Shown: positions 1 through 64,000 of the stretch, one piece after another
Layout of the letters: each line of letters opens with the position of its first letter
Numbering within the stretch: position 1 is the stretch's first letter
Assembly: GCA_023212645.1 (NCBI GenBank)
Contig: JALBYC010000004.1
Location: forward strand, 558,001 to 622,000
Direction: 5' to 3'
DNA from: Farysia itapuensis
Lineage: Eukaryota; Basidiomycota; Ustilaginomycetes; Ustilaginales; Ustilaginaceae
Length of the DNA: 64,000 nucleotides
Notes under the pieces: generated by a model
Databases searched by the model: none
Seen by the model: only the letters and a program-made list of their open reading frames with translations
What the model was told of the DNA's origin: nothing
Made by a program: the position numbers and the translations under genes

Positions 1-1083
1 TTCGGGAGTACTGGCGCCCTGTTCTGGTGGCACAGTATGGTCCCGTATTGTCTCATCTCTTTGGGCTATCTGCACAAGACTGTGTCTCGGACGACATCAC
101 CATTCGTGCTCATGCAATGTCTGGACCAAGCGTAAGACTGTGGAGAGCGTCAGTGGCGCAGCCCAACGACCGTCTTCTTCATTTCGCAGACAGCAGCTTC
201 AGTACCAGGGTCCCATCCCACGCACGAGCGGTCCCATATGCAACAGAGACAAAGATAGTTATGAGCATGAAAGGGTCTCGGGTATAGCTGGATCTCATTG
301 GACGCACGTGCAGTAACACCGATGAAGGTTGTGCGGTGAAGCCTTTAGGCTAAAGGCTGTGAAATACGGGAACCATCAAGGATTGATGCTCACTCTTCCG
401 CTTCGTCCAAAGGCGAATGACCATCGCTTCATTCCCCATCTTCGCAAGTACAGTACTCGCGGGATGAGGGTGTATTGGTGCATCTTATGGTTGATATGAA
501 CGCTCGGCATCGTGGGTATTGTCTGGTCGTTACGAATTCGGTTTGGTTCTGCTTTCCAGAGGTGTTCGACTTGCTTCGCGCAGCTTTGATCGTGGTAGCT
601 GGGCAGGTTAGAACAGGAGTGCAATCTCGTCGTTGCCATTCTGGCGTTGGTTTGCAACACCGCCATTTCGGTTGCCATTGTTGTGCTTCACCTACGTCAT
701 GACAGCGCGTCGCTCCTATTTTCGCGACGCACCAAACTCACTAACATGCCAACAGCGCGTACAGCGCCAACAAATGGCCGCGGGTGTTAGACCAGGGAAT
801 GGGCAACAACACCGCGCACCGCGACACCTCACTTGCTGTGACCATGGTCCACCGTACGACCGCCATGCTCATACACTTGGTGCACCGATAGGCGATTCGA
901 GTGGGCTTGGGCGATGTTCAATCCCATGCTTGCATCTCATGCATGGTAATGACGGTCAAGGACCCAGCCAGCAGCGTTTCTACGCCGATACGCCCGAATG
1001 ATGCTGAGCACTGCCTGGCGCGTCTCGCTGCACACTATTTTCCCGCATAAAGCCGATACCCAGCTTCAACACCGTCCACAAGC
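1..1083. other. Intergenic region, no gene recognised
   Basis: Short open frames occur on both strands, the longest about 120 codons, but none shows a recognisable domain, plausible composition or splice-compatible continuation. The right end should contain the promoter and 5' UTR of the methyltransferase that starts at 1084. The left edge may hold the end of a gene lying mostly outside the window, but I cannot show it. Confidence 0.5.
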
Positions 1084-2025
1084 ATGTTGAGACCGGCTCG
1101 ACGGCTCACCACCATGGCGTCGTCTGCTATTCACAAAGTCGCGCGTGGGGGCTTTGATTCCTCCGGTGGATCAGGTCTGTACGATCGAGCACGTCCATCG
1201 TACCCTCCCGCTGCGATCTCGACCATTGTCGCAGAGGCCACATCCGAGAATGCATCACCTCTGCGCATCGTTGAACTCGGAGCTGGCACGGGTATTGCGA
1301 CTCGAATGCTGCTGGCCGCGGCCACATCCACAGCCGCCGACGGTACACCGCCTCCGGGCATCAGTCGCTTCACTGCCATCGAGCCATCAGCAGGCATGCG
1401 ATCAGCTTTCGGCAGCACCATCATCGAATCAGCAGTGCGCAAACTACAGCAGAAGGGCTCTCTCTCGCCCAATGTTGATGTCACGGTTGAAGATGGCGCT
1501 TTTGAGAGATTTGACGCCGGTTCCAACAACGATGTCGTCGTTATAGCTCAAGCCTGGCACTGGTGTCAAGACTTTGACCAAGCACTGGCACAGATTGCAC
1601 AGTCTCTGCGACCCGGCGGCGTTCTGGCCTTGATCTGGAACCTCGAACGCCGTGACGCAGCTCCATGGGTCGCTCAGATAAGAGACTTGTATGAAAAGTT
1701 TGAGGACAACGCTCCACAATACAGACACATGACCTGGAAAGCCATGTACCAGAGTCCCTCGTTTGCACAGTTCTTCACAGCTGACGAACCCAGACACTAC
1801 GAACGCAGTTTGCCGGCCACTATTCAGGGCGTCATTGATCGCGTCCTATCCAAATCATACATCTCTCTCTTGTCGCAAGACCAGCAAAAGAAGCTGGAAA
1901 ACGAAATCACCGAGTACCTCAACAATACGCCCGATCAGAAGCTGGGCAGGACGTGGATCGACAAGCAACAGGGCGTGTGGGAATATCCATATAGCACCGA
2001 CTTGTACATCTTCCGTCGTAATTGA
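1084..2025 (+). CDS. Class I SAM-dependent methyltransferase
   Basis: The 313-residue protein has a Rossmann-type methyltransferase core. The SAM-binding glycine motif (VELGAGTG) is at about residues 63-70, an acidic post-motif (AIEPS) at about 98-102, and the typical LRPGG turn followed by a hydrophobic strand (LALIWN) at about 180-190. Layout and length match the methyltransferase-11 group of small fungal enzymes that includes yeast Crg1/Tmt1-like proteins; the substrate cannot be read from sequence. A second ATG at residue 11 has a better context (ccaccATGg) and may be the true start. If the first ATG is used, the basic N-terminus could be a weak mitochondrial signal. The stop lies 14 bp from the convergent stop of the next gene, so the 3' ends must overlap. 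Confidence 0.8.
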   Translation: MLRPARRLTTMASSAIHKVARGGFDSSGGSGLYDRARPSYPPAAISTIVAEATSENASPLRIVELGAGTGIATRMLLAAATSTAADGTPPPGISRFTAIEPSAGMRSAFGSTIIESAVRKLQQKGSLSPNVDVTVEDGAFERFDAGSNNDVVVIAQAWHWCQDFDQALAQIAQSLRPGGVLALIWNLERRDAAPWVAQIRDLYEKFEDNAPQYRHMTWKAMYQSPSFAQFFTADEPRHYERSLPATIQGVIDRVLSKSYISLLSQDQQKKLENEITEYLNNTPDQKLGRTWIDKQQGVWEYPYSTDLYIFRRN

Positions 2026-2039
2026 TTCCTGTGATGCGC

Positions 2040-5000
2040 TTACACGGCAATCTTGCGAATGATGAATACATAGACATGGTAGCCAATCTCGATCTTGCGC
2101 AACATGTTGTTGCGATCGGCTTCCAGTATGCCTTGCTGTTTGACTCTGTCGTCTTCCGCGCTGAATGCGGTTTTGCCCGCAAGCATTTCGGCGCGCTGCA
2201 CTTTGAAGATGGCTCCATGCCTCTGTTTGCGGCACTGCGTCTCAAAGACAGCAAGACAGCGTGAGAGAGTCTTGTGCTCGGCCGTGACGGTCACAATGTA
2301 TCCGCCCGTGCGCAGCACCGAGAACCAGCTTTGGAGAAAAGCGGCGTAGAGCTTGGACAGTGACTGAGACGCCCTCTCGCGCTTCCCCCACGGCAAGTCG
2401 GTAATGATAGCGTCAATCGTGCCGGCACCTCCGACAAAAGTTTCCAACGCTTCGCTTTGAGTTACATCGACGGTTTGCAGGCGGATCTGATCCGAAAAGC
2501 CAGCGAGCTCGCCAATCTTCTCGGCTCGATGCACCGTGTCTTGCTCGATGTCGCAGCCAAAAAGTTCTGCTTGTAGTCCTTTGTCCTCGATTAGTGCCGC
2601 GGTCTCAAAGAGCAAAGAGCCATGGCCGCAGCAAGGCTCTAGAATACGCAGGGGACCTGCTTGTCGCTGAAGGCCATTTGCGGTCTTTCGCTCGGTTGGG
2701 ATTGGAAGAGCAAGGGCCAGAGATGCAGCCCGGTATTCCGCCATGGTGGTCCCTCCAACGAGATGCTCGTTTCTGTTTGTCGGTCGTCGTGCGTACTGCA
2801 CTGTGGGTAGCTTGAGCATGAACACGAATTGTCCCGAGCTGAATAAGGATAGTAACGATGGACTCTCTGGGTCGTGAGAGGAGTCCGACTCGTCTGCAAA
2901 GCCAGGCAGAAACTTGAGTGTTACTTCGAGCATCGGCTGCTCCAGGTCGACTCGCCAAGTATGCGCCTTTGGACCGTTGAGCCACTGCCAAGCCAATTCG
3001 CCGGCGTGCCGCTCAATGGACTGAGTTGTCAGACTGGGGAGATTGAAAGTCGCCCGATCGACTGTTGCTCGGTAGCTTAATTGTTCTGGACGCAATGCTT
3101 GGCCTCTGGCTGCTTCCGTGATCCTCGTCCAACTGGTGAGTGCTTTGTCAAGCTGCTGTTTCGATGTCGCCCAGATGTCGTCAATCAGCTGTAGTAGCTT
3201 TGTCTCTGATGCAAAACACTGGGTAACTCCTTCGCTGGTTTCATCGCTTCCATCTTCACCGTGCTCGTGCTCTGCACCGCTCCCCTCTTTGTGCTCTTCT
3301 TGGTGCGCACGGTTCTCGCTTTCGTGTCTTTCTTTCGGCGCTTTGCGCCTTCCCTTGGCAACAGCTTTTCGTAGTGCTTTTGCCTTCCATTTCGATCGTT
3401 GGCTTGTGCCACCCATGGCCTTGTCGTGCTTGAGCTCGGCAGCCAGCTCAGGCGGAAATTCCCGTACGGCAGTGCATAGATACGCTGCTTTGACTCCACG
3501 TAGACGAGCATCCATATATGCATGCACTGCCGAAGCTGCAATGTCTGCGCCCTTTATGTGAATGTGAGCGGAATGAACGCTGGATGTAATGCAAGAATCG
3601 TTGAGATTGAGCAGGGGTCGTGCTGCTGAGATTTGCTGAAGTATCTCGCGCTGAGCAAAATCCTCGAACCCTCCAAACACCTGAAAGATGACAGGTACCT
3701 GCAACGCGACATTGCTTCTTGACCGCTCGGCATCGGCGGAAATTCTGCTTACGGGTGCATAGTCGACGAGCTGACGCGCCTCTGTGATTTCGACACCATG
3801 GTCTTGCGTTGTCCACTTTTCCGGCTCGGCAAGTCGCGAAGCCTTTTCCTGAATCTCTGCGCTAATGAGAGGCAGCGTGCTCGACATTTGAGACTGATCC
3901 TTTTGAGCCACGGCCAGGTCTCGAGGCAATGTAGCATTACCTGTTGCAGCATTCGCAGATGACTGTGCGGCTGATCTCCAGTCCTCGCGGGCCCACCAGG
4001 GCAAGCTGTCTTCGAAGACCCATTCATCAGTCCAGTATTTGATCGCGTGCAAGTAGATGTACAATTCTTCCGGCTTGGGGTCGGGAAGCAGCGGGATTTT
4101 GCACTCAGAACAAAAGTCAGAGGACTGCTCGCGGACTCGTTTTTGCCAGGCTGTCTCAATATCGATGGGCCGGTTGAATCCTTTGGCCGGGATCTCGCCG
4201 TCGTCTATCTTTTTCAGCGCTCTTTCCAGCAAGTCGTCCGAAGGCCGGCTGGATCTCCCATTAGGACCAGGAACGTCCACATTTTCGAGGCCCTCTTCTC
4301 GGATCATTTCCTTGAACAGAACTTCGTCCTTCCATCGTGCCCAATCCTCTTGACCGTCTTGGTCGCCCTTGATGGCATCGATAATCCGCTCAACCTCTTT
4401 CTGTCCGATCTCGCCTCCGACTTTCTTCCACTGATCCGGGACAACTTCGGCGAAGGAATCTCGGTCGACTTTATCCCAAATGTTGTGTCCATAAATCGGA
4501 TCGTTGCTGATGGGATGACCCAGATATTGGACATGTACCCGGATCTGATGAGTCCGACCAGTAATGGGTCGGCAGAATACAGCACTTGTGTCTGTCTCCG
4601 GATCGTACGACAAACGTACAAAGATAGTCTCGCAATGCTTGCCCTTGGGATGGACAATGTTGACACCACTTTGCCGATCAATGGTCAATATGGGCTCTCT
4701 GCACGCCACTTCGCCTTCTGGGAACTTGCCCCTGACTCGGCAGACGTACGCTTTGTTCACAAGCCCCGATGCGAACTGAGAGCCCAGTTTGGAAGCTGTC
4801 TCCTTCTTCGTTGAACAAACCATGACCCCGCTCGTCAGTCGGTCCAGCCGATTGGTAGTGTATACACGTTCAATGCCATGCTCATTCTGCAAGAAGCCGA
4901 CGAGGGTATGGCGCAAGTATCTTCCAGCAGCATGTACAGGTATGCTGCCTGGCTTCACAATGACTAGCATACCCTTTTCGTCATCTCGGTGAATAATCTT

Positions 5001-5336
5001 GACAGGCACGTCCGTCACTGGTGGCTCGTGCCGATGCACGCTATTGCAGATCTGGTCTCCGTCGCTGATGACCTGATGTATGTCTGCTTTCTTGCCATTC
5101 ACTGTGCAGATACCCTTGTGAATAGCCCAAACATAGTACTCCTTGGTGCGGTCACGAAACTCGGTCGTCATAATCTCGATGAGCTCTCGGCCGAACCATC
5201 GCTGTTTGGCATACGTCTTGAACTCAAACCAGTACGGCGTCGTCTTTCGCAGGCCGCCTCCGCAGCTGCCTTCTGCTGCCGCCGGAGAGCTCATGCCTGT
5301 TGGGTCAGAGCCTTGAATCATACTTTCTTCTTCCAT
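2040..5336 (-). CDS. Pseudouridine synthase (Pus9/Rib2 type) fused to THUMP-domain RNA methyltransferase
   Basis: One uninterrupted frame of about 1098 codons joins two RNA-modifying enzymes. Residues about 30-330 form an RluA-family pseudouridine synthase of the Pus9/Rib2 kind: an N-terminal block starting PYWFEFKTY, an HRHEPPV segment, and the catalytic RLDR motif with Asp near residue 165. A CxxC segment followed by an IYLHA stretch (about 409-440) matches the Pus9 C-terminus. After a linker, the C-terminal half carries a THUMP-like region (starting VFGGFEDFAQREI), a SAM-binding block (LEPCCGHGSLL, about 896-906) and the catalytic-type loop TDLPWG (about 978), as in THUMPD2/THUMPD3/Trm14 guanosine N2-methyltransferases. 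Likely roles are tRNA pseudouridylation (position 32 in yeast Pus9) plus m2G formation. The frame opens upstream with GTG; the first ATG is at 5336. Confidence 0.85.
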   Translation of the reverse strand: MEEESMIQGSDPTGMSSPAAAEGSCGGGLRKTTPYWFEFKTYAKQRWFGRELIEIMTTEFRDRTKEYYVWAIHKGICTVNGKKADIHQVISDGDQICNSVHRHEPPVTDVPVKIIHRDDEKGMLVIVKPGSIPVHAAGRYLRHTLVGFLQNEHGIERVYTTNRLDRLTSGVMVCSTKKETASKLGSQFASGLVNKAYVCRVRGKFPEGEVACREPILTIDRQSGVNIVHPKGKHCETIFVRLSYDPETDTSAVFCRPITGRTHQIRVHVQYLGHPISNDPIYGHNIWDKVDRDSFAEVVPDQWKKVGGEIGQKEVERIIDAIKGDQDGQEDWARWKDEVLFKEMIREEGLENVDVPGPNGRSSRPSDDLLERALKKIDDGEIPAKGFNRPIDIETAWQKRVREQSSDFCSECKIPLLPDPKPEELYIYLHAIKYWTDEWVFEDSLPWWAREDWRSAAQSSANAATGNATLPRDLAVAQKDQSQMSSTLPLISAEIQEKASRLAEPEKWTTQDHGVEITEARQLVDYAPVSRISADAERSRSNVALQVPVIFQVFGGFEDFAQREILQQISAARPLLNLNDSCITSSVHSAHIHIKGADIAASAVHAYMDARLRGVKAAYLCTAVREFPPELAAELKHDKAMGGTSQRSKWKAKALRKAVAKGRRKAPKERHESENRAHQEEHKEGSGAEHEHGEDGSDETSEGVTQCFASETKLLQLIDDIWATSKQQLDKALTSWTRITEAARGQALRPEQLSYRATVDRATFNLPSLTTQSIERHAGELAWQWLNGPKAHTWRVDLEQPMLEVTLKFLPGFADESDSSHDPESPSLLSLFSSGQFVFMLKLPTVQYARRPTNRNEHLVGGTTMAEYRAASLALALPIPTERKTANGLQRQAGPLRILEPCCGHGSLLFETAALIEDKGLQAELFGCDIEQDTVHRAEKIGELAGFSDQIRLQTVDVTQSEALETFVGGAGTIDAIITDLPWGKRERASQSLSKLYAAFLQSWFSVLRTGGYIVTVTAEHKTLSRCLAVFETQCRKQRHGAIFKVQRAEMLAGKTAFSAEDDRVKQQGILEADRNNMLRKIEIGYHVYVFIIRKIAV

Positions 5337-5445
5337 TTTTGTGGCCAAATTTTTCGACGTTTTCCCGAATTCCGATGTGCCGACTGCCTCAGAAACAAAC
5401 ACCACTCATTACACAGAAATAGAGAGAAAGGACAAAGGGTATATG

Positions 5446-5937
5446 CTATTTCTTGAAAGACATGCCGGCAGCAGCGGCGGCTTCCTCAGCCAAGGCTCGC
5501 TGTTGCGGCGGGGCGCCTTGGGCTTTTTCAGGATCGTAAATTTCTTTTGTGGCCTGCATAAGCTCGTGAATCTGATAGAACTGCTCGTCAGACAGCTTTT
5601 CGAGGAGACGCGGCTCAAGGCGCTGACCTCGGAAACCACCAGGTTTGCCTTGCTGTACCTCTAGTTGGTCAAGGTAGATCTTCCAAGAACTCAGGAATCC
5701 AACGATCTGAAGAGGGTTGTCGATACTGGCGTGTCTCTTGAATTCGTCCTTGATATAGTTGTCGCCTACGGCACGCATGTCCGCATCAAGAGCACGATGA
5801 GCTCGGAGTAAACGGCGGTACAGCTTGATAGGTGGGAGAAGGCTCTCGGTTGCCCGCTGTACCTCTGAGCCAGGCGGTGGTGGCTGATTGGACGCTGTTG
5901 CAAGCGATCGCGCGAATCGAGTTATTGGTCTGAACAT
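5446..5937 (-). CDS. SDH7: Succinate dehydrogenase assembly factor 3 (ACN9/SDHAF3 family)
   Basis: The 163-residue protein contains the LYR-type motif (KLYRRLLRAHR) at about residues 38-48, followed by the Acn9 signature with a DNPLQIVGFLSSW stretch and a YIKDEFKRH segment. The N-terminus (basic, Ser/Ala-rich, no acidic residues for the first 20 positions) reads as a mitochondrial presequence. Acn9/Sdh7 proteins help mature the iron-sulfur subunit of complex II in the mitochondrial matrix. The C-terminus ends in an Ala/Glu-rich tail. The stop lies 109 bp upstream of the ATG of the co-directional pseudouridine synthase fusion gene, so that gene's promoter probably lies within or just after this gene. 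Gene symbol is by family homology. Confidence 0.9.
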   Translation of the reverse strand: MFRPITRFARSLATASNQPPPPGSEVQRATESLLPPIKLYRRLLRAHRALDADMRAVGDNYIKDEFKRHASIDNPLQIVGFLSSWKIYLDQLEVQQGKPGGFRGQRLEPRLLEKLSDEQFYQIHELMQATKEIYDPEKAQGAPPQQRALAEEAAAAAGMSFKK

Positions 5938-6303
5938 GGTGAATCTAGTCAGAAGCGAGTCAGTATAATGTCACAAACAGCAACAATCGCGTGGACAAGT
6001 ACGGCTCGGACAGTCAAAATTGCGGCATCGACCAAGGCCAACAACCCAAGTGCAATGAAGCAACTCAAGCGCAAAACCAAGGGCTCGGCGAAGAGGTGCC
6101 AGATATATAAAGCGCATTAAAACCTTGCGCGTTCACTCATTGCCGACGTCCTACGCAGTTGTAAGGAACACTTACCTGTCAATGGTCGTCAGTTCACATG
6201 ATGAGAGTAGGGAAGCAAAGTGCAGAACGCAGAGCGCAGAAAATCTTTTCACGAAATCTGATTACATGACCCGATCGCACGCATCGGGCGGTGGGAAACG
6301 CAA
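5938..6303. other. Intergenic region upstream of SDHAF3 gene
   Basis: This stretch is the promoter side of the minus-strand SDHAF3 gene and the upstream flank for nothing else obvious. It holds an AT-rich TATATAA-like sequence near 6103, which reads in the plus direction, and no convincing open frame. The convergent/tandem phosphatase stop is at 6304. Confidence 0.4.
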
Positions 6304-8025
6304 CTACTGATAGCACCGCTCCCATTCTGTAGGCTTGTCAACCCAAGACAGCTGGGAGAGAAAGCTGGACAAAGGACAAAAATGTGCATCACGAGATGAG
6401 CCAGGACACCATGAACCCTGCGACGTCGAAGCTGGTGCGTCGTTGACCAAAACACGTATATATTCTTCATCTCCCGAGCTGCAGTCCAGCTTTTCAATAG
6501 TCAGACGACCCGAGAAAGGGGTTGTCTTGGAAGTAGACCAGGGCTTCGCCTCGTCCCAAAGATTGAGAGACGCGATGATCGGTGCAAGCTGATTGTCGTG
6601 CGTAAAGTCGACGAAAGCGCGGGGACCGTTTGCGGCTGGCAGGGGAAACGTGTTCGCGCTTGTATCCAGAGTCGTGTTGATGGACGCAGGTGGCGTGATG
6701 ACGGGTTCACGTCTCTCGACTCTAGCAAGCATCTCCCTAAGCCAGGAGGTCGCCAATGCTTTGTGGTAGGGCTGGTGAGCGGCAAAGCCATAATCTTTTT
6801 CCAGGTTTGTGGTAATCTCGTAGATCGTCTGGTACTCGACTGGATCGAAAAGGCTGCAGAAAGGGCTGATAGCGTCATTGTTGCGCTCGGTGTCTTTAGC
6901 GACTAGCCCGTAGGGATCCAATCTGGCCACGGTGTCGAAAGCACAGAGACTGAAGAGTTGTTGAATCTGTTTAGGCGATAGGTGCAATCTTTCGCCCGTG
7001 CTGCTTCGCGCACCCAGTCGGCGAGCTAAACGCTTTTGGACGGGAAGCATCGCGGTCTTGGCAAAGGCGGCCACTTGACGTGAGGCCTCATTACGATCGT
7101 TGGTACGGTGCTGGCGTTCGAAATTAGAGCAGGTGTAGACGTCAAGGGTGTTGTTGCTCATTATGGTCTCAGCTTTCCTGGCCTCCGAGATGATTACGTC
7201 GGGCTCAGGCAAACCTCGTAGAAGGCGATGAGGTTTCTTCTGAGGGCTGATAATTGCCGGACGTCCCTTTTGCGGCCAGGGAACAGACTCCGGCGGAGCG
7301 TGCTGAAATTGGTTGCGAGGTTTTACGAAGCCTTGCAGCCAGAAGCGAGATGTAGCTACGACTCTATCCGCGCCTGATGCGCGCACGAATGGTCGGGAAG
7401 GGCCTGCGAAGCCTTCGCGATAACCCAGGGCTTCGCACAATCGACGGCGCCCGCGTTCAATGATTCCGGAAAACGGCAGGCCGCTGTTTGAGAGCGAGGA
7501 CGAGCAAATGGCAGAAGTCAGCACGGCTTGTTGGCCCATGCCTGCGTAGTCATAGTTGATCTCCACCGTACTTTGGTCAAACAGATGCGCATAATGCTCT
7601 GAAAAGCGTCTACCCGAGCTGAAGGCTTCGTACTGGCCGTACGGCGTCAGCTCCGAATTGCCTATACGATTCCTCAGCCCGCCATCTTGAACCTTTTTGT
7701 GATCAATCCAGTTGCGCAACCATTCCAGCGACGGGTCAAGACCCTGATCCGAGATCTTGTCAGCGTCGCTCTCATCGACATGGCGGAGGTGCTTTGCGAT
7801 CTGGCGGAGAGTCTTGCGCAGCTCTCGGTAGGCACCACCGGTCGGATAGCGGGAGCCATGGCGCTCGAGTTGACTGACAAAGGTGACAATGCAGTGCTCC
7901 GGTAGGTTTGATGACTCTACGGGGAACCAGGGGGAATACTGGCCCAGATGATGAAAGATGTCGGCGGGCAGGCCGTTCGACGTGAGCAGATGGAAGGTGG
8001 CCGGCAATGTGGCGATAGCAGGCAT
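6304..8025 (-). CDS. Histidine acid phosphatase / phytase-like
   Basis: The 573-residue protein has the histidine acid phosphatase signature RHGSRYP at residues 55-61, preceded by the phytase-type GQYSPWFPVE block, and the proton-donor HD pair in FTHDNQLAP (H476, D477). Several cysteines, including one near the C-terminus (ERCYQ), fit the disulfide pattern of secreted or wall-bound fungal phytases. These enzymes release phosphate from phytate or other phosphomonoesters. The first ATG gives no signal peptide, unexpected for this family. The same frame stays open for another 33 codons upstream (to about 8124) and includes extra cysteines (DERPC, HDC), after a TAG that could be a splice acceptor. 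A short upstream exon with the true start is therefore likely. A conserved-looking middle insert of about 100 residues is present. Confidence 0.85.
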   Translation of the reverse strand: MPAIATLPATFHLLTSNGLPADIFHHLGQYSPWFPVESSNLPEHCIVTFVSQLERHGSRYPTGGAYRELRKTLRQIAKHLRHVDESDADKISDQGLDPSLEWLRNWIDHKKVQDGGLRNRIGNSELTPYGQYEAFSSGRRFSEHYAHLFDQSTVEINYDYAGMGQQAVLTSAICSSSLSNSGLPFSGIIERGRRRLCEALGYREGFAGPSRPFVRASGADRVVATSRFWLQGFVKPRNQFQHAPPESVPWPQKGRPAIISPQKKPHRLLRGLPEPDVIISEARKAETIMSNNTLDVYTCSNFERQHRTNDRNEASRQVAAFAKTAMLPVQKRLARRLGARSSTGERLHLSPKQIQQLFSLCAFDTVARLDPYGLVAKDTERNNDAISPFCSLFDPVEYQTIYEITTNLEKDYGFAAHQPYHKALATSWLREMLARVERREPVITPPASINTTLDTSANTFPLPAANGPRAFVDFTHDNQLAPIIASLNLWDEAKPWSTSKTTPFSGRLTIEKLDCSSGDEEYIRVLVNDAPASTSQGSWCPGSSRDAHFCPLSSFLSQLSWVDKPTEWERCYQ

Positions 8026-8486
8026 TCTGTGGTCGATTTCTACCTTTGCGGCAGAGGTGGGAGGTATACAGGGTCTCTCGTCATCGAGAGCGTCTCTGCA
8101 GTCATGCCAGGCCAGACAGCTATTTCATCAACTGCTTGCTCAAGAACAAGCGTCGCTGTAAACGTTTCCGCAACCTGCAGAGTCACCAGAGTGCAGGGTG
8201 CAGGGTGAACGTGGACATGCTCGGCTCTAACACAAAGGGTTCTCATTTTATATTTTTTTCCGATTGCGATGGCGCTTTGCCAGGACCCTGGTGAGCTTGT
8301 TGTATTGCACCGAGTTGTAAGCGAGATGTGTGCTGATTACCCGCAGGCTGACGTCGCGCTGCAAAAATACAAGTCAGGTGAGCGATTCCAGTTTCCGCTT
8401 GGCGACGCTCGAGCCTGCTCGCTGCAAGAACTCATCCCTCTGTCTCAAGCACATTCTTCCTCTTGTCGGGGTCTCGTATTGCGACA
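8026..8486. promoter_or_regulatory. Divergent phosphatase/hexokinase control region with possible 5' UTR intron
   Basis: This 460-bp stretch separates the phosphatase (minus) from hexokinase (plus). Bases 8026-8124 probably belong to the phosphatase coding region through an unplaced upstream exon. On the plus strand an AT-rich TATA-like run (TTTTATATTTTTTT) lies near 8246. An upstream ATG at 8269 opens a 123-codon frame that runs past the hexokinase ATG. A well-formed intron candidate (donor GTGAGC at 8291, CTGAT branch-like sequence at 8333, acceptor CAG ending 8346) would reduce that frame to an 8-codon upstream ORF. Confidence 0.4.
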
Positions 8487-9914
8487 ATGCCAGCTGTACC
8501 CTCAGTCTCACGGCAGGATGCTGTCAAGGCCATTCAGCAACAGTTTCAGCTGGACAAGCCTTTGCTTGAGACGCTTATTCATCGCTTTCAAGAGCTGTAC
8601 AACTATGGCCTCGCTAACCATGGTGCAAATATGCAGATGATCCCGTCTTTCGTCACCGGCGTACCCGACGGAACTGAAAAGGGCACCTACTTGGCACTGG
8701 ATCTTGGCGGAACAAATCTGCGTGTTTGCGAGATCGCCCTCGACGGCAAGGGGAGCTTTTCCATCAAGCAGGAAAAGTACAAGGTTTCGGACATGCTCAA
8801 GCGTGGCCCCGTGCGAGACCTCTTTGACTACATGGCTACCAGCGTAGACACCTTTTTGACCGACTTTGGAACCTCTTCCACGGATGACGTGCTCCATCTA
8901 GGGTTCACCTTCAGCTTTCCCGTCGAGCAAACAGCCATCGACAGTGGAGTCTTGATTCACTGGACCAAAGGATTTGACTGTCCCGACGCCCCTGGCAAAG
9001 ACGTTGTGCAGCTGCTGCAAGAAGCCCTTGATCGAAAACATATCAAGGTCAGGTGCAACGCTCTGGTCAACGACACTGTCGGAGCCCTCTTGGCGCACGC
9101 ATATGCGTCCAACGGCGCACTGATTAGTGCTATCTTTGGCACTGGCACAAACGGCGCATATGTTGAAGACGTCTCAAAGATTCAAAAATTGACCACAGTC
9201 TCTAGCGCGGTCTCGCATATGGTCGTCAACACAGAGTGGGGAGGATTCGACGATGAACGCAAAGCATTGCCGGTCACCATCTTTGACAACAAAGTCGATC
9301 GCGAGTCGATTCGACCACGAAACCACATTTACGAAAAGATGATCAGCGGGATGTACCTCGGTGAAGTGACACGTACGGTGTTGGTGCATCTAATTGATCA
9401 GCTGGTGCTTTTCGAGGGATATTCTTCTACGCCTATGAACACACAGTATGGATTTGACACTGCTTTGATGTCTGCCATCGAGGCAGATACCGAACCAGCA
9501 TCATCGTCAAAGAGTGCCACAAGAAAGGTTCTCATCCACGAGCTCAACATTAGTGACAAACACATTACCGACGAGGACGTGGAAACGGTACGGACGGTGT
9601 GCCAGCTGGTAGGCACACGCGCAGCCCGACTCAGTGCTGTAGCAATTGCGGCGACCATGATCCAGACGGGAAACGTGCAAAGCACAGGCGACAACGACAA
9701 GGGTGTCAAAGTGGGAATGGACGGAAGTGTCATCGAGTTCTACCCCCACTTTGAGGAGAGAATGCGTGCTGCGCTTCGCGAACTCGTTGGCGAAGAGGGC
9801 GAAAAGAGGGTGAAGATCGGACTTGCCAAGGACGGAAGCGGAGTAGGAGCGGCTCTCGGTGCCTTGCAAGCTGCAAAGCAGGCAGCCATCGGACACACAG
9901 CAAAAGCACACTAG
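8487..9914 (+). CDS. Hexokinase
   Basis: The 475-residue protein is a complete cytosolic hexokinase of about the usual fungal length. The phosphate-1 loop (LDLGGTNLRV) is at residues 71-80, the sugar-binding segment (FTFSFPVEQ to HWTKGF) at 140-163, the catalytic aspartate in LVNDTVGALL near residue 196, the phosphate-2 region (FGTGTNGAYVE) at 217-227, and the NTEWGGF glucose-contact segment at 248-254. It phosphorylates glucose and probably fructose or mannose at the start of glycolysis. Whether it is hexokinase- or glucokinase-like in specificity cannot be settled by eye. The open frame extends upstream only from a TTG; the first ATG, used here, is preceded by a clean A at -3. The upstream region may hold a short uORF and an untranslated intron (see the control-region entry). 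Confidence 0.93.
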   Translation: MPAVPSVSRQDAVKAIQQQFQLDKPLLETLIHRFQELYNYGLANHGANMQMIPSFVTGVPDGTEKGTYLALDLGGTNLRVCEIALDGKGSFSIKQEKYKVSDMLKRGPVRDLFDYMATSVDTFLTDFGTSSTDDVLHLGFTFSFPVEQTAIDSGVLIHWTKGFDCPDAPGKDVVQLLQEALDRKHIKVRCNALVNDTVGALLAHAYASNGALISAIFGTGTNGAYVEDVSKIQKLTTVSSAVSHMVVNTEWGGFDDERKALPVTIFDNKVDRESIRPRNHIYEKMISGMYLGEVTRTVLVHLIDQLVLFEGYSSTPMNTQYGFDTALMSAIEADTEPASSSKSATRKVLIHELNISDKHITDEDVETVRTVCQLVGTRAARLSAVAIAATMIQTGNVQSTGDNDKGVKVGMDGSVIEFYPHFEERMRAALRELVGEEGEKRVKIGLAKDGSGVGAALGALQAAKQAAIGHTAKAH

Positions 9915-10022
9915 TGTCAGCACAACTTGCGCCATAGTCTGCCAAAATTGAACATTTCACAGGATATCGTATTAAAGCGAAGTAGTCGTACAGTGAAGTA
10001 AAGGTATCGAGGTCTGAGGCAT

Positions 10023-11129
10023 TCAGTTCTTTGCCCACTTCTTCTCAATCTCCATGAAGCTGTAAAGAGATCCCTCGATGACGGATTGCTTCCAATCGTG
10101 GAATTGGATGCCGAGAATGTCGCGAGCTTTGCTGGTGTCAAGCTTGGCCAGGGCAGTAGGGCGGCTTTTGGCACCGTGATTGCCCTTGGGAATGTGGTCT
10201 TTGAGCTCCTGGGGATAGTCCGGGTTGTCGTGAATTTCGTCGGCCACCTCTTGCCACGAGACGGTGCCGCCACAGGCGAGGAAGCGCACGTTGGAGGCTT
10301 TCGGGTTGTCCAGAGCGGCCACGTGAATTTGCGCGACGTCTCTCACATCGCAGAATGACCAGAAAGTATCGGCAGGCACTTTGCCATCGCCGCCAGGTCC
10401 GCCAGCTTTGTACAACTTCCAGGGCTCGCCGGAAGAGGTGTTGATGGCTTCTTCCGACTTGATCTCGTGGATGATAGGACCGTAGATTTGCGGCGGATTG
10501 ACGGTAGCTGCGTCAAAACTCGGCTTGTGCTGCTTCAGAAAGTCCCAGACCGACTTTTCAGCAAGAGTCTTGCTGACTACGTAAGCCAGCGGACTGTAGA
10601 AGGAGCTGAGGAACTTGGACTTGATGGGCTGCCAGTCCTTCTCCGTGTACGTGTAATTCCGTTTCTCGATGCCTCGGAGTGTATTGAGCACTGCTGCAAA
10701 GGAGGATGTGACGACGATACGTTTGAGCTGGGGCTGTTCACCAGCCTTCTTGGCCTTCGTTTCGGCCTTGAGTGCAGCTTCGAGGACATTGCGCGTCATA
10801 TTGATGGCCGGCTCCAGGATTTCGGTTCGGTTGTTCTTGGCTTGGACCACATAGGGGGAGGCGACATGCACAATGTAGTCCTTGCCCTGGACCGCTTCAT
10901 CAAGGCAGCCAGATTTGAGAAGATCAGGCACTTCGACCAGGTTGACTCTGGAGCCAAGCGTATTGGGAAATTGATGGGACAGCCATGGTTCCGTCTTGCC
11001 CTTGGAGCGGATGACGCAAGTTACGATGTAATTGCGGGGGGACTTGAGTAGCTGGTCGAGTACGTGCGATCCTACAAACCCAGAGACACCGGTGAGGAGG
11101 ACATGAGGTCCTTGCTCCGTTGACGACAT
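10023..11129 (-). CDS. Extended short-chain dehydrogenase, GRE2 / dihydroflavonol-reductase-like
   Basis: The 368-residue protein is an atypical/extended SDR. It has the NAD(P)-binding TGVSGFVGSHV motif at residues 13-23, the HVASPYVV segment at about 88-95, a TSS triplet at 141-143 and the catalytic YVVSK (Y183, K187). This is the plan of fungal Gre2-type methylglyoxal/aldehyde reductases and plant dihydroflavonol reductases, which use NADPH to reduce carbonyls. An Arg in the basic loop (VIRSKGK, 39-45) favours NADPH. Actual substrate is unknown. Its stop is about 110 bp from the convergent hexokinase stop. No introns, no targeting signal; presumably cytosolic. Confidence 0.87.
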   Translation of the reverse strand: MSSTEQGPHVLLTGVSGFVGSHVLDQLLKSPRNYIVTCVIRSKGKTEPWLSHQFPNTLGSRVNLVEVPDLLKSGCLDEAVQGKDYIVHVASPYVVQAKNNRTEILEPAINMTRNVLEAALKAETKAKKAGEQPQLKRIVVTSSFAAVLNTLRGIEKRNYTYTEKDWQPIKSKFLSSFYSPLAYVVSKTLAEKSVWDFLKQHKPSFDAATVNPPQIYGPIIHEIKSEEAINTSSGEPWKLYKAGGPGGDGKVPADTFWSFCDVRDVAQIHVAALDNPKASNVRFLACGGTVSWQEVADEIHDNPDYPQELKDHIPKGNHGAKSRPTALAKLDTSKARDILGIQFHDWKQSVIEGSLYSFMEIEKKWAKN

Positions 11130-12100
11130 AGCTGATGATTGATAAGCCTACGATTGCCAAGGAAGGGAGACGATAAGCATGTGAGCGACGGCCGGCAAAC
11201 GCCAAAAAACAAAGGGCAGATAGCCAGGTGGAGGATCAGCGCACACGTGCAAGTCCCTTTGAGCTTCTCCGTGTGGTACGCATTGCAAAATCTCGCAATC
11301 CGGGTTGCGGAAGCTACGACTGGGTAGCCATCGTCATTCACAGCCCGCCCACGGGCAGACCGATTTCCGCGGACGATTCATGCTCCGGTATGCGGAACTC
11401 GGACATATATGTGGGGCGTAATATTCGGAGGTTTAGACGTCAGCATAAAAATGTCAAAACAGTGCGAACGAACATGTGTCGCCATTGCACAGGACGTGGC
11501 TGAGTCATGGAATGTGCAATTGCCCTGACTTGTGTGCCAGCACAGCCCATGCAAGACCATGCAAGGCAGGCTGGCCACGAGAGCCAGAGTTCTGAAGCGA
11601 AGCATACTGCATACAGCTTCCGTCGGTAGCTCCGGTCAAAGGCGAAAGCGACTCGCGCAATCCGAACTTTATCTGCACACTGTTCCTGTCCCCTTTGCCG
11701 AATCGCACAAGCCGTACCACTGTAATAGAGCGGTGTAAGCCACAACACTACAGCATGAATTGCACACGACCCGAGCATTATCAAAGCCAACAGTAGTAAG
11801 CAGATATGGTGCAAGGTGCCAAGAAGCGCACCACGGCGCGTTTGCAGAGTGTGCGGGATCTCGACGTCGATCAAGGCATTAGTCAATGACGGTTGTGCGT
11901 CCGTCGGCGAAGGGCACATTGACAGTGTGCAATCGAAATTGTAGGGACAGGATTTTAGCTACAGCTGCAGCTGCACGTCGAAGAGCCTGTCGCTCCCCTC
12001 CGGAGCTTTCTCCAGCACGGCCTTCGCATATATACACCTCTGTTCTCCCTATCGCCCGTCCTCTCACCGTCCGTCTCACTCACCCCCCTCACACTCCGTC
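11130..12100. promoter_or_regulatory. Divergent promoter between reductase and RTA1 genes
   Basis: This 970-bp stretch separates two divergent genes. It contains several antisense-biased short open frames (up to about 160 codons on the minus strand) with no recognisable domain. On the plus side a TATA box (TATATA, about 12028-12034) stands about 70 bp before the RTA1 ATG, followed by a C/T-rich leader typical of fungal transcription starts. A CAGCTG tandem palindrome (CAGCTGCAGCTG) lies at 11962-11973. Confidence 0.5.
12028..12035 (+). promoter_or_regulatory. TATA box of RTA1-family gene
   Basis: A TATATA core stands about 70 bp before the ATG at 12101 and is followed by a pyrimidine-rich stretch (CTCACCGTCC and CACTCACCCCCC), the common basidiomycete core-promoter arrangement. 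Confidence 0.5.
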
Positions 12101-13093
12101 ATGAGCAAGCTACAGCCCACATGCACTTCGGTCGACCCAACGCCCGGCTCGATTTGCAACATTGAAAACTCGTCATATGGCTTCCAATTGACACTATGGG
12201 TCGGCATTGTGTACAGCAGCGTGTTTGGCGTTGAAGCGCTCCTTCACCTTGGCTTGCTAGCTTATCATCGACACTTTCCCAAATTCATGTGGATTGCGGT
12301 CCTGGGTGCAGCAGGCGAGACAGCGGGTTGGGTAGCGAGAACTTACAGTGCACCGAACCCCTTTGATCGAAATGCTTACCTAGCTCAAATCATCTGCCTC
12401 ATTCTCAGTCCAGCATTCATCAGCGCCGTCAACTATGTGGCTTTCCAGAACGTCATGGACGCGTTTGGTCATCAATGGTCTCGAATTCCACGCAAGTGGT
12501 ACGTCCTTGGCTTCGTCGCTGGCGATATATGCTCTCTCGTCGTCCAAGCCGTTGGTGGTGCACTCTCGGCACAGGCAGAGACGGAAGACGATGCGGACCT
12601 TGGCAAAAGCATCATGATTGCCGGTGTCAGCATCCAGGTTGCGGTAACCGCACCGTTCCTTGCATTATACCTTGACTACAACACACGTCGTCTTCTCCAA
12701 TGGCGCAAGACTCCCAAACACCAGCGACCTTACCCCCGAGTTGAGCTCTTGACAGCAGTGATCGGCATCAGTACTCTCTTTGTTCTCGTTCGTTGCTTGT
12801 ACCGTATCGTAGAAATGGCCGACGGTTGGAAAGGCTACCTCGCTGTCACGGAAGCCTACTTCGACATCTTGGACGCTCTCATGATGACATTTGCGATCGG
12901 CATCTTTATTCCCTTCCACCCAGGCTTCTTCCTTCCCAGACTTACCCAGCTTAACGACCCCAACCCTGACGACTCGGAAATGGCTCTCGAGAAGCCTCAT
13001 CGTCTTGTTATTGACGATGAACGTCCGCAGACCAGTTCATCGGCGCACAACTCCTTCGCTGCCGCCTACTCTGGCCGTAGCAGCCCTGCTTGA
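12101..13093 (+). CDS. RTA1-family seven-TM lipid-translocating/resistance protein
   Basis: The 330-residue protein has about seven hydrophobic segments and the RTA1 family hallmarks: a family-typical pattern of AGETAGWVAR after TM2, an ICLILSPAFISAVNYV TM, a VVQAVGGA stretch after TM4, and an RCLYRIVEMADGW segment in the loop after TM6. The N-terminus is short with two cysteines and an N-glycosylation sequon (NSS), as expected for an outside end, and the C-terminus is hydrophilic. Family members (yeast Rta1, Rsb1, Rtm1) are tied to resistance to azoles, aminocholesterol or sphingoid bases and are thought to move or sense lipids at the plasma membrane. The specific substrate here is unknown. 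Confidence 0.88.
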   Translation: MSKLQPTCTSVDPTPGSICNIENSSYGFQLTLWVGIVYSSVFGVEALLHLGLLAYHRHFPKFMWIAVLGAAGETAGWVARTYSAPNPFDRNAYLAQIICLILSPAFISAVNYVAFQNVMDAFGHQWSRIPRKWYVLGFVAGDICSLVVQAVGGALSAQAETEDDADLGKSIMIAGVSIQVAVTAPFLALYLDYNTRRLLQWRKTPKHQRPYPRVELLTAVIGISTLFVLVRCLYRIVEMADGWKGYLAVTEAYFDILDALMMTFAIGIFIPFHPGFFLPRLTQLNDPNPDDSEMALEKPHRLVIDDERPQTSSSAHNSFAAAYSGRSSPA

Positions 13094-13317
13094 TTCCACT
13101 CTGTATACCTGATTGCATTCTGTCGCGCTTCCGTCGCATAGCTCCCACGCATTTGTAGATTCTGTTTCCCGCTTTGAATTCACAGCGTTGATCGTTGAAA
13201 AGATTGTGCACTACTTGGCGCCGCGGTGGACCCTGAATTTGATCCCGCAAACATCGCGAATCTTCTCACCTTCCGCCGGATGAAGGGTCGACAGACAGGA
13301 TCCAGAGCTTGTGCTTT

Positions 13318-14913
13318 ATGAGCATGCAGGACGCAGCCGCGGAGCTCAATGACGCTTTGGCGCGAATCTTGGAGCTGCAGTCCGCTTCTGTGTCCACAAG
13401 CTCTAGCCTGATCCGTGTCTCTAATGCGGTCCCCTCCGGAAGAGGCTTGGTCTTTACACGGCATGTGGCTCCAGAGCAGCTTCTGCTCACTCTGTCGCGT
13501 GACGCACTGATCAATGTCAAGTCGTACAGAGACCATTTTCATCCAGATTCTCTGCCTGTCGGCAAGAGTCTGACCGCTGCGCAGGCGAGCAAATCGACCC
13601 TATCATCGTCACAAGCTTTGTCCCTCTTGCTTGCACGGACTGTCACCACAGACAGCAACCTCGATGCAGGAGACCCAAAAACGAGAGCTTTGCAGCTGTT
13701 TGTGAAAACAATGCCTAGATCGTTCGATACAATGCCGCTTTGCTGGCTGACCTGTGCGCAGGAGGACTCTGGTAGCTCTGCACTCTTTTTCGACAGCTTG
13801 ACGCAAGCACTGCCACGACACAGTCAGAACCTGTTGCACAAAGTGTCCGCCCGCTTTGAAAAGGACTGGTCCCGTATACAGGATCTACAAAGATCCGATC
13901 CTGACAAGCTAGCAAGTCCCATTGCGCTATCGTCTGAACCCTCTCAGGCGCGAGCAGCTGTAGCCGCCTTGGATCGATCCACGTTTCTTTGGGCTTGGTG
14001 CTGCGTTAACACACGCTGCGTCTACTTGCCTCTCCAGTTGGCCGACCATGCCGACAATTTCACCCTTGTGCCGGTTCTGGATATGTCCAATCACACCTCA
14101 GACATAGCGCTCGAATGCAAGGTTCAATACACCTCGGATGGCGGGCTGACGTTGCACGCCCCTTCAGCAGCTAATCGGCCAAGCAAAGTGCGGAGTCAAG
14201 GGCTCCAAGCTGGCGACGAATGTTTCATCACCTACGGTCCGCACTCCAATGAAAGTCTTGTGTCCGAGTACGGCTTTTGCCTGCCCCGTCAGCTCGAATT
14301 CGTTCAACCTGATCTGGACGCTCGTGCCTGGACCGGGAACAGGTACGTCGACGTTCTCGTCGATGAAGAGATCGAGCGTCTGCTACAGGACCAGGGCAGT
14401 GAAGGCGAACGCAAGATAGAGCTGCTGCAGGACCGTGGCTACTGGGGAGACCTATCCCTACACCCGTACCCAAGCCCAGCACATCCCTCTCATCGACTGG
14501 TGCCCGCTCTCCGCCTCTTGTGCCTTTCCTTGCCAACTACGCACAAGGCGTCAACGGCTGCCAAACGAGAAAAATCGAATGGGTCCAAGTCACTTAGCAG
14601 CGCAACCTCAGATCTCAACAAGTGGGAAGCCACATTGACCGGGTATGAAGACCGCGTGTCGAGTGAAAACGAACGACAAGCTCATCTGCTGCTAGCCTCT
14701 CTCTGCCAAATGAGGCTGCAAGCTGCTTCACATGCTCGAAAACACGCTGTAAAGGCAGGCAAAACCCTGCAGACCGAACTTTTACCCACGGTGACAGCAA
14801 CGGAGCTCGCAGATTGCCAATATAGCTACGCAATGGTAGAGCAACTGCTCAACGAAGAGGAGCTAGTTCTAAAACTCGTCATGCAGGCCGCCCATGACCA
14901 AACGGAATGGTGA
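13318..14913 (+). CDS. SET-domain protein methyltransferase (class VI, SETD3/RKM type)
   Basis: The 531-residue protein has a split SET domain of the Rubisco-LSMT/SETD3/Rkm class: an N-terminal part with GRGLVFTRHV (about residues 42-51), the inserted iSET region, then the LDMSNHTS motif (SAM/lysine pocket) near residue 260 and ITYGPHSNESLVSEYGF near 305-320. A helical C-terminal domain about 200 residues long, the RuBisCO-LSMT substrate-binding type, follows. Fungal members methylate lysines of ribosomal proteins or elongation factors; the target cannot be predicted. The open frame extends to a TTG at 13309; the first ATG is at 13318 and a second at 13324 is equally good. A low-complexity Lys/Ser stretch sits in the C-terminal domain. 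Confidence 0.8.
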   Translation: MSMQDAAAELNDALARILELQSASVSTSSSLIRVSNAVPSGRGLVFTRHVAPEQLLLTLSRDALINVKSYRDHFHPDSLPVGKSLTAAQASKSTLSSSQALSLLLARTVTTDSNLDAGDPKTRALQLFVKTMPRSFDTMPLCWLTCAQEDSGSSALFFDSLTQALPRHSQNLLHKVSARFEKDWSRIQDLQRSDPDKLASPIALSSEPSQARAAVAALDRSTFLWAWCCVNTRCVYLPLQLADHADNFTLVPVLDMSNHTSDIALECKVQYTSDGGLTLHAPSAANRPSKVRSQGLQAGDECFITYGPHSNESLVSEYGFCLPRQLEFVQPDLDARAWTGNRYVDVLVDEEIERLLQDQGSEGERKIELLQDRGYWGDLSLHPYPSPAHPSHRLVPALRLLCLSLPTTHKASTAAKREKSNGSKSLSSATSDLNKWEATLTGYEDRVSSENERQAHLLLASLCQMRLQAASHARKHAVKAGKTLQTELLPTVTATELADCQYSYAMVEQLLNEEELVLKLVMQAAHDQTEW

Positions 14914-15128
14914 TGCTGAAACCGACGTACGCATGAAGAGGGACACATGTTGCGCTGCGTCACACTCCTCAAGTGGGTCATGTAAAGTTGGCGCGAGTCT
15001 GCACCGAACTATACTTTGACAACTTTAGCTCTTCTTCCGTGTGCATACCAAACTTCTCATAAAGTGCACGTACGGCCAGCGTCTCGGAGACGCTCGGCCC
15101 TTTTTTGAAGCACAGACTTTACCCATTC

Positions 15129-15600
15129 TTTGCTGGCACTTGCTCTGGTGAGCACAAATGTCCTTATGATTCAGCGCGACGCGTGATACCCGACCAATGA
15201 CGGAGCGGAAGACTTCGGTTTCACTATATCAAAGTTGTTCCCACCCGGTGTGGATGGAGCTCACTCAAAGTGTGTTGCCGCTAGTGACGGTGTTGCGAGG
15301 ACATGTGCTTTCCGTCCGTGTCCTTGAGACAACCAGTGCCACTTTCTCATGTAGGCAAGTGGGCTCACTTTGCCAGCGTTCTGCGCCAGATATGCTTCGA
15401 GTGGGACTTCTTTTGCCATGATACATCTGGAAGCTTCGATGAAAGCTCTGCGGCTTCACTTACTCTGTGCAGAAGAGTTGATGACTGCCCGTCCGGACCG
15501 CATATATAGCACTGATCCAGAAGACTCCCTCCTTCGTTCTTCAGCTCACCATGACTGGACCACAAGACCTGAACTGACCGATTCAACCGTCACCTGTCCT
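15129..15600 (+). repeat. Leader of intein-like element, copy A (direct repeat)
   Basis: From TTTGCTGGCACTT at 15129 this stretch aligns nearly collinearly with 16652-17130, an offset of about 1523 bp. Shared blocks include GTTGTTCCCACCC, CCAGTGCCACTT, GGCAAGTG, ATGCTTCGAGTGGGACTTC, CTGGAAGCTTCGAT and GCTCTGCGGCTTCA. The similarity ends near 15600. The repeat unit includes the promoter (TATATA at 15503), so the whole transcription unit was duplicated. Confidence 0.75.
15503..15509 (+). promoter_or_regulatory. TATA box of element copy A
   Basis: CATATATAGCACTGATC occurs here and again at 17021-17037 in copy B. A pyrimidine-rich CTCCCTCCTTC initiator-like stretch and an ATG about 45 bp downstream follow in both copies, but that ATG reaches a stop within about ten codons in each. 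Confidence 0.55.
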
Positions 15601-15607
15601 GGTGTCA

Positions 15608-16559
15608 GGCCTTCACAGCCACCCTAACCTACCCTTACCCTGGCCATCACCGAACCTCAATGTCCCAATAGTCATATGGGCAACTCTTGTACGAGCTCGT
15701 CGCAACGGTGAACCCATCGCAAGTAACCCGGTCGAAGACCTTCGTGTGGGGGACACGCTCTTCGGTTCAAGCAACAGTCCAGCTACGGTGACAGGTGTCG
15801 GTAATTCGTACACGGCGGAGACCTTTCGATGCTCCTACATTGAGTTTCAAGCGACCAACCGTGTCTTACTCAATGTCTCGATGGACCACCCTCTGCTGCT
15901 GGTGAGCAGCGGCGTTTCGCCGAGGACTACGACATCAAAACCGCGAGTTTGTAAGTGGTATACAAGATGCTCGAGCGGAACAATTGTCGACGAGCTGCAA
16001 GACACGATATTCGACAACACCTCGGTTCCGTCTGCAGCAGATATCAAAACATTCAAAGCTATTCGACAGAGGCTTCCCCCCCGGTAAAAAGGGGGGGTGT
16101 GGAGGCCTTCGTGTCGTAGAACGATGGTTGAACACCCCAGCACAGGCAATGGCCGCGGTACAAACACTCAACTCCGCCAACTTTCGCCTCCTCGACCCAC
16201 ATCGGGTCTTGGACGGCGAGAGGTTTCAAATTTCCGGCCTCGACTTCACGGCCAATCTTTGCTCCAGCGCGGTAACTACGATAAAGACAACCACTCACCT
16301 CCAGGCTTTCCGGGTGCGACTTGCGGCCCCTACGGACTACATTGCTCGACGCGACCCTCTGCCCCTGGATCCTTGGTTTGTCGGCTTCTGGTTGGGGGAC
16401 GGCACCGTCCGCCGGACGACAGTCACCTCGAACGACGAGGAGGTGCGGACGTGGCTAAGCGACTATGCCGCCGTGCTGACGGAACAGTGCGGTGTCTTGC
16501 ACCGTGTCAGCAGTAGTCACAAGGCTACTGGCATCGTATCTGCTCATCAGCGTGCATAG
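15608..16559 (+). pseudogene. Intein/HO-like element copy A: Hint N-terminal block plus first LAGLIDADG motif, C-terminus lost
   Basis: Two overlapping frames encode one intein-like protein. The first (to 16087) has a Hint block A-like stretch (ATLV...NGEPI...VEDLRVGDTLFG) and block B (VSMDHPLLLV) with its conserved His. The cysteine expected at the first intein residue is absent, so protein splicing is not expected. After a C-run/A-run/G-run at about 16076-16096 the frame shifts by one; a GTAAAA donor-like site there means a short intron is an alternative. The second frame runs to the first LAGLIDADG helix (WFVGFWLGDG, about 16374-16403) and stops about 40 codons later at 16559, before the second motif. 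No ATG precedes the Hint block. Architecture matches the VMA1-intein/HO/WHO family rather than a group I intron enzyme. Flanking genes are unrelated to known intein hosts. Confidence 0.65.
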
Positions 16560-16651
16560 CGAACTTCTTTAATGTCTTGGAACAAGACGACCGCGGGGTC
16601 ACCGTGTCGGAGGTGTTGGGTCCCAATTGATGCTCGGGAACTTGTCTCACC

Positions 16652-17130
16652 TTTGCTGGCACTTATCCTGGTGGGTGAATTTGCATTTATGCTTTAGTGC
16701 GAGACGTGAGTCTCGCTCCTTGACGGAATGAGTGACTCAAGTCTCCACTGCATCAAGGTTGTTCCCACCCTGTGGGCATAGATCTTACTTAAAGTCTGTC
16801 GCTGCTGATGACACTGTTGCGAGGAAAACGTGCGTTCCCACCGAGATAGCCAGTGCCACTTTTTTCATTTAGGCAAGTGAAAATAGACTCGACATGCGTC
16901 GTGCGCCAATTATGCTTCGAGTGGGACTTCATTTGCCTTTTCACAGCTGGAAGCTTCGATCGAAGCTCTGCGGCTTCATTTCTTCTGTGCGAAAGAATCT
17001 ATGGTGGCCCGTCTGGATCACATATATAGCACTGATCTTAAAGACCTCCCTCCTTCTTTCTTCACCTCACCTCGACCGGACCATGAGACCTGCACTAATC
17101 GACTAAACGGCCACCTGCCATAGTTTCGGC
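16652..17130 (+). repeat. Leader of intein-like element, copy B (direct repeat)
   Basis: This stretch is the second copy of the leader at 15129-15600. It includes the same TATA context (17021-17030) and ends at the point where copy A continues into the Hint region. Copy B then jumps to sequence equal to copy A near 16365, so about 730 bp corresponding to the Hint N-terminal half has been deleted. Confidence 0.75.
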
Positions 17131-17170
17131 CCTCTATAGCTGATCTCACCAGTACTAAGACCCTTTGCCC

Positions 17171-17881
17171 ATGAATCCTTGGTTCGTTGGTCTCTGGTTC
17201 GGGGATTGCACCGTCCGCCGGACGACCGTCACCTCGAACGATGAGGAGGTGCGAAGGAAGCAGAGCGGTGTCTTGCACCGGGTCAGCAGCAGTCACAGGG
17301 CTGCTGGCACTGTCAGTACGGCGGGGATAGTATCGACAACGGCGAATTCAGACCACACAATTGTTACAAAGCAGGGCGGATGGACGGTCAATCTTGTTGC
17401 GGACGGACTGCAAGAGCTGGGGATTCACGACGCCAAGACCGGCATACCATGGCGGATCTTGGACGGTTCTGGGGAGGAGAAGCTCAAATGCTTGGCAGGG
17501 TTGATCGATGCAGACGGGACTCCAGAAAGGAATGGCTACTCCCTTATTCAGTGCAACGATTACCACCGGCAAATTGCCGTGGACGCGAGGGACCTGGCCG
17601 TATCTTGTGACATATCTGTCTCGAGCGTCCATGCTTATACAAGGCCCAACGCCACCACTGGCAGGAGTATCACTGTCTACAAGATCGAGCTCTCGACTAA
17701 CTTCGAAAAGCTGAACCTCTACCTCCAGATCGCCCGGAAGCGCGTGGAACCAAAAGCGCGAGTAAAGTCCGATTTACTACGGGTCGTCAAACTTAGCGAA
17801 GGCGAGAGGAGCCTTATACAGCCGATCGAGGCAACGAGCAACGATATGCAGCTTGCAAACGGACTGATAGTCCACTGCTGA
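17171..17881 (+). CDS. Intein/HO-like element copy B: free-standing two-motif LAGLIDADG protein with Hint C-terminal tail
   Basis: An intact 236-codon frame with its own ATG starts about 140 bp after a TATA box. Motif 1 (FVGLWFGDC, residues 6-13) and motif 2 (LAGLIDADG, 108-116) both keep the acidic residue expected to bind metal (D12, D115). IPWRILDGSGEEK before motif 2 matches the linker of VMA1-type inteins. The C-terminus (MQLANGLIVHC) matches the intein block G, which normally ends His-Asn followed by Cys, but the Asn is missing. Splicing or C-terminal cleavage should be dead while DNA-binding/cleavage might survive. Relative to copy A, about 10 residues between the motif-1 helix and GVLHRV are deleted in frame. 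It could be an active relic endonuclease, a domesticated HO/WHO-like factor, or a decaying fragment that happens to be open. Confidence 0.65.
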   Translation: MNPWFVGLWFGDCTVRRTTVTSNDEEVRRKQSGVLHRVSSSHRAAGTVSTAGIVSTTANSDHTIVTKQGGWTVNLVADGLQELGIHDAKTGIPWRILDGSGEEKLKCLAGLIDADGTPERNGYSLIQCNDYHRQIAVDARDLAVSCDISVSSVHAYTRPNATTGRSITVYKIELSTNFEKLNLYLQIARKRVEPKARVKSDLLRVVKLSEGERSLIQPIEATSNDMQLANGLIVHC

Positions 17882-18469
17882 GCCCTCCGCCCTTCTTTTC
17901 TATCCCCCTTCACACCTTTTTAGCATTCGAATGGTTATCTCTTTGCCTTTCAATGAGTGTGACTGCGATTTGTTTAGACTTGCGAGAACTTTTGTTACAG
18001 CTCCAGTCCCTGAACTCAAACGAAGTCCTATGGCAGACCTTGACATTGTATCGGCCTTGAAGCAGCTTCTGGGAGCGAGCAAGTCTTGTATTGAAAGCAG
18101 AGTCTAAGGGCAGAGGATAAGTGGTAATCGCCGCCAGAGAATGTAAGGAGTGCTCAAATGTGCATATGACAGAGAAGGACATGATCTAGTGCGTGATACC
18201 GCCTACACGAGATAACAAGTTTGTAATCAGAGGGGAGTTGGAGAGGAACTGAGCGAGATACGATGGAAATCGGCCGCAAACATAGGACTGGGCTACAGCC
18301 TTCAGATGGGCCTTTGCCCGAGAGACTTCAGACTTCCGGACTTTGACACACATCATCAGCCTCTGCACATCCGTTGCGTCTAAGGCGATGAGAGAGGTTG
18401 CGTGGTTACATAATATAAAATTGCCCATGGGGTAACTGGTGATACATGCTAATAAAGATCTACGTCGTC
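17882..18469. other. Intergenic region after intein-like element
   Basis: This 590-bp stretch lies between copy B and the convergent aquaporin stop. It is AT-richer than its surroundings, with short open frames on the minus strand only (up to 90 codons) and no recognisable domain. I see no third copy of the leader and no terminal repeats. Confidence 0.4.
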
Positions 18470-19648
18470 CTAAAAGTTCTTTGCACTGAGGTTAGTGCGT
18501 CGCTTCTGCAGGGCAGTAGCGTCGCCGCCTCGGCTGACAGTCTCGGCGATCTTCTGGTCAAGAATGTCAGCGTGAAGGGTCTCGGCACGCTCGATAGACT
18601 TGACGTGCTCGGCGTGCAGGTGGCCAAGGGTGACGGCTGCCGGGGGTCGTCGAGTGTCCGAGAGGAAGAAGGTGTAGATTCCGACACCGATAAGGGTAGC
18701 GGGCAGGTTGGTCAGAGCGGCCAGGGCAGTGTACTTGGCGGGGAAGCATTCGGATCCCCAGAAAATACCACAGGTGAATCGGGCACCAAGGTCACGTGCA
18801 GTGTTGGCGGCAACATTGGAGGAGGAGAAGCACCAAACAACGACGGCGAATCCAAGACCAATGGTGTAAGGAGCAACCTGAGGACCAGTGAAGGGGTTGG
18901 CGCCGTCCAAGTTGGCCCAAACAATCATGGCGACCAAGACATCGGCGAAAAATTCGTTGACAAAGATCGAGCCCAATGATCGACCGGGGGTAGGGAACAA
19001 TGCGATAGCGCCGGCAGGTCCAGCAGCAGTGAAGATAGCAGCGCCCTTGCCCTCAGCACGAAGAAGAGCTGTGACTTTGAACAATTCATCGTGCCAACAA
19101 GCAACGACAATCAATGAAGCGACAAATCCACCGAGAAGTTGAGCAGCAATGTAGAAGGGAGCTTTGGAGACAGGGAAACCTTTGAACACCACCTGCGCCA
19201 GCGTGAAGCCCGGGTGGAATTGACCTCCAGACGTCGTAGCACAGACGACGATGGCGAAGGTGATACCGAAGGCGTAGGCGAAACCGATCATGGTCAAGTT
19301 TCCTTGGGGGTTGCCTGCGTAAGTTGTGAGGAGGTAGCCTGCGCCTGCCATTTCACCGGCAAGACAATAGAACATGGTGCCGAAGAACTCAGCGACGAGG
19401 GCGGGGATGAGGTCACCTCGGTAGTGCTCCCAGACGTGACGACCCTTCCATTCGCTGAGACCGCCGGTGGCGGGGACGTGTCGGTTGACATCATCTCGGC
19501 CCTCGAGAATGTCGGTGACACCGAGCTCGAGCTCGCCTCGGCCACGGTGGGCACGCTGGAAGTGGTGGCTGGAGGCGCTGCCGTCCTTGTCGCTAGTGTC
19601 GTGAGTCATGTGCTCGGCAGGGATGTAGGTGGGGGTTGGCTGAGCCAT
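18470..19648 (-). CDS. Aquaporin/MIP-family channel with altered NPA boxes
   Basis: The 392-residue protein has the six-TM MIP plan with two half-helix loops. The first NPA box reads HPG (GGQFHPGFTLAQ) and the second NTA (NVAANTARDLGARF); the arginine of the selectivity filter after the second box is kept. A hydrophilic N-terminus of about 75 residues (His/Asp-rich, with GELELGVTDILEGRDDVNRH) precedes TM1, and a Lys/Arg-rich C-terminus of about 60 residues follows TM6. Both boxes being non-canonical points to a fungus-specific clade of orphan aquaporins rather than a classical water channel or FPS1-type glycerol facilitator; transported solute is unknown. A TATA box stands about 75-85 bp upstream of the ATG. 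Confidence 0.85.
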   Translation of the reverse strand: MAQPTPTYIPAEHMTHDTSDKDGSASSHHFQRAHRGRGELELGVTDILEGRDDVNRHVPATGGLSEWKGRHVWEHYRGDLIPALVAEFFGTMFYCLAGEMAGAGYLLTTYAGNPQGNLTMIGFAYAFGITFAIVVCATTSGGQFHPGFTLAQVVFKGFPVSKAPFYIAAQLLGGFVASLIVVACWHDELFKVTALLRAEGKGAAIFTAAGPAGAIALFPTPGRSLGSIFVNEFFADVLVAMIVWANLDGANPFTGPQVAPYTIGLGFAVVVWCFSSSNVAANTARDLGARFTCGIFWGSECFPAKYTALAALTNLPATLIGVGIYTFFLSDTRRPPAAVTLGHLHAEHVKSIERAETLHADILDQKIAETVSRGGDATALQKRRTNLSAKNF

Positions 19649-20748
19649 GGTGAAGGACTTTTGCAGGGGGGGAAGGAAAAAGGGGCTCCTGAAGTGGTAC
19701 AGGAGGGGTCGGTGCTCACAGCCTTATATACACACCACACAGGGCGCCTTGTGGTCTGCTGTAGGGGATGATATGTGTGTGGGATGATTGGGGATGGGGG
19801 AGTCGGTTTGCTCGGGCTGCACAAGGGGTCCCAACCCCGCAAATGAAGGCAGAACACGAGAGGGGCTCCGCAACTTCATTCATGCAGGCTCGCGTCGCGC
19901 GAATGACATGCACAGGATGCGAGCGGAGATGGTAGACACTGTATTGTGCAGGGCAGAACCAGACGGGCCCGAGGTGAATTACATTGCCAGCCACTGCCCC
20001 ACATGTTGGTGGGGGGGACGCATTTGCTCGTCAACGAGGAGAAAAAAAACTTGAAATGCCCCGCGGGGTTTCTTGTCCGCTGGAAGTATTGTTGTTCGGC
20101 CGCAGGTTCGGAACAGTGCGCCCGTTGAATATCCCTTTGCTTGCCCTTCGCGCGTTGGTGCACAAACGTTTGTGCTGCAAGCGAAAGGGCTGTATAGCCG
20201 GAAAAACCTACGTGTTGGACAGGGAAGGCTCTCTCGGCGTGTGTGTGGCTTCGCTTGCGCCACGTTCCAACCTCGCTTGAGACAGCAAGTGAGTCACAGC
20301 GAGCGCGGGGATGCACGCCAAGAGAGAGAGAGAGTTGGTCGGGCATAGGGAGCCAGACGAACCGGCAAGAGCTGTGACCGAAGCTACCGGTTCAGCTGAA
20401 CGTCGATCCGGGACGGTGAACAAGGCTGCAGTCCGCCGGATGACTTTTCTCCGCGCGCTGCAAGGCTGCAAGTGACCATACTGCCATGCACGGAGTTTCA
20501 ATAAATCAGGCAATTCAATATACCAACCCCGACCTGCCGTGGGTTTCTTGCCGAGCCTACTTTACGCGGCTCGTTTGTCACCTGCTCAACAAAGACTCGA
20601 GCTTGCTCGAGCTAGAAGCCTGGCTAATGCGTTCCTGAACTTGGCGGGCTTTGACAATGCCTAGGCCCGGTGCACAAACCTCGTGGCCGAGACGACTAGT
20701 GCTGCGCTCATTCAATTCCTGGGGGATCAGGTGATGCATGGTCACATA
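19649..20748. promoter_or_regulatory. Long upstream region of the aquaporin gene
   Basis: About 1.1 kb lies between the aquaporin ATG and the stop of the ENV7-like kinase (both minus strand), so it is mainly aquaporin promoter. A minus-strand TATATAAGG is at about 19722-19731. A short GA repeat lies at about 20321-20333 and a CTCGAG-containing hairpin (CTCGAGCTTGCTCGAG) near 20597. Open frames up to 156 codons here have no recognisable features. A promoter this long is unusual in a window with typical 200-600 bp spacing. Confidence 0.45.
19722..19732 (-). promoter_or_regulatory. TATA box of aquaporin gene
   Basis: Read on the minus strand this is TGTATATAAGG, about 75-85 bp before the ATG at 19648, with no other TATA-like sequence closer. 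Confidence 0.5.
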
Positions 20749-22141
20749 CTAATCTAGGCCCCTAAGGGCAGTGTTGGTCATCTCTATAATCTGATCAATG
20801 TCAGGCCGCTCCTCTGGTTTGACCACCAAGCTCTTGCGGATAATGTCCCGTGCCTTTTCAGAGTAAGGGTCTTCTGCGCTAGGGGGTATCTTGTACGCGC
20901 CGTTCAGGACGGCCATTGCAATAGAGCCACCCTGCTCAATGGTTTGTGTTGTCTCGAATGGCGAATGCAGGTATGCAAGCGCATAGAGCAAACATCCCAA
21001 CGACCAAATGTCGACGGCCTCGGTCAGTGTGCAATTGGTGGATACGTCAAACAGCTCTGGCGCTCTGTATGGCATTGACGACCGTTCGGCAGCCATGTCC
21101 TGTGTGAATCCATGTGGTCAGCAACGGCAGAGTCTGATGAACGAAAGCGCAACGTACCTGATGTGCGATGGCCTCCCTACGTGACTTGATTTCTACACGA
21201 GCCTTTATTGTGCTTCCAAAGTCCATCAGAATCGGCGTTGTGCCGTCGTCGGCCACCATGACGTTGCCTGGCTTGATGTCGCGATGTGCATATGGTACAG
21301 GCTCGCCTGACTTGCCTTGCTCAACGCCGCCATCCAAAGCCGGCTGTCGCACAGTACCATCAGCGTCTTCTGTGCCAGTGTCTCGGCCCTTGCCTTTATT
21401 CAACGTTGGTTTTGGCGGGTAAGATGAATCCTCGCCTTGTGCTTCCCCCGAGATCAAAGAGTCTTGCTCGTTTGGTGCTGCATTCGCGTCGGTAAATGGA
21501 TCTTCTGCAGGTGTGATCTCCATTCGAGGTATGGACTGTTGATGACGCGTTGCACCGACATTGGGTAGCCGGTATTGATGCATCTCTTTGACAGCCTTGC
21601 ATGTGCCGAGGAAGAGACGAAGCATCTCCTTCTCGCCAAAGCGGGTGTTGCGAACCAGATGTGCATTGATGGCGTCTTGCAAATTGCCTCTTTCGTAGAA
21701 CGGCAGGAACAAGTAGATCACTTTTCCACCGTCAGACCCTCTGCTAGCAGCGCTGTCCGGATCAGATGTGGGAAGACTGCCAAACAGCGTACCCGATCCT
21801 GCATCGTCTTGGACCACACAGCTGTCATAGACGGGTATAATGTAGGGTGACCTAAACTTTTTGGTCGCCTCAATCTCCTTCATTGCCTCCTGGAACGAAT
21901 CTGAGCCGTAGGATGAGCATCGTATCTTCTTGAGCGCAAACAGTCGGCCGGACTCCTGATCTTTGACGAGGTAGACAAAGCTAAACCCCCCCTCGCCTAG
22001 CAACTTGACAATCTGAAAGTTGCGACCATTGAGCTTGAGCGTTGAAGTCTCGGGCATGCAGGGTAGACATGACGCGAGCGCAAACACAGTGTCCTGAGCC
22101 TTCTCAAACAGGACAGTGAGCGATGACGAAAGGGATGTCAT
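20749..22141 (-). CDS. ENV7: ENV7/STK16-type serine/threonine kinase (two exons)
   Basis: Exon 1 is 22141-21158 and exon 2 is 21099-20749, split by a 58-bp intron (donor GTACGT, acceptor CACAG, in phase 0). The splice restores the activation-segment sequence DMAAERSSMPYRAPELF. The 444-residue protein has a Gly-rich loop (GEGGFSFV, 49-56), the ATP lysine (FALKK, K71), HRDIKPGNV (286-294), DFG (307-309) and the APE-type YRAPELF. Cysteines at 25 and 28 (CLPC) fit N-terminal palmitoylation, as in yeast Env7 (vacuole membrane) and human STK16 (Golgi). An insert of about 85 acidic, low-complexity residues lies just before the HRD motif. The open frame begins at a TTG; the first ATG is at 22141. Divergent from the hydrolase, 155 bp away. 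Confidence 0.88.
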
Positions 22142-22296
22142 TGCGTCGGCGTCGTCGTCTGTCAAGTTGCCAGAGTGTTGGTGTGTTTGTTCGACATCTT
22201 CTTGGCTCCAAAAGTGGAATCAACACCGCCCGAGCACGGACCTGCCAAATTTACACGCACGATAAATTTCAGCTGCAACCTTCCCCACACCCCGCC

Positions 22297-23238
22297 ATGA
22301 GAACGCTGACCTTTGAGTACTCCAACAGATCAGTTCCAGTCTATCTGGATCTTTGCCTGCCAGATGATGCACGAGCTTCGCCTCTGCCCATGCTGTTGTG
22401 GTTTCACGGCGGAGGGCTGATACAGGGTTCAAGGCAGTCTATGCCACCACACCTGAAGCGGGCCGTTGACAAGTATGGCATCGCAATCGTCTCGACAGAC
22501 TATCGCTTGGCGCCACAGGCGAGGGTTCCCGAAATACAGCAGGATATGGTGGATTGCCTTGCCTTTGTCCACGAAAAGCTGCCTGCACTGTTGGCGGAAG
22601 AGGAGAAAACGGCGCAAATTGATGTCGACCGGATCGTCTTGAGTGGCTCGAGTGCTGGCGGGTGGCAGGCACTGATGCTGGGACTTGGCATGTGTCCGAA
22701 CACGAAACCGTCATATCTTCAGAAAGTGAAAGGGATCGCTGCGATCTATCCCATCACGACGATGGACCATCCTTTCTTTCTCGAGAAGCAAGTTCCGTTC
22801 GGCGGGTACATTTCGGAATCCTCCGACACGTTTGCAGAGTACCGAGATCCTCGGTCGCCGGTGGTGTCGAATACAATGACTATCGAGCCGAGAAAGAAGT
22901 TCTACATGCATGCACAGCAGGAGGCTCTCTTTCCTTCTTTATTGTTTGATGAACAACAAACAGCTCAAGGCTGGCTGCAGAAAACCGACGTAGCTCGCTT
23001 CCTGCAACAAAGCACACAGCAGCAGCGAGATGCGTTCCCTCCCATTTACATCATCCATGGTGCGAAGGACACTGCTGTGGACGTCGATCAGGCCAGAAGA
23101 GTGGTGCAAGCCCTTCAATCTATCAGAGCATTCATTGTGTATGATGAGCTTCCCGACAAAGATCATCTGTGGGACAGCTTCGAGCCACAGGAAGACATGA
23201 CCTCCCTGTACGACTTTGCGATGCAAAAGCTTGAATAG
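22297..23238 (+). CDS. Alpha/beta hydrolase (HSL/carboxylesterase-like)
   Basis: The 313-residue protein has the oxyanion HGGG motif at residues 37-40, a DYRLAP motif at 68-73 typical of the hormone-sensitive-lipase/arylacetamide-deacetylase group, and the nucleophile elbow GSSAG (Ser119). A late Asp (GAKDTAVD) and His (DKDHLWDSF) complete a likely triad. No signal peptide is visible, so it is probably a cytosolic esterase. An in-frame ATG at 22123 would add 58 basic residues but would overlap the start of the divergent kinase gene, so the internal ATG at 22297 (context gccATGa) is preferred. Confidence 0.82.
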   Translation: MRTLTFEYSNRSVPVYLDLCLPDDARASPLPMLLWFHGGGLIQGSRQSMPPHLKRAVDKYGIAIVSTDYRLAPQARVPEIQQDMVDCLAFVHEKLPALLAEEEKTAQIDVDRIVLSGSSAGGWQALMLGLGMCPNTKPSYLQKVKGIAAIYPITTMDHPFFLEKQVPFGGYISESSDTFAEYRDPRSPVVSNTMTIEPRKKFYMHAQQEALFPSLLFDEQQTAQGWLQKTDVARFLQQSTQQQRDAFPPIYIIHGAKDTAVDVDQARRVVQALQSIRAFIVYDELPDKDHLWDSFEPQEDMTSLYDFAMQKLE

Positions 23239-23246
23239 CAATAACA

Positions 23247-24010
23247 TTATACGAGCATGATGAGCACAAAGAGAGCAATCTCTACTAGAAATACAAACAA
23301 TGTGGCGACAGCAACGACGGAGCCTGCTGTGAGGAATGTCTTTCGGAGCACTGTGTCTGTTTGTGATGGAAGTGCGACAAGTGCTGCCTGGTCGCTGCTG
23401 GGCGCAGACACGTCTGGCCTGTTGTGAGCTCCTTGAACGGGATCGGCAACAGAGTCGCCGTGCAGCCGATCCAGCTCCAGATACCTATCAGCATTGCTGG
23501 CTGCCATGCGGTATCGAATGACTGCCACTGGCACGAAACCAATGCCAAGGATTGCGTACACCATACCTGTGCCGGATTATGGTCAAATGGCCTGCTCAAG
23601 TCGGAAAGAGCGCGAGTCAACTCACCGACGTAGAAGAACTTGTCTTGAAAAAGTCGTAGAATCACAACGGCGTAGCAGAGCTGGCCCAACGCCGTTCTAG
23701 CATAAGCGCCATCAAAGGTCCGCTGTATTGCGCGATAGTCGAGCACATCACGCTCGTTCAGCTTGACGACATGAACCTGGCCACTCCCGGCCTGTTCCAT
23801 GCTCGCCTCAAGAGCAGCGACGTACGCTACGGTGATGGTCGAGAGAGCAATGCCGGTCCGTGCCCACAAACATTTTGGCACCCCCAGTATATGCGTATGC
23901 AATCTAGCGCCCACGTCAATCATCGACATCTGTTCATTGTGCGCCCGCCGTGTCGTGCACATGGGTGACGTCTGCCTCCGTGGGTAATCTGCAGCATCGA
24001 CGGCCAGCAT
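23247..24010 (-). CDS. DUF202-like four-TM membrane protein (two exons)
   Basis: Exon 1 (24010-23626) and exon 2 (23566-23247) are separated by a 59-bp intron with donor GTGAGT and acceptor CACAG. Splicing gives about 234 residues and joins FFYVG to MVYAILGIG in frame, yielding a continuous TM. Hydrophobic segments: IALSTITVAYVAALEAS, a second around ALGQLCYAVVILRL, YAILGIGFVPVAVIRYR, and a strong C-terminal one. The RTGIALSTI pattern and the YAILG-to-RYR segment resemble DUF202 domains (also found in Vtc1). The usual preceding ERTFLAW block is not present in clear form, and the true N-terminus may lie in an unrecognised upstream exon. Its stop is 8 bp from the convergent hydrolase stop. Function unknown. 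Confidence 0.6.
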
Positions 24011-24196
24011 GGCAATTTCCCACGCTATGGCTCCTCAGCGAAGCTAGCCGATTAGATTACGTCGCCCAATCGTCAACTCCGATTTTCATCAGCGCGTTCC
24101 CAGAACTTGGTTTGCCGAATGTCGGCTCGGAACTCAGAGGCTCACTTCTTCCTTTCAATCTTGGCCCAGATGCTGTGATCCTTCCGACGTGCAAGC

Positions 24197-25651
24197 ATGC
24201 CCGTCAGCGCAAGGTCAGAGCTGCTTCCAGAGATATGGAGGCGTCTGCCTCCAGAGCTCAGCTTGGCGGTGACAGAGATCGCCAGCGAGACAATGCTTCC
24301 GGGCACTTTGTGTCGTTGGTGTCTAGTGAACAAAGCCTGGTATCGAACGGCCGCGGCAGCCCTGTATGCATGCGTGGTCTTGTCTCCAAGGGACGACGAT
24401 GTCGAGGGAGCATGGCGGATCCAGCGCTTTTGCGAGACCATTGTCGAAAATCCGAGTCTAGCTGCGGCCGTCAAGCTGCTGGACTTTGCGGTAAGCAGAG
24501 AAGAATGCGGGATCGCCAATCAGGAGCAGTACATGGCCATTCTAGACAACTGTCGCGACCTCATCTACCTTCGCAATCTTCAGCGCCATCGAGCTCGAGA
24601 AGACACATACCTGCTTGCTGTACCGCCTGGAGCCATGGCTCGTCTGCAATGGCACGATTCAGATCTGCGAGGTTTCGAGGAGTTGATCGAGAGTGTCTAC
24701 AAGCCACTGCACTTTCGGAGCGACCCTGATGCTCGGCGTACGATCCGCACAGACGTCGTGCGAACCGATGCCCAGAGCTCGAGCCGCATGCTCCGCGATT
24801 TGAGACTCATTGCCCGTCTTCCGGATGTGCGCAAGCTGCCCACCGGCTTCTTTCGCAAAATGGTGGCGAGGCAACTCCCACAGCAGAAAGTCATGCTCGC
24901 TTGGTGCACCAAAAACTACCAGAACGATCGGCCTGCAGTAGACGTAGCGATAGGCATACTAAGGATGATATCGCGGATTTTGCCCAGGGTAGAGCTCATC
25001 GAGATGTATGTTACAGATTGCGACTATCACTTCGTTCCCTGTCCACCAACATACTCTAGAGCCAGCTCGACAGGACTTCCGTGTCTCTACCCTCAATCGT
25101 TCTGGGAGTACGTGTATGGAGAGCTGCTGGCTTTAGGGCCGTTGCCCTTTGCGGTAGCCGTGTACCATGTGCTGATTCCAGATCTTGGCTACATTTCTGA
25201 TGCACCTGGCATCAGTGCCAACAAAATGCACGATATCCGCATCGATCACGGTACGAACGAAAAGCCAGACTTCCCCTACAACGAGCAAGATGATCTGTTA
25301 GAAGGACGCAGCTCATCTGGGCATGGCTGGCAGAAGCCAGTAATGCTGCTGCCCAACACGACCACTTTCACCGACGTCAAACTCCTGAAGGGCTACCACT
25401 CGCTTCCATTTTGCAACTGGAAGCCAGACAAGCCGGCTTGGGATGTGCTGCTCAACCCACCTGCAGGACATGCCTCGAATCTAGAAGACACTAGCGACGC
25501 GCAGGATCGATGGGACATTGATACTTCCCTCGGCAATAGTGATCTGCCAAGCCGTCCGCGAACAAAAGCAACACCGGCACGCGGAACGCTTGACTGGCTC
25601 CGTCTCGTCCGACGCAATTTAGAGCATAACACTTATGACTTGACGCTTTGA
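24197..25651 (+). CDS. F-box-like protein of unknown function
   Basis: This 484-residue protein is intronless. Its N-terminus (LPPELSLAVTEIA...LCRWCLVNKAWYRTAAAALYACVVL, about residues 17-63) resembles the F-box helix pattern seen in many basidiomycete proteins: LP.E...I...L..L..VN..W...A...LY. The rest has alternating leucine-rich helices and strands without a recognisable repeat. If it is an F-box protein it would recruit substrates to an SCF ubiquitin ligase; that is inference from the N-terminus only. It lies divergently next to the DUF202-like gene, 186 bp apart. Confidence 0.65.
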   Translation: MPVSARSELLPEIWRRLPPELSLAVTEIASETMLPGTLCRWCLVNKAWYRTAAAALYACVVLSPRDDDVEGAWRIQRFCETIVENPSLAAAVKLLDFAVSREECGIANQEQYMAILDNCRDLIYLRNLQRHRAREDTYLLAVPPGAMARLQWHDSDLRGFEELIESVYKPLHFRSDPDARRTIRTDVVRTDAQSSSRMLRDLRLIARLPDVRKLPTGFFRKMVARQLPQQKVMLAWCTKNYQNDRPAVDVAIGILRMISRILPRVELIEMYVTDCDYHFVPCPPTYSRASSTGLPCLYPQSFWEYVYGELLALGPLPFAVAVYHVLIPDLGYISDAPGISANKMHDIRIDHGTNEKPDFPYNEQDDLLEGRSSSGHGWQKPVMLLPNTTTFTDVKLLKGYHSLPFCNWKPDKPAWDVLLNPPAGHASNLEDTSDAQDRWDIDTSLGNSDLPSRPRTKATPARGTLDWLRLVRRNLEHNTYDLTL

Positions 25652-25810
25652 GCATCCCTACATACACTGTCACATTTTGCAAATAGATACCTTTTTAGCT
25701 ACGTGGTCGCCTTGGTGGAAGGAACAAATCGTCAGGGTCTTGAGAGATTTTTGAGGTTCCACCATCACAAAGTGGGGAATGGTGGAGGTTCGCAACGAGA
25801 CGTGACAGAT

Positions 25811-27286
25811 ATGGCCCAGCGACTGCTCGTGGCAGGTAGTAACTCTGGCTTTCAGCTCGGTCTGGGCCATGACAAGGATGCGCACGTGCTCGAGCAGGCA
25901 CTCTGTGCGGACGCGGGTGCCAGTGCTGTACACACACCCTTTCCTCCCGCCGGCTGGGTTGTCGAGCAGCTCTCGTCGGGATCAAACCACACTGTGGCCT
26001 TGCTGCAGCTGAAAGAGAATCTGGACAATCAACCAAAGCAGCTGTGGATCACTGGAACAGGAGCGCAAGGACAGCTCGGCAGAGGCGTCGCATCAGCCTT
26101 AACCCCAGTCAGGGCCTTTCAGCAGCTCGACTGGCAAAGCGCCTTGGCACTCGACGGTTTCAGCCAACCAGACTTTGACGTCAGTGCTTACGAGCTGAAG
26201 AACGTCGTCTGCGGCTGGAACAACAGCTATGTCGTGCTGCAGCCACGCGCGGACAGCGGGCAGAGACAAGACGTCCTGTTCTCGTTCGGTCTTGTTCGGG
26301 ACAACACTTTCGGAGAGCTTGGCGTGCAGTGTACGGAGGAAGCATCATTCGCAGATCGCTGTGCACACAGAGTGTCATTCGAGAAAGTCATGGGTGAAGC
26401 TCGTGTTCCGTTGGACTCTCCGCTTCGTATCATGGCGCTGGCGACTGGACTTCGACACACTGTTGCGGAGATTTGGATGGGGCAGGATGGACAAGGTGGC
26501 ACAACACGCTTCGTCACCGGCTGGGGCTCAGCTCGTCATGGTCAAGTAGGACCAATTCCTCCGCCTGAGCCAGACGCAGCGCTGTCCAGCAAGAGGCCAG
26601 GTACGGTGCCGTCAATAGTGTACGAACCTCAATGCATGATGAAGCTCGAACACAATGGTGCAACTCCGCTTGCTTCGCTTCTCGCAGCGGGTCAAGCTCA
26701 TACGGTCGTGCTCACTCGTACCTCGGACAGATCTCAATCACTGCATGCGTTTGGATCTGACCGCCAAGGTCAACTTGCGGTGGTGCGGCTGTTCTCGGAG
26801 CTTGGCATCTCTGCAGACGACATCGTCCAGGTTGCATGCAATTGGAACAGTACCCAGGTCCACCTCAAAGTGCAAAACTCTACATCACAGATTCTTGGTA
26901 GCGGCTCAAACGCGAGAGGCCAACTAGGGGCCGGCACTACCAGCGAAGGCGTAACGCACACCAAGCTAGATCACATTGGCTTACTGGCGGGGTCGTACGA
27001 TGCATACTCGCGCCCGATTTCGATCCACAAGCTTGCAGCGGGAAGCGAGCACTCGTTGCTCCTCACCGGTCCGGCAGCGACTAGACAGGTATGGGGTTAC
27101 GGATGGAACGAGCACGGTAATTTGGCGCAGGGCCATCATGACGAAGCGGACCGTAACGTGCCCGCACTCATTCTGCCGGGATCCCGGTCCGATCCCGATG
27201 AGGTGCTGGAGCAGCCCGCATCGCTCAGGCCGACTGAGATTTGGGCCGGATGTGGCACTACCTTCATTCTGGCCAATGTTGATTAG
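25811..27286 (+). CDS. RCC1-repeat beta-propeller protein
   Basis: The open frame begins at a GTG at 25703; the first ATG at 25811 directly precedes the first propeller strand. The 491-residue protein has about seven RCC1-type strands: LLVAGSNSGFQLG, LWITGTGAQGQLG, FSFGLVRDNTFGELG, VTGWGSARHGQVG, HAFGSDRQGQLA, ILGSGSNARGQLG and VWGYGWNEHGNLA. There is no extra domain. Candidates in fungi are the Ran exchange factor Rcc1/Prp20 (nuclear, usually with a basic N-terminal tail, absent here) and Kti13/Ats1, an RCC1 propeller that partners Kti11 in Elongator regulation and diphthamide synthesis. The missing nuclear tail favours an Ats1/Kti13-like or unassigned protein. Confidence 0.8.
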   Translation: MAQRLLVAGSNSGFQLGLGHDKDAHVLEQALCADAGASAVHTPFPPAGWVVEQLSSGSNHTVALLQLKENLDNQPKQLWITGTGAQGQLGRGVASALTPVRAFQQLDWQSALALDGFSQPDFDVSAYELKNVVCGWNNSYVVLQPRADSGQRQDVLFSFGLVRDNTFGELGVQCTEEASFADRCAHRVSFEKVMGEARVPLDSPLRIMALATGLRHTVAEIWMGQDGQGGTTRFVTGWGSARHGQVGPIPPPEPDAALSSKRPGTVPSIVYEPQCMMKLEHNGATPLASLLAAGQAHTVVLTRTSDRSQSLHAFGSDRQGQLAVVRLFSELGISADDIVQVACNWNSTQVHLKVQNSTSQILGSGSNARGQLGAGTTSEGVTHTKLDHIGLLAGSYDAYSRPISIHKLAAGSEHSLLLTGPAATRQVWGYGWNEHGNLAQGHHDEADRNVPALILPGSRSDPDEVLEQPASLRPTEIWAGCGTTFILANVD

Positions 27287-27844
27287 CAGCGTAGCGCGCG
27301 TATCGCCTCTTTCGTATTACGCTCGGTCGCGTCTCTGTCGAAAAATGTAGGAACGGGCATATATGAAATTGAGACTCGTGGCTCAAGCATGTGCATCGAT
27401 AACATCAACCATGTTCAGACACCGGCAACCAGTGCACTTCAGGCTGCACGGTGATCTCGTCCGGAAGATCACCGTGTAGCGCGGACAGACAGAATACTGA
27501 TCTGGGTTATCGCAAACAAAGGTTCACAATTCGAAACGGCGGCAGCGATGCGGTGCGGAAGAAGACCGAGCAAGGCGAAGTAGACGAGAAAAAAAAATCT
27601 CCTGTTGACCTGCAGGAAGATCTTTGCCGCTTGTGTGACGAAATTTGGTGTTGATTGGACTTTCTGCAGCCCATGCAGCCCGTGCAGCCCATAGCACTCG
27701 CGCAAGATTACCGATCGCAATTCCAATAAAAAAATCTCCCGCTGTCCCACCTGGAACAGATAGGTGACGCTGCTCGACCCTACTTTAACCCTCAAACCAC
27801 CACTCTGTCCCTGCCGTTGGCACCCTCTGATAGCTGGCAGAGAC
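27287..27844. promoter_or_regulatory. Promoter/5' region of the external NADH dehydrogenase gene
   Basis: This 560-bp stretch lies between the RCC1-propeller stop and the ATG at 27845. It contains a 9-bp tandem array of (A/G)TGCAGCCC units at about 27665-27695 and an A-run at 27726-27733. A frame open from a GTG at 27764 adds 27 codons without ATG and is probably untranslated. No other gene seen. Confidence 0.45.
27667..27694 (+). repeat. Three tandem 9-bp units upstream of NADH dehydrogenase
   Basis: The unit (C/A/G)TGCAGCCC is repeated three times head to tail about 150-180 bp before the ATG. It could be a tandem regulator site or simple slippage. Confidence 0.5.
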
Positions 27845-29661
27845 ATGATTGCTCCTGCCATGCGAAGCGCAGCGTTGCGCTCAACCAGCGCAGGCATGTC
27901 GCGAGCTGCCATCATCTCGGTAGCTCGACCATACGCGATGCAGCAGACACGGACAATCTTTGGCACGCGAAGCTGGCGTGAAGAGAAACCCGGCACAACG
28001 GTAGTCAAGACAGATATCCCAGTGCAGCCAGTACAGCCGGTGCTGCCAGCGCAGAAGGCGCTGCCGCCGCCTCCGAATCAGGGCCCGGGCAGAGTACGTC
28101 GCTTCTTCCGGGGCCTCAAGCGAACCATGTACTTCGCAGTGGTCGCAGGTCTAGGCACGTACGCCTACTTTGTATACGAGAGCCGTCACCCTCCAAATCA
28201 GATCCCGCAAGACCCATCGAAGAAGACCATTGTCGTGCTCGGAAGTGGTTGGGGCTCCACCGCGCTTCTCAAGAACATCGACACGGAGGAATACAACGTT
28301 GTCGTTATTTCTCCTCACAACTACTTCCTGTTCACGCCGTTGCTTCCCTCTGTCACGGTGGGAACGCTGGACGGTCGAAGTATCGTACAGCCTATTCGCC
28401 ACACGACACGTTTCAAGACACGTGAAGTCAAAGTCTACGAAGGTGATTGCGAGTACGTTGATCCGGTCAACAAGACTGTAACATTCGAGGACCGCTGCGA
28501 GATCAACAGCTCTGTCGGAAAAGTCACTATCCCATACGACTACCTCGTATACTCGGTCGGCACGGAAAACCAGACCTTCGGCATTGAGGGTGTCAAGAAG
28601 CACGCATGCTTCCTCAAGGAGCTACCGGACGCCGAAAAGATTCGAGCACGACTGATTGACTGCGTCGAGAGCGCTGCCAGCAAGGGGCAGACGGAAGAGG
28701 AGATCGACCGTCTCCTGCACATGGTTGTAGTGGGCGGTGGGCCAACTGGTATCGAGTACGCTGCCGAACTGCGCGACTTTGTCGAATCAGATCTCAGCCG
28801 TTGGTACCCGGAAGTTGCCAGCAAGCTGCGTGTCACACTGATCGAGGCTTTACCAAACATTCTGCCAATGTTCTCCCAAACACTTATCAAATACACCGAG
28901 TCCACCTTCAAGGAGAACTCGATTGAGCTGCTCACCAAGCACATGGTCAAGGACGTCGACGACCGCGACGTGCTTGTCAAAACTCCCAGCGGCGAAGAGA
29001 AAAAGATTCCCTACGGTCTTCTGGTCTGGGCCGCAGGTAACACTGCTCGACCACTCACACGTCAGCTCATGTCCGCGCTTCCCGAGACGCAAAAGAACCG
29101 TCGTGGACTGGAAGTGGACGACCACATGCGACTCAAGGGCGCCGAAGACTCGATCTTTGCACTCGGAGACGCAACGGCCACTCAATTCGCCCCTACTGCT
29201 CAGGCCGCCCAGCAACAGGGAGCCTACCTGGCTCGTGTCTTTAACCAGCTCGCCCGCCTCCACACCCTCGAGAGCAGATTGGACGAGGCCAAGAACAAAG
29301 CCACATCGACATCCACTGAAATCAGCGGGCTGGAGAAACAGGTGGAGAAGGCGGCCAAGATCCGACCGTTCAAGTACACACACCAGGGCTCGCTCGCCTA
29401 CATTGGCTCAGAGCGTGCCATTGCCGACATCCCACTGCTCGGAAACAACCAGATTGCCTCGGGCGGTGTCGTCACTTTCATGTTCTGGCGATCGGCCTAC
29501 GTGTCCATGCTCTTCTCGCTCCGCAACCGCTCTCTTGTCGCTGTTGACTGGCTCAGTAAGTTTGACTCAAATTTCCTGCATCTTTCGCTCCTTTTGCTGA
29601 CCATCGTATCTTCCGCTCTACAGAGGTATCACTCTTTGGACGAGACGTCTCCAGAGAATAA
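27845..29661 (+). CDS. NDE1: External alternative NADH:ubiquinone oxidoreductase, mitochondrial (two exons)
   Basis: Exon 1 is 27845-29555 and exon 2 is 29624-29661. The 68-bp intron (donor GTAAGT, acceptor CTACAG) separates the last 12 codons. Splicing gives the standard C-terminus DWLKVSLFGRDVSRE, whereas reading through gives an unrelated tail. The 582-residue protein has a basic mitochondrial presequence, a membrane segment at about 94-111 (external or intermembrane-space type), the FAD-binding GSGWGS (133-138) and the NADH-binding GGGPTGIEYA (about 300). It oxidises cytosolic NADH and feeds ubiquinone without pumping protons. No EF-hand is visible, so calcium regulation is unlikely. Gene symbol by homology to fungal NDE proteins. 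Confidence 0.93.
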
Positions 29662-29788
29662 AATGGACAGCCGCCAATTCTTATTTTACCATCTGGACTC
29701 CCATGTTTATACACTATACAAAACCGACTTGGAAGATTCAATGACAAGTCTCATTCCGGTACCTCTGTTTGAGCGCAAGGAGACCCAG

Positions 29789-30385
29789 TTAGGCAGAGGC
29801 GAGCCATTCGTCGCGTGTAAAGACAAAGTTGTACTCGAGCAGTCCGTCTTTCCTGGTGTTGGTGGAGGGTTTGCCCTTGACGGGCAGCTTTTCGGAGAGG
29901 ACCTTGACCATGGCCTGGTTCGCTTGCAGAGTGCCATATCGCACAGCGTTGAGCCCGAGCGTGGTAAACGCAAAGTCCATGGACGTCTTGAGAGCTTCAG
30001 TAGCGATACCCTGTCCAGCGCACTGGTGGTCGACCATGATCCCGGACTCGGCTTCCTTCTTGCTCCAGTTGATGAAACCCAAAGGTCCTTCGCCCACGAC
30101 CTGGTTCGTGGCCGTATCTTCAACGACGAGGAAGAGCGAGTCTTTGTTGAAGCCGTTGATGACGGTCTGAATCCACTGTTCGACTTCTTGCACGGTTTGT
30201 GATTCTTTTCCCTGCAGGTGGGGTAGGTACTTGACGTTCAGCGGGTCAGCACAACGATCCCGCAAGTTGGGGGCATCCGACAAACGGACGGGGCGCAACC
30301 TCAAACGACCGTCCGAGCTCAGAAGCTCGAACGAGTCCCTGTCAAATGTCGGATGAGAGCCTTCAGGCTGCTGTGTCTCGGTCAT
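29789..30385 (-). CDS. GNAT-family N-acetyltransferase (RimJ/RimL-like)
   Basis: The 198-residue protein has the acetyltransferase_3 plan: an N-terminal RLRPVRLSDAPNL block (about 35-47), a central strand FLVVEDTATNQVVGEGPLGFI, an acetyl-CoA-binding QCAGQGIATEAL (about 127-138, Q/RxxGxG/A) and NAVRYGTLQANQAMVKVLSEKL (about 151-172). Fungal relatives acetylate small molecules or ribosomal N-termini; substrate is unknown. The open frame extends to a TTG at 30403 and the first ATG is at 30385. Convergent with the NADH dehydrogenase gene, 127 bp between stops. An 18-bp palindrome stands just upstream of the ATG. Confidence 0.82.
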   Translation of the reverse strand: MTETQQPEGSHPTFDRDSFELLSSDGRLRLRPVRLSDAPNLRDRCADPLNVKYLPHLQGKESQTVQEVEQWIQTVINGFNKDSLFLVVEDTATNQVVGEGPLGFINWSKKEAESGIMVDHQCAGQGIATEALKTSMDFAFTTLGLNAVRYGTLQANQAMVKVLSEKLPVKGKPSTNTRKDGLLEYNFVFTRDEWLASA

Positions 30386-30408
30386 CGTAGTCTTGCGGAG
30401 CAAGAAGA

Positions 30409-30426
30409 AAGAAGCTCGAGCTTCTT
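30409..30426. promoter_or_regulatory. 18-bp perfect palindrome before GNAT gene
   Basis: AAGAAGCTCGAGCTTCTT equals its own reverse complement. It begins 24 bp upstream of the GNAT ATG, and a second CTCGAG core lies about 20 bp further upstream (near 30445). It could be a dimeric transcription-factor site or, if transcribed, a 5' UTR hairpin. Confidence 0.45.
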
Positions 30427-30636
30427 AAGGGCCTTCTTATTTGGCTCGAGCGTAAATAGCCGACACGTTAAAGATAAACTCATCGGCTGCAACCGATCCG
30501 AGGATCTCGTTAGCGAGCTGTAATCGCACTGACTCTGCTACGAGTCATACATCACATACATGACTCGGTCACGAGACGAGAAACAGTCACATTGCATACG
30601 AGTGAGCACAATAGTACGGGTATTCCGGGAACGTCA

Positions 30637-33600
30637 TCAGGCTTCCGACTTGATTGTCTGGTCGCGTTCTTTCGTACCACGAATTTTGTGAGATGCTCGA
30701 CGAATGCGCGTTCGGATACCGTCTTTGGCCCAAACGGCACTGCGGGCGGTGCCGTAGCCCATAACACCGCGGTGGCGCGAGTGCAGAGCATCACGCTTGG
30801 CCTTGTTGATTTCCTTCTGCTCTTTGCGGTCAATGACGCCGTCGTCGTTCGCATGCGAGTTCTTCTCGGCGCGGTTGGGCATACCCTCAAGCTTGTCATA
30901 GACTTCAAACTCGTGACGGTCTTTTCGACCAGTGCTTCCCTCGATGAGACGCAGATGATCGTCGTCCAAACCGGCATCAATGCGAACACGAACCTTGAGT
31001 TTGCCAACAACCTCGAAAGGATGCGTCTTGCGGCATTGTTCGTTAACGTAGTTACGCTTGAGCGTGCCGAGGTTGTCACCAGCCATGATGTCGAGCACAA
31101 GGTCCTTTGCCTCGCCATCAACCAAATCTCTGAGCGCAACAAGAGCAATTGCGTCCGGTTTGCCTCCGAGGGGACCGATGCTCAGCCCGCCGCCGCCAAT
31201 GTCAAACGTCAAGACCGACGAGTAACGGTCGTACACTGGCAGGCGAACAAGAGTTTCAGCGTCTTCGGGAACTGGCTGACCGGGGTAGATCTTTTGTGTG
31301 TCATCGCCGGTAGAAACTCGAATCTTCTGACCCTGGAGTTTCTCGTTACCCTCAATGGTGATTTCAGAAAGCAGCTCGACCGTTGCAGTATCCCAGCCGA
31401 GAAGCTCTCTGGGAAGCTGAGCCTTAATGCTGCGGAAGACGAAGCTGGCATGCACTTTACCGAATCCAACACCGTCCTGCAGAGCAAATGACTGAGTGAC
31501 TTGCGACGACTCCTTGAACAGATCGGGCAGACTGATCGGCACAACACCCATGAGCGGGTCGTGCTCACGAAGTCGAGCGTCCCGCACAGCGAGTCGAATT
31601 TCGGTCTCGTTCCAGTTGCGAATAAAGGTCTCGGTACCGGCTTCGTAAAAGGGCATGTTGGTGTACTGCTTGACACGAGTCTTGTACACGATGTCGTCGT
31701 TCACGATGAACTCGACGTAGCCAGATGGCAATGCTTTGCCAGCAGTTTTGGCGTCGACATCTTGACCGTGAGTACCTTCCCGCTCCTTGCCCATGACGCC
31801 ACGCTCGACATCGCGGTTTTCCAGACCAGCAATGTGGTGGACAATCATGCTCAGGATGCCCGAAGGGTACTCGGGATCAGGAGGGCAGTATAGAGCATTT
31901 GTCTCGTCGGCAGAGTCAATGGCAGTGCCTTCGCGCTTGGTCTCCTTTTCCACATTGGTCATCTTCTTTTCGTCTTTCTTGGGAATCAGCGCCTTGTTAA
32001 AATCGGCCTTTTCGTAGAAGGCAACCTTCCATTTGAGCGTGCCGGGCATGTCGTCAGCATCTTCAAAGCCCATGAGCTTGTCAGTGCGGTCTTGCGTCTC
32101 GTTGGCGTTCTCAATAAGCTCCTTGATGGGCTTGTTGACACGGCCAACAATGTCATCGGCAGTTCGAGCATCCGAGTCCCAAAGTTGAATCGAAAGGCTC
32201 TCGTTGGCTCGAATATCGTCCTTCGAGACAAGCAGGAACGCGGTCTCCATCCACACCGGATTAAGGTCCTCGAAGATGATACGCGAACTGTACAGGGGTC
32301 GACCGAACTTGGCAAAGGAGAGGACAACATACGGGTCACTTTTTCCGTTCGCGTCCTGCGCGCTGAGACTTTCACCGTATTCGATCTCGACAACCAGCAC
32401 ACCAACGGCGTCGGTATCCTTCTTGATCCCATCGCCGGACAGCATTTGAGCCATGTTGAGTGTCATGCTCTTGGGTGCAACATACATGTTGGCCGCGGCA
32501 GCAATCGAAGACTGGACAAAGCCTGAAATGAGAGGCAGATCGAGAACATTGGGCAGAGCCTTGATCATTGGGATAGCCGAGATCTCGACCCTCGGTACTC
32601 CCATCAGTGAGAATGTCAGGTTACGAATGTAGGGAGCCTGTTGGACCATCTGCGCACGCAGACGGACCGTACCCGAAATATGCTCAATCTGGATCCAGAT
32701 AGGCAGGGGGATCTGGAACAAGTCGTAAGCGCCAAGGAAGAACTCGATCATAAGGTGGATGTTGGCAGCGCGATCCTTGTTCGACGCTCCCGGTCGAGCC
32801 GAGTAGCTGAAAGAGATTTCGTAGTTCAGAAAATCTCCAGATTCGTCCTCGTCTTTCACGCCATCTCCATCAGCATCATCTGCGTTGGAGGGCTTCTTGT
32901 CCTTCTCATCATCGGGTACAACTTTTCCTTCAGTGATCCATTCTTCGCGTGGGTACTCCTTGTCGCTCATCATGTCCGCAAGACCGCGCATGGCGACTAA
33001 TCGGAACGGGTTCTCTCCGATGCCGATGTCGTCAATCTTGACTGCGTCGATGAAGCCGGGCAGAGACTGCTGCATGATGTCTTCGACCATGTCGGCCATT
33101 GGCACAAACATTTCCGGGTTGATCTGCTTCCAAATACAGGCGATAGCAGCATTGAGCCACTCTACACTTTCTGGCATCGGCGGAGAGAGGGTCTCGCCAC
33201 GCTGCTTGTGCATCTCGGAGCGGATAGCCTCGTGCTCCTTTTCAATTTTGCGAGACTGGAGGTGAAGTCCTGTCCAGCCACAAAAGCCAACAACAGAGAG
33301 CACGACAGTGCGGACAAGGAATTTCCACCAGCCGGAACCAAAGGCGACAAAGAACCAGACCAAGGCCATGGAACCGGCAAGTCCATAGGCTAGCTGGTCG
33401 AAAGCGGCCTTCATGCTCTTCATGGCATCCGAGTTGACCGGTTCGGGGAAGCGATGGAGAAGGACGTTGGAAGGCTCAGCGGGATTGGGCGATGTATACA
33501 GGGAGGCATGCTTGGCAGAGTCTGAGGGAATGTTGGACGAGAAACCCGGACCGTATCGCGAGTCCAGCTTGTCTGGGTTGATCTTTGCATTCTCCGAAGC

Positions 33601-33951
33601 ATCGCGAATCTGAACGTCTCCGCCAGTGGTAGGGTCTGTGACCGTTCGTTCGCCCTTGGCCTCAAATTCGTTGGCCTTGCCTTTAGGGGCATAAGCTTGT
33701 TTGATTCGCTCTTTTTCTTCTGCGCCGCCGCCAGGTTGATCTGCGACTCCATCTTCTTTGGAGGTACTGGCTCCCTTGCGTTGTCTCAGACCAGACGCAT
33801 CGGGGGCAGCTTCATCGGTCGCAGTCGAAGCAAGTTTGGACTGATTGTCTCGAGCGGCGGCTGCGCGCTGAGCTTCAATCTCTTGATATTGTTGGACAGT
33901 AGGAATAGGGTTGCGCTCAGACCAGCCCTCGCCGGTGTGATGTTGGGACAT
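30637..33951 (-). CDS. Tricalbin-like ER-plasma-membrane tether (SMP and C2 domains)
   Basis: The protein is about 1104 residues from the ATG at 33951. After a disordered, charged N-terminus, a hydrophobic hairpin-like pair (about 185-230) matches the tricalbin ER anchor. Then come the SMP lipid-transfer domain (EWLNAAIACIWKQINPE... to the end of the LTGVPRVEISAIP-type block), a C2 domain with acidic loop residues (DANGKSDPYV) and at least one further C2 with fewer calcium ligands. The C-terminal ~220 residues are Arg/Lys-rich. Tricalbins carry lipids between ER and plasma membrane. An acidic insert (ADGDGVKDEDESGD) splits the SMP region. Another in-frame ATG at 34077 would add 42 residues; the start at 33951 fits the MSQHHTGEGW-type N-terminus better. 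Confidence 0.9.
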   Translation of the reverse strand: MSQHHTGEGWSERNPIPTVQQYQEIEAQRAAAARDNQSKLASTATDEAAPDASGLRQRKGASTSKEDGVADQPGGGAEEKERIKQAYAPKGKANEFEAKGERTVTDPTTGGDVQIRDASENAKINPDKLDSRYGPGFSSNIPSDSAKHASLYTSPNPAEPSNVLLHRFPEPVNSDAMKSMKAAFDQLAYGLAGSMALVWFFVAFGSGWWKFLVRTVVLSVVGFCGWTGLHLQSRKIEKEHEAIRSEMHKQRGETLSPPMPESVEWLNAAIACIWKQINPEMFVPMADMVEDIMQQSLPGFIDAVKIDDIGIGENPFRLVAMRGLADMMSDKEYPREEWITEGKVVPDDEKDKKPSNADDADGDGVKDEDESGDFLNYEISFSYSARPGASNKDRAANIHLMIEFFLGAYDLFQIPLPIWIQIEHISGTVRLRAQMVQQAPYIRNLTFSLMGVPRVEISAIPMIKALPNVLDLPLISGFVQSSIAAAANMYVAPKSMTLNMAQMLSGDGIKKDTDAVGVLVVEIEYGESLSAQDANGKSDPYVVLSFAKFGRPLYSSRIIFEDLNPVWMETAFLLVSKDDIRANESLSIQLWDSDARTADDIVGRVNKPIKELIENANETQDRTDKLMGFEDADDMPGTLKWKVAFYEKADFNKALIPKKDEKKMTNVEKETKREGTAIDSADETNALYCPPDPEYPSGILSMIVHHIAGLENRDVERGVMGKEREGTHGQDVDAKTAGKALPSGYVEFIVNDDIVYKTRVKQYTNMPFYEAGTETFIRNWNETEIRLAVRDARLREHDPLMGVVPISLPDLFKESSQVTQSFALQDGVGFGKVHASFVFRSIKAQLPRELLGWDTATVELLSEITIEGNEKLQGQKIRVSTGDDTQKIYPGQPVPEDAETLVRLPVYDRYSSVLTFDIGGGGLSIGPLGGKPDAIALVALRDLVDGEAKDLVLDIMAGDNLGTLKRNYVNEQCRKTHPFEVVGKLKVRVRIDAGLDDDHLRLIEGSTGRKDRHEFEVYDKLEGMPNRAEKNSHANDDGVIDRKEQKEINKAKRDALHSRHRGVMGYGTARSAVWAKDGIRTRIRRASHKIRGTKERDQTIKSEA

Positions 33952-34598
33952 GGTGACAGCTGTCCTTTTTGCAAAGGGAGAATATGGTGGAAGAGGGAAA
34001 AGACCTAGCGGGTGAGCAGCGATGTCATTCCAATAAGCAGCTGATTCAGGCTGTGTTTGTGGAGGAGTCGTTGGCATCGCCGATAACCATACCCGAATCA
34101 CAAATGTATGGTCTTGGGCCCTGGCCGCAAAAAATAGACGCCGAAGAGCGCATGTGCTCGCCAACACGCACAAACCACTACGACTTGGCGCGCATTCATG
34201 CTTCTGTCCTTGTCATCATCGGCGCAGCTCGCTAGCTCTGCTGACCTTCTTTCAAGCGGCCTGTCCTCTCACACGCATTCTGGTCACCGATAGGTTGTAT
34301 GATTTTGGCACCATGACAACGACTGCAATGACAAATGACACTAGAGCAGAATTTTCGTTGACAGGAAGAAAGGCCGAGCAAGTAATATTTGCTAGGGAAC
34401 GACGTCAGATTGCGTCGAAATTGCGCGTGGGTAAAAAATCCACAGGCCACGGAATGTCGAACGTCGGTACGTCGAACGTCACGTGGTCGAGATGTTAGAC
34501 CTCGTCTTGGACCCACAGACGCGTGCAAGAGAAGCAGGGTCCACTCACACTCCGCATCCATCAATTGTCCCTTTGCCTCACCACGGTCAGCTTCAGCT
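33952..34598. promoter_or_regulatory. Divergent promoter between tricalbin and RING/TRAF genes
   Basis: About 650 bp between divergent ATGs. Both flanking open frames run into it without ATG support (TTG at 34173 minus, TTG at 34389 plus). It contains the tandem near-repeat GGAATGTCGAACGTCGGTACGTCGAACGTCACG at about 34451-34483, with two TCGAACGTC copies 14 bp apart. No other gene seen. Confidence 0.45.
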
Positions 34599-36668
34599 AT
34601 GTCGGATATCGAAGCAGAGCCCAGCTCTCAAGCTTCACGGAACGCATCCACTACTACAAGACGTCGATCTTCCGCAGCGCGTCTGAATCGACCACGCGTG
34701 AGAGGACGGACGTCCTCTAGTCTCAGCGCTCGATCCGACTCCAGCACAATCAGCAGTGGGGTAAGCCGCTTATCATGGAGCACTGGCGACTGCTACGACT
34801 ACGTAGACGATGACAAGAGGATAAATGCATTCTTGCAGTGTCCCATTTGCCTCGGCCCCTTTCTAGACCCATATGTGTCCAATGTCTGCTCACATACCTT
34901 TTGCAAACGCTGTATCACGATCGCCTTAACACCTAGCCGCTCAGAGGATGAAGATGGCGCAAATTCTGCGGTTACCAGATGTCCTACTTGCCGTAACAAG
35001 GTGACCCTCAACAACTTCGAGCCAACTGCGCTTCTCATCAAGAACATGGTAGACACACTTCGCGTCTCATGCCCAAACAAAGCGAAGGGATGTACTCATT
35101 CCTGCGAGCGGCACCTTCTGCGAGGTCATGTGGCACGGGAGTGCGAGTTCGAGTACGTTGACCAGGACCTCAACCAGGGGAAGCGATGTGGATGTTCCGA
35201 AAAAGTTATGCGCAAAGACTGGGTCGACCATGGCCTGACCTGTCCAAAGCGCAGAGTGCAGTGTCCAACCTGCGACATTGACCTTTCCTTCGATCAGCTA
35301 GACGAACATTGCAAGACGTGCTCACCAGAACCCGTCTGGTGTGACCACTGCCATCAAGAGACTATTAAGAGCAGACTGCCCTTGCATATCGATGAATGCG
35401 CTCATGCAACCGTGCCGTGTAAACATGCGGCTTACGGATGCTCTTGGACAGGGCCTCGCTGGCAATTGCAAGCCGACCAAGCCGCTGCTGAAAGCCACCT
35501 AGCCACTTGCCGCCTGGAACCGTTGAAAGCCTTCTTTGCCGTCTTTTCGCAGCAGACTGTCGATCTAAAGAACGAAAATGCCAGTCTACGACGTAGACTG
35601 GACGAGATGGAAAGTAGGCAACGCTCTCAGAGTCGTCGCACCGACGATGTCATGCACAGCATAGGCAGCTGGTACCGGTCCGCTGGCGAGGGAGTAGGTC
35701 TCGTTGGCCAAGGACCGCGTGGCTCGCAGGCAGGAGTAGACGGCGAATGGGATGAATTCCCTCTCGACGCCCAAAATTGGGAGCGTTCCATGACTCAGAC
35801 CAACCATGGCTCCACACGCCGATTCACACGTAGTCAGAGCGCATCTGCAGCATTGGCGCCAGATCACGTAGAGTGGATGGATCACCGTCGTGCAGATCGT
35901 GAGCACGATGCTTGGGACAATTCGCCGTTCTCATCTACGCGCTTCGACGCTACTTCTCCAAACGCGATGCTACCGCCAGACGACTTGGAGCGAAGCACCG
36001 ACGCCCGTTTGCTAGTGTCTCAGGGATCGAGATCAATGCCATCCGCTTCTCGACTCGAGATGATGTCGGCCAATCTGTCGCAAGTTGGTGAAGCTCGTTC
36101 GGCGCGCGAATTAGACTCTGCACCACATAGGCGGTCTATGACTGCCTCTGCTGGAACCAGCAGTTCGTCCGCGCTGGATCTGGCAGGTCTACCAGCCGGA
36201 ACCCCGTCCCTGCAATTTGGTGCAGACGGAATGGATCGCACCAGCCTGGATTCGGCACTGACCTCACTCGGAACATCGGTACATGCTCTCACACTCGGTC
36301 TCTCGAATCTCGACAAACGCAGCGAGGACAGCCACATTACTGCCGTGAAAGCGAGCTTTGAATCCGCACGGGCACAGGAGGAGGTGCAGAGCTTGCGACA
36401 CGGTCTTCACGCCGTGCGCATGCAGATTCACCAGATGCTCATGATGCAGCAGCAACGCTACGCCATGTTTAGTGGACACTCCCCCGCTGCTGCCTCTGGA
36501 AGCGCGGGTGTTGGCCAACTCAGCTCAGGTCTCCAGCCTGGGTTGGAGCAAGCTGGACCCTCACAGCAATTCCCGGCCCGTCCAAGCATGCGAGACGCCA
36601 ATATTCCCCTTCTCACCCCACCTCTTCTCATGCGTAGGTGGGGCGGCTTTGACCAAACCAAGCTATAG
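34599..36668 (+). CDS. RING finger and TRAF-type zinc-finger protein
   Basis: The 689-residue protein starts at the ATG at 34599 (the frame upstream opens from TTG). A RING finger at about residues 79-127 has C-x2-C (CPIC), a CSHTFC segment and the final CPTC pair, typical of C3HC4 E3 ligases. A cysteine/histidine-rich region at about 130-305 forms several TRAF-type zinc fingers (CPNKAKGCTHSC, CPKRRVQCPTC, WCDHC, CKHAAYGCSW). A coiled coil (VDLKNENASLRRRLDEM, about 315-345) follows, then about 330 disordered residues. The layout fits a fungal TRAF-like ubiquitin ligase. The MATH domain of animal TRAFs is absent. Substrate and pathway unknown. Tail has Ser/Gly-rich stretches and repeated short motifs. 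Confidence 0.85.
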   Translation: MSDIEAEPSSQASRNASTTTRRRSSAARLNRPRVRGRTSSSLSARSDSSTISSGVSRLSWSTGDCYDYVDDDKRINAFLQCPICLGPFLDPYVSNVCSHTFCKRCITIALTPSRSEDEDGANSAVTRCPTCRNKVTLNNFEPTALLIKNMVDTLRVSCPNKAKGCTHSCERHLLRGHVARECEFEYVDQDLNQGKRCGCSEKVMRKDWVDHGLTCPKRRVQCPTCDIDLSFDQLDEHCKTCSPEPVWCDHCHQETIKSRLPLHIDECAHATVPCKHAAYGCSWTGPRWQLQADQAAAESHLATCRLEPLKAFFAVFSQQTVDLKNENASLRRRLDEMESRQRSQSRRTDDVMHSIGSWYRSAGEGVGLVGQGPRGSQAGVDGEWDEFPLDAQNWERSMTQTNHGSTRRFTRSQSASAALAPDHVEWMDHRRADREHDAWDNSPFSSTRFDATSPNAMLPPDDLERSTDARLLVSQGSRSMPSASRLEMMSANLSQVGEARSARELDSAPHRRSMTASAGTSSSSALDLAGLPAGTPSLQFGADGMDRTSLDSALTSLGTSVHALTLGLSNLDKRSEDSHITAVKASFESARAQEEVQSLRHGLHAVRMQIHQMLMMQQQRYAMFSGHSPAAASGSAGVGQLSSGLQPGLEQAGPSQQFPARPSMRDANIPLLTPPLLMRRWGGFDQTKL

Positions 36669-36789
36669 GCAGACTCCCCACATTCGAAACAATTGCTGTA
36701 GATCGCGTACCCAATTGCGTTGCTGTCCGTGACTCTAGCGTACAAGTAGCCCTCTGGCCGGAATAGAGAGGTGGGCGTGTGTGTGGGGG

Positions 36790-39048
36790 CTACGCGGGCA
36801 AGAAGGTCCATACGGTGCCTGTCCCCGCCATGACGGCTGAAATGGCCAGAATCACAACGTCGACACTAACACGCCACCACCGCATCTCGGATCCAAACAG
36901 CTTGAGATTGGCAATCAGCGGTCCGAACACGCACGTTGCAAACGCCAGAAAGGCGCCCAAGAACGCCATGACTTTCTCAAAGCCCGGCAGCAGGATGGCC
37001 GTGAGCACAATCAGACCGGTGAGCACCACTTTGAGCGCTACCTGGCAATAGAGCCGGGTGCGAGGGGATAGTTTGGCCGTGATCTCGGCTGCCCGTATCG
37101 AGATTCCGGATCCAGCTAGCGGATTGTCCGCGACATAGTCGGAGGAGACATGCTCAGAAGAGGGTGGTGCATTGCCCTCAGCGTCAGGGCGTACCGGGCT
37201 AGCGAACGAGACGCGATGGCCAGGTGAAGTGGGACGATGTGCGACATTCCCTTTCTGTTGCATGTCTGCATTGAGCAGTTCAGCGTCGGGCTGAAGATTG
37301 CCGGACTTGACCGACATGGCTTTGCTGACCGGTCGCGAGCCTGCACTGCGTGTTCGCTTGTGGTAATTCACACGCTCTACAACTTGAGAGTCGACGCCCA
37401 GTAGAATCTCAAACGTGGTCTGAATGGGCCGAGTCGCCAACGCAAACTTGGACAGAGGGTTGATGACAATCAACCAGATCGCAAATCTGTTCAACGCGAC
37501 CGGGAAGCCAGCGGTTTTAGCCAAGTCGCGCGTGATTTCGTCCGATACCGACTGTCCAAACATGGCGTAACCGATGATGCCCATGCTGAGATACATAATC
37601 GTTGCTGCCAAGTACGCAAGATTGAGCATGCGCGGGAACTGAGAAGGGTCTTTCATGTCGCGCACAAGAGATGGAATGATGGGATGCGAAGAGAAGCCTG
37701 ACATGATCAGACCGAAGCTGAGAGGTAATTTGCTCCATCTAGGCGTCAAGGCGGTGGGTGAAGGCGACCACAAGCTGCCAGGCGCTTCTTTCTTGATCAG
37801 TCCGTCGCTCAGTACGACGACCACCAGCGTGAATGTCGAGATGATTCCCACCACGGAGATAGGAGACAGGAATTTGAGCGGCAAAAAGACGGTGGGCAGA
37901 ACGATTGCGTAGCCAATAGTCTTGAAGGCTGCCGCAGGTATCGAAGGGAAGATGGCTGCCATAGAATCGCCGAATAGAATGATGAGGGCGACTGAAACTG
38001 CCCATAGTTCAAGACAGAAGAAGAGAGAGATCAAAGCACGAGCGGAAGGACCAAAAGCATAGCTGCCAATATCGGCATACGTGCGGAGGGATGGTTCCTT
38101 GGCCATGATCTTTGCCAGAACTTTGCCAGTATAGTTGGTTAGCACTCCACAGATCAAGAACAGAATGACACCGCCAATCCAGCCTGCATAGGAAAAGGCC
38201 AGGGGAAGTGCAAGAATGCCGACACCAACGAGGGCGTTGACAGTGTTGAACCACGACTGCAAGAATGTGCTTGTTCCAGTCTGCTGTGAGCGATACCCTG
38301 AATCGGTTCGAGACTCGGAGACACGACGAGTAGAGCCATACGCGCTTGATCTCTTGCGCTGCAGCACGTCTGATCCAGCTGAGAGTAGTGGGGTTGACTC
38401 TACCGGTGTTTCGTCGTCAGCGTAAGGATCCCGCAGAGCAGCTGGGCCTGCATTGGACGAATCTGATAGCGACGAGCGCTGTGATTGCTTCTGATCCGAA
38501 AAGGAGACGTTGGGGTTCAATCGACTGGCTTCCCTTTGCACGCCATCGGTCGGTCTGGACAGTCTCTTGGGACTTGTACTGCGACTACGACTACCTTCGT
38601 CCAGATCTCGGCGTTCGAGATGCTCTAATCTGCGATCGCGTGCTTTCGATCGCCTGCGTTGCCTGACAGCATTTGGAGGAACAGCCTCTCCGTCCCACTC
38701 GAGCTCCCCGGGACCGAAGCGGGAGTCGCTGTTGACGGAATCGCCGTCGGTCTCGGCCTCGGAACGAGAATGTAAGGCACTGGCGCTGTCCTCGTCTTCA
38801 TCAGACAGGTAATCCTCATCATCTTCGTAGATGCTTGAGCCTTCCTCCAGATCTTGGCCTGCCCATCGTCTCTCTATAAAGCTGGGGGATGTTGCGATAT
38901 TGTTGCCGTAGAATGCTTGGGAGCGCGAATAGGACCAGACGAGATCGAGACTGCTACGCCAGGGTGCCTGCTGCTGATCGCCACGATTGGAGCCGGAAGG
39001 TTGGTCCCTTGGTACGGGAATACCGCGATGGGTAGTCCTTGTGGGCAT
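36790..39048 (-). CDS. AVT1-type vacuolar amino-acid transporter
   Basis: The 752-residue protein has a disordered N-terminus of about 260 residues, acidic and Ser/Arg-rich, then an AAAP-family transporter core with about eleven TMs. The first TM region (FNTVNALVGVGILALPLAFSYAGW) is the AVT1-type signature. The sequence around GFSSHPIIPSLVRDMKDPSQF is a further family block. A hydrophilic loop of about 130 residues sits before the last TMs (carrying HKRTRSAGSRP). The family exchanges neutral amino acids for protons across the vacuolar membrane. The frame upstream opens with GTG; the ATG is at 39048. Confidence 0.88.
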   Translation of the reverse strand: MPTRTTHRGIPVPRDQPSGSNRGDQQQAPWRSSLDLVWSYSRSQAFYGNNIATSPSFIERRWAGQDLEEGSSIYEDDEDYLSDEDEDSASALHSRSEAETDGDSVNSDSRFGPGELEWDGEAVPPNAVRQRRRSKARDRRLEHLERRDLDEGSRSRSTSPKRLSRPTDGVQREASRLNPNVSFSDQKQSQRSSLSDSSNAGPAALRDPYADDETPVESTPLLSAGSDVLQRKRSSAYGSTRRVSESRTDSGYRSQQTGTSTFLQSWFNTVNALVGVGILALPLAFSYAGWIGGVILFLICGVLTNYTGKVLAKIMAKEPSLRTYADIGSYAFGPSARALISLFFCLELWAVSVALIILFGDSMAAIFPSIPAAAFKTIGYAIVLPTVFLPLKFLSPISVVGIISTFTLVVVVLSDGLIKKEAPGSLWSPSPTALTPRWSKLPLSFGLIMSGFSSHPIIPSLVRDMKDPSQFPRMLNLAYLAATIMYLSMGIIGYAMFGQSVSDEITRDLAKTAGFPVALNRFAIWLIVINPLSKFALATRPIQTTFEILLGVDSQVVERVNYHKRTRSAGSRPVSKAMSVKSGNLQPDAELLNADMQQKGNVAHRPTSPGHRVSFASPVRPDAEGNAPPSSEHVSSDYVADNPLAGSGISIRAAEITAKLSPRTRLYCQVALKVVLTGLIVLTAILLPGFEKVMAFLGAFLAFATCVFGPLIANLKLFGSEMRWWRVSVDVVILAISAVMAGTGTVWTFLPA

Positions 39049-39399
39049 GGTCAGTCGCGAGCTATAAGAAGGATAGCATGCTGGTATGCTGGTAGGAAAG
39101 AGAGATGCGCGGTCAGCCGAGCGGGCCCGCGTTGACACTCAATTTGCGTGTCTCGAGTCTCGACTCTGGAGAAAGAGATTGACCTGATTTGCATGCATCC
39201 AAGGCAGGGTCGAATTTCAAAAAAAAAGAAAGTTTGCCATCTTGATTGGCGCGACAAGCGTCTAGATAACGAAGGCGCTTCCAGATCCCACTACTCTCAC
39301 TTCCCATTCGTCCATCGCAGACAGTATCAAATGGAACGCATCTCACAGCCTCACCATTGCTAGCTCAAAATGACATTGTCGAGCTAGAGATGTAGCTAA
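39049..39399. promoter_or_regulatory. Promoter of the AVT1-type gene and 3' flank of the FMN monooxygenase gene
   Basis: About 350 bp between an ATG (39048, minus) and a stop (39400, minus). It contains a purine run (CAAAAAAAAAGAAAG) near 39220 and no recognisable gene. Confidence 0.4.
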
Positions 39400-41007
39400 T
39401 CAGTCCAGACTGGGCGCATCGGCACCTGCTCTCCATGTAAATTTGCTTGCGTAATGATCACTTCGCAGCTTCTTCTGTCCAACGCCGTAGAGCTTCTCTC
39501 GCGATGTCAGTCCAACTGTCTCGTTGACACCAAACCCGGTCTCAGGACCCTGTGATGTGGGACTTGCTGCTGGCTGAGCAACTTGCGGATAGTCTGACCA
39601 GACACGTCCCCTTTGCTGTAGAATTGGTACGACAAGCTCGATAAAGTCTTGAAAGGTGCCAGGAGCGATGGTATAGGCCAAGTTGAATCCATCAACACCG
39701 CTCTCCAACATCCATTCCTCCAACTGATCAGCAATGCTTTCCGGGCCACCGACAATGGTGGGACCAAGTCCTCCAAGCTTGATCATTTCGGCAACAGCCT
39801 TCTTCGTCCATTTGGGCACACTTGGGTCCTGGGTTGCAAAGTTTTCGACTGCTGACTTGATCGCATTGGACTCAATTGCTCGGAGCTCTTCGTCTTCCCC
39901 GTACTGCGACAGATCTATGCCAGTCCAGCCGCCAAAGAGAGCAAGTGCACCTTCATCGGAAGCATTATTGAGATACTCGCCATACTTTTGATGTGCTTCC
40001 TCGTCCGTTTTGCCGATAATCGGGCAGAGTAGCGCGAGCACTTTGAGGGTAGCGGGGTCACGTCCAGCCTTTTCAGCGCCGGCACGAGCAGTGTCGACCC
40101 GTTTCTTGGCCACTGTAGGCTTGTGAGCAGCAATAAATATGACTTCCGCGTGCTTGGCAGCAAATTCCATACCCGGCCCGCTTGACCCTGCTTGGTAGAT
40201 CACAGGGGTCCGTTGTGGCGACGGCTGGCAGATGTGAGGTCCTGGTACGCTTTCAAAGTAGACACCTTTGTGATCAATCTGTCGAACCCGGTCTGGACGA
40301 GTGTACGTTGCCTCAAACGTGGTACCGTCAGAAATCTTCTTTGAGTCGTTGACAACTGCATCGTCAGCCCAGCTCGATTCCCAAAGCTTGTACACTACGT
40401 CCATGTATTCATCAGCGACCTGGTAGCGCTTTGCGTGCAAATCCTGATTCTTGGCGCCAAATTGACGAGCCGCAGAATCGAGGTAGCCAGTGACCACGTT
40501 CCACCCCACCCGGCCATTAGTAAGATGGTCAAGGGTGCTGAAGCGTCGGGCCAGCTCATACGGATGCACATAGCTCGTCGTAGCTGTCAGGCCGAATGAC
40601 AAATTCTTCGTCACGGTTGCCATGGCAGACACCAGCAGTAAAGGGTCAATCACTGGAAACTGCGAGCCAGACTTGAGAGCGGCGTGCAGGTTGCCGCCGT
40701 ACACATCGTAGCCACCAAGTACATCAGCGAGGAAAAGCCCATCAAAGTGACCTTTCTCGAGCAGCCGGGCATGATCAGTCCAGTAAGTAAGCTTGTTATG
40801 GTACTGCGACCTGTCCGCCGGATGCACCCAGAGCCCCGGCGATTGATGGCCAGAACAGCCCATCATGAAAGCATACAGAATCATTCTCCTGTCATCCTTT
40901 GCGGCGTGGCCGTTGGTGTGACCATTGACCGCTCCGTTGGACCTTCGCTGACGCTTTGAAGGCGCATCGGCTTCTGCGACAGCTTCTCCGTTCGGTCTAG
41001 TCGCCAT
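39400..41007 (-). CDS. FMN-dependent monooxygenase, NtaA/SnaA/DszA family (bacterial luciferase-like)
   Basis: The 535-residue protein is a flavin-dependent TIM-barrel monooxygenase of the NtaA/DszA type. The barrel N-terminus (MMGCSGHQSPGLWVHP at about 48-63), the LARRFSTLDHLTNGRVGWNVVTG segment (about 150-172) and the long substrate/flavin lid around residues 180-240 are typical. Family members work with a separate flavin reductase and oxidise chelators, sulfonates or aromatic sulfur compounds. The N-terminal 40 residues are charged and disordered and lack a targeting signal. No flavin-reductase gene lies in the window. The family is mostly bacterial but also widespread in fungi. Confidence 0.87.
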   Translation of the reverse strand: MATRPNGEAVAEADAPSKRQRRSNGAVNGHTNGHAAKDDRRMILYAFMMGCSGHQSPGLWVHPADRSQYHNKLTYWTDHARLLEKGHFDGLFLADVLGGYDVYGGNLHAALKSGSQFPVIDPLLLVSAMATVTKNLSFGLTATTSYVHPYELARRFSTLDHLTNGRVGWNVVTGYLDSAARQFGAKNQDLHAKRYQVADEYMDVVYKLWESSWADDAVVNDSKKISDGTTFEATYTRPDRVRQIDHKGVYFESVPGPHICQPSPQRTPVIYQAGSSGPGMEFAAKHAEVIFIAAHKPTVAKKRVDTARAGAEKAGRDPATLKVLALLCPIIGKTDEEAHQKYGEYLNNASDEGALALFGGWTGIDLSQYGEDEELRAIESNAIKSAVENFATQDPSVPKWTKKAVAEMIKLGGLGPTIVGGPESIADQLEEWMLESGVDGFNLAYTIAPGTFQDFIELVVPILQQRGRVWSDYPQVAQPAASPTSQGPETGFGVNETVGLTSREKLYGVGQKKLRSDHYASKFTWRAGADAPSLD

Positions 41008-42261
41008 ACCTGCTCTTCGTAAGCCTCAAGGGACTCTCGGCTCTTTCCACCTGCTACTTATACTCTCGGCAGCTTGCAGTCGTCCAATCTTAGCACGATT
41101 CAGGCATGTGATGACAGGGCCACCGCGCCTGCTCAGAAGAATCTTTCATGACGAGGATGGCGCCATCCAATGGCTACTAGTAGCTGATACGTCGGCAATC
41201 GAAGGCTAGCCAGAAAATTGCGTGATGGGGCTAGCGAGCGTGCGTTTGTGCGAGCGTTTGTGCGATCGGGCCCAAATAATCGGGCGACGATATCGCTCAT
41301 CTTTATCGAAATGAACTTGGGAGACGAGCGTACACTGGCAGGGTATCTGGGTTGCAAGCGTCTACTCCCCAGATGCCAGAGGTGTCTCTGAGCTGTTGAC
41401 AGGCACGGCGGCCTCAAACTGTCCAGCAGGCGTGCTCACTGAGGAGGGACTCACCCTCAGAGCAGGTGCTATTTTTCAGCGTTACATGTATACACGCGTC
41501 GATTGCGGATTTGACAACATCAGACCCGGATGAGCGTGCTAATTTGTAATCGGATCTTTCGGGCGCTCGTAGAGCTAGTGCAGGCTCTACACGAGTTCAG
41601 CGTGGGGACGAGATAAAACGCCTCTGATCGATGCTCCCACCTCGATAAAAAGTACACTCAAGCAGATGTGCGCAGCCTATAGTTTGAGAAATAACCTAGC
41701 TCCCTGAGCTTAGCTGTATTACCTCAAGCCTATCTGTGCTGAGCGAATGATGGTCCTACTCGCCTTGTTCTCATACTTTGAGCCCCGACTTAATACGGAC
41801 AACCCTGGACCAAGCTCGAGAACTACACAATAACGATAAATGGGATACGTGTGAGCCCACCTTCGTCCGGTTTCCACCGCGCTCGAGGTCAATTTCATTG
41901 ACTGCACCACCGTGGTGCATTCTGAGGCAGAAGAGAGCTGCATAAGTACATGTAGAAATCCTTGTCCCCTTCCCTCCTTCTAGCCACATCCATACTCCCA
42001 TGGTTGTCTCAACTGTTTGTCCGTGGTCACATAGCTCTCGACTACAGAAACACCCAAGCACTTGCTCTCAATCTTGCTAGTTGGCAGCGTAACCGCGAAT
42101 TTTGTGTCTTTGTCGATTTCCACGTTCCACCTACCACTCTTCAGCGACTTGTCGGAGCGCAAAGCATGCTCGATTGTACAGCAACCATGACGTGGCGAAT
42201 TACTCACAAGGTACGTAGCAAAACTAACTCATCTCTCCAAGCGGCGGTTTTGCACTGCCGC
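41008..42261. other. Gene-poor flank of accessory island
   Basis: About 1.25 kb upstream of the FMN monooxygenase contains only short open frames on both strands with no recognisable motif. A local repeat GTGCG(T/A)(T/G)TTGTGCGA occurs near 41240-41262. It may hold the monooxygenase promoter and older, unrecognised mobile-element remains leading into the recombinase remnant. Confidence 0.4.
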
Positions 42262-42545
42262 GACTCCTGAAGCGATCAAGGTGGCAACGCTACATCACAT
42301 GGTTGACACCGCCATCTCCGCCTGGGAGAGGCTCTGCAGTTGCGATTGCCCAGACAAGAGCACCACTCAGCAAGCGACAGTGGAAAGCTTTTGCGCAGTG
42401 GCTCGCCCTGAGATCAGTCGGTAGAGTCCGTGATGTGGTCGACCAGCTTGATTGCATAACTCCTGACGCGATCAAGGTGGCGACGCTGCACCACATGCTC
42501 GACACCGCCATTTCTGCCTGGAAAAGGCTGACCAGCTGCAACGGC
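42262..42545 (+). repeat. Internal direct duplication within the recombinase remnant
   Basis: The two copies share GCGATCAAGGTGGC, ACACCGCCAT and similar blocks; the second lies about 199 bp downstream of the first. The first copy runs into a stop shortly after, so the second is the original and the first is a truncated duplicate, or vice versa. Confidence 0.6.
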
Positions 42546-43606
42546 CCAGTCAAGAGTGAGAGAGACCTCACGGCCTCCACCAATCTGCGCTTAAATTCTC
42601 GCGACAAGCCTGTCGCAACCGCCATTGATCTGGAAGCGGTCCTGCGCGCGGCGCATACAGCTGGCGAGCGAGTCTTTCGCCTGAAAGAGGATAGGGTGGC
42701 TTTCACTGCCTGCCTCAAGGTGATGGCGTACACTGCCTCCGGACCCGGGGAGATTTTCATGTCGCGTGTTGCTGCCGACAACCCCGATGCTTTGAGGTGG
42801 AAGGACGTCGCCTTCTCCCGACAAGTCTTCCGCAAGACTGATGGGAGTCTTGACAGCCGGCTCACAGCCAAAGTGACCGTGCGCCTCCTTTAGTTGCCCG
42901 TGCCCAGGGAATTTTGGATGCTCCCCTGGCCAATTTGGTCAACTCTTCGCTAGAGGGTAAGTCTCCTGGCGTCTTCTTGGTCCCGCTTCTGCCGAGCAAG
43001 CTGTCCGACTTTGTGTTTCGCAGAGTCACCAACACTGCTGGCCGGGTCGCTATGTCTGCCGACCCGATGACCTACAACCAATTCAGTCGTAGGCTGGAGC
43101 TTCTCGGTCAGGCCGCCAACATCGATGTGCGTACGTCTACATACGCTTTTCGACGTCTTGCGGCCAACGCGGTCAACAGGCCAGAGGTGACTCTGGAGGA
43201 TAAGCGGCTGCTCATGGGCCACAACGTCCAGAGCCGCGTGTTTCGAGCATATAATGCCCGAACTACCCAAGTCGACGTCCAAGGACTTGTCACAGCTGGA
43301 TACGAGAATCGGGATGTCATTCAGGGGTCTGCGCAGCTGTTCCGAGTGTGCGCGTCCCGAAGGATCCCATCTTGTCTGACCAATGAGTGTCTATACCAAT
43401 GGTTGTTAATGAGCAGATGCAGAGCTGAGAGACCAGAACACAAACAAACCAAAATCAATTGCGGATGCCGAGCAAACCGAGATGCTAAGGAGTCGACTCA
43501 TTCATCGGTCCGAGGACAGGACAGCTTATGTGGGAAACGCGGCGCTCGGTGTACCTTGGCGCACGAGGACATCTGCAGGGCAGCAGATCGCCAACAGATC
43601 AGGTGA
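42262..43606 (+). pseudogene. Tyrosine-recombinase-like remnant (DUF3435-like layout), frameshifted
   Basis: Two consecutive frames together encode about 400 residues with no usable start ATG. The first (to 42893) ends inside a strand (KVTVRLL) and the second continues directly in the -1 frame (LVARAQGILDAPLANLVNS) at about 42885-42895, indicating a single-base indel. The C-terminal part carries the phage-integrase core: an FRRLAANAVNRPEV block with a catalytic-type Arg, LLMGHN with a His, and RAYNART with a candidate Tyr, followed by DVQGL, as in fungal tyrosine recombinases including DUF3435 proteins. The expected first active-site Arg (usually in a LRPGE-like motif) reads SGPGE here. The region also contains an imperfect 90-bp direct duplication (42262-42345 and 42460-42540). 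It is most likely an inactive mobile-element enzyme. Confidence 0.55.
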
Positions 43607-43700
43607 CATAACACGGTGGTGCTCGCTATCGCTCAAGCGTGCCGAGGAAATGAGCTGCTGCACACACATATGGAGCCCCTACTAGACATCCTAGCCGTAA

Positions 43701-44135
43701 ATTGGCAGAGCAGAATGCGGGGGCTCTTTCAAGGTTCTGGAACGTCGCGGAAATGCCTTCCACCTTGACCTTCCGGCCAGCATCAAGGTCCATCCTGTCA
43801 TCAACGCGTCGAGCCTTCGTCGCGCAGCAAACGACCCTCTGCCTGGCCAACAGAACGCCGAGCCGCCTCCGTTGATCGTTGACAACAATGAAGAATGGAA
43901 AATCGATCATATTCGCAGCGTTCGACTTAAGCGCAACAAGCTCTTCTATAGAATCGCTTGGAAAGGATACGATCAAGATCTAGACGAATACCCAGCCAGC
44001 TACCTCAAGAATGCTCCCCAGGCTCTCAAAGCATTCCACGATGCGTATCCGAGCCTCTCGGGTCCTCCCGTAAACTTGGACTATTGGAACGAAGCAGCTA
44101 ACGCTGACAAATGTAATGTGAGCGAGTGTGAGTGA
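43701..44135 (+). pseudogene. C-terminal tail of Ty3/gypsy integrase with chromodomain (chromovirus)
   Basis: A frame open from 43701 encodes the typical gypsy integrase tail: a GPFK-like GSFKVLERRGNAFHLDLPAS start, IKVHPVINASSL (the HPVFHVSLL block), an NDPLPGQQNAEPPP linker, then a chromodomain (EEWKIDHIRSVRLKRNKLFYRIAWKGY... with conserved aromatic residues) at about 43881-44025. No reverse transcriptase, RNase H, protease, gag or LTR is visible, so it is a solo 3' fragment with an immediate upstream stop (43698). It is a yeast/fungal retrotransposon remnant, not a virus of animals or crops. Confidence 0.8.
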
Positions 44136-44335
44136 GACTGTGAGTGTGAGAGTCACAGCGTGAATGTGAGTGTGCTAGTGTGAGTGTCGATCCTACCGTG
44201 CGAAATGTCATACTGTCATACATCATTTCACACTCACAGACTGTGACTTCTTCCGGTAGACCCTGGCCGATTCCGCCGAAATTGTACTCTGTGACTGCAT
44301 CACACGCACTCACGAGTCACAACTGTAGCGCGATC
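44110..44335. repeat. GTGAG-rich inverted repeat region
   Basis: Alternating GTGAG and GTGTGAG units (about 44118-44185) face TCACACTCACAG-type units (about 44228-44320). CTGTGAGTGTGA at 44138-44149 and TCACACTCACAG at 44228-44239 form a perfect inverted pair. The region lies between the gypsy fragment and the ATG of the mitochondrial carrier, so it may act in the carrier's 5' region or be a remnant of mobile-element ends. Confidence 0.55.
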
Positions 44336-44380
44336 AGCTGGTGCGGAGCGGCTGTAGCATAGGCTTGGTAGGCTCTCGGT

Positions 44381-45448
44381 ATGGCAGATGCGGTGCCTGC
44401 ACCATCTCCGCCGTCGGCCTTGGTCGATTTCATCGCTGGAACAGTTGCCGGAATCGCATCGCTGCTCACTGGACATCCCTTTGACACTGTCAAGACGCGC
44501 TTGCAGGCACAGCCAGTTGCACCTAGCAATGCGACCACAGCACCCATCGGTTCCCAGCTAGCTCCATCGTCGTCAGCGCTACTCGCAGCTTCATCGAGGT
44601 ACCAGCCTCAGGCTTCAACACCCCTCTTGTCCACGGTCCATGCACCTCTGCCGGTGTATACTTCGGCAACGCATGCTTTCCGCCTCATTGTCAAGCAGGA
44701 GCGCATAGCGGGGCTCTACAAGGGTGTCACATCACCCATGCTAGGTGTGGCCGTGATGAATGCTTCCATCTTCGGACTGTACCAGATGTCGCTTCAATTC
44801 CAGCAGCGGCATGGCTTGTTCGGTCCGACTTCAGCCGAGTCAGTCCCCAGCTTGACACAGATCATGCTGGCTGGTATGATGAGTGGTCTAGGATCGTCTC
44901 TCATCACTTCACCCATTGACTTGATCAAGATCCGCGAACAGATGCAGATCGAGACCAGGGGATCGCGTCCTTCAACCTACCGTGTCTTTCTCGACGTTTT
45001 GCGACATGAAGGTGTGCGCAAAGGCTTGTATCGAGGCTGGTGCACGACCGCTGTCCGAGACCTTGGGTATGGCCCTTACTTCTTCTCCTACGAGCTCATC
45101 AACCGTCAGATTGCAAAACGGACCGGCAGTGCGCCCACCAACATTGACATGGCCGTGTCCGGCGCTTGCGCTGGCGTGCTAGCCTGGCTCAGCACATTCT
45201 GGGCCGACGTCGTCAAGACAAAAATTCAAGCCACCAAGCACACTCCTTCCCCAATAAACAGCAACTCTCGGACGGTGGAAGATAGATCGAGATTCTGGTC
45301 CACTGCCAGCCAAACGTACGCTCAAGGCGGGTGGCGCGCCTTCTTCGTCGGCGTCGGACCCACAATTTTACGTGCACTTCCAGTCAACGCCGTTCTATTC
45401 GTCACCTTCGAAGTTACGAAAGACTATCTCGTAAGACGGGGCTACTAG
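44381..45448 (+). CDS. Mitochondrial carrier family protein (SLC25)
   Basis: The 355-residue protein has the three-repeat, six-TM layout with signatures HPFDTVKTR (repeat 1), SPIDLIKIR (repeat 2) and WADVVKTKI (repeat 3, the first Pro replaced by Trp). A Ser/Ala-rich insert of about 55 residues sits after the first signature (positions about 45-95). It transports a metabolite across the inner mitochondrial membrane; the substrate is uncertain. Closest in general layout are the carnitine/ornithine/Ymc-type carriers with long matrix loops, but I cannot choose. No separate presequence, as usual for the family. It begins 46 bp after the end of the repeat-rich accessory region. Confidence 0.85.
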   Translation: MADAVPAPSPPSALVDFIAGTVAGIASLLTGHPFDTVKTRLQAQPVAPSNATTAPIGSQLAPSSSALLAASSRYQPQASTPLLSTVHAPLPVYTSATHAFRLIVKQERIAGLYKGVTSPMLGVAVMNASIFGLYQMSLQFQQRHGLFGPTSAESVPSLTQIMLAGMMSGLGSSLITSPIDLIKIREQMQIETRGSRPSTYRVFLDVLRHEGVRKGLYRGWCTTAVRDLGYGPYFFSYELINRQIAKRTGSAPTNIDMAVSGACAGVLAWLSTFWADVVKTKIQATKHTPSPINSNSRTVEDRSRFWSTASQTYAQGGWRAFFVGVGPTILRALPVNAVLFVTFEVTKDYLVRRGY

Positions 45449-45513
45449 ACATATAGCACACATTGTGCGTTTCATCGCTGTCGCGGACTCAGATTGCTAA
45501 GGGAATAGAGACT

Positions 45514-48096
45514 TTAGGCGGAAAGATGGCGTGCGAGCCCTTGGATGTGAGAAGTGAGTCGTCGAGCCTCGCGCTCAACGCCTTGTCCAGCGTCGAGAGT
45601 GAGAGCCTCTGTCACGCCAGGGAACGTGGTCGCTCCGTACCCGAGCCATCGTCCAGGCGCGGTGCCGAGATGCTTGTACCATTCGCGGCCTGTAAGACCC
45701 TCTTTGGCAATAAAGCCTTGTTCAAAGTGCTGCAGCTTCTTGTTCAGCTGACGGATCTCGCTTAGAACACGGCGGAGGTCTTTGCCCATTCGAGGGTGCT
45801 TGTGCTTGTGATCATGTCCGTGGCGCGGGTGGTGAGGGTGCATATGGTGTTTTTCCCGCTTTTCGATAATCTTGATGAGACGGCGGCGGAGATGCTCTTT
45901 CTGCTTCTCTACACGGTGAGCGGCGCGCTCAAGCTTGGTGATCGAGTGACGCAGCTCCTTGAGCCAGCTAGCCGAGTGCACATCCTGAGCTTGCTTCTTC
46001 GCAGCCAGTCGCTCCAGCTTCGCAAAGTATTTCTGAAGCTCGGTAGCGTAGTCGACCAAATTGAGGGGAGCAAAGAGGCCTGTGCTCGACTCAATGGCAG
46101 TCAAGCCAACAATCTGAGCTGCAGCTTTGTGTCTCTTGAAGCCCGGATCGCCAAACTTGTCCATCCAGTAGAAGCTATCGTAGTTGGAGTGGTAGTGGTA
46201 GACGGGGTCTTGAGGTCCTCGCTTGTAGCCCAAGTCAGTCGATGCAATGCCAATGTGTTGTAGAAAGACCGTGTAGTCAGAGCCAGAGCCAAGCGGATTG
46301 AAAGCATCAAGCTGTACCTTTTTGCGCTCTTCGCCATCCGCAGCGGTCAGGTTCGGATCGTCGACTTTGGCAGCAACATCCTGCATGAAGCGAGCGAGAG
46401 ACGGGGAGGCATTGCTCTGGATCTTGCTGCCCGAGACTGACACATCAACGTTGTGATAGGCTACAACATTGGAACGAATCCAGTCGGCGTAGTCCTCACC
46501 AAATTCGGTGGAGCCGACCAGGCCATATTCCTCAGCATCCCACGAGGCAAAGACAAGGGTTCGCAGCGGCTTCCACTTGCCATCCTTGTACAATTGTCCA
46601 AGACCCTTGATAGCTTCGTGGAAGGCAGCTGTGCCTGAATTGGGATCGGCGGCTCCAAATGTCCAGGCGTCCCGATGGTTGCCAAGCACAACGACCTCAT
46701 CGCGAATGTGTCCGGGTAGAACGGCGTACGTGTTCCAGATGTCGCGGACTTTGAGGTCGACAAAGTTCTCTAGATGAACAATGTCATCTGATGGACCGGT
46801 CCAGTACTCGACTCCATCGATGGCTCCAGCCAAACGGTCGTTCACATCAGAAGCTTTGAGGCCCTTGCCCTTTATTGCCTCGAACAACACTTTGGCGCCG
46901 GCGTACGACAAAGGTAGCGAAGGGATCTTGGGGAGACTGTCGGCATCTTCAGGAGCTAGCCGGGTGGCGTTGCGGTAGGAAGGTGCACCTGGCGTGCTTG
47001 GGTCGCCTGGATAGAAAGACAAGGCCTGTACTGAGCCGCGCTGGACAGCTGACGGGTTTCTAGCCGGACCGTCAGGGTAAGCTTTGTGGCCATTGGCTTC
47101 CGTGATTTCGCCATCTTCGATCGTGTCGGAGTAGATGATGCAGGCTACCGCACCAGCCTCCTGTGCAGCTCGTACTTTGAGCCCGCGGAAATTTCCGCCA
47201 TAGTCGACGAGCACAATTTTGCCTTTGACATCGATGCCTTTTGAAGCGAGGTCAGCGAAGTCCTGCTTTCGACCCATGCCGGCAAACACGACTTGGCCAC
47301 TAGCTGCACCGGAAGCGGAATAGCCATGGAACAGGGGCATACCTCGGCTGCTTGTGGGGTCCTTTTCCAGAACATCCTCTTTGAGATCTGCAGACCAGTA
47401 CGGCTGGTCCATCTGATCGGGCTTAGCCAGGGAGAGCGAGGAATTGATCGGATAATTCAGCCAAACCGAGTACGTGTCTGTCCACGCACGCACACCGTCT
47501 TGTCCCTTGGCGCCAGTCAAGTAGGCTTGTGATTCGGGCGAACCTGCATCAAAGACAAGCTCCTTCAGGTTGTCTGGAAGAGGAGCGCCGATCAAGGTGC
47601 CCCACTCTTCGAGGATCTGAACAGCCGAGTTGTAATCATTGTCAGAGCCGGCGACATGCGTGACGTTGGTGTAGCGAAGCAAAGCATCTCTAGCACCTTC
47701 GCTGGAGGGGACATCTAGAAAGTCAGACTCCAACTTCTGAATCCAGGATTTCCAGCGCTTCTCAGGACTCTGTCCTTCGCCGAGCGACGCAAGACTAAAT
47801 AGCGATGACTGCTCAAGAGATGCTTTGTAGCCACGAATTGCTTGACCATGAGGACACAGAGTGTGGGACATGAGGGGCCATCGTACGCTCGTCATAGCAT
47901 TTAGCTCGATTCCTACGGCTTTGATGAGGAAGCCGATCATGTAGCCACCAAAATAGTAGCCGATGAGACACAAAGCCAAAGCTCGAAGCCATCGCCGACG
48001 GCCTTGGGATCTGTCAGGGGTGAGTGCCGGGCCCAGTACCTGGTCGTCCTTTTCATTGAGTACAGGCATACGCTTTTCGAGCGAAATGGGAGGCAT
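45514..48096 (-). CDS. Glutamate-carboxypeptidase-II-like M28 membrane peptidase (VPS70/TRE-like)
   Basis: The 860-residue type II membrane protein has one TM (LALCLIGYYFGGYMIGFLI, about 37-55), a PA domain (GIDVKGKIVLVDYGGN...), the M28 peptidase domain and a C-terminal dimerisation domain. Zinc ligands are in place: H474 (GNHRDAW), D484 (GAADPNSG), the general-base/ligand pair E522/E523 (WDAEEYGL), D551 (HNVDVSVSG) and a His in HYHSNYDSFYW. It may be active. Relatives include yeast Vps70 and Tre1/Tre2, which act in protein sorting and transporter degradation, the latter lacking full active sites. A His-rich segment (MHPHHPRHGHDHKHKH) with flanking Lys/Arg helices interrupts the dimerisation domain near residue 750. 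Confidence 0.88.
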   Translation of the reverse strand: MPPISLEKRMPVLNEKDDQVLGPALTPDRSQGRRRWLRALALCLIGYYFGGYMIGFLIKAVGIELNAMTSVRWPLMSHTLCPHGQAIRGYKASLEQSSLFSLASLGEGQSPEKRWKSWIQKLESDFLDVPSSEGARDALLRYTNVTHVAGSDNDYNSAVQILEEWGTLIGAPLPDNLKELVFDAGSPESQAYLTGAKGQDGVRAWTDTYSVWLNYPINSSLSLAKPDQMDQPYWSADLKEDVLEKDPTSSRGMPLFHGYSASGAASGQVVFAGMGRKQDFADLASKGIDVKGKIVLVDYGGNFRGLKVRAAQEAGAVACIIYSDTIEDGEITEANGHKAYPDGPARNPSAVQRGSVQALSFYPGDPSTPGAPSYRNATRLAPEDADSLPKIPSLPLSYAGAKVLFEAIKGKGLKASDVNDRLAGAIDGVEYWTGPSDDIVHLENFVDLKVRDIWNTYAVLPGHIRDEVVVLGNHRDAWTFGAADPNSGTAAFHEAIKGLGQLYKDGKWKPLRTLVFASWDAEEYGLVGSTEFGEDYADWIRSNVVAYHNVDVSVSGSKIQSNASPSLARFMQDVAAKVDDPNLTAADGEERKKVQLDAFNPLGSGSDYTVFLQHIGIASTDLGYKRGPQDPVYHYHSNYDSFYWMDKFGDPGFKRHKAAAQIVGLTAIESSTGLFAPLNLVDYATELQKYFAKLERLAAKKQAQDVHSASWLKELRHSITKLERAAHRVEKQKEHLRRRLIKIIEKREKHHMHPHHPRHGHDHKHKHPRMGKDLRRVLSEIRQLNKKLQHFEQGFIAKEGLTGREWYKHLGTAPGRWLGYGATTFPGVTEALTLDAGQGVEREARRLTSHIQGLARHLSA

Positions 48097-48609
48097 TCTG
48101 GCTAGTCCCGGAAGATTGGGATAAGTGCAGAGAGTGGTGGTAGGAGGCTGACGTTTCTGATCTGTGCGAAGGTGTGGAGCACAGAGCTCCGAAAGGATCG
48201 GCTATGCATTGACCATATTTCGCCGTACTTGTGGCTCATGTACGGCAATAGTTGAAGAGTGAATATCTGCCACCACAGGGCCGTGAAAGCACCGCATCCC
48301 GTCCGATCTGCGAAGTTAACCACGGCACCGAAGCGTCAGTACTGCGGTGGGGGACCACGCGGGAATCCGCTTTGTGGCAGTTCTTTTTTTTGCCATTTTT
48401 TCCCTTGCTGTCTGGAGGCCTACTACAATTTCCAGTCCGCTCCTGAATCATCGAGGCTTTGCCTGAGGAGTGCAACGCTGATGCCGTCAGGAGGAAGTGT
48501 TGCATCAGCTTGTTTCGTTTTGGTGAATATTTGAGAGGAAATGTCAAAAATCACCGAAATCTGTTCCAGCCTGTAGCCGAAGTATACTTTAGCCACCAAG
48601 CACAAAAGG
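48097..48609. promoter_or_regulatory. Divergent promoter between M28 peptidase and PLP-enzyme genes
   Basis: About 510 bp between divergent ATGs (48096 minus, 48610 plus). It contains a T-run (TTCTTTTTTTTGCC) near 48380 and overlapping short open frames on both strands with no recognisable domain. Confidence 0.45.
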
Positions 48610-50246
48610 ATGGCGACGTCAACGTCAGCTTCGAAGCTGTCTTCCATACCAGGCTGGTCACTGATCAGCAGATATTCGAGGAGTCATCGCAAGTCGACCT
48701 TCTTCATCGGAGTCTGCACCGGGCTGGTTCTTGGGCTGGGATCGCTCACTTCGGTCTTCTTTCTCGCCGAACGACGCGAGAAGCGTCGAAGACGACGCCG
48801 ATTGCGAGCCTACGAGCTTGATGAGGAAGACGAAGATGAAAGGCGCCGGCGAGAGCTCAGGGGCCGCGATCCAATTCAGATACGATCGGGCCAAGTCGTG
48901 CGTGGTGTCGAGGGTCTGATTGGCAACACACCATTGATGCGCATCAACAGCCTATCAGATCTCACCGGCTGCGAGATTCTGGGCAAGGCAGAGTTTTTGA
49001 ACCCTGCTGGCTCGCCAAAGGATAGAGTCGCGCTGCAAATTCTCAAAGACGCCGAGGAAGAAGGTCTGCTGCACCCTCACACCGGGAGCTGCATCTTCGA
49101 GGGTACCGTGGGCAGCACCGGTATCTCACTTGCAACTTTAGCCCGCGCCAAAGGATATCGCTGCTCCATTGTCATTCCCGACGACGTAGCTCGAGAAAAG
49201 GTCGAGATACTGGAGAAGTTAGGCGCCGAGATCCAGTCAGTCCGGCCAAGGGGCATTGTCGACCCCAAGCACTTTGTCAACGAAGCACGAGCGCAAGCCG
49301 AGAAGTTTGGAGAAATCGAGCTCATAGGTCCGCACCCGAACGGATATGGTACGTCTGATCTGGCTGGAGACGAAGAGGGACAAGGTGAACGCTACGTGTA
49401 CCGCGACGACCTCGTTGTCTCTGCCCAACGTATGCCCGAGGATGACGCTCAGCTGGAAGACTCACTCGAGAAGCAGCCGCGTGGCTTCTTTGCTGATCAA
49501 TTCGAGAATCCTTCCAACTTCTGGGCCCACTACCACGGCACAGGACCCGAGATTTGGAGGCAAACTGGTGGCATGATGGACGCCTTTGTTGCTGGAGCCG
49601 GAACGGGTGGCACACTATCAGGATGCGCCGCATACTTCAAACGCGTTTCCTGCAACCCGGATGAGGCTGGATTCATCAAACGTGCCAGATCAGCACCAGA
49701 AGTCCGCATTGTTCTTGCAGATCCACAAGGCTCAGGATTGTACAACAAGATCAAGTTCGGCGTCATGTACAGTCCCACGGAAGCTGAAGGCAAACGCCGC
49801 AGGCATCAAGTCGACTCAGTCGTGGAAGGTATCGGCATCAATCGAATCACCAAAAACTTGCAGATGGGTCTACAGTGCATAGATGACGCTGTTCAGGTTT
49901 CCGATGACGAAGCGGCTAGGATGGGACGCTGGCTAATTCTAAAGTAAGTTGCCTGAACGGAGACCGTGTTACGTGCGCACAGTTCAACTGACAAGCTGCG
50001 TATGTACACAGCGACGGACTCTTCCTTGGATCTTCTTCGGCGGTAAATTGCGTAGCCGCAGTGAAGACGGCTTTGCAACTGAAAAAGTCAAGGGGAGATG
50101 ATCCACCGCCTGTCGTAGTGACCATCCTGTGCGACTCGGGTGCTCGTCATCTGTCCAAGTTCCACAACGATGCCGCATTGCAGAAACTTGGCGTGGACGA
50201 CGCTGGTGGTAGCGACATCACTGACATTCTCTCCGGCGACCAGTAA
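48610..50246 (+). CDS. Mcy1-like PLP-dependent cysteine-synthase-type enzyme (two exons)
   Basis: Exon 1 is 48610-49943, exon 2 is 50012-50246; the 68-bp intron has donor GTAAGT and acceptor CACAG. Splicing reads LILNDGLFLGSSSAVN, restoring the conserved PLP-fold segment. The 522-residue protein has an N-terminal TM (about 29-54) followed by an Arg-run (stop-transfer, residues 55-70). The catalytic PLP lysine is in NPAGSPKDRVAL (about residue 137) with the following GTVGSTGISLATL phosphate/substrate loop. Yeast Mcy1 (Ygr012w) has the same plan and sits in the mitochondrial outer membrane; its exact reaction is unresolved. A linker of about 70 residues rich in acidic residues lies between the two PLP-domain halves. 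Its stop is 1 bp away from the convergent stop of the next gene. Confidence 0.88.
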
Positions 50247-50247
50247 C

Positions 50248-50790
50248 CTAGATACCCTCAATCGCAATGTTGTACTCGCCGAAAATGTACTGTGCCAGAC
50301 CGTGCAGCTCTTTCCACTGCCATTCTTTTGCGGCGTCGACGTCTCTCTTGGCCCCACAGGCCGTGGTTGCGCCCTTTGTTGTGACACGCTCGACCATATC
50401 TACAAACTGCTTTGCACCGTCTTTGCCGCGCTTTGAGCCGAGCGATGAGTCACGCTCCTGGTACAATTGATCGAGATACGGATGCTGGAACTGGTTCAGC
50501 CACCATTTCGAGTTCCAGAAATCTCCTTCACGTCGATGAAGAATAGAGTGGATAAGGTTTGAGTTGCGGTTCGAGTCGTCGTCCTGCGCCAGAGTATGCG
50601 CTGCATCTAGGTCGTCGTTCAGCAGGTGCAAAACAGCCGCAACCGGGGTCGGATACGACTGTGCAAGGTGCGAGATGTCCGCCTTGAGATCGCTACGAAA
50701 GGGTTTTGTGGGACGAAGAGGCGGCAGACTGTCACCACTTCTCTGCATCAGAACGCCGAGAGACGAAGGAATTGCCTTGCTAGTAACCAT
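50248..50790 (-). CDS. Conserved small protein of unknown function
   Basis: The 180-residue protein is compact and mostly helical. Segments such as LLNDDLDAAHTLAQ, LIHSILHRREGDFWNSKWW and ELHGLAQYIFGEYN look like a conserved globular family; the HRREGDFWNSKWW stretch resembles a pattern seen in small bacterial and fungal proteins of unknown function. I do not assign a role. It is tightly packed with its neighbour: the stops of this gene and the convergent PLP enzyme are only 1 bp apart, so the mRNAs must overlap. Confidence 0.72.
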   Translation of the reverse strand: MVTSKAIPSSLGVLMQRSGDSLPPLRPTKPFRSDLKADISHLAQSYPTPVAAVLHLLNDDLDAAHTLAQDDDSNRNSNLIHSILHRREGDFWNSKWWLNQFQHPYLDQLYQERDSSLGSKRGKDGAKQFVDMVERVTTKGATTACGAKRDVDAAKEWQWKELHGLAQYIFGEYNIAIEGI

Positions 50791-50937
50791 GCTGGAGTGG
50801 CAAAAGTAGATGGTTGTTGAAAAGACAGTGAGAGAGGGTGTGGAGGTTGTCGGCTATACACACATAAAACTGCCAAGCATGCTCAAAGCACGACAAACTG
50901 TAAAGAATCACCTGGCTATATTGCTGCAAGTGTCGAA

Positions 50938-53900
50938 TCAGTGAGAAGGTATATGGGGTATACTAAGTTCGGTACCGTCAAAGCACTCTCGAGCAACACT
51001 TTGCACTTGATCCGTGATGGATTGTACTGCATTCTGCCACTTGTCCAGTGCTGCGCCGGGAGCTTGAATTTGAATCATGGACTGTATCGAGTCGATGATC
51101 GCAGAGACTTGATCTGCATCTTCGATGTACACCTTCGATGATCGAACCAGTCGCGAAAGATAGGATGCGATCTTATCTACATCGCCTTGTCGTGGACCTG
51201 AAGAGGCAAAGGTTGTCACCCACTGATCAGTCAATTTCTTGACATCAGCCAATGCGGTCAGTCCTCGAAAGGAGGGTATCTCTCCAGCATCCCATGGTCT
51301 GGCATCGAAGATCTGAGCAGAGAGGCACGGAGTCCGGCGTCTTGGCCGGGCGACCAGGTACGTGGGTGCATTTCGTTTGGCTTCCTCCTCATCAACTTCG
51401 TCAATCAAAACCTTGGCGCTGCGCTTGGTACCGTCATTGCCGCGCATACGCTGCTCGAGTTGTTTCAAGCCAAAAAGCTCGTTCTGAGCGGCTCGAAGGG
51501 TGGCCCTGCGTCTAGTTTCGGCAACCGAAAGCTCTTCAAACGTGTTTGTCTTGCCAGCTTTGAATCTGGCTTTCTTTGACTTGCGTTGATCCGCATGGTA
51601 CCGAAACGTCTCTCGCTGGAGTTCGAGAGGTAACTCGCGAAACACCTCAGCATCGATTCCAAGCGCTTCGAGCTCATCGCTGCTGATTTTGCTTGGGTCG
51701 ATCACGAGCATCGTGTCTCGATCCACTATCGGCTGGTCCGGTGCGAGATAAGAGCCGGCTCTACCCCCAGCTGCGTTGCTCAGCAATTTGTTGATCATTC
51801 GCTTCTTGGACGGCGATTCAGAGACCGATCGAGTCACGAGGGAACGCTTGTTGCCAAACTTGGCATCGTTGCGTAAGAACATGGACATGGCAGCCGCCTC
51901 ACCCCGTGTTCGGGCCTTAGTCGGCGTACTGGCTGTCGAGGAGCTCGGAGAATCTGCTTCTCTAGCCTGATTCATGCGTGTCTGCCTTTCAATCTCTTTC
52001 CGAATCGAAGCCGGAAGTTCGGCCAGGACATCCGGATCAATCTGAGATGCAGAGGGTAGCATTAGCGCCTCGGCTTGTGCTGGAGTCGGGGCCAGCTTCG
52101 CTTTTTGCGGTGTTGTTGGTGTTGAGCGAGGCAAGATCCTGGTGCGGTTTTGTGAGCCTTGTGATTGGCTCCCCATGAACTTGTCTCCCAGGCTAGACTT
52201 TGGCGTTATATCTAGTTGCATTGCCAATTTGACCTCGTCCATACTGACTGAAACGGAGTCACCGTACTTTTTGTCGATCTGTTCGCGATACTGCGTGGGC
52301 AAGGCTGCGAGCACCTCTGGATCGATTTGCGACCTTGAAGGTAACATTAATTGCGTTGGCGAAGGGAGATCAAGCTCACGAGCAACTGGAGGCGGCGTAG
52401 TCGCTTTTGTCACAACTTCCGACAACTTTCGAGGGGTCGCTGCGTCCCGACCCTTTTCTAGAGACAGGGGCAGATCATGAGGCTCATCCAATTGCAGCTC
52501 TTCGGAGTCATCAGACTCGGACGAGGCAGTTGGAGTGAATGCCTTTGCGTGCTCCTCGGGGTGGCGCGCTAAAGGCTTGGCAAAGTTGAGCACTGACTGA
52601 CCTGCTCCCGGCTTTGTGGGGGACAATAGGTTGCCTTCGGCAGGCTCGAGCTTGTTGAGACTGATGGCAATTCCACGTAGCTCTTTCGGATCGGCTTTCA
52701 GATCACGAACCAAGGGCCAAGCTGCAGCCCTGATTCGCGCTGCGTCATCAATGGCAGATCCGCCGGGGCCACTGACCTGTACGCTCCGATGATGCGTATC
52801 GCAAACACCATGACCGAGAAATTTGGGCGCTTCGACAGGTGCGTCTTTTGCTCGAATCATCACCTGGACTGACACAAGTCTGCCTCGCAGCTTGACCGCT
52901 TTGGCACGTTGCGAAACTTCCTGGCACATGCCATCAACAAAAGTATCGGCTTCTTGCTGTGTCATAAAGCGAATGCCGTAATTGACATGAGATCCTACCG
53001 ACTGGCGTAGCTTGTGACCTTCGATCCGATCCGCGTCCAGGCCATGCATCTTGTCCCAGATCATCTTGCCCTTCTTCGGCCCAAACTCGGCGACCAATTT
53101 GGACTCGGATGTTCGCGACAGAACCTCGCCAATGTTGATGGTATCAAACATCTCGCGGACTCGATTGCGCAGGCTCCAGCCAATTCCATGCAGATCGTCG
53201 ACGTCGAGCTTATCCAAGAACGGTTGTTTAGCGTCATCGGTGAGATGGAAGGAACCACCAGGTTTGGCTTTGCGCGTGGCTAAACGGGCAAGGAGAATGT
53301 TGGAGCCGATGCCGATACTGGCTTCACAGCCGCACCTTTCACGAATTTCGTCGCGGAATGCTTCGGCCAGCTGCTTTTCTGCTGTCCAGACTTGACCTTG
53401 CGAGCCGAGATGACTTCGATATCTGTCAAAGACAGATCCCGGCGCGCCTTTGTCGTTCCGCATCGCTTCAAGTAGCAGACTGACGTCGACGAGAGCCTCA
53501 TCTACAGACACAGCTTGAAGTGCGTCCGAATGCTCCAGAAGAAATGCATAGAAAGTGAGACTGATACTGTTGTATGCCTCAAAATTGTAGGGAATTGTTT
53601 GGACTTCGGGACAAAGTCGCTTTGCTTGACCGAGACTCATGCCATTGCGAACACCAAATTCTCGCGCTTTGTAGCTGCAAGAAGCGATTTCGGACGTGCT
53701 GGAGGACTGATTGTCTGCTGGTCGCATCTCGTCTCCAGCATGCGCGGCTGGTAAGCCAGATCCACTGCCATGGCAGACTACCACGGCCTTGTCGACCAGG
53801 TCGGGACGACTTTTGAGACCTACGGCCACAAAGAAGCTGTCAAAGTCGATATGAAAGATGACCCGCCTCACACCCTTGGGCAGGTTGCTACTGCCTAGAG

Positions 53901-55458
53901 GTCTTCCAGCCTCGCGAAGCGCAGAGGACACCATATCCTGTAGGCTGGTCTTCCACGTGCTCAGATGGTGCAAGCGGGATTTTGCAAAGTAACCGGCGAG
54001 GAAACCTTCGCTAGTGGCAGTGTTTCGTTCTCTCCAACTTGGACTGGCCAGTAGACGAGCGGCGTGGGTGTTCGACGGGCACGAAGCGTAGAAGGACCTG
54101 TTGGAAAGTGCAACAGACTTTTTGGGCGTTTCTGGGGCAGAATCGTCTTGGACAATCGTCTCGGGAACTCCAGAAGCGGCGGCCTTCAGCCCATCGGTCA
54201 TGTTGGCATCCTTCTCCGTGTCGTAATCGTGTGCAGATGCTTTGGATGCCTCACACGACTCGGGGAGCGCAGCGCTGTCCTCCTCACTAAATCGTACTGA
54301 TCTTGGTACAGTATGAGTTTCAGCTTTTCCTTTCAGTGCGCTGTGCGGCTTTGGCTGGACAGGTGCTTCAATCGAGTCCGCGTGGCGAGTCAACGCGTCT
54401 GCGCGGGAAGGCAGTACGTCTGGTCGACTTGTGCTTCTCGACTCGTTGATTGAGGCCCGTTGAGCCGCCGGTTTGGCCATGGGGAAGTTTTGCAGTAAAT
54501 TGGATTGATTGCTGGGCTTACCCCAAGGACTTTCGTCCTCTTCGCCTAGTCGCGGAAGCGGTCTGGGCATTCTTGCAGCATGATTTAGATTTCGCCATTG
54601 ACCAGTCGCAATATTGCTATCAGAAGCGCCGGACGTGGGCTTGGCAACCATGCTGTCAGACGTATGTCCGTTGGTGCCGGTAATTGCGTCACAGCGCCAC
54701 TTGCGCCAATCGGCCCTTCTGCCCAGTTCGATACTTTCCAGGATCCAGCCCGGCAATACCACTTTGTAGTCTTTGAACTCGATACGTTTCTTGGGAGTGA
54801 GGTTTGAGGCAACAATGTGAGTGACGGGTGTTTTCTGGTCCATGTAGGCCATCAAGTCGCCTCCGTGTAAGACCAGCAAGCGACGCAGCTCGCTGTAGGG
54901 AGGGTGTGTTTGGCCGTTGATGTAGACGCAGCAGCCCTTCAGAGCGTCGGACCGCTTTCCTCCCAAGGCTTCTAGTTCAGCATCGTCCACTGCTGTGGTG
55001 TCCCGACTGCTGCTTGTGCCGACTTTCAGCAGAGCGGCTTCCTCCTCCAGCAACGATGCCTCCTGGATCTTGAGTTTGGCGCGCTTATGCTTCATATAGG
55101 AGCGAAAGTCGCCGTACTCGATCGGGTTATATATTTCCGCCTTGAGGTATTGCTTTTCGGCATCTTTGGAAGCGACGTCGTTGGACTCAGACGTTGCTCC
55201 GAGGTGAACTGGATGGTCAGGTTCGAGACGTCTGACCATGCCTTTATCGTCCACATACATTGGTGGATCCACATCTGCATCGGATGTTGCTAAATCCTCT
55301 TTCGCTTCACCAACGGGTATGGACTCCTCTTCGTCTGCCCATTGCACCTTTCTTTTCCGCGCTTTCAGCTCTGGCGGTGCCTCGGCATGCGCAGGTGCTT
55401 CTTCAGACTGAGAGACACGCTCGGACGCTCGAGTCTGTTTTGCTGAGCGGACGTGCAT
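50938..55458 (-). CDS. REV1: DNA repair protein REV1 (Y-family deoxycytidyl transferase)
   Basis: The protein is about 1506 residues from the ATG at 55458 (the open frame starts at a GTG). Domains in order: a long charged N-terminus; a BRCT domain (about 165-255, GCCVYINGQTHPPYSEL...WILESIELG); the Y-family catalytic core with FHIDFDSFFVAV near 533-545 (catalytic Asp residues) and SVDEALVDVS near 650; finger/little-finger (PAD) region; three UBM-like ubiquitin-binding repeats (IDPEVLAALP, IDPDVLAELP and IDAEVFRELPLELQRE); and a helical C-terminal domain (about 1390-1506) that in the family binds Rev7/Pol eta. It inserts dCMP opposite abasic sites and scaffolds translesion polymerases at PCNA. 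Human REV1 has two UBMs; the third here sits before the C-terminal domain. Confidence 0.93.
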   Translation of the reverse strand: MHVRSAKQTRASERVSQSEEAPAHAEAPPELKARKRKVQWADEEESIPVGEAKEDLATSDADVDPPMYVDDKGMVRRLEPDHPVHLGATSESNDVASKDAEKQYLKAEIYNPIEYGDFRSYMKHKRAKLKIQEASLLEEEAALLKVGTSSSRDTTAVDDAELEALGGKRSDALKGCCVYINGQTHPPYSELRRLLVLHGGDLMAYMDQKTPVTHIVASNLTPKKRIEFKDYKVVLPGWILESIELGRRADWRKWRCDAITGTNGHTSDSMVAKPTSGASDSNIATGQWRNLNHAARMPRPLPRLGEEDESPWGKPSNQSNLLQNFPMAKPAAQRASINESRSTSRPDVLPSRADALTRHADSIEAPVQPKPHSALKGKAETHTVPRSVRFSEEDSAALPESCEASKASAHDYDTEKDANMTDGLKAAASGVPETIVQDDSAPETPKKSVALSNRSFYASCPSNTHAARLLASPSWRERNTATSEGFLAGYFAKSRLHHLSTWKTSLQDMVSSALREAGRPLGSSNLPKGVRRVIFHIDFDSFFVAVGLKSRPDLVDKAVVVCHGSGSGLPAAHAGDEMRPADNQSSSTSEIASCSYKAREFGVRNGMSLGQAKRLCPEVQTIPYNFEAYNSISLTFYAFLLEHSDALQAVSVDEALVDVSLLLEAMRNDKGAPGSVFDRYRSHLGSQGQVWTAEKQLAEAFRDEIRERCGCEASIGIGSNILLARLATRKAKPGGSFHLTDDAKQPFLDKLDVDDLHGIGWSLRNRVREMFDTINIGEVLSRTSESKLVAEFGPKKGKMIWDKMHGLDADRIEGHKLRQSVGSHVNYGIRFMTQQEADTFVDGMCQEVSQRAKAVKLRGRLVSVQVMIRAKDAPVEAPKFLGHGVCDTHHRSVQVSGPGGSAIDDAARIRAAAWPLVRDLKADPKELRGIAISLNKLEPAEGNLLSPTKPGAGQSVLNFAKPLARHPEEHAKAFTPTASSESDDSEELQLDEPHDLPLSLEKGRDAATPRKLSEVVTKATTPPPVARELDLPSPTQLMLPSRSQIDPEVLAALPTQYREQIDKKYGDSVSVSMDEVKLAMQLDITPKSSLGDKFMGSQSQGSQNRTRILPRSTPTTPQKAKLAPTPAQAEALMLPSASQIDPDVLAELPASIRKEIERQTRMNQAREADSPSSSTASTPTKARTRGEAAAMSMFLRNDAKFGNKRSLVTRSVSESPSKKRMINKLLSNAAGGRAGSYLAPDQPIVDRDTMLVIDPSKISSDELEALGIDAEVFRELPLELQRETFRYHADQRKSKKARFKAGKTNTFEELSVAETRRRATLRAAQNELFGLKQLEQRMRGNDGTKRSAKVLIDEVDEEEAKRNAPTYLVARPRRRTPCLSAQIFDARPWDAGEIPSFRGLTALADVKKLTDQWVTTFASSGPRQGDVDKIASYLSRLVRSSKVYIEDADQVSAIIDSIQSMIQIQAPGAALDKWQNAVQSITDQVQSVARECFDGTELSIPHIPSH

Positions 55459-56061
55459 GTTTGAGGTCTGTTGGATTCCAAAGCAGTCATGCACCTCTCA
55501 TACATGTTTGTTGAAGCAGCATTCTGGCACCAGCTGCGCCGCTGGCAGTGACTGATGGCGAGCGGAAAGGAGCTGCTCTGTGAGTGTGGAGTAAATGTGA
55601 ATGCAGCCAATTTTTCTGTAATTTCCTCACCAAAGGAAACGGCTATCTATCGCTGCAATCTAGGATGGCAACAAAATTCCGTCTCCATATTCGTGAGCTG
55701 ACCAGCTCCACGTATGCAGCTTGTTCAGTATTACATCTACCGACTACGCAGACAAGCCGACTCTGTCTTGCGAGCTTGAGGGTCGAAACTGTGTGAGTGC
55801 TAGGGTGAGTCGGAGAAAACGAGGGTCTAACACATGCACGGAAAATCTGGAAATTTTGTAATGCTCTTCTTGTATATGTCCGTATTCAAAAGTTGAGGAA
55901 CAGTTGTGAGCAGTGATTCAATGTTTTTTTCAAAAATTAAGCGCAGGTGCGGTCCGTTTGGGACACATCCATTCCCTCATCCGTACCATGACAGTGCCGT
56001 AAAGATCGCAGGCAGACACACTACTACTTCAGAGCGTCCTTGACGTGAAATATCACCAGCC
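55459..56061. promoter_or_regulatory. Divergent promoter between REV1 and AVT-type transporter genes
   Basis: About 600 bp between divergent ATGs, with an AT-rich central part (TTTTTTTCAAAAATTAAG near 55926). No other gene seen. A second ATG at 55490 on the minus strand opens a different short frame and is not used. Confidence 0.45.
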
Positions 56062-57606
56062 ATGGTGACTCTATCCTACGCACAAGAAGAGGCTCCGCCA
56101 CGCCAGGCTCGTCGACTGGTCTCGAGGCGAAATGCTCGTGTTGTGTCAACTGCATCCATCGAGCGAGAGGGCGAGGCAAGCTTACTCTCCAGCATCAGCA
56201 ATCTGACCAACACCATCATCGGTACCGGAATGCTCGCCACTCCTGGAGCGTTCAAGTGGACGGGCTTGCTGGTTGGTGTCTTTCTCATCTTTTTCTGTGG
56301 CTTCACTGCTGCTCTCGGGTTGTACTTCCTGACGCGCTGTGCTGCCCGCGTGGGAGGCAGAAAGAACAGCTTCTTCACCATAGCGAGTCAAGCACTGCCG
56401 TCTGGGGCGTATTGGTTCGATGTTGCTATCGCTCTCAAATGCTATGGCGTCTCGATCTCCTACCTCATCATCTGCGGTCAGCTGATGCCCCAGGTTGTCA
56501 TCAGCTTCTTTAGAGCTTTTCATCGGGACATTCACCAGATCCCAGTGCTGTTTCTCGACCGAAGCTTTTGGATCTTGGCGTTGATGATACTGTTGATCCC
56601 ACTCTGTTTCCTTCGACGGCTCGACTCGCTCAGATATACCAGCTATCTGAGCTTACTTGCAGTCTTTTATCTCGTGGTCATCGTGCTGCATTACAGTCTA
56701 TCTTCGGACGCAAAAGCCAGTCTACCACCCATTGGTGAGGTGCATATGATTAATGTCTCACGGCACACTATCAGCATCTTTCCCGTCTTTGTCTTTGCTT
56801 TTACGTGCGCGCAAAACATGCTCCCAGTCTACAACGAGCTGTTTCAGAATCACGAGAGTCGAGTCAACACCGCTATTGGCTCGTCTATCGGCACTGGGGG
56901 AATCGTTTATCTCATCGTCGGTGTGCTCGGCTACCTCTCTTTCGGCTCCAATGTTGGCGACAACATCATTGCGATGTATCCGAGCACTAGCTTATTTGTC
57001 TGCTTTGGCCGTGTGTCCATCATTGTTCTGACCATCTTCAGCTATCCGCTCCAAGTTCACCCGTGTCGAGCATCGTTGGATAAGGTCTTGTCAAGACCTT
57101 CGCATCGACAACAGCTTCTGGATGCTGCAGCGTCAGATGCACTCCTCCCTCAGCAAGACTCCAACGAGGGTAACCCAATAGAGCCCTATCGCGACGACGA
57201 AAGCGCACCCGCTTCCACCCCTGCATCTACACGGCATGCCGCTCCACCAGCTGCTTTTGGCATCGCCGACCCCGACGAAATCCCGCTCGGCAAGTGGTGT
57301 CTGATGACCGCTGGCATCCTCAGCACTACTTTCGTCATCAGTCTCCTGGTCGACGATTTGTCCATCATCCTGGGCTTTGTCGGATCGGTAGGCAGTACCA
57401 CCATCAGCTTTATCCTCCCAGGCATCCTGTACGCCTCCTTGTTCGCCGATCAGCCACGGTCTCGACTTCGGAAAGCTGCGATTGCGCTGGCCTCGTGGGG
57501 ATGCTTCGTCCTGGTCGTCGCGCTATCGGCCAACATCTACAAGCTGATCAACGCACCAGTACCGCAGTCCTTACTCGTCACAAAGCTAACCAGGCGTTTC
57601 ACCTAG
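56062..57606 (+). CDS. AAAP-family amino-acid transporter (AVT5/6/7-like)
   Basis: The 514-residue protein has about eleven TMs and the AAAP signature NLTNTIIGTGMLATPGAFKWTG at the first TM. The N-terminus is short (about 45 residues) with an arginine-rich stretch, in contrast to the long N-terminus of the AVT1-type protein at 36790-39048. A hydrophilic loop of about 75 residues lies between TM8 and TM9. The family (yeast Avt3-7) moves amino acids out of or into the vacuole, coupled to protons. Substrate unknown. Convergent with the DHHC gene; 154 bp separate the stops. Confidence 0.85.
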   Translation: MVTLSYAQEEAPPRQARRLVSRRNARVVSTASIEREGEASLLSSISNLTNTIIGTGMLATPGAFKWTGLLVGVFLIFFCGFTAALGLYFLTRCAARVGGRKNSFFTIASQALPSGAYWFDVAIALKCYGVSISYLIICGQLMPQVVISFFRAFHRDIHQIPVLFLDRSFWILALMILLIPLCFLRRLDSLRYTSYLSLLAVFYLVVIVLHYSLSSDAKASLPPIGEVHMINVSRHTISIFPVFVFAFTCAQNMLPVYNELFQNHESRVNTAIGSSIGTGGIVYLIVGVLGYLSFGSNVGDNIIAMYPSTSLFVCFGRVSIIVLTIFSYPLQVHPCRASLDKVLSRPSHRQQLLDAAASDALLPQQDSNEGNPIEPYRDDESAPASTPASTRHAAPPAAFGIADPDEIPLGKWCLMTAGILSTTFVISLLVDDLSIILGFVGSVGSTTISFILPGILYASLFADQPRSRLRKAAIALASWGCFVLVVALSANIYKLINAPVPQSLLVTKLTRRFT

Positions 57607-57760
57607 ACACAGACGTCACAGCATGAATCTATAACTTTTACATTTGCACGATGCTGATGACAGCAAGCACGACATGACGAGGGTATTGTGCAGAAAGCTG
57701 AGTGCGAAAAGAACGGAAGGGTATGATGCATAAAGTACACGACCGTAGCAAGCTGTATGT

Positions 57761-59494
57761 TCAGGACGAAGGTGTAGCCGAGTGATTGTTGCTCGAAGGC
57801 TGGGTTTTGCCCTCGTGTTCGTCGTCGTGCTCGAACTCTTCGTCTGTAAGCTGCTCTTCGGGGACGATGCCGGCGTGTTTGCCGCTAAGTCCACGCCGTT
57901 TGGCCCAGTGCCATCCGTCAGAATAAGGCGGAATCTGAACCGGCAGAAAGATGGTATAGTAGGGGTATGGTGAATTTGGACCGACATTGAAGAAGAGTTG
58001 CAGGTTGCGAACGCGTCCGACGTCGTAGACATTGATGAAATCCTGGCCTCGTTTCTTGGCCACCTCGCGATAGTGTGCGTTGTCGTTGCTCTCCACACTC
58101 GTCTCGCCTCGCGAAATGAGGATCAATTGCCAGCCAGCCATCACGGCTAGAGCAAAACCCATGATCAAGGCGAGCAAGAAAAGCAAGAGAACAAAGACAC
58201 GCGGTGTGTACGAGTAGGGCCAGTCTCCATGAAAGCTGAGCGACAGTCGCAACGGCTTGAGACTGGAGTACACAACAACGCCGCAGCCGATAGCGAGCCA
58301 GGACATGAACAGCACAAAGTACCGCTCGTTGCCCAGTCCGACGCATTGATTGAGCCAGGGACAGTGATGATCGAATTTGAGTGTGCACGTTTTGCATGCA
58401 CGGCAATGATGGGATCGCTCGGGCTTGGGTGGATGCACCTGTTTTTCCGCCTGTTGAGCCCCGAGCCAGGACCGAATTTCGACTTCTCCCTCGTCTTGGT
58501 CTTCGGCGGAGAGTTTTGCCGAGACCAGGGCGGCCGGCGTCTTTGTGCGAATCTGCTTCTCTACCTTTCGCAGCTCGGGTGGGAGAACAGACAGCGCTTT
58601 GCTGAGCATGATAGTAGGACACTTGCGGCACATGCCAGCTAGAGGGAAGAGGTCATCGTCGTCTTCATCAATGACTGTGATGGGGAACTCTGACCCTTCT
58701 TCTATGGGAGCCGGAGTCGAGACCATCGGATCGATGTCGCGGGTAAAGAGCGGAAGCTCAGACTTGGACGAGCGGGAGTTGCCGCCTTCATCTGAGGTGG
58801 AGGAACGATGTGTAGAAACGCCGGACGAGGAGTAGGTGCGGTCAGTGGTTGTTGCACGATGAGAGCCAACGGACGTAGACCGAGTGCGATGGCTGTCGAG
58901 CCCTTCGAGCGCAGTGTTGAGCTTTCGAAGGTCGGCGATTGATGCGACGCGGACAGGTGCCGCCGGTTCATGCGTTTCCTCGGGCATGACGTGCGATTTT
59001 GCACAGGAAAGATCCTGGATGGGTGGCCCAGAGGCGACGGCAGCACGAGTGCGAAAGCGTGCCCACCAAATGCTGCTACCTGGACCGGTTCGACGCTCGT
59101 TAACACCATCGCTAAGACCATCGCAGATACTACCAGGAGACTCGGTGCACGCCATGTAGTAGTGCCAGCCAATGCTGTAGACAAGGAACAGACAGAAGAA
59201 GAGCCAAAAGAAGAAGCGGGCCGACTGCAGCGGTGTAGTGACGAGAGCATTGTACAGTGTTGGTACGATGCCGAGGGCAATATGAGCTGGAGAGTGGGTG
59301 GAAAAGAGATTGGCAAGCTCGGTAGGCATCGGCGCCAGCTCGAGAAACATGGTGGAGAAAAATGTCCAGATGCCCCCTACGACGAGGACGATGCAGATGG
59401 CGACAAAGACAGGACCGGCCGAACCTGTGAGCCAGTCGGCCCCCTTTTCGACCTGACGAAAGGATACGTGGACGAACTCGGCGAGTGCCTTCAT
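57761..59494 (-). CDS. DHHC-type protein S-palmitoyltransferase (Pfa3-like)
   Basis: The 577-residue protein has two TMs near the N-terminus (about 25-50 and 90-115), a long cytosolic region of about 200 residues with low-complexity Ser/Thr, the DHHC cysteine-rich domain ([19 protein letters not shown] with the active DHHC at 375-378), and two further TMs. It transfers palmitate to cysteines of membrane-associated proteins. The motif that normally follows TM4 as TTxE reads GETSVE here, so it is degenerate. Size and the N-terminal TM pair resemble vacuolar Pfa3-type enzymes, but assignment to a specific PFA is tentative. The C-terminal tail is acidic and Ser/Asn-rich. Confidence 0.87.
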
Positions 59495-60157
59495 GTTGAA
59501 ATGGTTCTCACTACCGAACGCAAGTAACTGGCATGCCTTTGTACACGGTGGTGGTGGTGGTCAATGTCAGAGATGGGCGCCGTCAGCATTGATTTGCTGA
59601 CGATGAGAGACGGTGGGAAGGCATGAATTTAATACGTCGATTTTTCCGCTTGCATTTCCGTCGTAATTTACCGCAATAGTCAGCAAGATGATTACCATTG
59701 CATCATATGACTGTTGTACTCGGCTGCCCTGTCTCGCTTCCGCTTAGCGTCTTTGACATGCACACTTTTACCCAGAACAGCGGTGATGATGTGTACTTGT
59801 GGTGGCTATCGTACTTGCACAAGCTCAGCGAGCGGAATTCGGCCGGTGGCAACAAAGGGACGTGTGATGTGCCATTTGACAGGCCGACAGGGGCTCATGT
59901 TCCCCGCTTGTTCGCGAAATAGCTTTGGCGCAGGCAGGCACAATCACAATCACGATGTGTCGAATTAGTGATCCACCAAACATGTCAATACCATCATCCT
60001 TACGATGCCAGATCAGCTCTCTCATCATCAACAACGCTAGCTTCGATATCAAGCTTGTCTGTGCAATGTGTACATATACAGCTTAGGAGACGCTGCCTGT
60101 AATGGTACCTCAGTATCTACCACGTCGCCCCTGTCCTTGTTGCAACACAGCACAAAA
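59495..60157. other. Intergenic region with promoter of the DHHC gene
   Basis: About 660 bp upstream of the DHHC ATG. It contains a CACC/GGTGG repeat (GGTGGTGGTGGTC near 59549), and short open frames on both strands without recognisable motif. The candidate small gene starts at 60158. Confidence 0.45.
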
Positions 60158-60586
60158 ATGATTTCTGCAAACCGCTATCCCGTCACCCACTCGACTCCCG
60201 AAAAGTCTGCTGATTCGCAAGTTTTGATGGCGAGAGCAGCGATCAAATTGTCCCAAAAGGCGAGACATGCCGTCTCCAAGGCGTCACTCACATACAGAAC
60301 CCAGCCAAGTGCCACATCCACCATGTCATCGGCGACGTCAGAGAAGCAATCGAGGGCCAATGAGCTCAAGAAGTCCATCTCTTCTCCTCGTCTCGCCCCT
60401 TGTTCCTGGACTGAGGCATGGCTAAGTCAACAGAATGACCAGAGTGTCTTCAGCGACAATGAAAAAGACATGCTCACACAGAGTGGCGATTCTGCTCAAA
60501 CCACACTCTGCTCCTTTACGAGCAAGGAAGAAGACTCAAAGCCGAGTTCTGACACATCTACATCCAGGAGCTACACCTTTTTTTGA
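60158..60586 (+). CDS. Small Ser-rich hypothetical protein
   Basis: A 142-codon frame with a good ATG context (aaaaATGa) encodes a hydrophilic protein rich in Ser, Thr, Lys and Gln, with no TM, signal peptide or recognisable domain. It resembles typical lineage-specific disordered fungal proteins. A TATA-like ACATATACAG lies near 60070. It may be a real short gene or a chance frame; I cannot decide without expression or comparative data. Confidence 0.35.
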   Translation: MISANRYPVTHSTPEKSADSQVLMARAAIKLSQKARHAVSKASLTYRTQPSATSTMSSATSEKQSRANELKKSISSPRLAPCSWTEAWLSQQNDQSVFSDNEKDMLTQSGDSAQTTLCSFTSKEEDSKPSSDTSTSRSYTFF

Positions 60587-60687
60587 TAACCGTCTTTTCA
60601 TTACGAAATATTGATCCAAGAACAATGGGTATCCTACAAAATAGGCTGAAACGTTGCAGCCGATATGGCATGAAAGTGTCGTGCTCA

Positions 60688-62463
60688 TCAATTGATACGA
60701 AGCTTTTGTTTGATCTTCTGAGTCAACGAGGTATCGTCGTCGCCAGTCTTTCCGTTCTCTCCGCTTCCCGAGTTGTCATTGTCAGGCTTGCTTGCGCCGT
60801 CGTTATTGCTCTTCTCTTCCGCTTTGGCTTCTTTCTCCTTCTTCTGCTTTTTCTTACCTCCACCTTTGACTGTCTTCATCATCTTGCCGTACTGTTCCAT
60901 CCCTGCGAGTAGGAGCAGACTTTTGGAGAGAGTCACACGCTCCAGATCGACTCCAGAATCTTGCAGACTCTTGACAAAGTATCGGAAATGAGCGGTGCCG
61001 GCTCGGTAGTGACCGGACAAGGGGCTCAGACTGGTCAAGCGGCCGTCGTTGACTTTGAGAAGTCCGGCAGACAGGACCCTTCCGCCGTAGAGGAAGCTCG
61101 AGTGTTGGAAGTAGCCTGTCTGCTTAAGGCCAATGTACAGCTCTCGACGTGAATTGTAGACATAGATCCAGGTATTATTGCCAATCGTCTTTCGCAGAAG
61201 CATGTCAGACCAGTTGGACGACTTGAGTGCGTCTAGATGGCGCGACTTGCCACTTCTCTTGGACTGGTAGTGCCGAGCTGCTTCCGTCTTTTCGGCCGAA
61301 GTCATCTCGCCTTCTTCGCTAGAGGAGCTGCTAGAGTCTGATGAAGACCCGTCGACCTGCTCCTCAAGCGAGCTTCCCGAAGCGCCTCGCTCAAGTGCTT
61401 TTCGTTGTCGTTGCTGACGAGCTTCCTCCTGCTCATCGTCTCCTAGGTCGCAGATACCACGACCATCGCCCAGGTCTTTGTGCTTGTTGCGTTGGGTATC
61501 GACAGGTTTGCCGTTGCGTCTCCAGATCAGCAAACCGTTCTGAATATCGACAATGTAGTTTCGTCGCTGCTCAGAGCTAAGGTAGATGACACACTCAGAG
61601 TCCAGCCGTTCTCGCGGACAATCTTCGATGTCGACCTCCTTGCCTTCTCCCTCGTCAAGCCATCTGAAGAAGTTGTCCTTTGTGTCCGACTCTTGCCACT
61701 TTTGGTGGTAGAACTTGAGATTGGAGCCGTAGCGATGCTTTTTGTCTACCATTTCGAGCCAATACTGGCATTCCATGGTCTTGCTCAGCTCCTGGGCTTC
61801 ACCACCGCGGGTCCAACGCTCAATAAGCTTGAGTGCGGGCTGTCTTGGCTTGGCGATACTACGGATGTTGTCGACCTTGCCATCGTCGTTACCGCCAGGT
61901 ACGTTCCCAACCTTGCTATCGCTTTCCGTCAGCGCGTGTTCTTCGCCATGGGTTTGAAGAGAGGGACCACCTTCGACAGGTTCATCTGTTTTTGTACCGT
62001 TGCCGTCTTTTGCCCCCTTATCGGCGCCAGAGAGTTGACCGGCAAGCAATTGTCCACGCTTCCACCTGGACGTAGTATCATTTTGGCCTTGATTGGATTG
62101 CTTGTTTGCTTGTTCGAGACGCATGCGGTGGATGCCATCCGTCCATCGCGTGTCAGCAGAGATGTTGCATCCGTTCAGCTGTCGCCGAGTACGATATCCA
62201 CGATAGTTGCGCTGAATGAGGCGAGCCGCGGCCGAGTCGCTATCATCTGTCCCTTGCCCATCTTCTTTACCCTCCTGCTTGTCCTTGGAAGAGGTTTCGT
62301 CAGAGGTTTTGTTCTTCTCTGCATTGTTGTCTGCTTCATTGGCGGAAACGGTTGTGGTACCGTCTACGTGCAGCTGTGCGTCTCCGTTTTCAGGGTTCTT
62401 GGCATGATTCTGCTCCTCCTGCGCTTGTACGACGGGCGGAACGGTACGCACTCCAGTTGCCAT
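60688..62463 (-). CDS. IQM-like calmodulin-binding protein
   Basis: The 591-residue protein has an IQ calmodulin-binding motif (ARLIQRNYRGYRTRR, about 80-94) followed by a conserved core: RYGSNLKFYHQKW, FFRWLDEGEGKEV, CPRERLDSECVIYL, IYVYNSRRELYIGLKQ, GYFQHSSFLYGGRVLSAG, and LSGHYRAGTAHFRYF. This order matches the plant IQM (IQ-motif) protein family. N- and C-termini are Asp/Ser/Lys-rich and disordered; an acidic Ser stretch (SSDSSSSSSEEGE) lies in the middle. The molecular function of IQM proteins is mostly unresolved outside plant calcium/stress signalling. No TM or signal. Confidence 0.85.
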   Translation of the reverse strand: MATGVRTVPPVVQAQEEQNHAKNPENGDAQLHVDGTTTVSANEADNNAEKNKTSDETSSKDKQEGKEDGQGTDDSDSAAARLIQRNYRGYRTRRQLNGCNISADTRWTDGIHRMRLEQANKQSNQGQNDTTSRWKRGQLLAGQLSGADKGAKDGNGTKTDEPVEGGPSLQTHGEEHALTESDSKVGNVPGGNDDGKVDNIRSIAKPRQPALKLIERWTRGGEAQELSKTMECQYWLEMVDKKHRYGSNLKFYHQKWQESDTKDNFFRWLDEGEGKEVDIEDCPRERLDSECVIYLSSEQRRNYIVDIQNGLLIWRRNGKPVDTQRNKHKDLGDGRGICDLGDDEQEEARQQRQRKALERGASGSSLEEQVDGSSSDSSSSSSEEGEMTSAEKTEAARHYQSKRSGKSRHLDALKSSNWSDMLLRKTIGNNTWIYVYNSRRELYIGLKQTGYFQHSSFLYGGRVLSAGLLKVNDGRLTSLSPLSGHYRAGTAHFRYFVKSLQDSGVDLERVTLSKSLLLLAGMEQYGKMMKTVKGGGKKKQKKEKEAKAEEKSNNDGASKPDNDNSGSGENGKTGDDDTSLTQKIKQKLRIN

Positions 62464-62750
62464 TGTTGTAGTGGCAACTCAAATGGATGGGTTGCGGATG
62501 GATGGCAAGGAGGCGGGTGATGCGGGGATTGAAGAGATAACCGCATGTCGGTTGTCAAGGCGAGGACATGTGGTGCCTGTCTGGCTGTGTTCCGCCGGTT
62601 GACAACACACACGCGGGAAGGCGTCATCGAAATTTTGGCGTAAACAGATTTTTGAAAGATGTTAGACCGCGATTTGACGAAGGTGAACTTTTATTTTTTG
62701 TCCACATGCTTCTTGTTACGATCGGGCAGACGACTTTGGCCCCTTGCACA

Positions 62751-63138
62751 ATGGCAGATACGGTCAAGGTCAAGGTCGAATTCGGCGGAGGAACGGAGCT
62801 ACTGCTGGCGCCGCCGCATCTCAAAAAGCACACCATCGATCTTCCGCGAACTACAGAAGCTGGCGAGCAGACCAATGTCACCTTTCTCATCGAATGGATC
62901 CGTCGCAACTTGATTACCGAACGAGAAGAATTGTTCGTCGACGGCGACTCAGTGTAAGTCTTGACGGTATAATGCTGACCGCACAGGAAGACCTGCTGAC
63001 GCTGGCTCGGTTCTGTGCAGACGGCCGGGCATTCTTGTGCTCATCAACAACGGCGACTGGGAGCTCGAAGGCGAGGGGGACTATGTTCTACAAACTGGCG
63101 ACGAAGTAGTCTTCATTAGTACATTACATGGCGGATAG
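62751..63138 (+). CDS. URM1: Ubiquitin-related modifier Urm1 (two exons)
   Basis: Exon 1 is 62751-62953 and exon 2 is 63021-63138. The 67-bp intron has donor GTAAGT and acceptor GTGCAG. Splicing joins DSV to [15 protein letters not shown], a strongly conserved Urm1 stretch. The 106-residue protein ends in the essential diglycine (STLHGG). Urm1 is thiocarboxylated by Uba4 and supplies sulfur to tRNA wobble uridine thiolation; it also conjugates to proteins. An ATG-less extension upstream to 62568 is not needed. The frame, length and Gly-Gly tail leave little doubt. Confidence 0.95.
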
Positions 63139-63339
63139 AAAAAGAGCATATGGTATTGTCTGTCTTGAGTGTGTGCACAACACCGCCCTGTCCGTGTGTC
63201 GCGGTAGCATGCAAATGCAGACACGCGTAATGCCAACGACCCACAAAAAAGGGTCCAAAATTGGCCGAAGATTCGCTTGGCACTTGACACTGACATATCG
63301 GCATGCTCACCATACCCTCTTCATAGTCTCTTTCCCCAA

Positions 63340-64000
63340 ATGGCCACTTCCGAGGTACGAAAGCGCGCCAAAAAGACGTCTCCAACGTCATTGACGTCGT
63401 CTGGTAACGGTCGTCGGCCATCACCCGAAAAGCAGAGAATCACAGATTCCAGTGCCACTTGGAAGTCAGCATTGAGTCTGATCCTACTCGGGTTCTCTGC
63501 AACCTTCTTCGTCTCTGCGGGCGTGGCATTTTATGGCGGCGGATCATCGTGGCTACGTCAGTATACAGAATCACCGTCGGATCAGCCTGTGGGTCACAGA
63601 CACGTTGGGTCTTCATCTTCTGCTAGAGAGCCGTGGGGCGGCGGTGGGCAAAAGTATTTTCCTTCAGAAGCACGGACAACATCCCTGCCCTATACTCTAC
63701 CCCCAACAAGGCCATTGCCCGAGAAACCCACCACAATAGTGGATGAGACTAAGCGGGCTGCCATTCTAGAAGCCTTCACCCACTCTTGGAATGCTTACCG
63801 ACGAGATGCGTGGGGGTACGACGAATATCACCCCATCAGCAAGCACGGAACTAACCTCAATGGCAAAACTGGCAATGGCATAGGCTACACGATCGTCGAC
63901 ACGCTCGACACATTGATACTAATGGGGCTCAAAGAGGACTACGAGGCAGCGCGAGACTGGGTCAAATACGAGCTGACCTGGAACATATCTGGGAGAATGA
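63340..64000 (+). CDS. Class I alpha-1,2-mannosidase (GH47), 5' part only
   Basis: An open frame from the ATG at 63340 runs off the window end with no stop. It encodes a basic cytosolic N-terminus, a TM (about 45-68, LSLILLGFSATFFVSAGVAF), a Ser/Pro-rich stem and the start of a GH47 catalytic domain (AFTHSWNAYRRDAWGYDE, about residue 150, and GIGYTIVDTLDTLILMGL, about 187-204). The type II layout and these motifs match ER/Golgi mannosidases that trim Man9-type N-glycans. The catalytic Glu/Asp residues lie beyond the window, so completeness and function cannot be checked here. It starts about 200 bp after the Urm1 stop. Confidence 0.88.
   Translation, partial: MATSEVRKRAKKTSPTSLTSSGNGRRPSPEKQRITDSSATWKSALSLILLGFSATFFVSAGVAFYGGGSSWLRQYTESPSDQPVGHRHVGSSSSAREPWGGGGQKYFPSEARTTSLPYTLPPTRPLPEKPTTIVDETKRAAILEAFTHSWNAYRRDAWGYDEYHPISKHGTNLNGKTGNGIGYTIVDTLDTLILMGLKEDYEAARDWVKYELTWNISGRM

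Follow-up and report, generated by a model that had tools for sequence, protein, structure and literature searches.

We analyzed a 64,000-nucleotide stretch of contig C34 (hereafter, the window) from the 13.7-Mb genome of Farysia itapuensis. Within it, the end of an open frame at 14913 and a convergent aquaporin gene bracket two direct copies of an intein-like element, copy A followed by copy B. A sequence-only reading of this DNA had named the flanking genes as a SET protein and an aquaporin; the latter name was correct (MIP family), whereas the gene at 13243-14910 called a SET protein matched no Pfam family at E ≤ 1e-5. The best named relative of the aquaporin comes from Testicularia cyperi (86% identity), followed by Sporisorium (79%) and Ustilago (77%), and one further relative reaches 92%. 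Testicularia belongs to the Ustilaginales (Basidiomycota), which makes a smut-group basidiomycete the most likely host, in agreement with the basidiomycete setting assumed earlier. Elsewhere in the window, positions 44117-44187 form a short GAGTGT-type tandem array.

Table 1 Features of the tandem pair and the gene on its right, in window coordinates
Feature	Position	Strand	Description
Leader, copy A	15129..15613	+	promoter-like; TATATA at ~15503; 73% identity to leader B over 491 bp
Hint N-terminal part, copy A	15731..16015	+	splicing-domain relic; tblastn match to residues 22-115 of P0003, a stand-alone Lipomyces protein, E 1e-8
Cys-rich region and LAGLIDADG motif 1, copy A	16107..16466	+	tblastn match to P0003 residues 315-430; frame differs from that of the Hint part
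Stretch common to A and B, in copy A (motif 1)	16353..16532	+	73% identity over 181 bp
End of copy A	16545..16651	+	no detectable homology to copy B or to the right flank of copy B
Leader, copy B	16652..17134	+	promoter-like; TATATA at ~17023; homologous to leader A
Open frame of copy B	17159..17881	+	240 codons plus stop; predicted LAGLIDADG endonuclease; C-terminal block ends VHC-stop
Aquaporin gene (MIP family)	18473..19648	-	flanking, outside the element

Homology between the two leaders was the point on which the description of two direct copies sharing a TATA block had been made to depend beforehand, and it is clear: blastn aligns them at 73.3% identity (E ~1e-76), their local alignment score is 324 against a maximum of 27 in 200 single-base shuffles, and TATATA is present in both. 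Copy A keeps the Hint start and motif 1 and then stops; the resemblance of its last codons to the C-terminal block is faint and not significant (profile score -2.9, below the best shuffles). A single frame change separates its two coding parts and falls within neighboring C, A and G runs near 16078-16095, making an assembly error at these runs a possible cause. Copy A carries Ile where the splicing Cys is expected (aligned by eye), and the Hint frame has no ATG ahead of the Hint part, introns being left out of account. In copy B the leader runs straight into motif 1, followed by motif 2 and the C-terminal block in one open frame that tblastn matches to P0003 residues 395-656 (17159-17878); its first in-frame ATG lies at 17171, and both catalytic Asp codons (17204 and 17513) are present. 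The losses are complementary, as had been proposed for this pair of stand-alone intein-like genes: the segment at ~15597-16352 in copy A is absent from copy B, the copy B sequence after ~17309 is absent from copy A, and the motif 1 overlap corresponds to 17159-17308 in copy B.

Complementary parts with a leader on each could be read as two halves that cooperate as a split endonuclease, and the open frame of copy B would fit such a role: in simulations, the chance that it remained without a stop at 15% neutral divergence was 0.046. Copy B by itself holds both motifs, however, and copy A has a frame change before motif 1 and no start codon ahead of its Hint part, and we give cooperation almost no credence.

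Protein searches of the genome recovered at least seven copies or fragments at four or more loci (on contigs C34, C52, C26 and C32), most of them decayed; two of the four loci (C34 and C26) are clusters. The C52 copy is a 451-codon open frame whose neighbors, by Pfam, encode a sugar transporter and a RING protein. Three copies lie at C26, where the neighbors, again by Pfam, are genes for ribosomal L16/L10e and an MFS transporter; two of these are broken and point in the same direction, and the third is an inverted fragment. The C32 copy, next to dUTPase and MFS transporter genes, is a short relic. Convergent frames bracket the copies at C34, C52 and C32. The sequence-only reading had suggested looking for a full-length copy elsewhere; related copies occur at C52, C26 and C32, but these searches saw no undamaged full-length one in this genome.

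At C26, copies 1 and 2 share 73% identity along 722 bp. An inverted 96% match (736 bp) links copy 3 to the end of copy 1 together with its 3′ flank, and the inverted segment looks much younger than the rest; the stretch ahead of copy 3 matches the leader of copy 2 (70% over 374 bp). The 96% segment, which contains a 3′ half-element plus flank beside the ribosomal L16/L10e gene, lies at L011:2972-3706 and at 10103-10835 of L011 and L012 joined. A same-strand comparison of leaders between loci returned only the within-locus pairs (A with B, and C26 copy 2 with copy 3) and two short chance words.

The marks of a working intein (Cys, Ser or Thr at position 1, a His-Asn end and exteins) are missing: in copy A no Cys is seen by eye, and copy B lacks the N-terminal part altogether and terminates in VHC-stop. 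Stop codons directly follow the intein end in four copies (VHSL in C52, VHC in copy B and VRS in both C26 copies 1 and 2). The flanks at C34 and C52, searched against the whole genome, each match only themselves; the earlier claim that no intein host gene surrounds the pair is supported. The glutamate synthase gene (GLT1) of this genome reads MRKCHLNT unbroken (i.e., its intein site is empty). GLT1 target-site remnants were sought in nine flank and leader stretches on both strands (18 tests), with no significant result (lowest shuffle share 0.10) and no remnant at C34; extein remnants were likewise not found in the copies of this genome. At C34, the left flank, A/B junction and right flank share no word of eight or more bases, and neither a target-site duplication nor a duplicated flank was found. 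Along their whole length the proteins look like inteins, as they would if the inteins sat, or had recently sat, inside a decayed host gene, but the stops at the intein ends, the TATA-bearing leader before each C34 copy, the unmatched flanks and the intact, empty GLT1 make that history very improbable.

Copy B and C52 retain both catalytic aspartates and both LAGLIDADG motifs, and their frames stop at the intein end with no C-terminal zinc finger (CxxC motifs). The Pfam Hom_end model scores copy B just under its cut-off (19.6 versus 21.1 bits) and C26 copy 2 above it; Pfam found no match on the frames of copy A, and NCBIfam gave no useful match for five proteins.

The best-known intein to have turned into a free gene, and later into a tool of its host, is the one from which yeast HO is thought to derive. 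The sequence-only reading had placed the pair with HO and WHO, as derivatives of the VMA1 intein. We compared 10 fragments from this genome with lineage profiles built without its sequences, a GLT1-intein profile of two sequences and a VMA1+HO profile of one VMA1 and one HO sequence. The GLT1 profile scored 86.8 bits on copy B, 38.6 and 68.1 on the two frames of copy A (the former being the Hint frame, 15578-16084), 199.4 on C52, and 43.3, 76.7 and 94.4 on C26 fragments. The corresponding VMA1+HO scores were 8.6, -3.2, 9.6, 23.1, none, 9.9 and 20.0 bits, and on the remaining three fragments neither profile exceeded 11 bits. Even DnaB inteins (43.5 bits) and an Hsp70 intein (45.5 bits) fit copy B better than VMA1+HO did.

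A cysteine signature, W-x-[TSAGF]-[RKW]-C and C-(x)-(C/G)-x-G-[FILV]-[RK], points the same way, though these are loose patterns picked after seeing the family: both occur in 23 of 39 family proteins, in none of 120 other intein matches and in neither of VMA1 and HO. Among our fragments, C52 and C26 copy 1 have both and each of the two copy A frames has one; the region is absent from copy B and the other fragments, C32 giving a stray match.

Trees grouped the copies with the GLT1 inteins, stand-alone Lipomyces proteins and a Microstroma protein. For the larger tree, 72 rows were offered and 58 passed a filter (more than 75% of an endonuclease profile that included two rows from this genome, span below 420) that C26 copy 1 and HO failed; with P0071 and P0085 dropped, 56 rows remained, and the family formed one clade of 33 rows (100/97) with VMA1 outside. 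In a tree of 28 hand-picked rows plus HO, the family clade (17 rows) and a separate VMA1+HO clade each had 100/100 support. The nearest outside relative in both trees is P0007, an Hsp70-like protein with an intein and endonuclease (89/73 in the 56-row and 95/99 in the 29-row tree). Several branches are long, and AU tests did not reject forcing the rows of this genome into a group with VMA1 and HO (p 0.131, at a cost of 11.8 in log-likelihood) or uniting all fungal rows with VMA1 and HO as one clade (p 0.262). The clade from this genome branches beside the GLT1 inteins as their sister group, not among them, and another gene of the lineage, such as chitin synthase, could therefore have been the last intein host; GLT inteins, and no CHS intein, were among the sequences compared.

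Structure comparison brings PI-SceI to the top. The predicted model of copy B (mean pLDDT 75.5, with the last 40 residues modeled poorly) has PI-SceI as its top fold match (E 2e-7, TM 0.58 by query length), as does the model of P0083, a GLT1 intein (pLDDT 71.9, pTM 0.46; E 2e-17, TM 0.41 by query and 0.56 by target length). PI-SceI is also the best solved-structure match by sequence (E 8e-15), and a PDB sequence search with copy B alone gave no match at E ≤ 1. The structure match lists contain no other fungal intein with an endonuclease, so PI-SceI would rank first anyway. These matches and the AU result are what speak for an origin from the VMA1 intein; the profile scores, the missing zinc finger and the fully supported separate VMA1+HO clade speak against it, and we consider it improbable. 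By best profile match and by clade, the copies belong with the GLT-type intein lineage, subject to the AU result (p 0.131).

The C52 frame had 65 matches at E ≤ 0.01 in a protein database, led by P0001 (60% identity), Lipomyces proteins and a Microstroma protein and followed mostly by proteins with intein, helicase or terminase domains, and an alignment-based search gave 105 matches, many of them from Lipomyces. The closest named relatives are stand-alone proteins of these ascomycetes, annotated as hypothetical or as DOD-type homing endonucleases, with as many as six entries, fragments among them, under a single genome prefix (V1527, L. starkeyi). Others are genuine inteins: P0098 is a glutamate synthase that runs into an intein after ...GCIMMRK, P0083 and P0084 read MRK-[intein]-CHLNT, and the P0083 and P0098 inteins are 39% identical over 199 residues from MRKCL on. 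These exteins (MRK...CHLNT) mark all three as GLT1 inteins, at the site that is empty in the GLT1 of our genome.

Both catalytic Asp residues are kept in all 28 of the chosen aligned rows, only 3 of which have a His-Asn end. Gly has replaced the splicing Cys in 15 of the 17 Lipomyces rows, and the other two keep the Cys; P0076, outside the 28 rows, also keeps it. Loss of the Cys and rarity of the His-Asn end alongside retained Asp residues indicate that splicing was lost and the endonuclease kept. Some stand-alone Lipomyces proteins have extein-like letters past the intein end (CHLNS in P0070, CQLNS in P0072). Five Lipomyces proteins (P0072, P0079, P0080, P0086 and P0087) are 717-905 residues long, with extra sequence past the intein end seen in P0072 and P0079, and P0072 starts with part of an aldehyde dehydrogenase; by analogy with WHO, the extra sequence in the five is possibly captured pieces of host genes. 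The Microstroma glucosiphilum protein P0006 (567 aa, with Met aligned by eye to the splicing Cys) is, like the Farysia copies, stand-alone and from a basidiomycete of the same subphylum, but it is distant, at 32% identity to the C52 copy.

Only two pairs of copies were close enough for dN/dS analysis. For C26 copies 1 and 2, dN/dS was 0.12 (dS 1.56, 178 codons), and the observed pN/pS of 0.25 fell below the minimum of 0.60 in 200 neutral simulations. For the coding sequence shared by A and B, which comprises only 53 codons, dN/dS was 0.26 (dS 0.45), and the pN/pS of 0.32 was reached in 3 of about 500 simulations. Selection thus seems to have shaped how A and B diverged, which implies that both were probably working while they diverged and that the deletions came late.

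How the pair arose can be read in two ways. Copies A and B are closer to each other (78% over 54 residues) than to the other copies in this genome (32-43%), and this, together with their direct order and homologous leaders, is what one would expect had a single resident stand-alone gene been duplicated in tandem by ordinary recombination, both copies then decaying and the lineage showing no mobility. The spread of members over four places on different contigs, the inverted copy in one cluster and the uneven divergence of neighbors (dS 0.45 and 1.56) suggest repeated arrivals instead, and we regard duplication with no mobility as rather unlikely. The earlier proposal that a full element was duplicated and each copy then lost a part is still possible for A and B themselves, but by analogy with WHO clusters, successive integrations would explain their selected divergence as well as duplication does.

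Two known systems bear on this interpretation. Fungal GLT and CHS inteins (PMC5784728, PMC5056185) resemble our copies in having the Hint part first, then the Cys-rich region and the LAGLIDADG domain, and by profile and tree (GLT only compared) they belong to the same protein family; in contrast to them, the copies are stand-alone, have lost the splicing residues and lie outside GLT1. PMC5784728 places GLT and CHS inteins in a single cluster and HO with VMA1, and lists GLT inteins for Pezizomycotina and Saccharomycotina only. The second system, WHO and HO, comprises stand-alone, intein-derived and non-splicing LAGLIDADG genes with no working block G, and WHO forms clusters of working genes and pseudogenes with low identity between neighbors (PMC7282813). 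Such clustering without exteins is matched by our copies at C34 and C26. The copies differ from these genes in belonging by profile to another intein lineage, in lacking a C-terminal zinc finger, in having neighbors other than FBA1 and in showing no target-gene fragment, with the 96% inverted C26 copy and its 3′ flank as a possible exception. The stand-alone Lipomyces proteins are alike in occurring several per genome, in mostly having Gly at the splicing Cys and in often ending at the old splice site, but they are ascomycete proteins and many are full-length. We therefore class the elements as WHO-like in habit, and not as members of WHO or HO.

Together, these data make it likely, in our judgment, that the two copies are what decay has left of a pair of non-splicing, stand-alone genes belonging to the GLT1-type intein lineage, genes that were presumably mobile by break repair in the manner of WHO. 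Each gene would have consisted of its own promoter-like leader, a Hint-derived part and a LAGLIDADG endonuclease whose end coincides with the former splice site. The active protein presumably cut a chromosomal site, and repair of the break would have copied the element in; by analogy with WHO elements in yeasts, copies may have settled in intergenic gaps and accumulated in tandem. We infer DNA-cutting mobile genes, with a target and with homing or transposition, that spread by break repair and clustered as described for WHO (PMC7282813).

GLT inteins and WHO elements are already known, the latter being the stepping stone from intein to HO described so far (PMC7282813). What appears new is stand-alone genes from the GLT lineage, for which a literature search (subscription journals mostly outside it) found no report. 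We lean slightly toward a broader view, in which a second class of WHO-like elements, clustering, non-splicing and stand-alone, descends from GLT-type inteins and occurs in Lipomyces yeasts and smut-group basidiomycetes, so that the passage of an intein into a free mobile endonuclease, until now linked to the origin of HO, took place more than once. Many Lipomyces copies are available for direct tests of cleavage, and if a separate lineage shares these habits, the route from intein to free gene becomes both repeatable and comparable.
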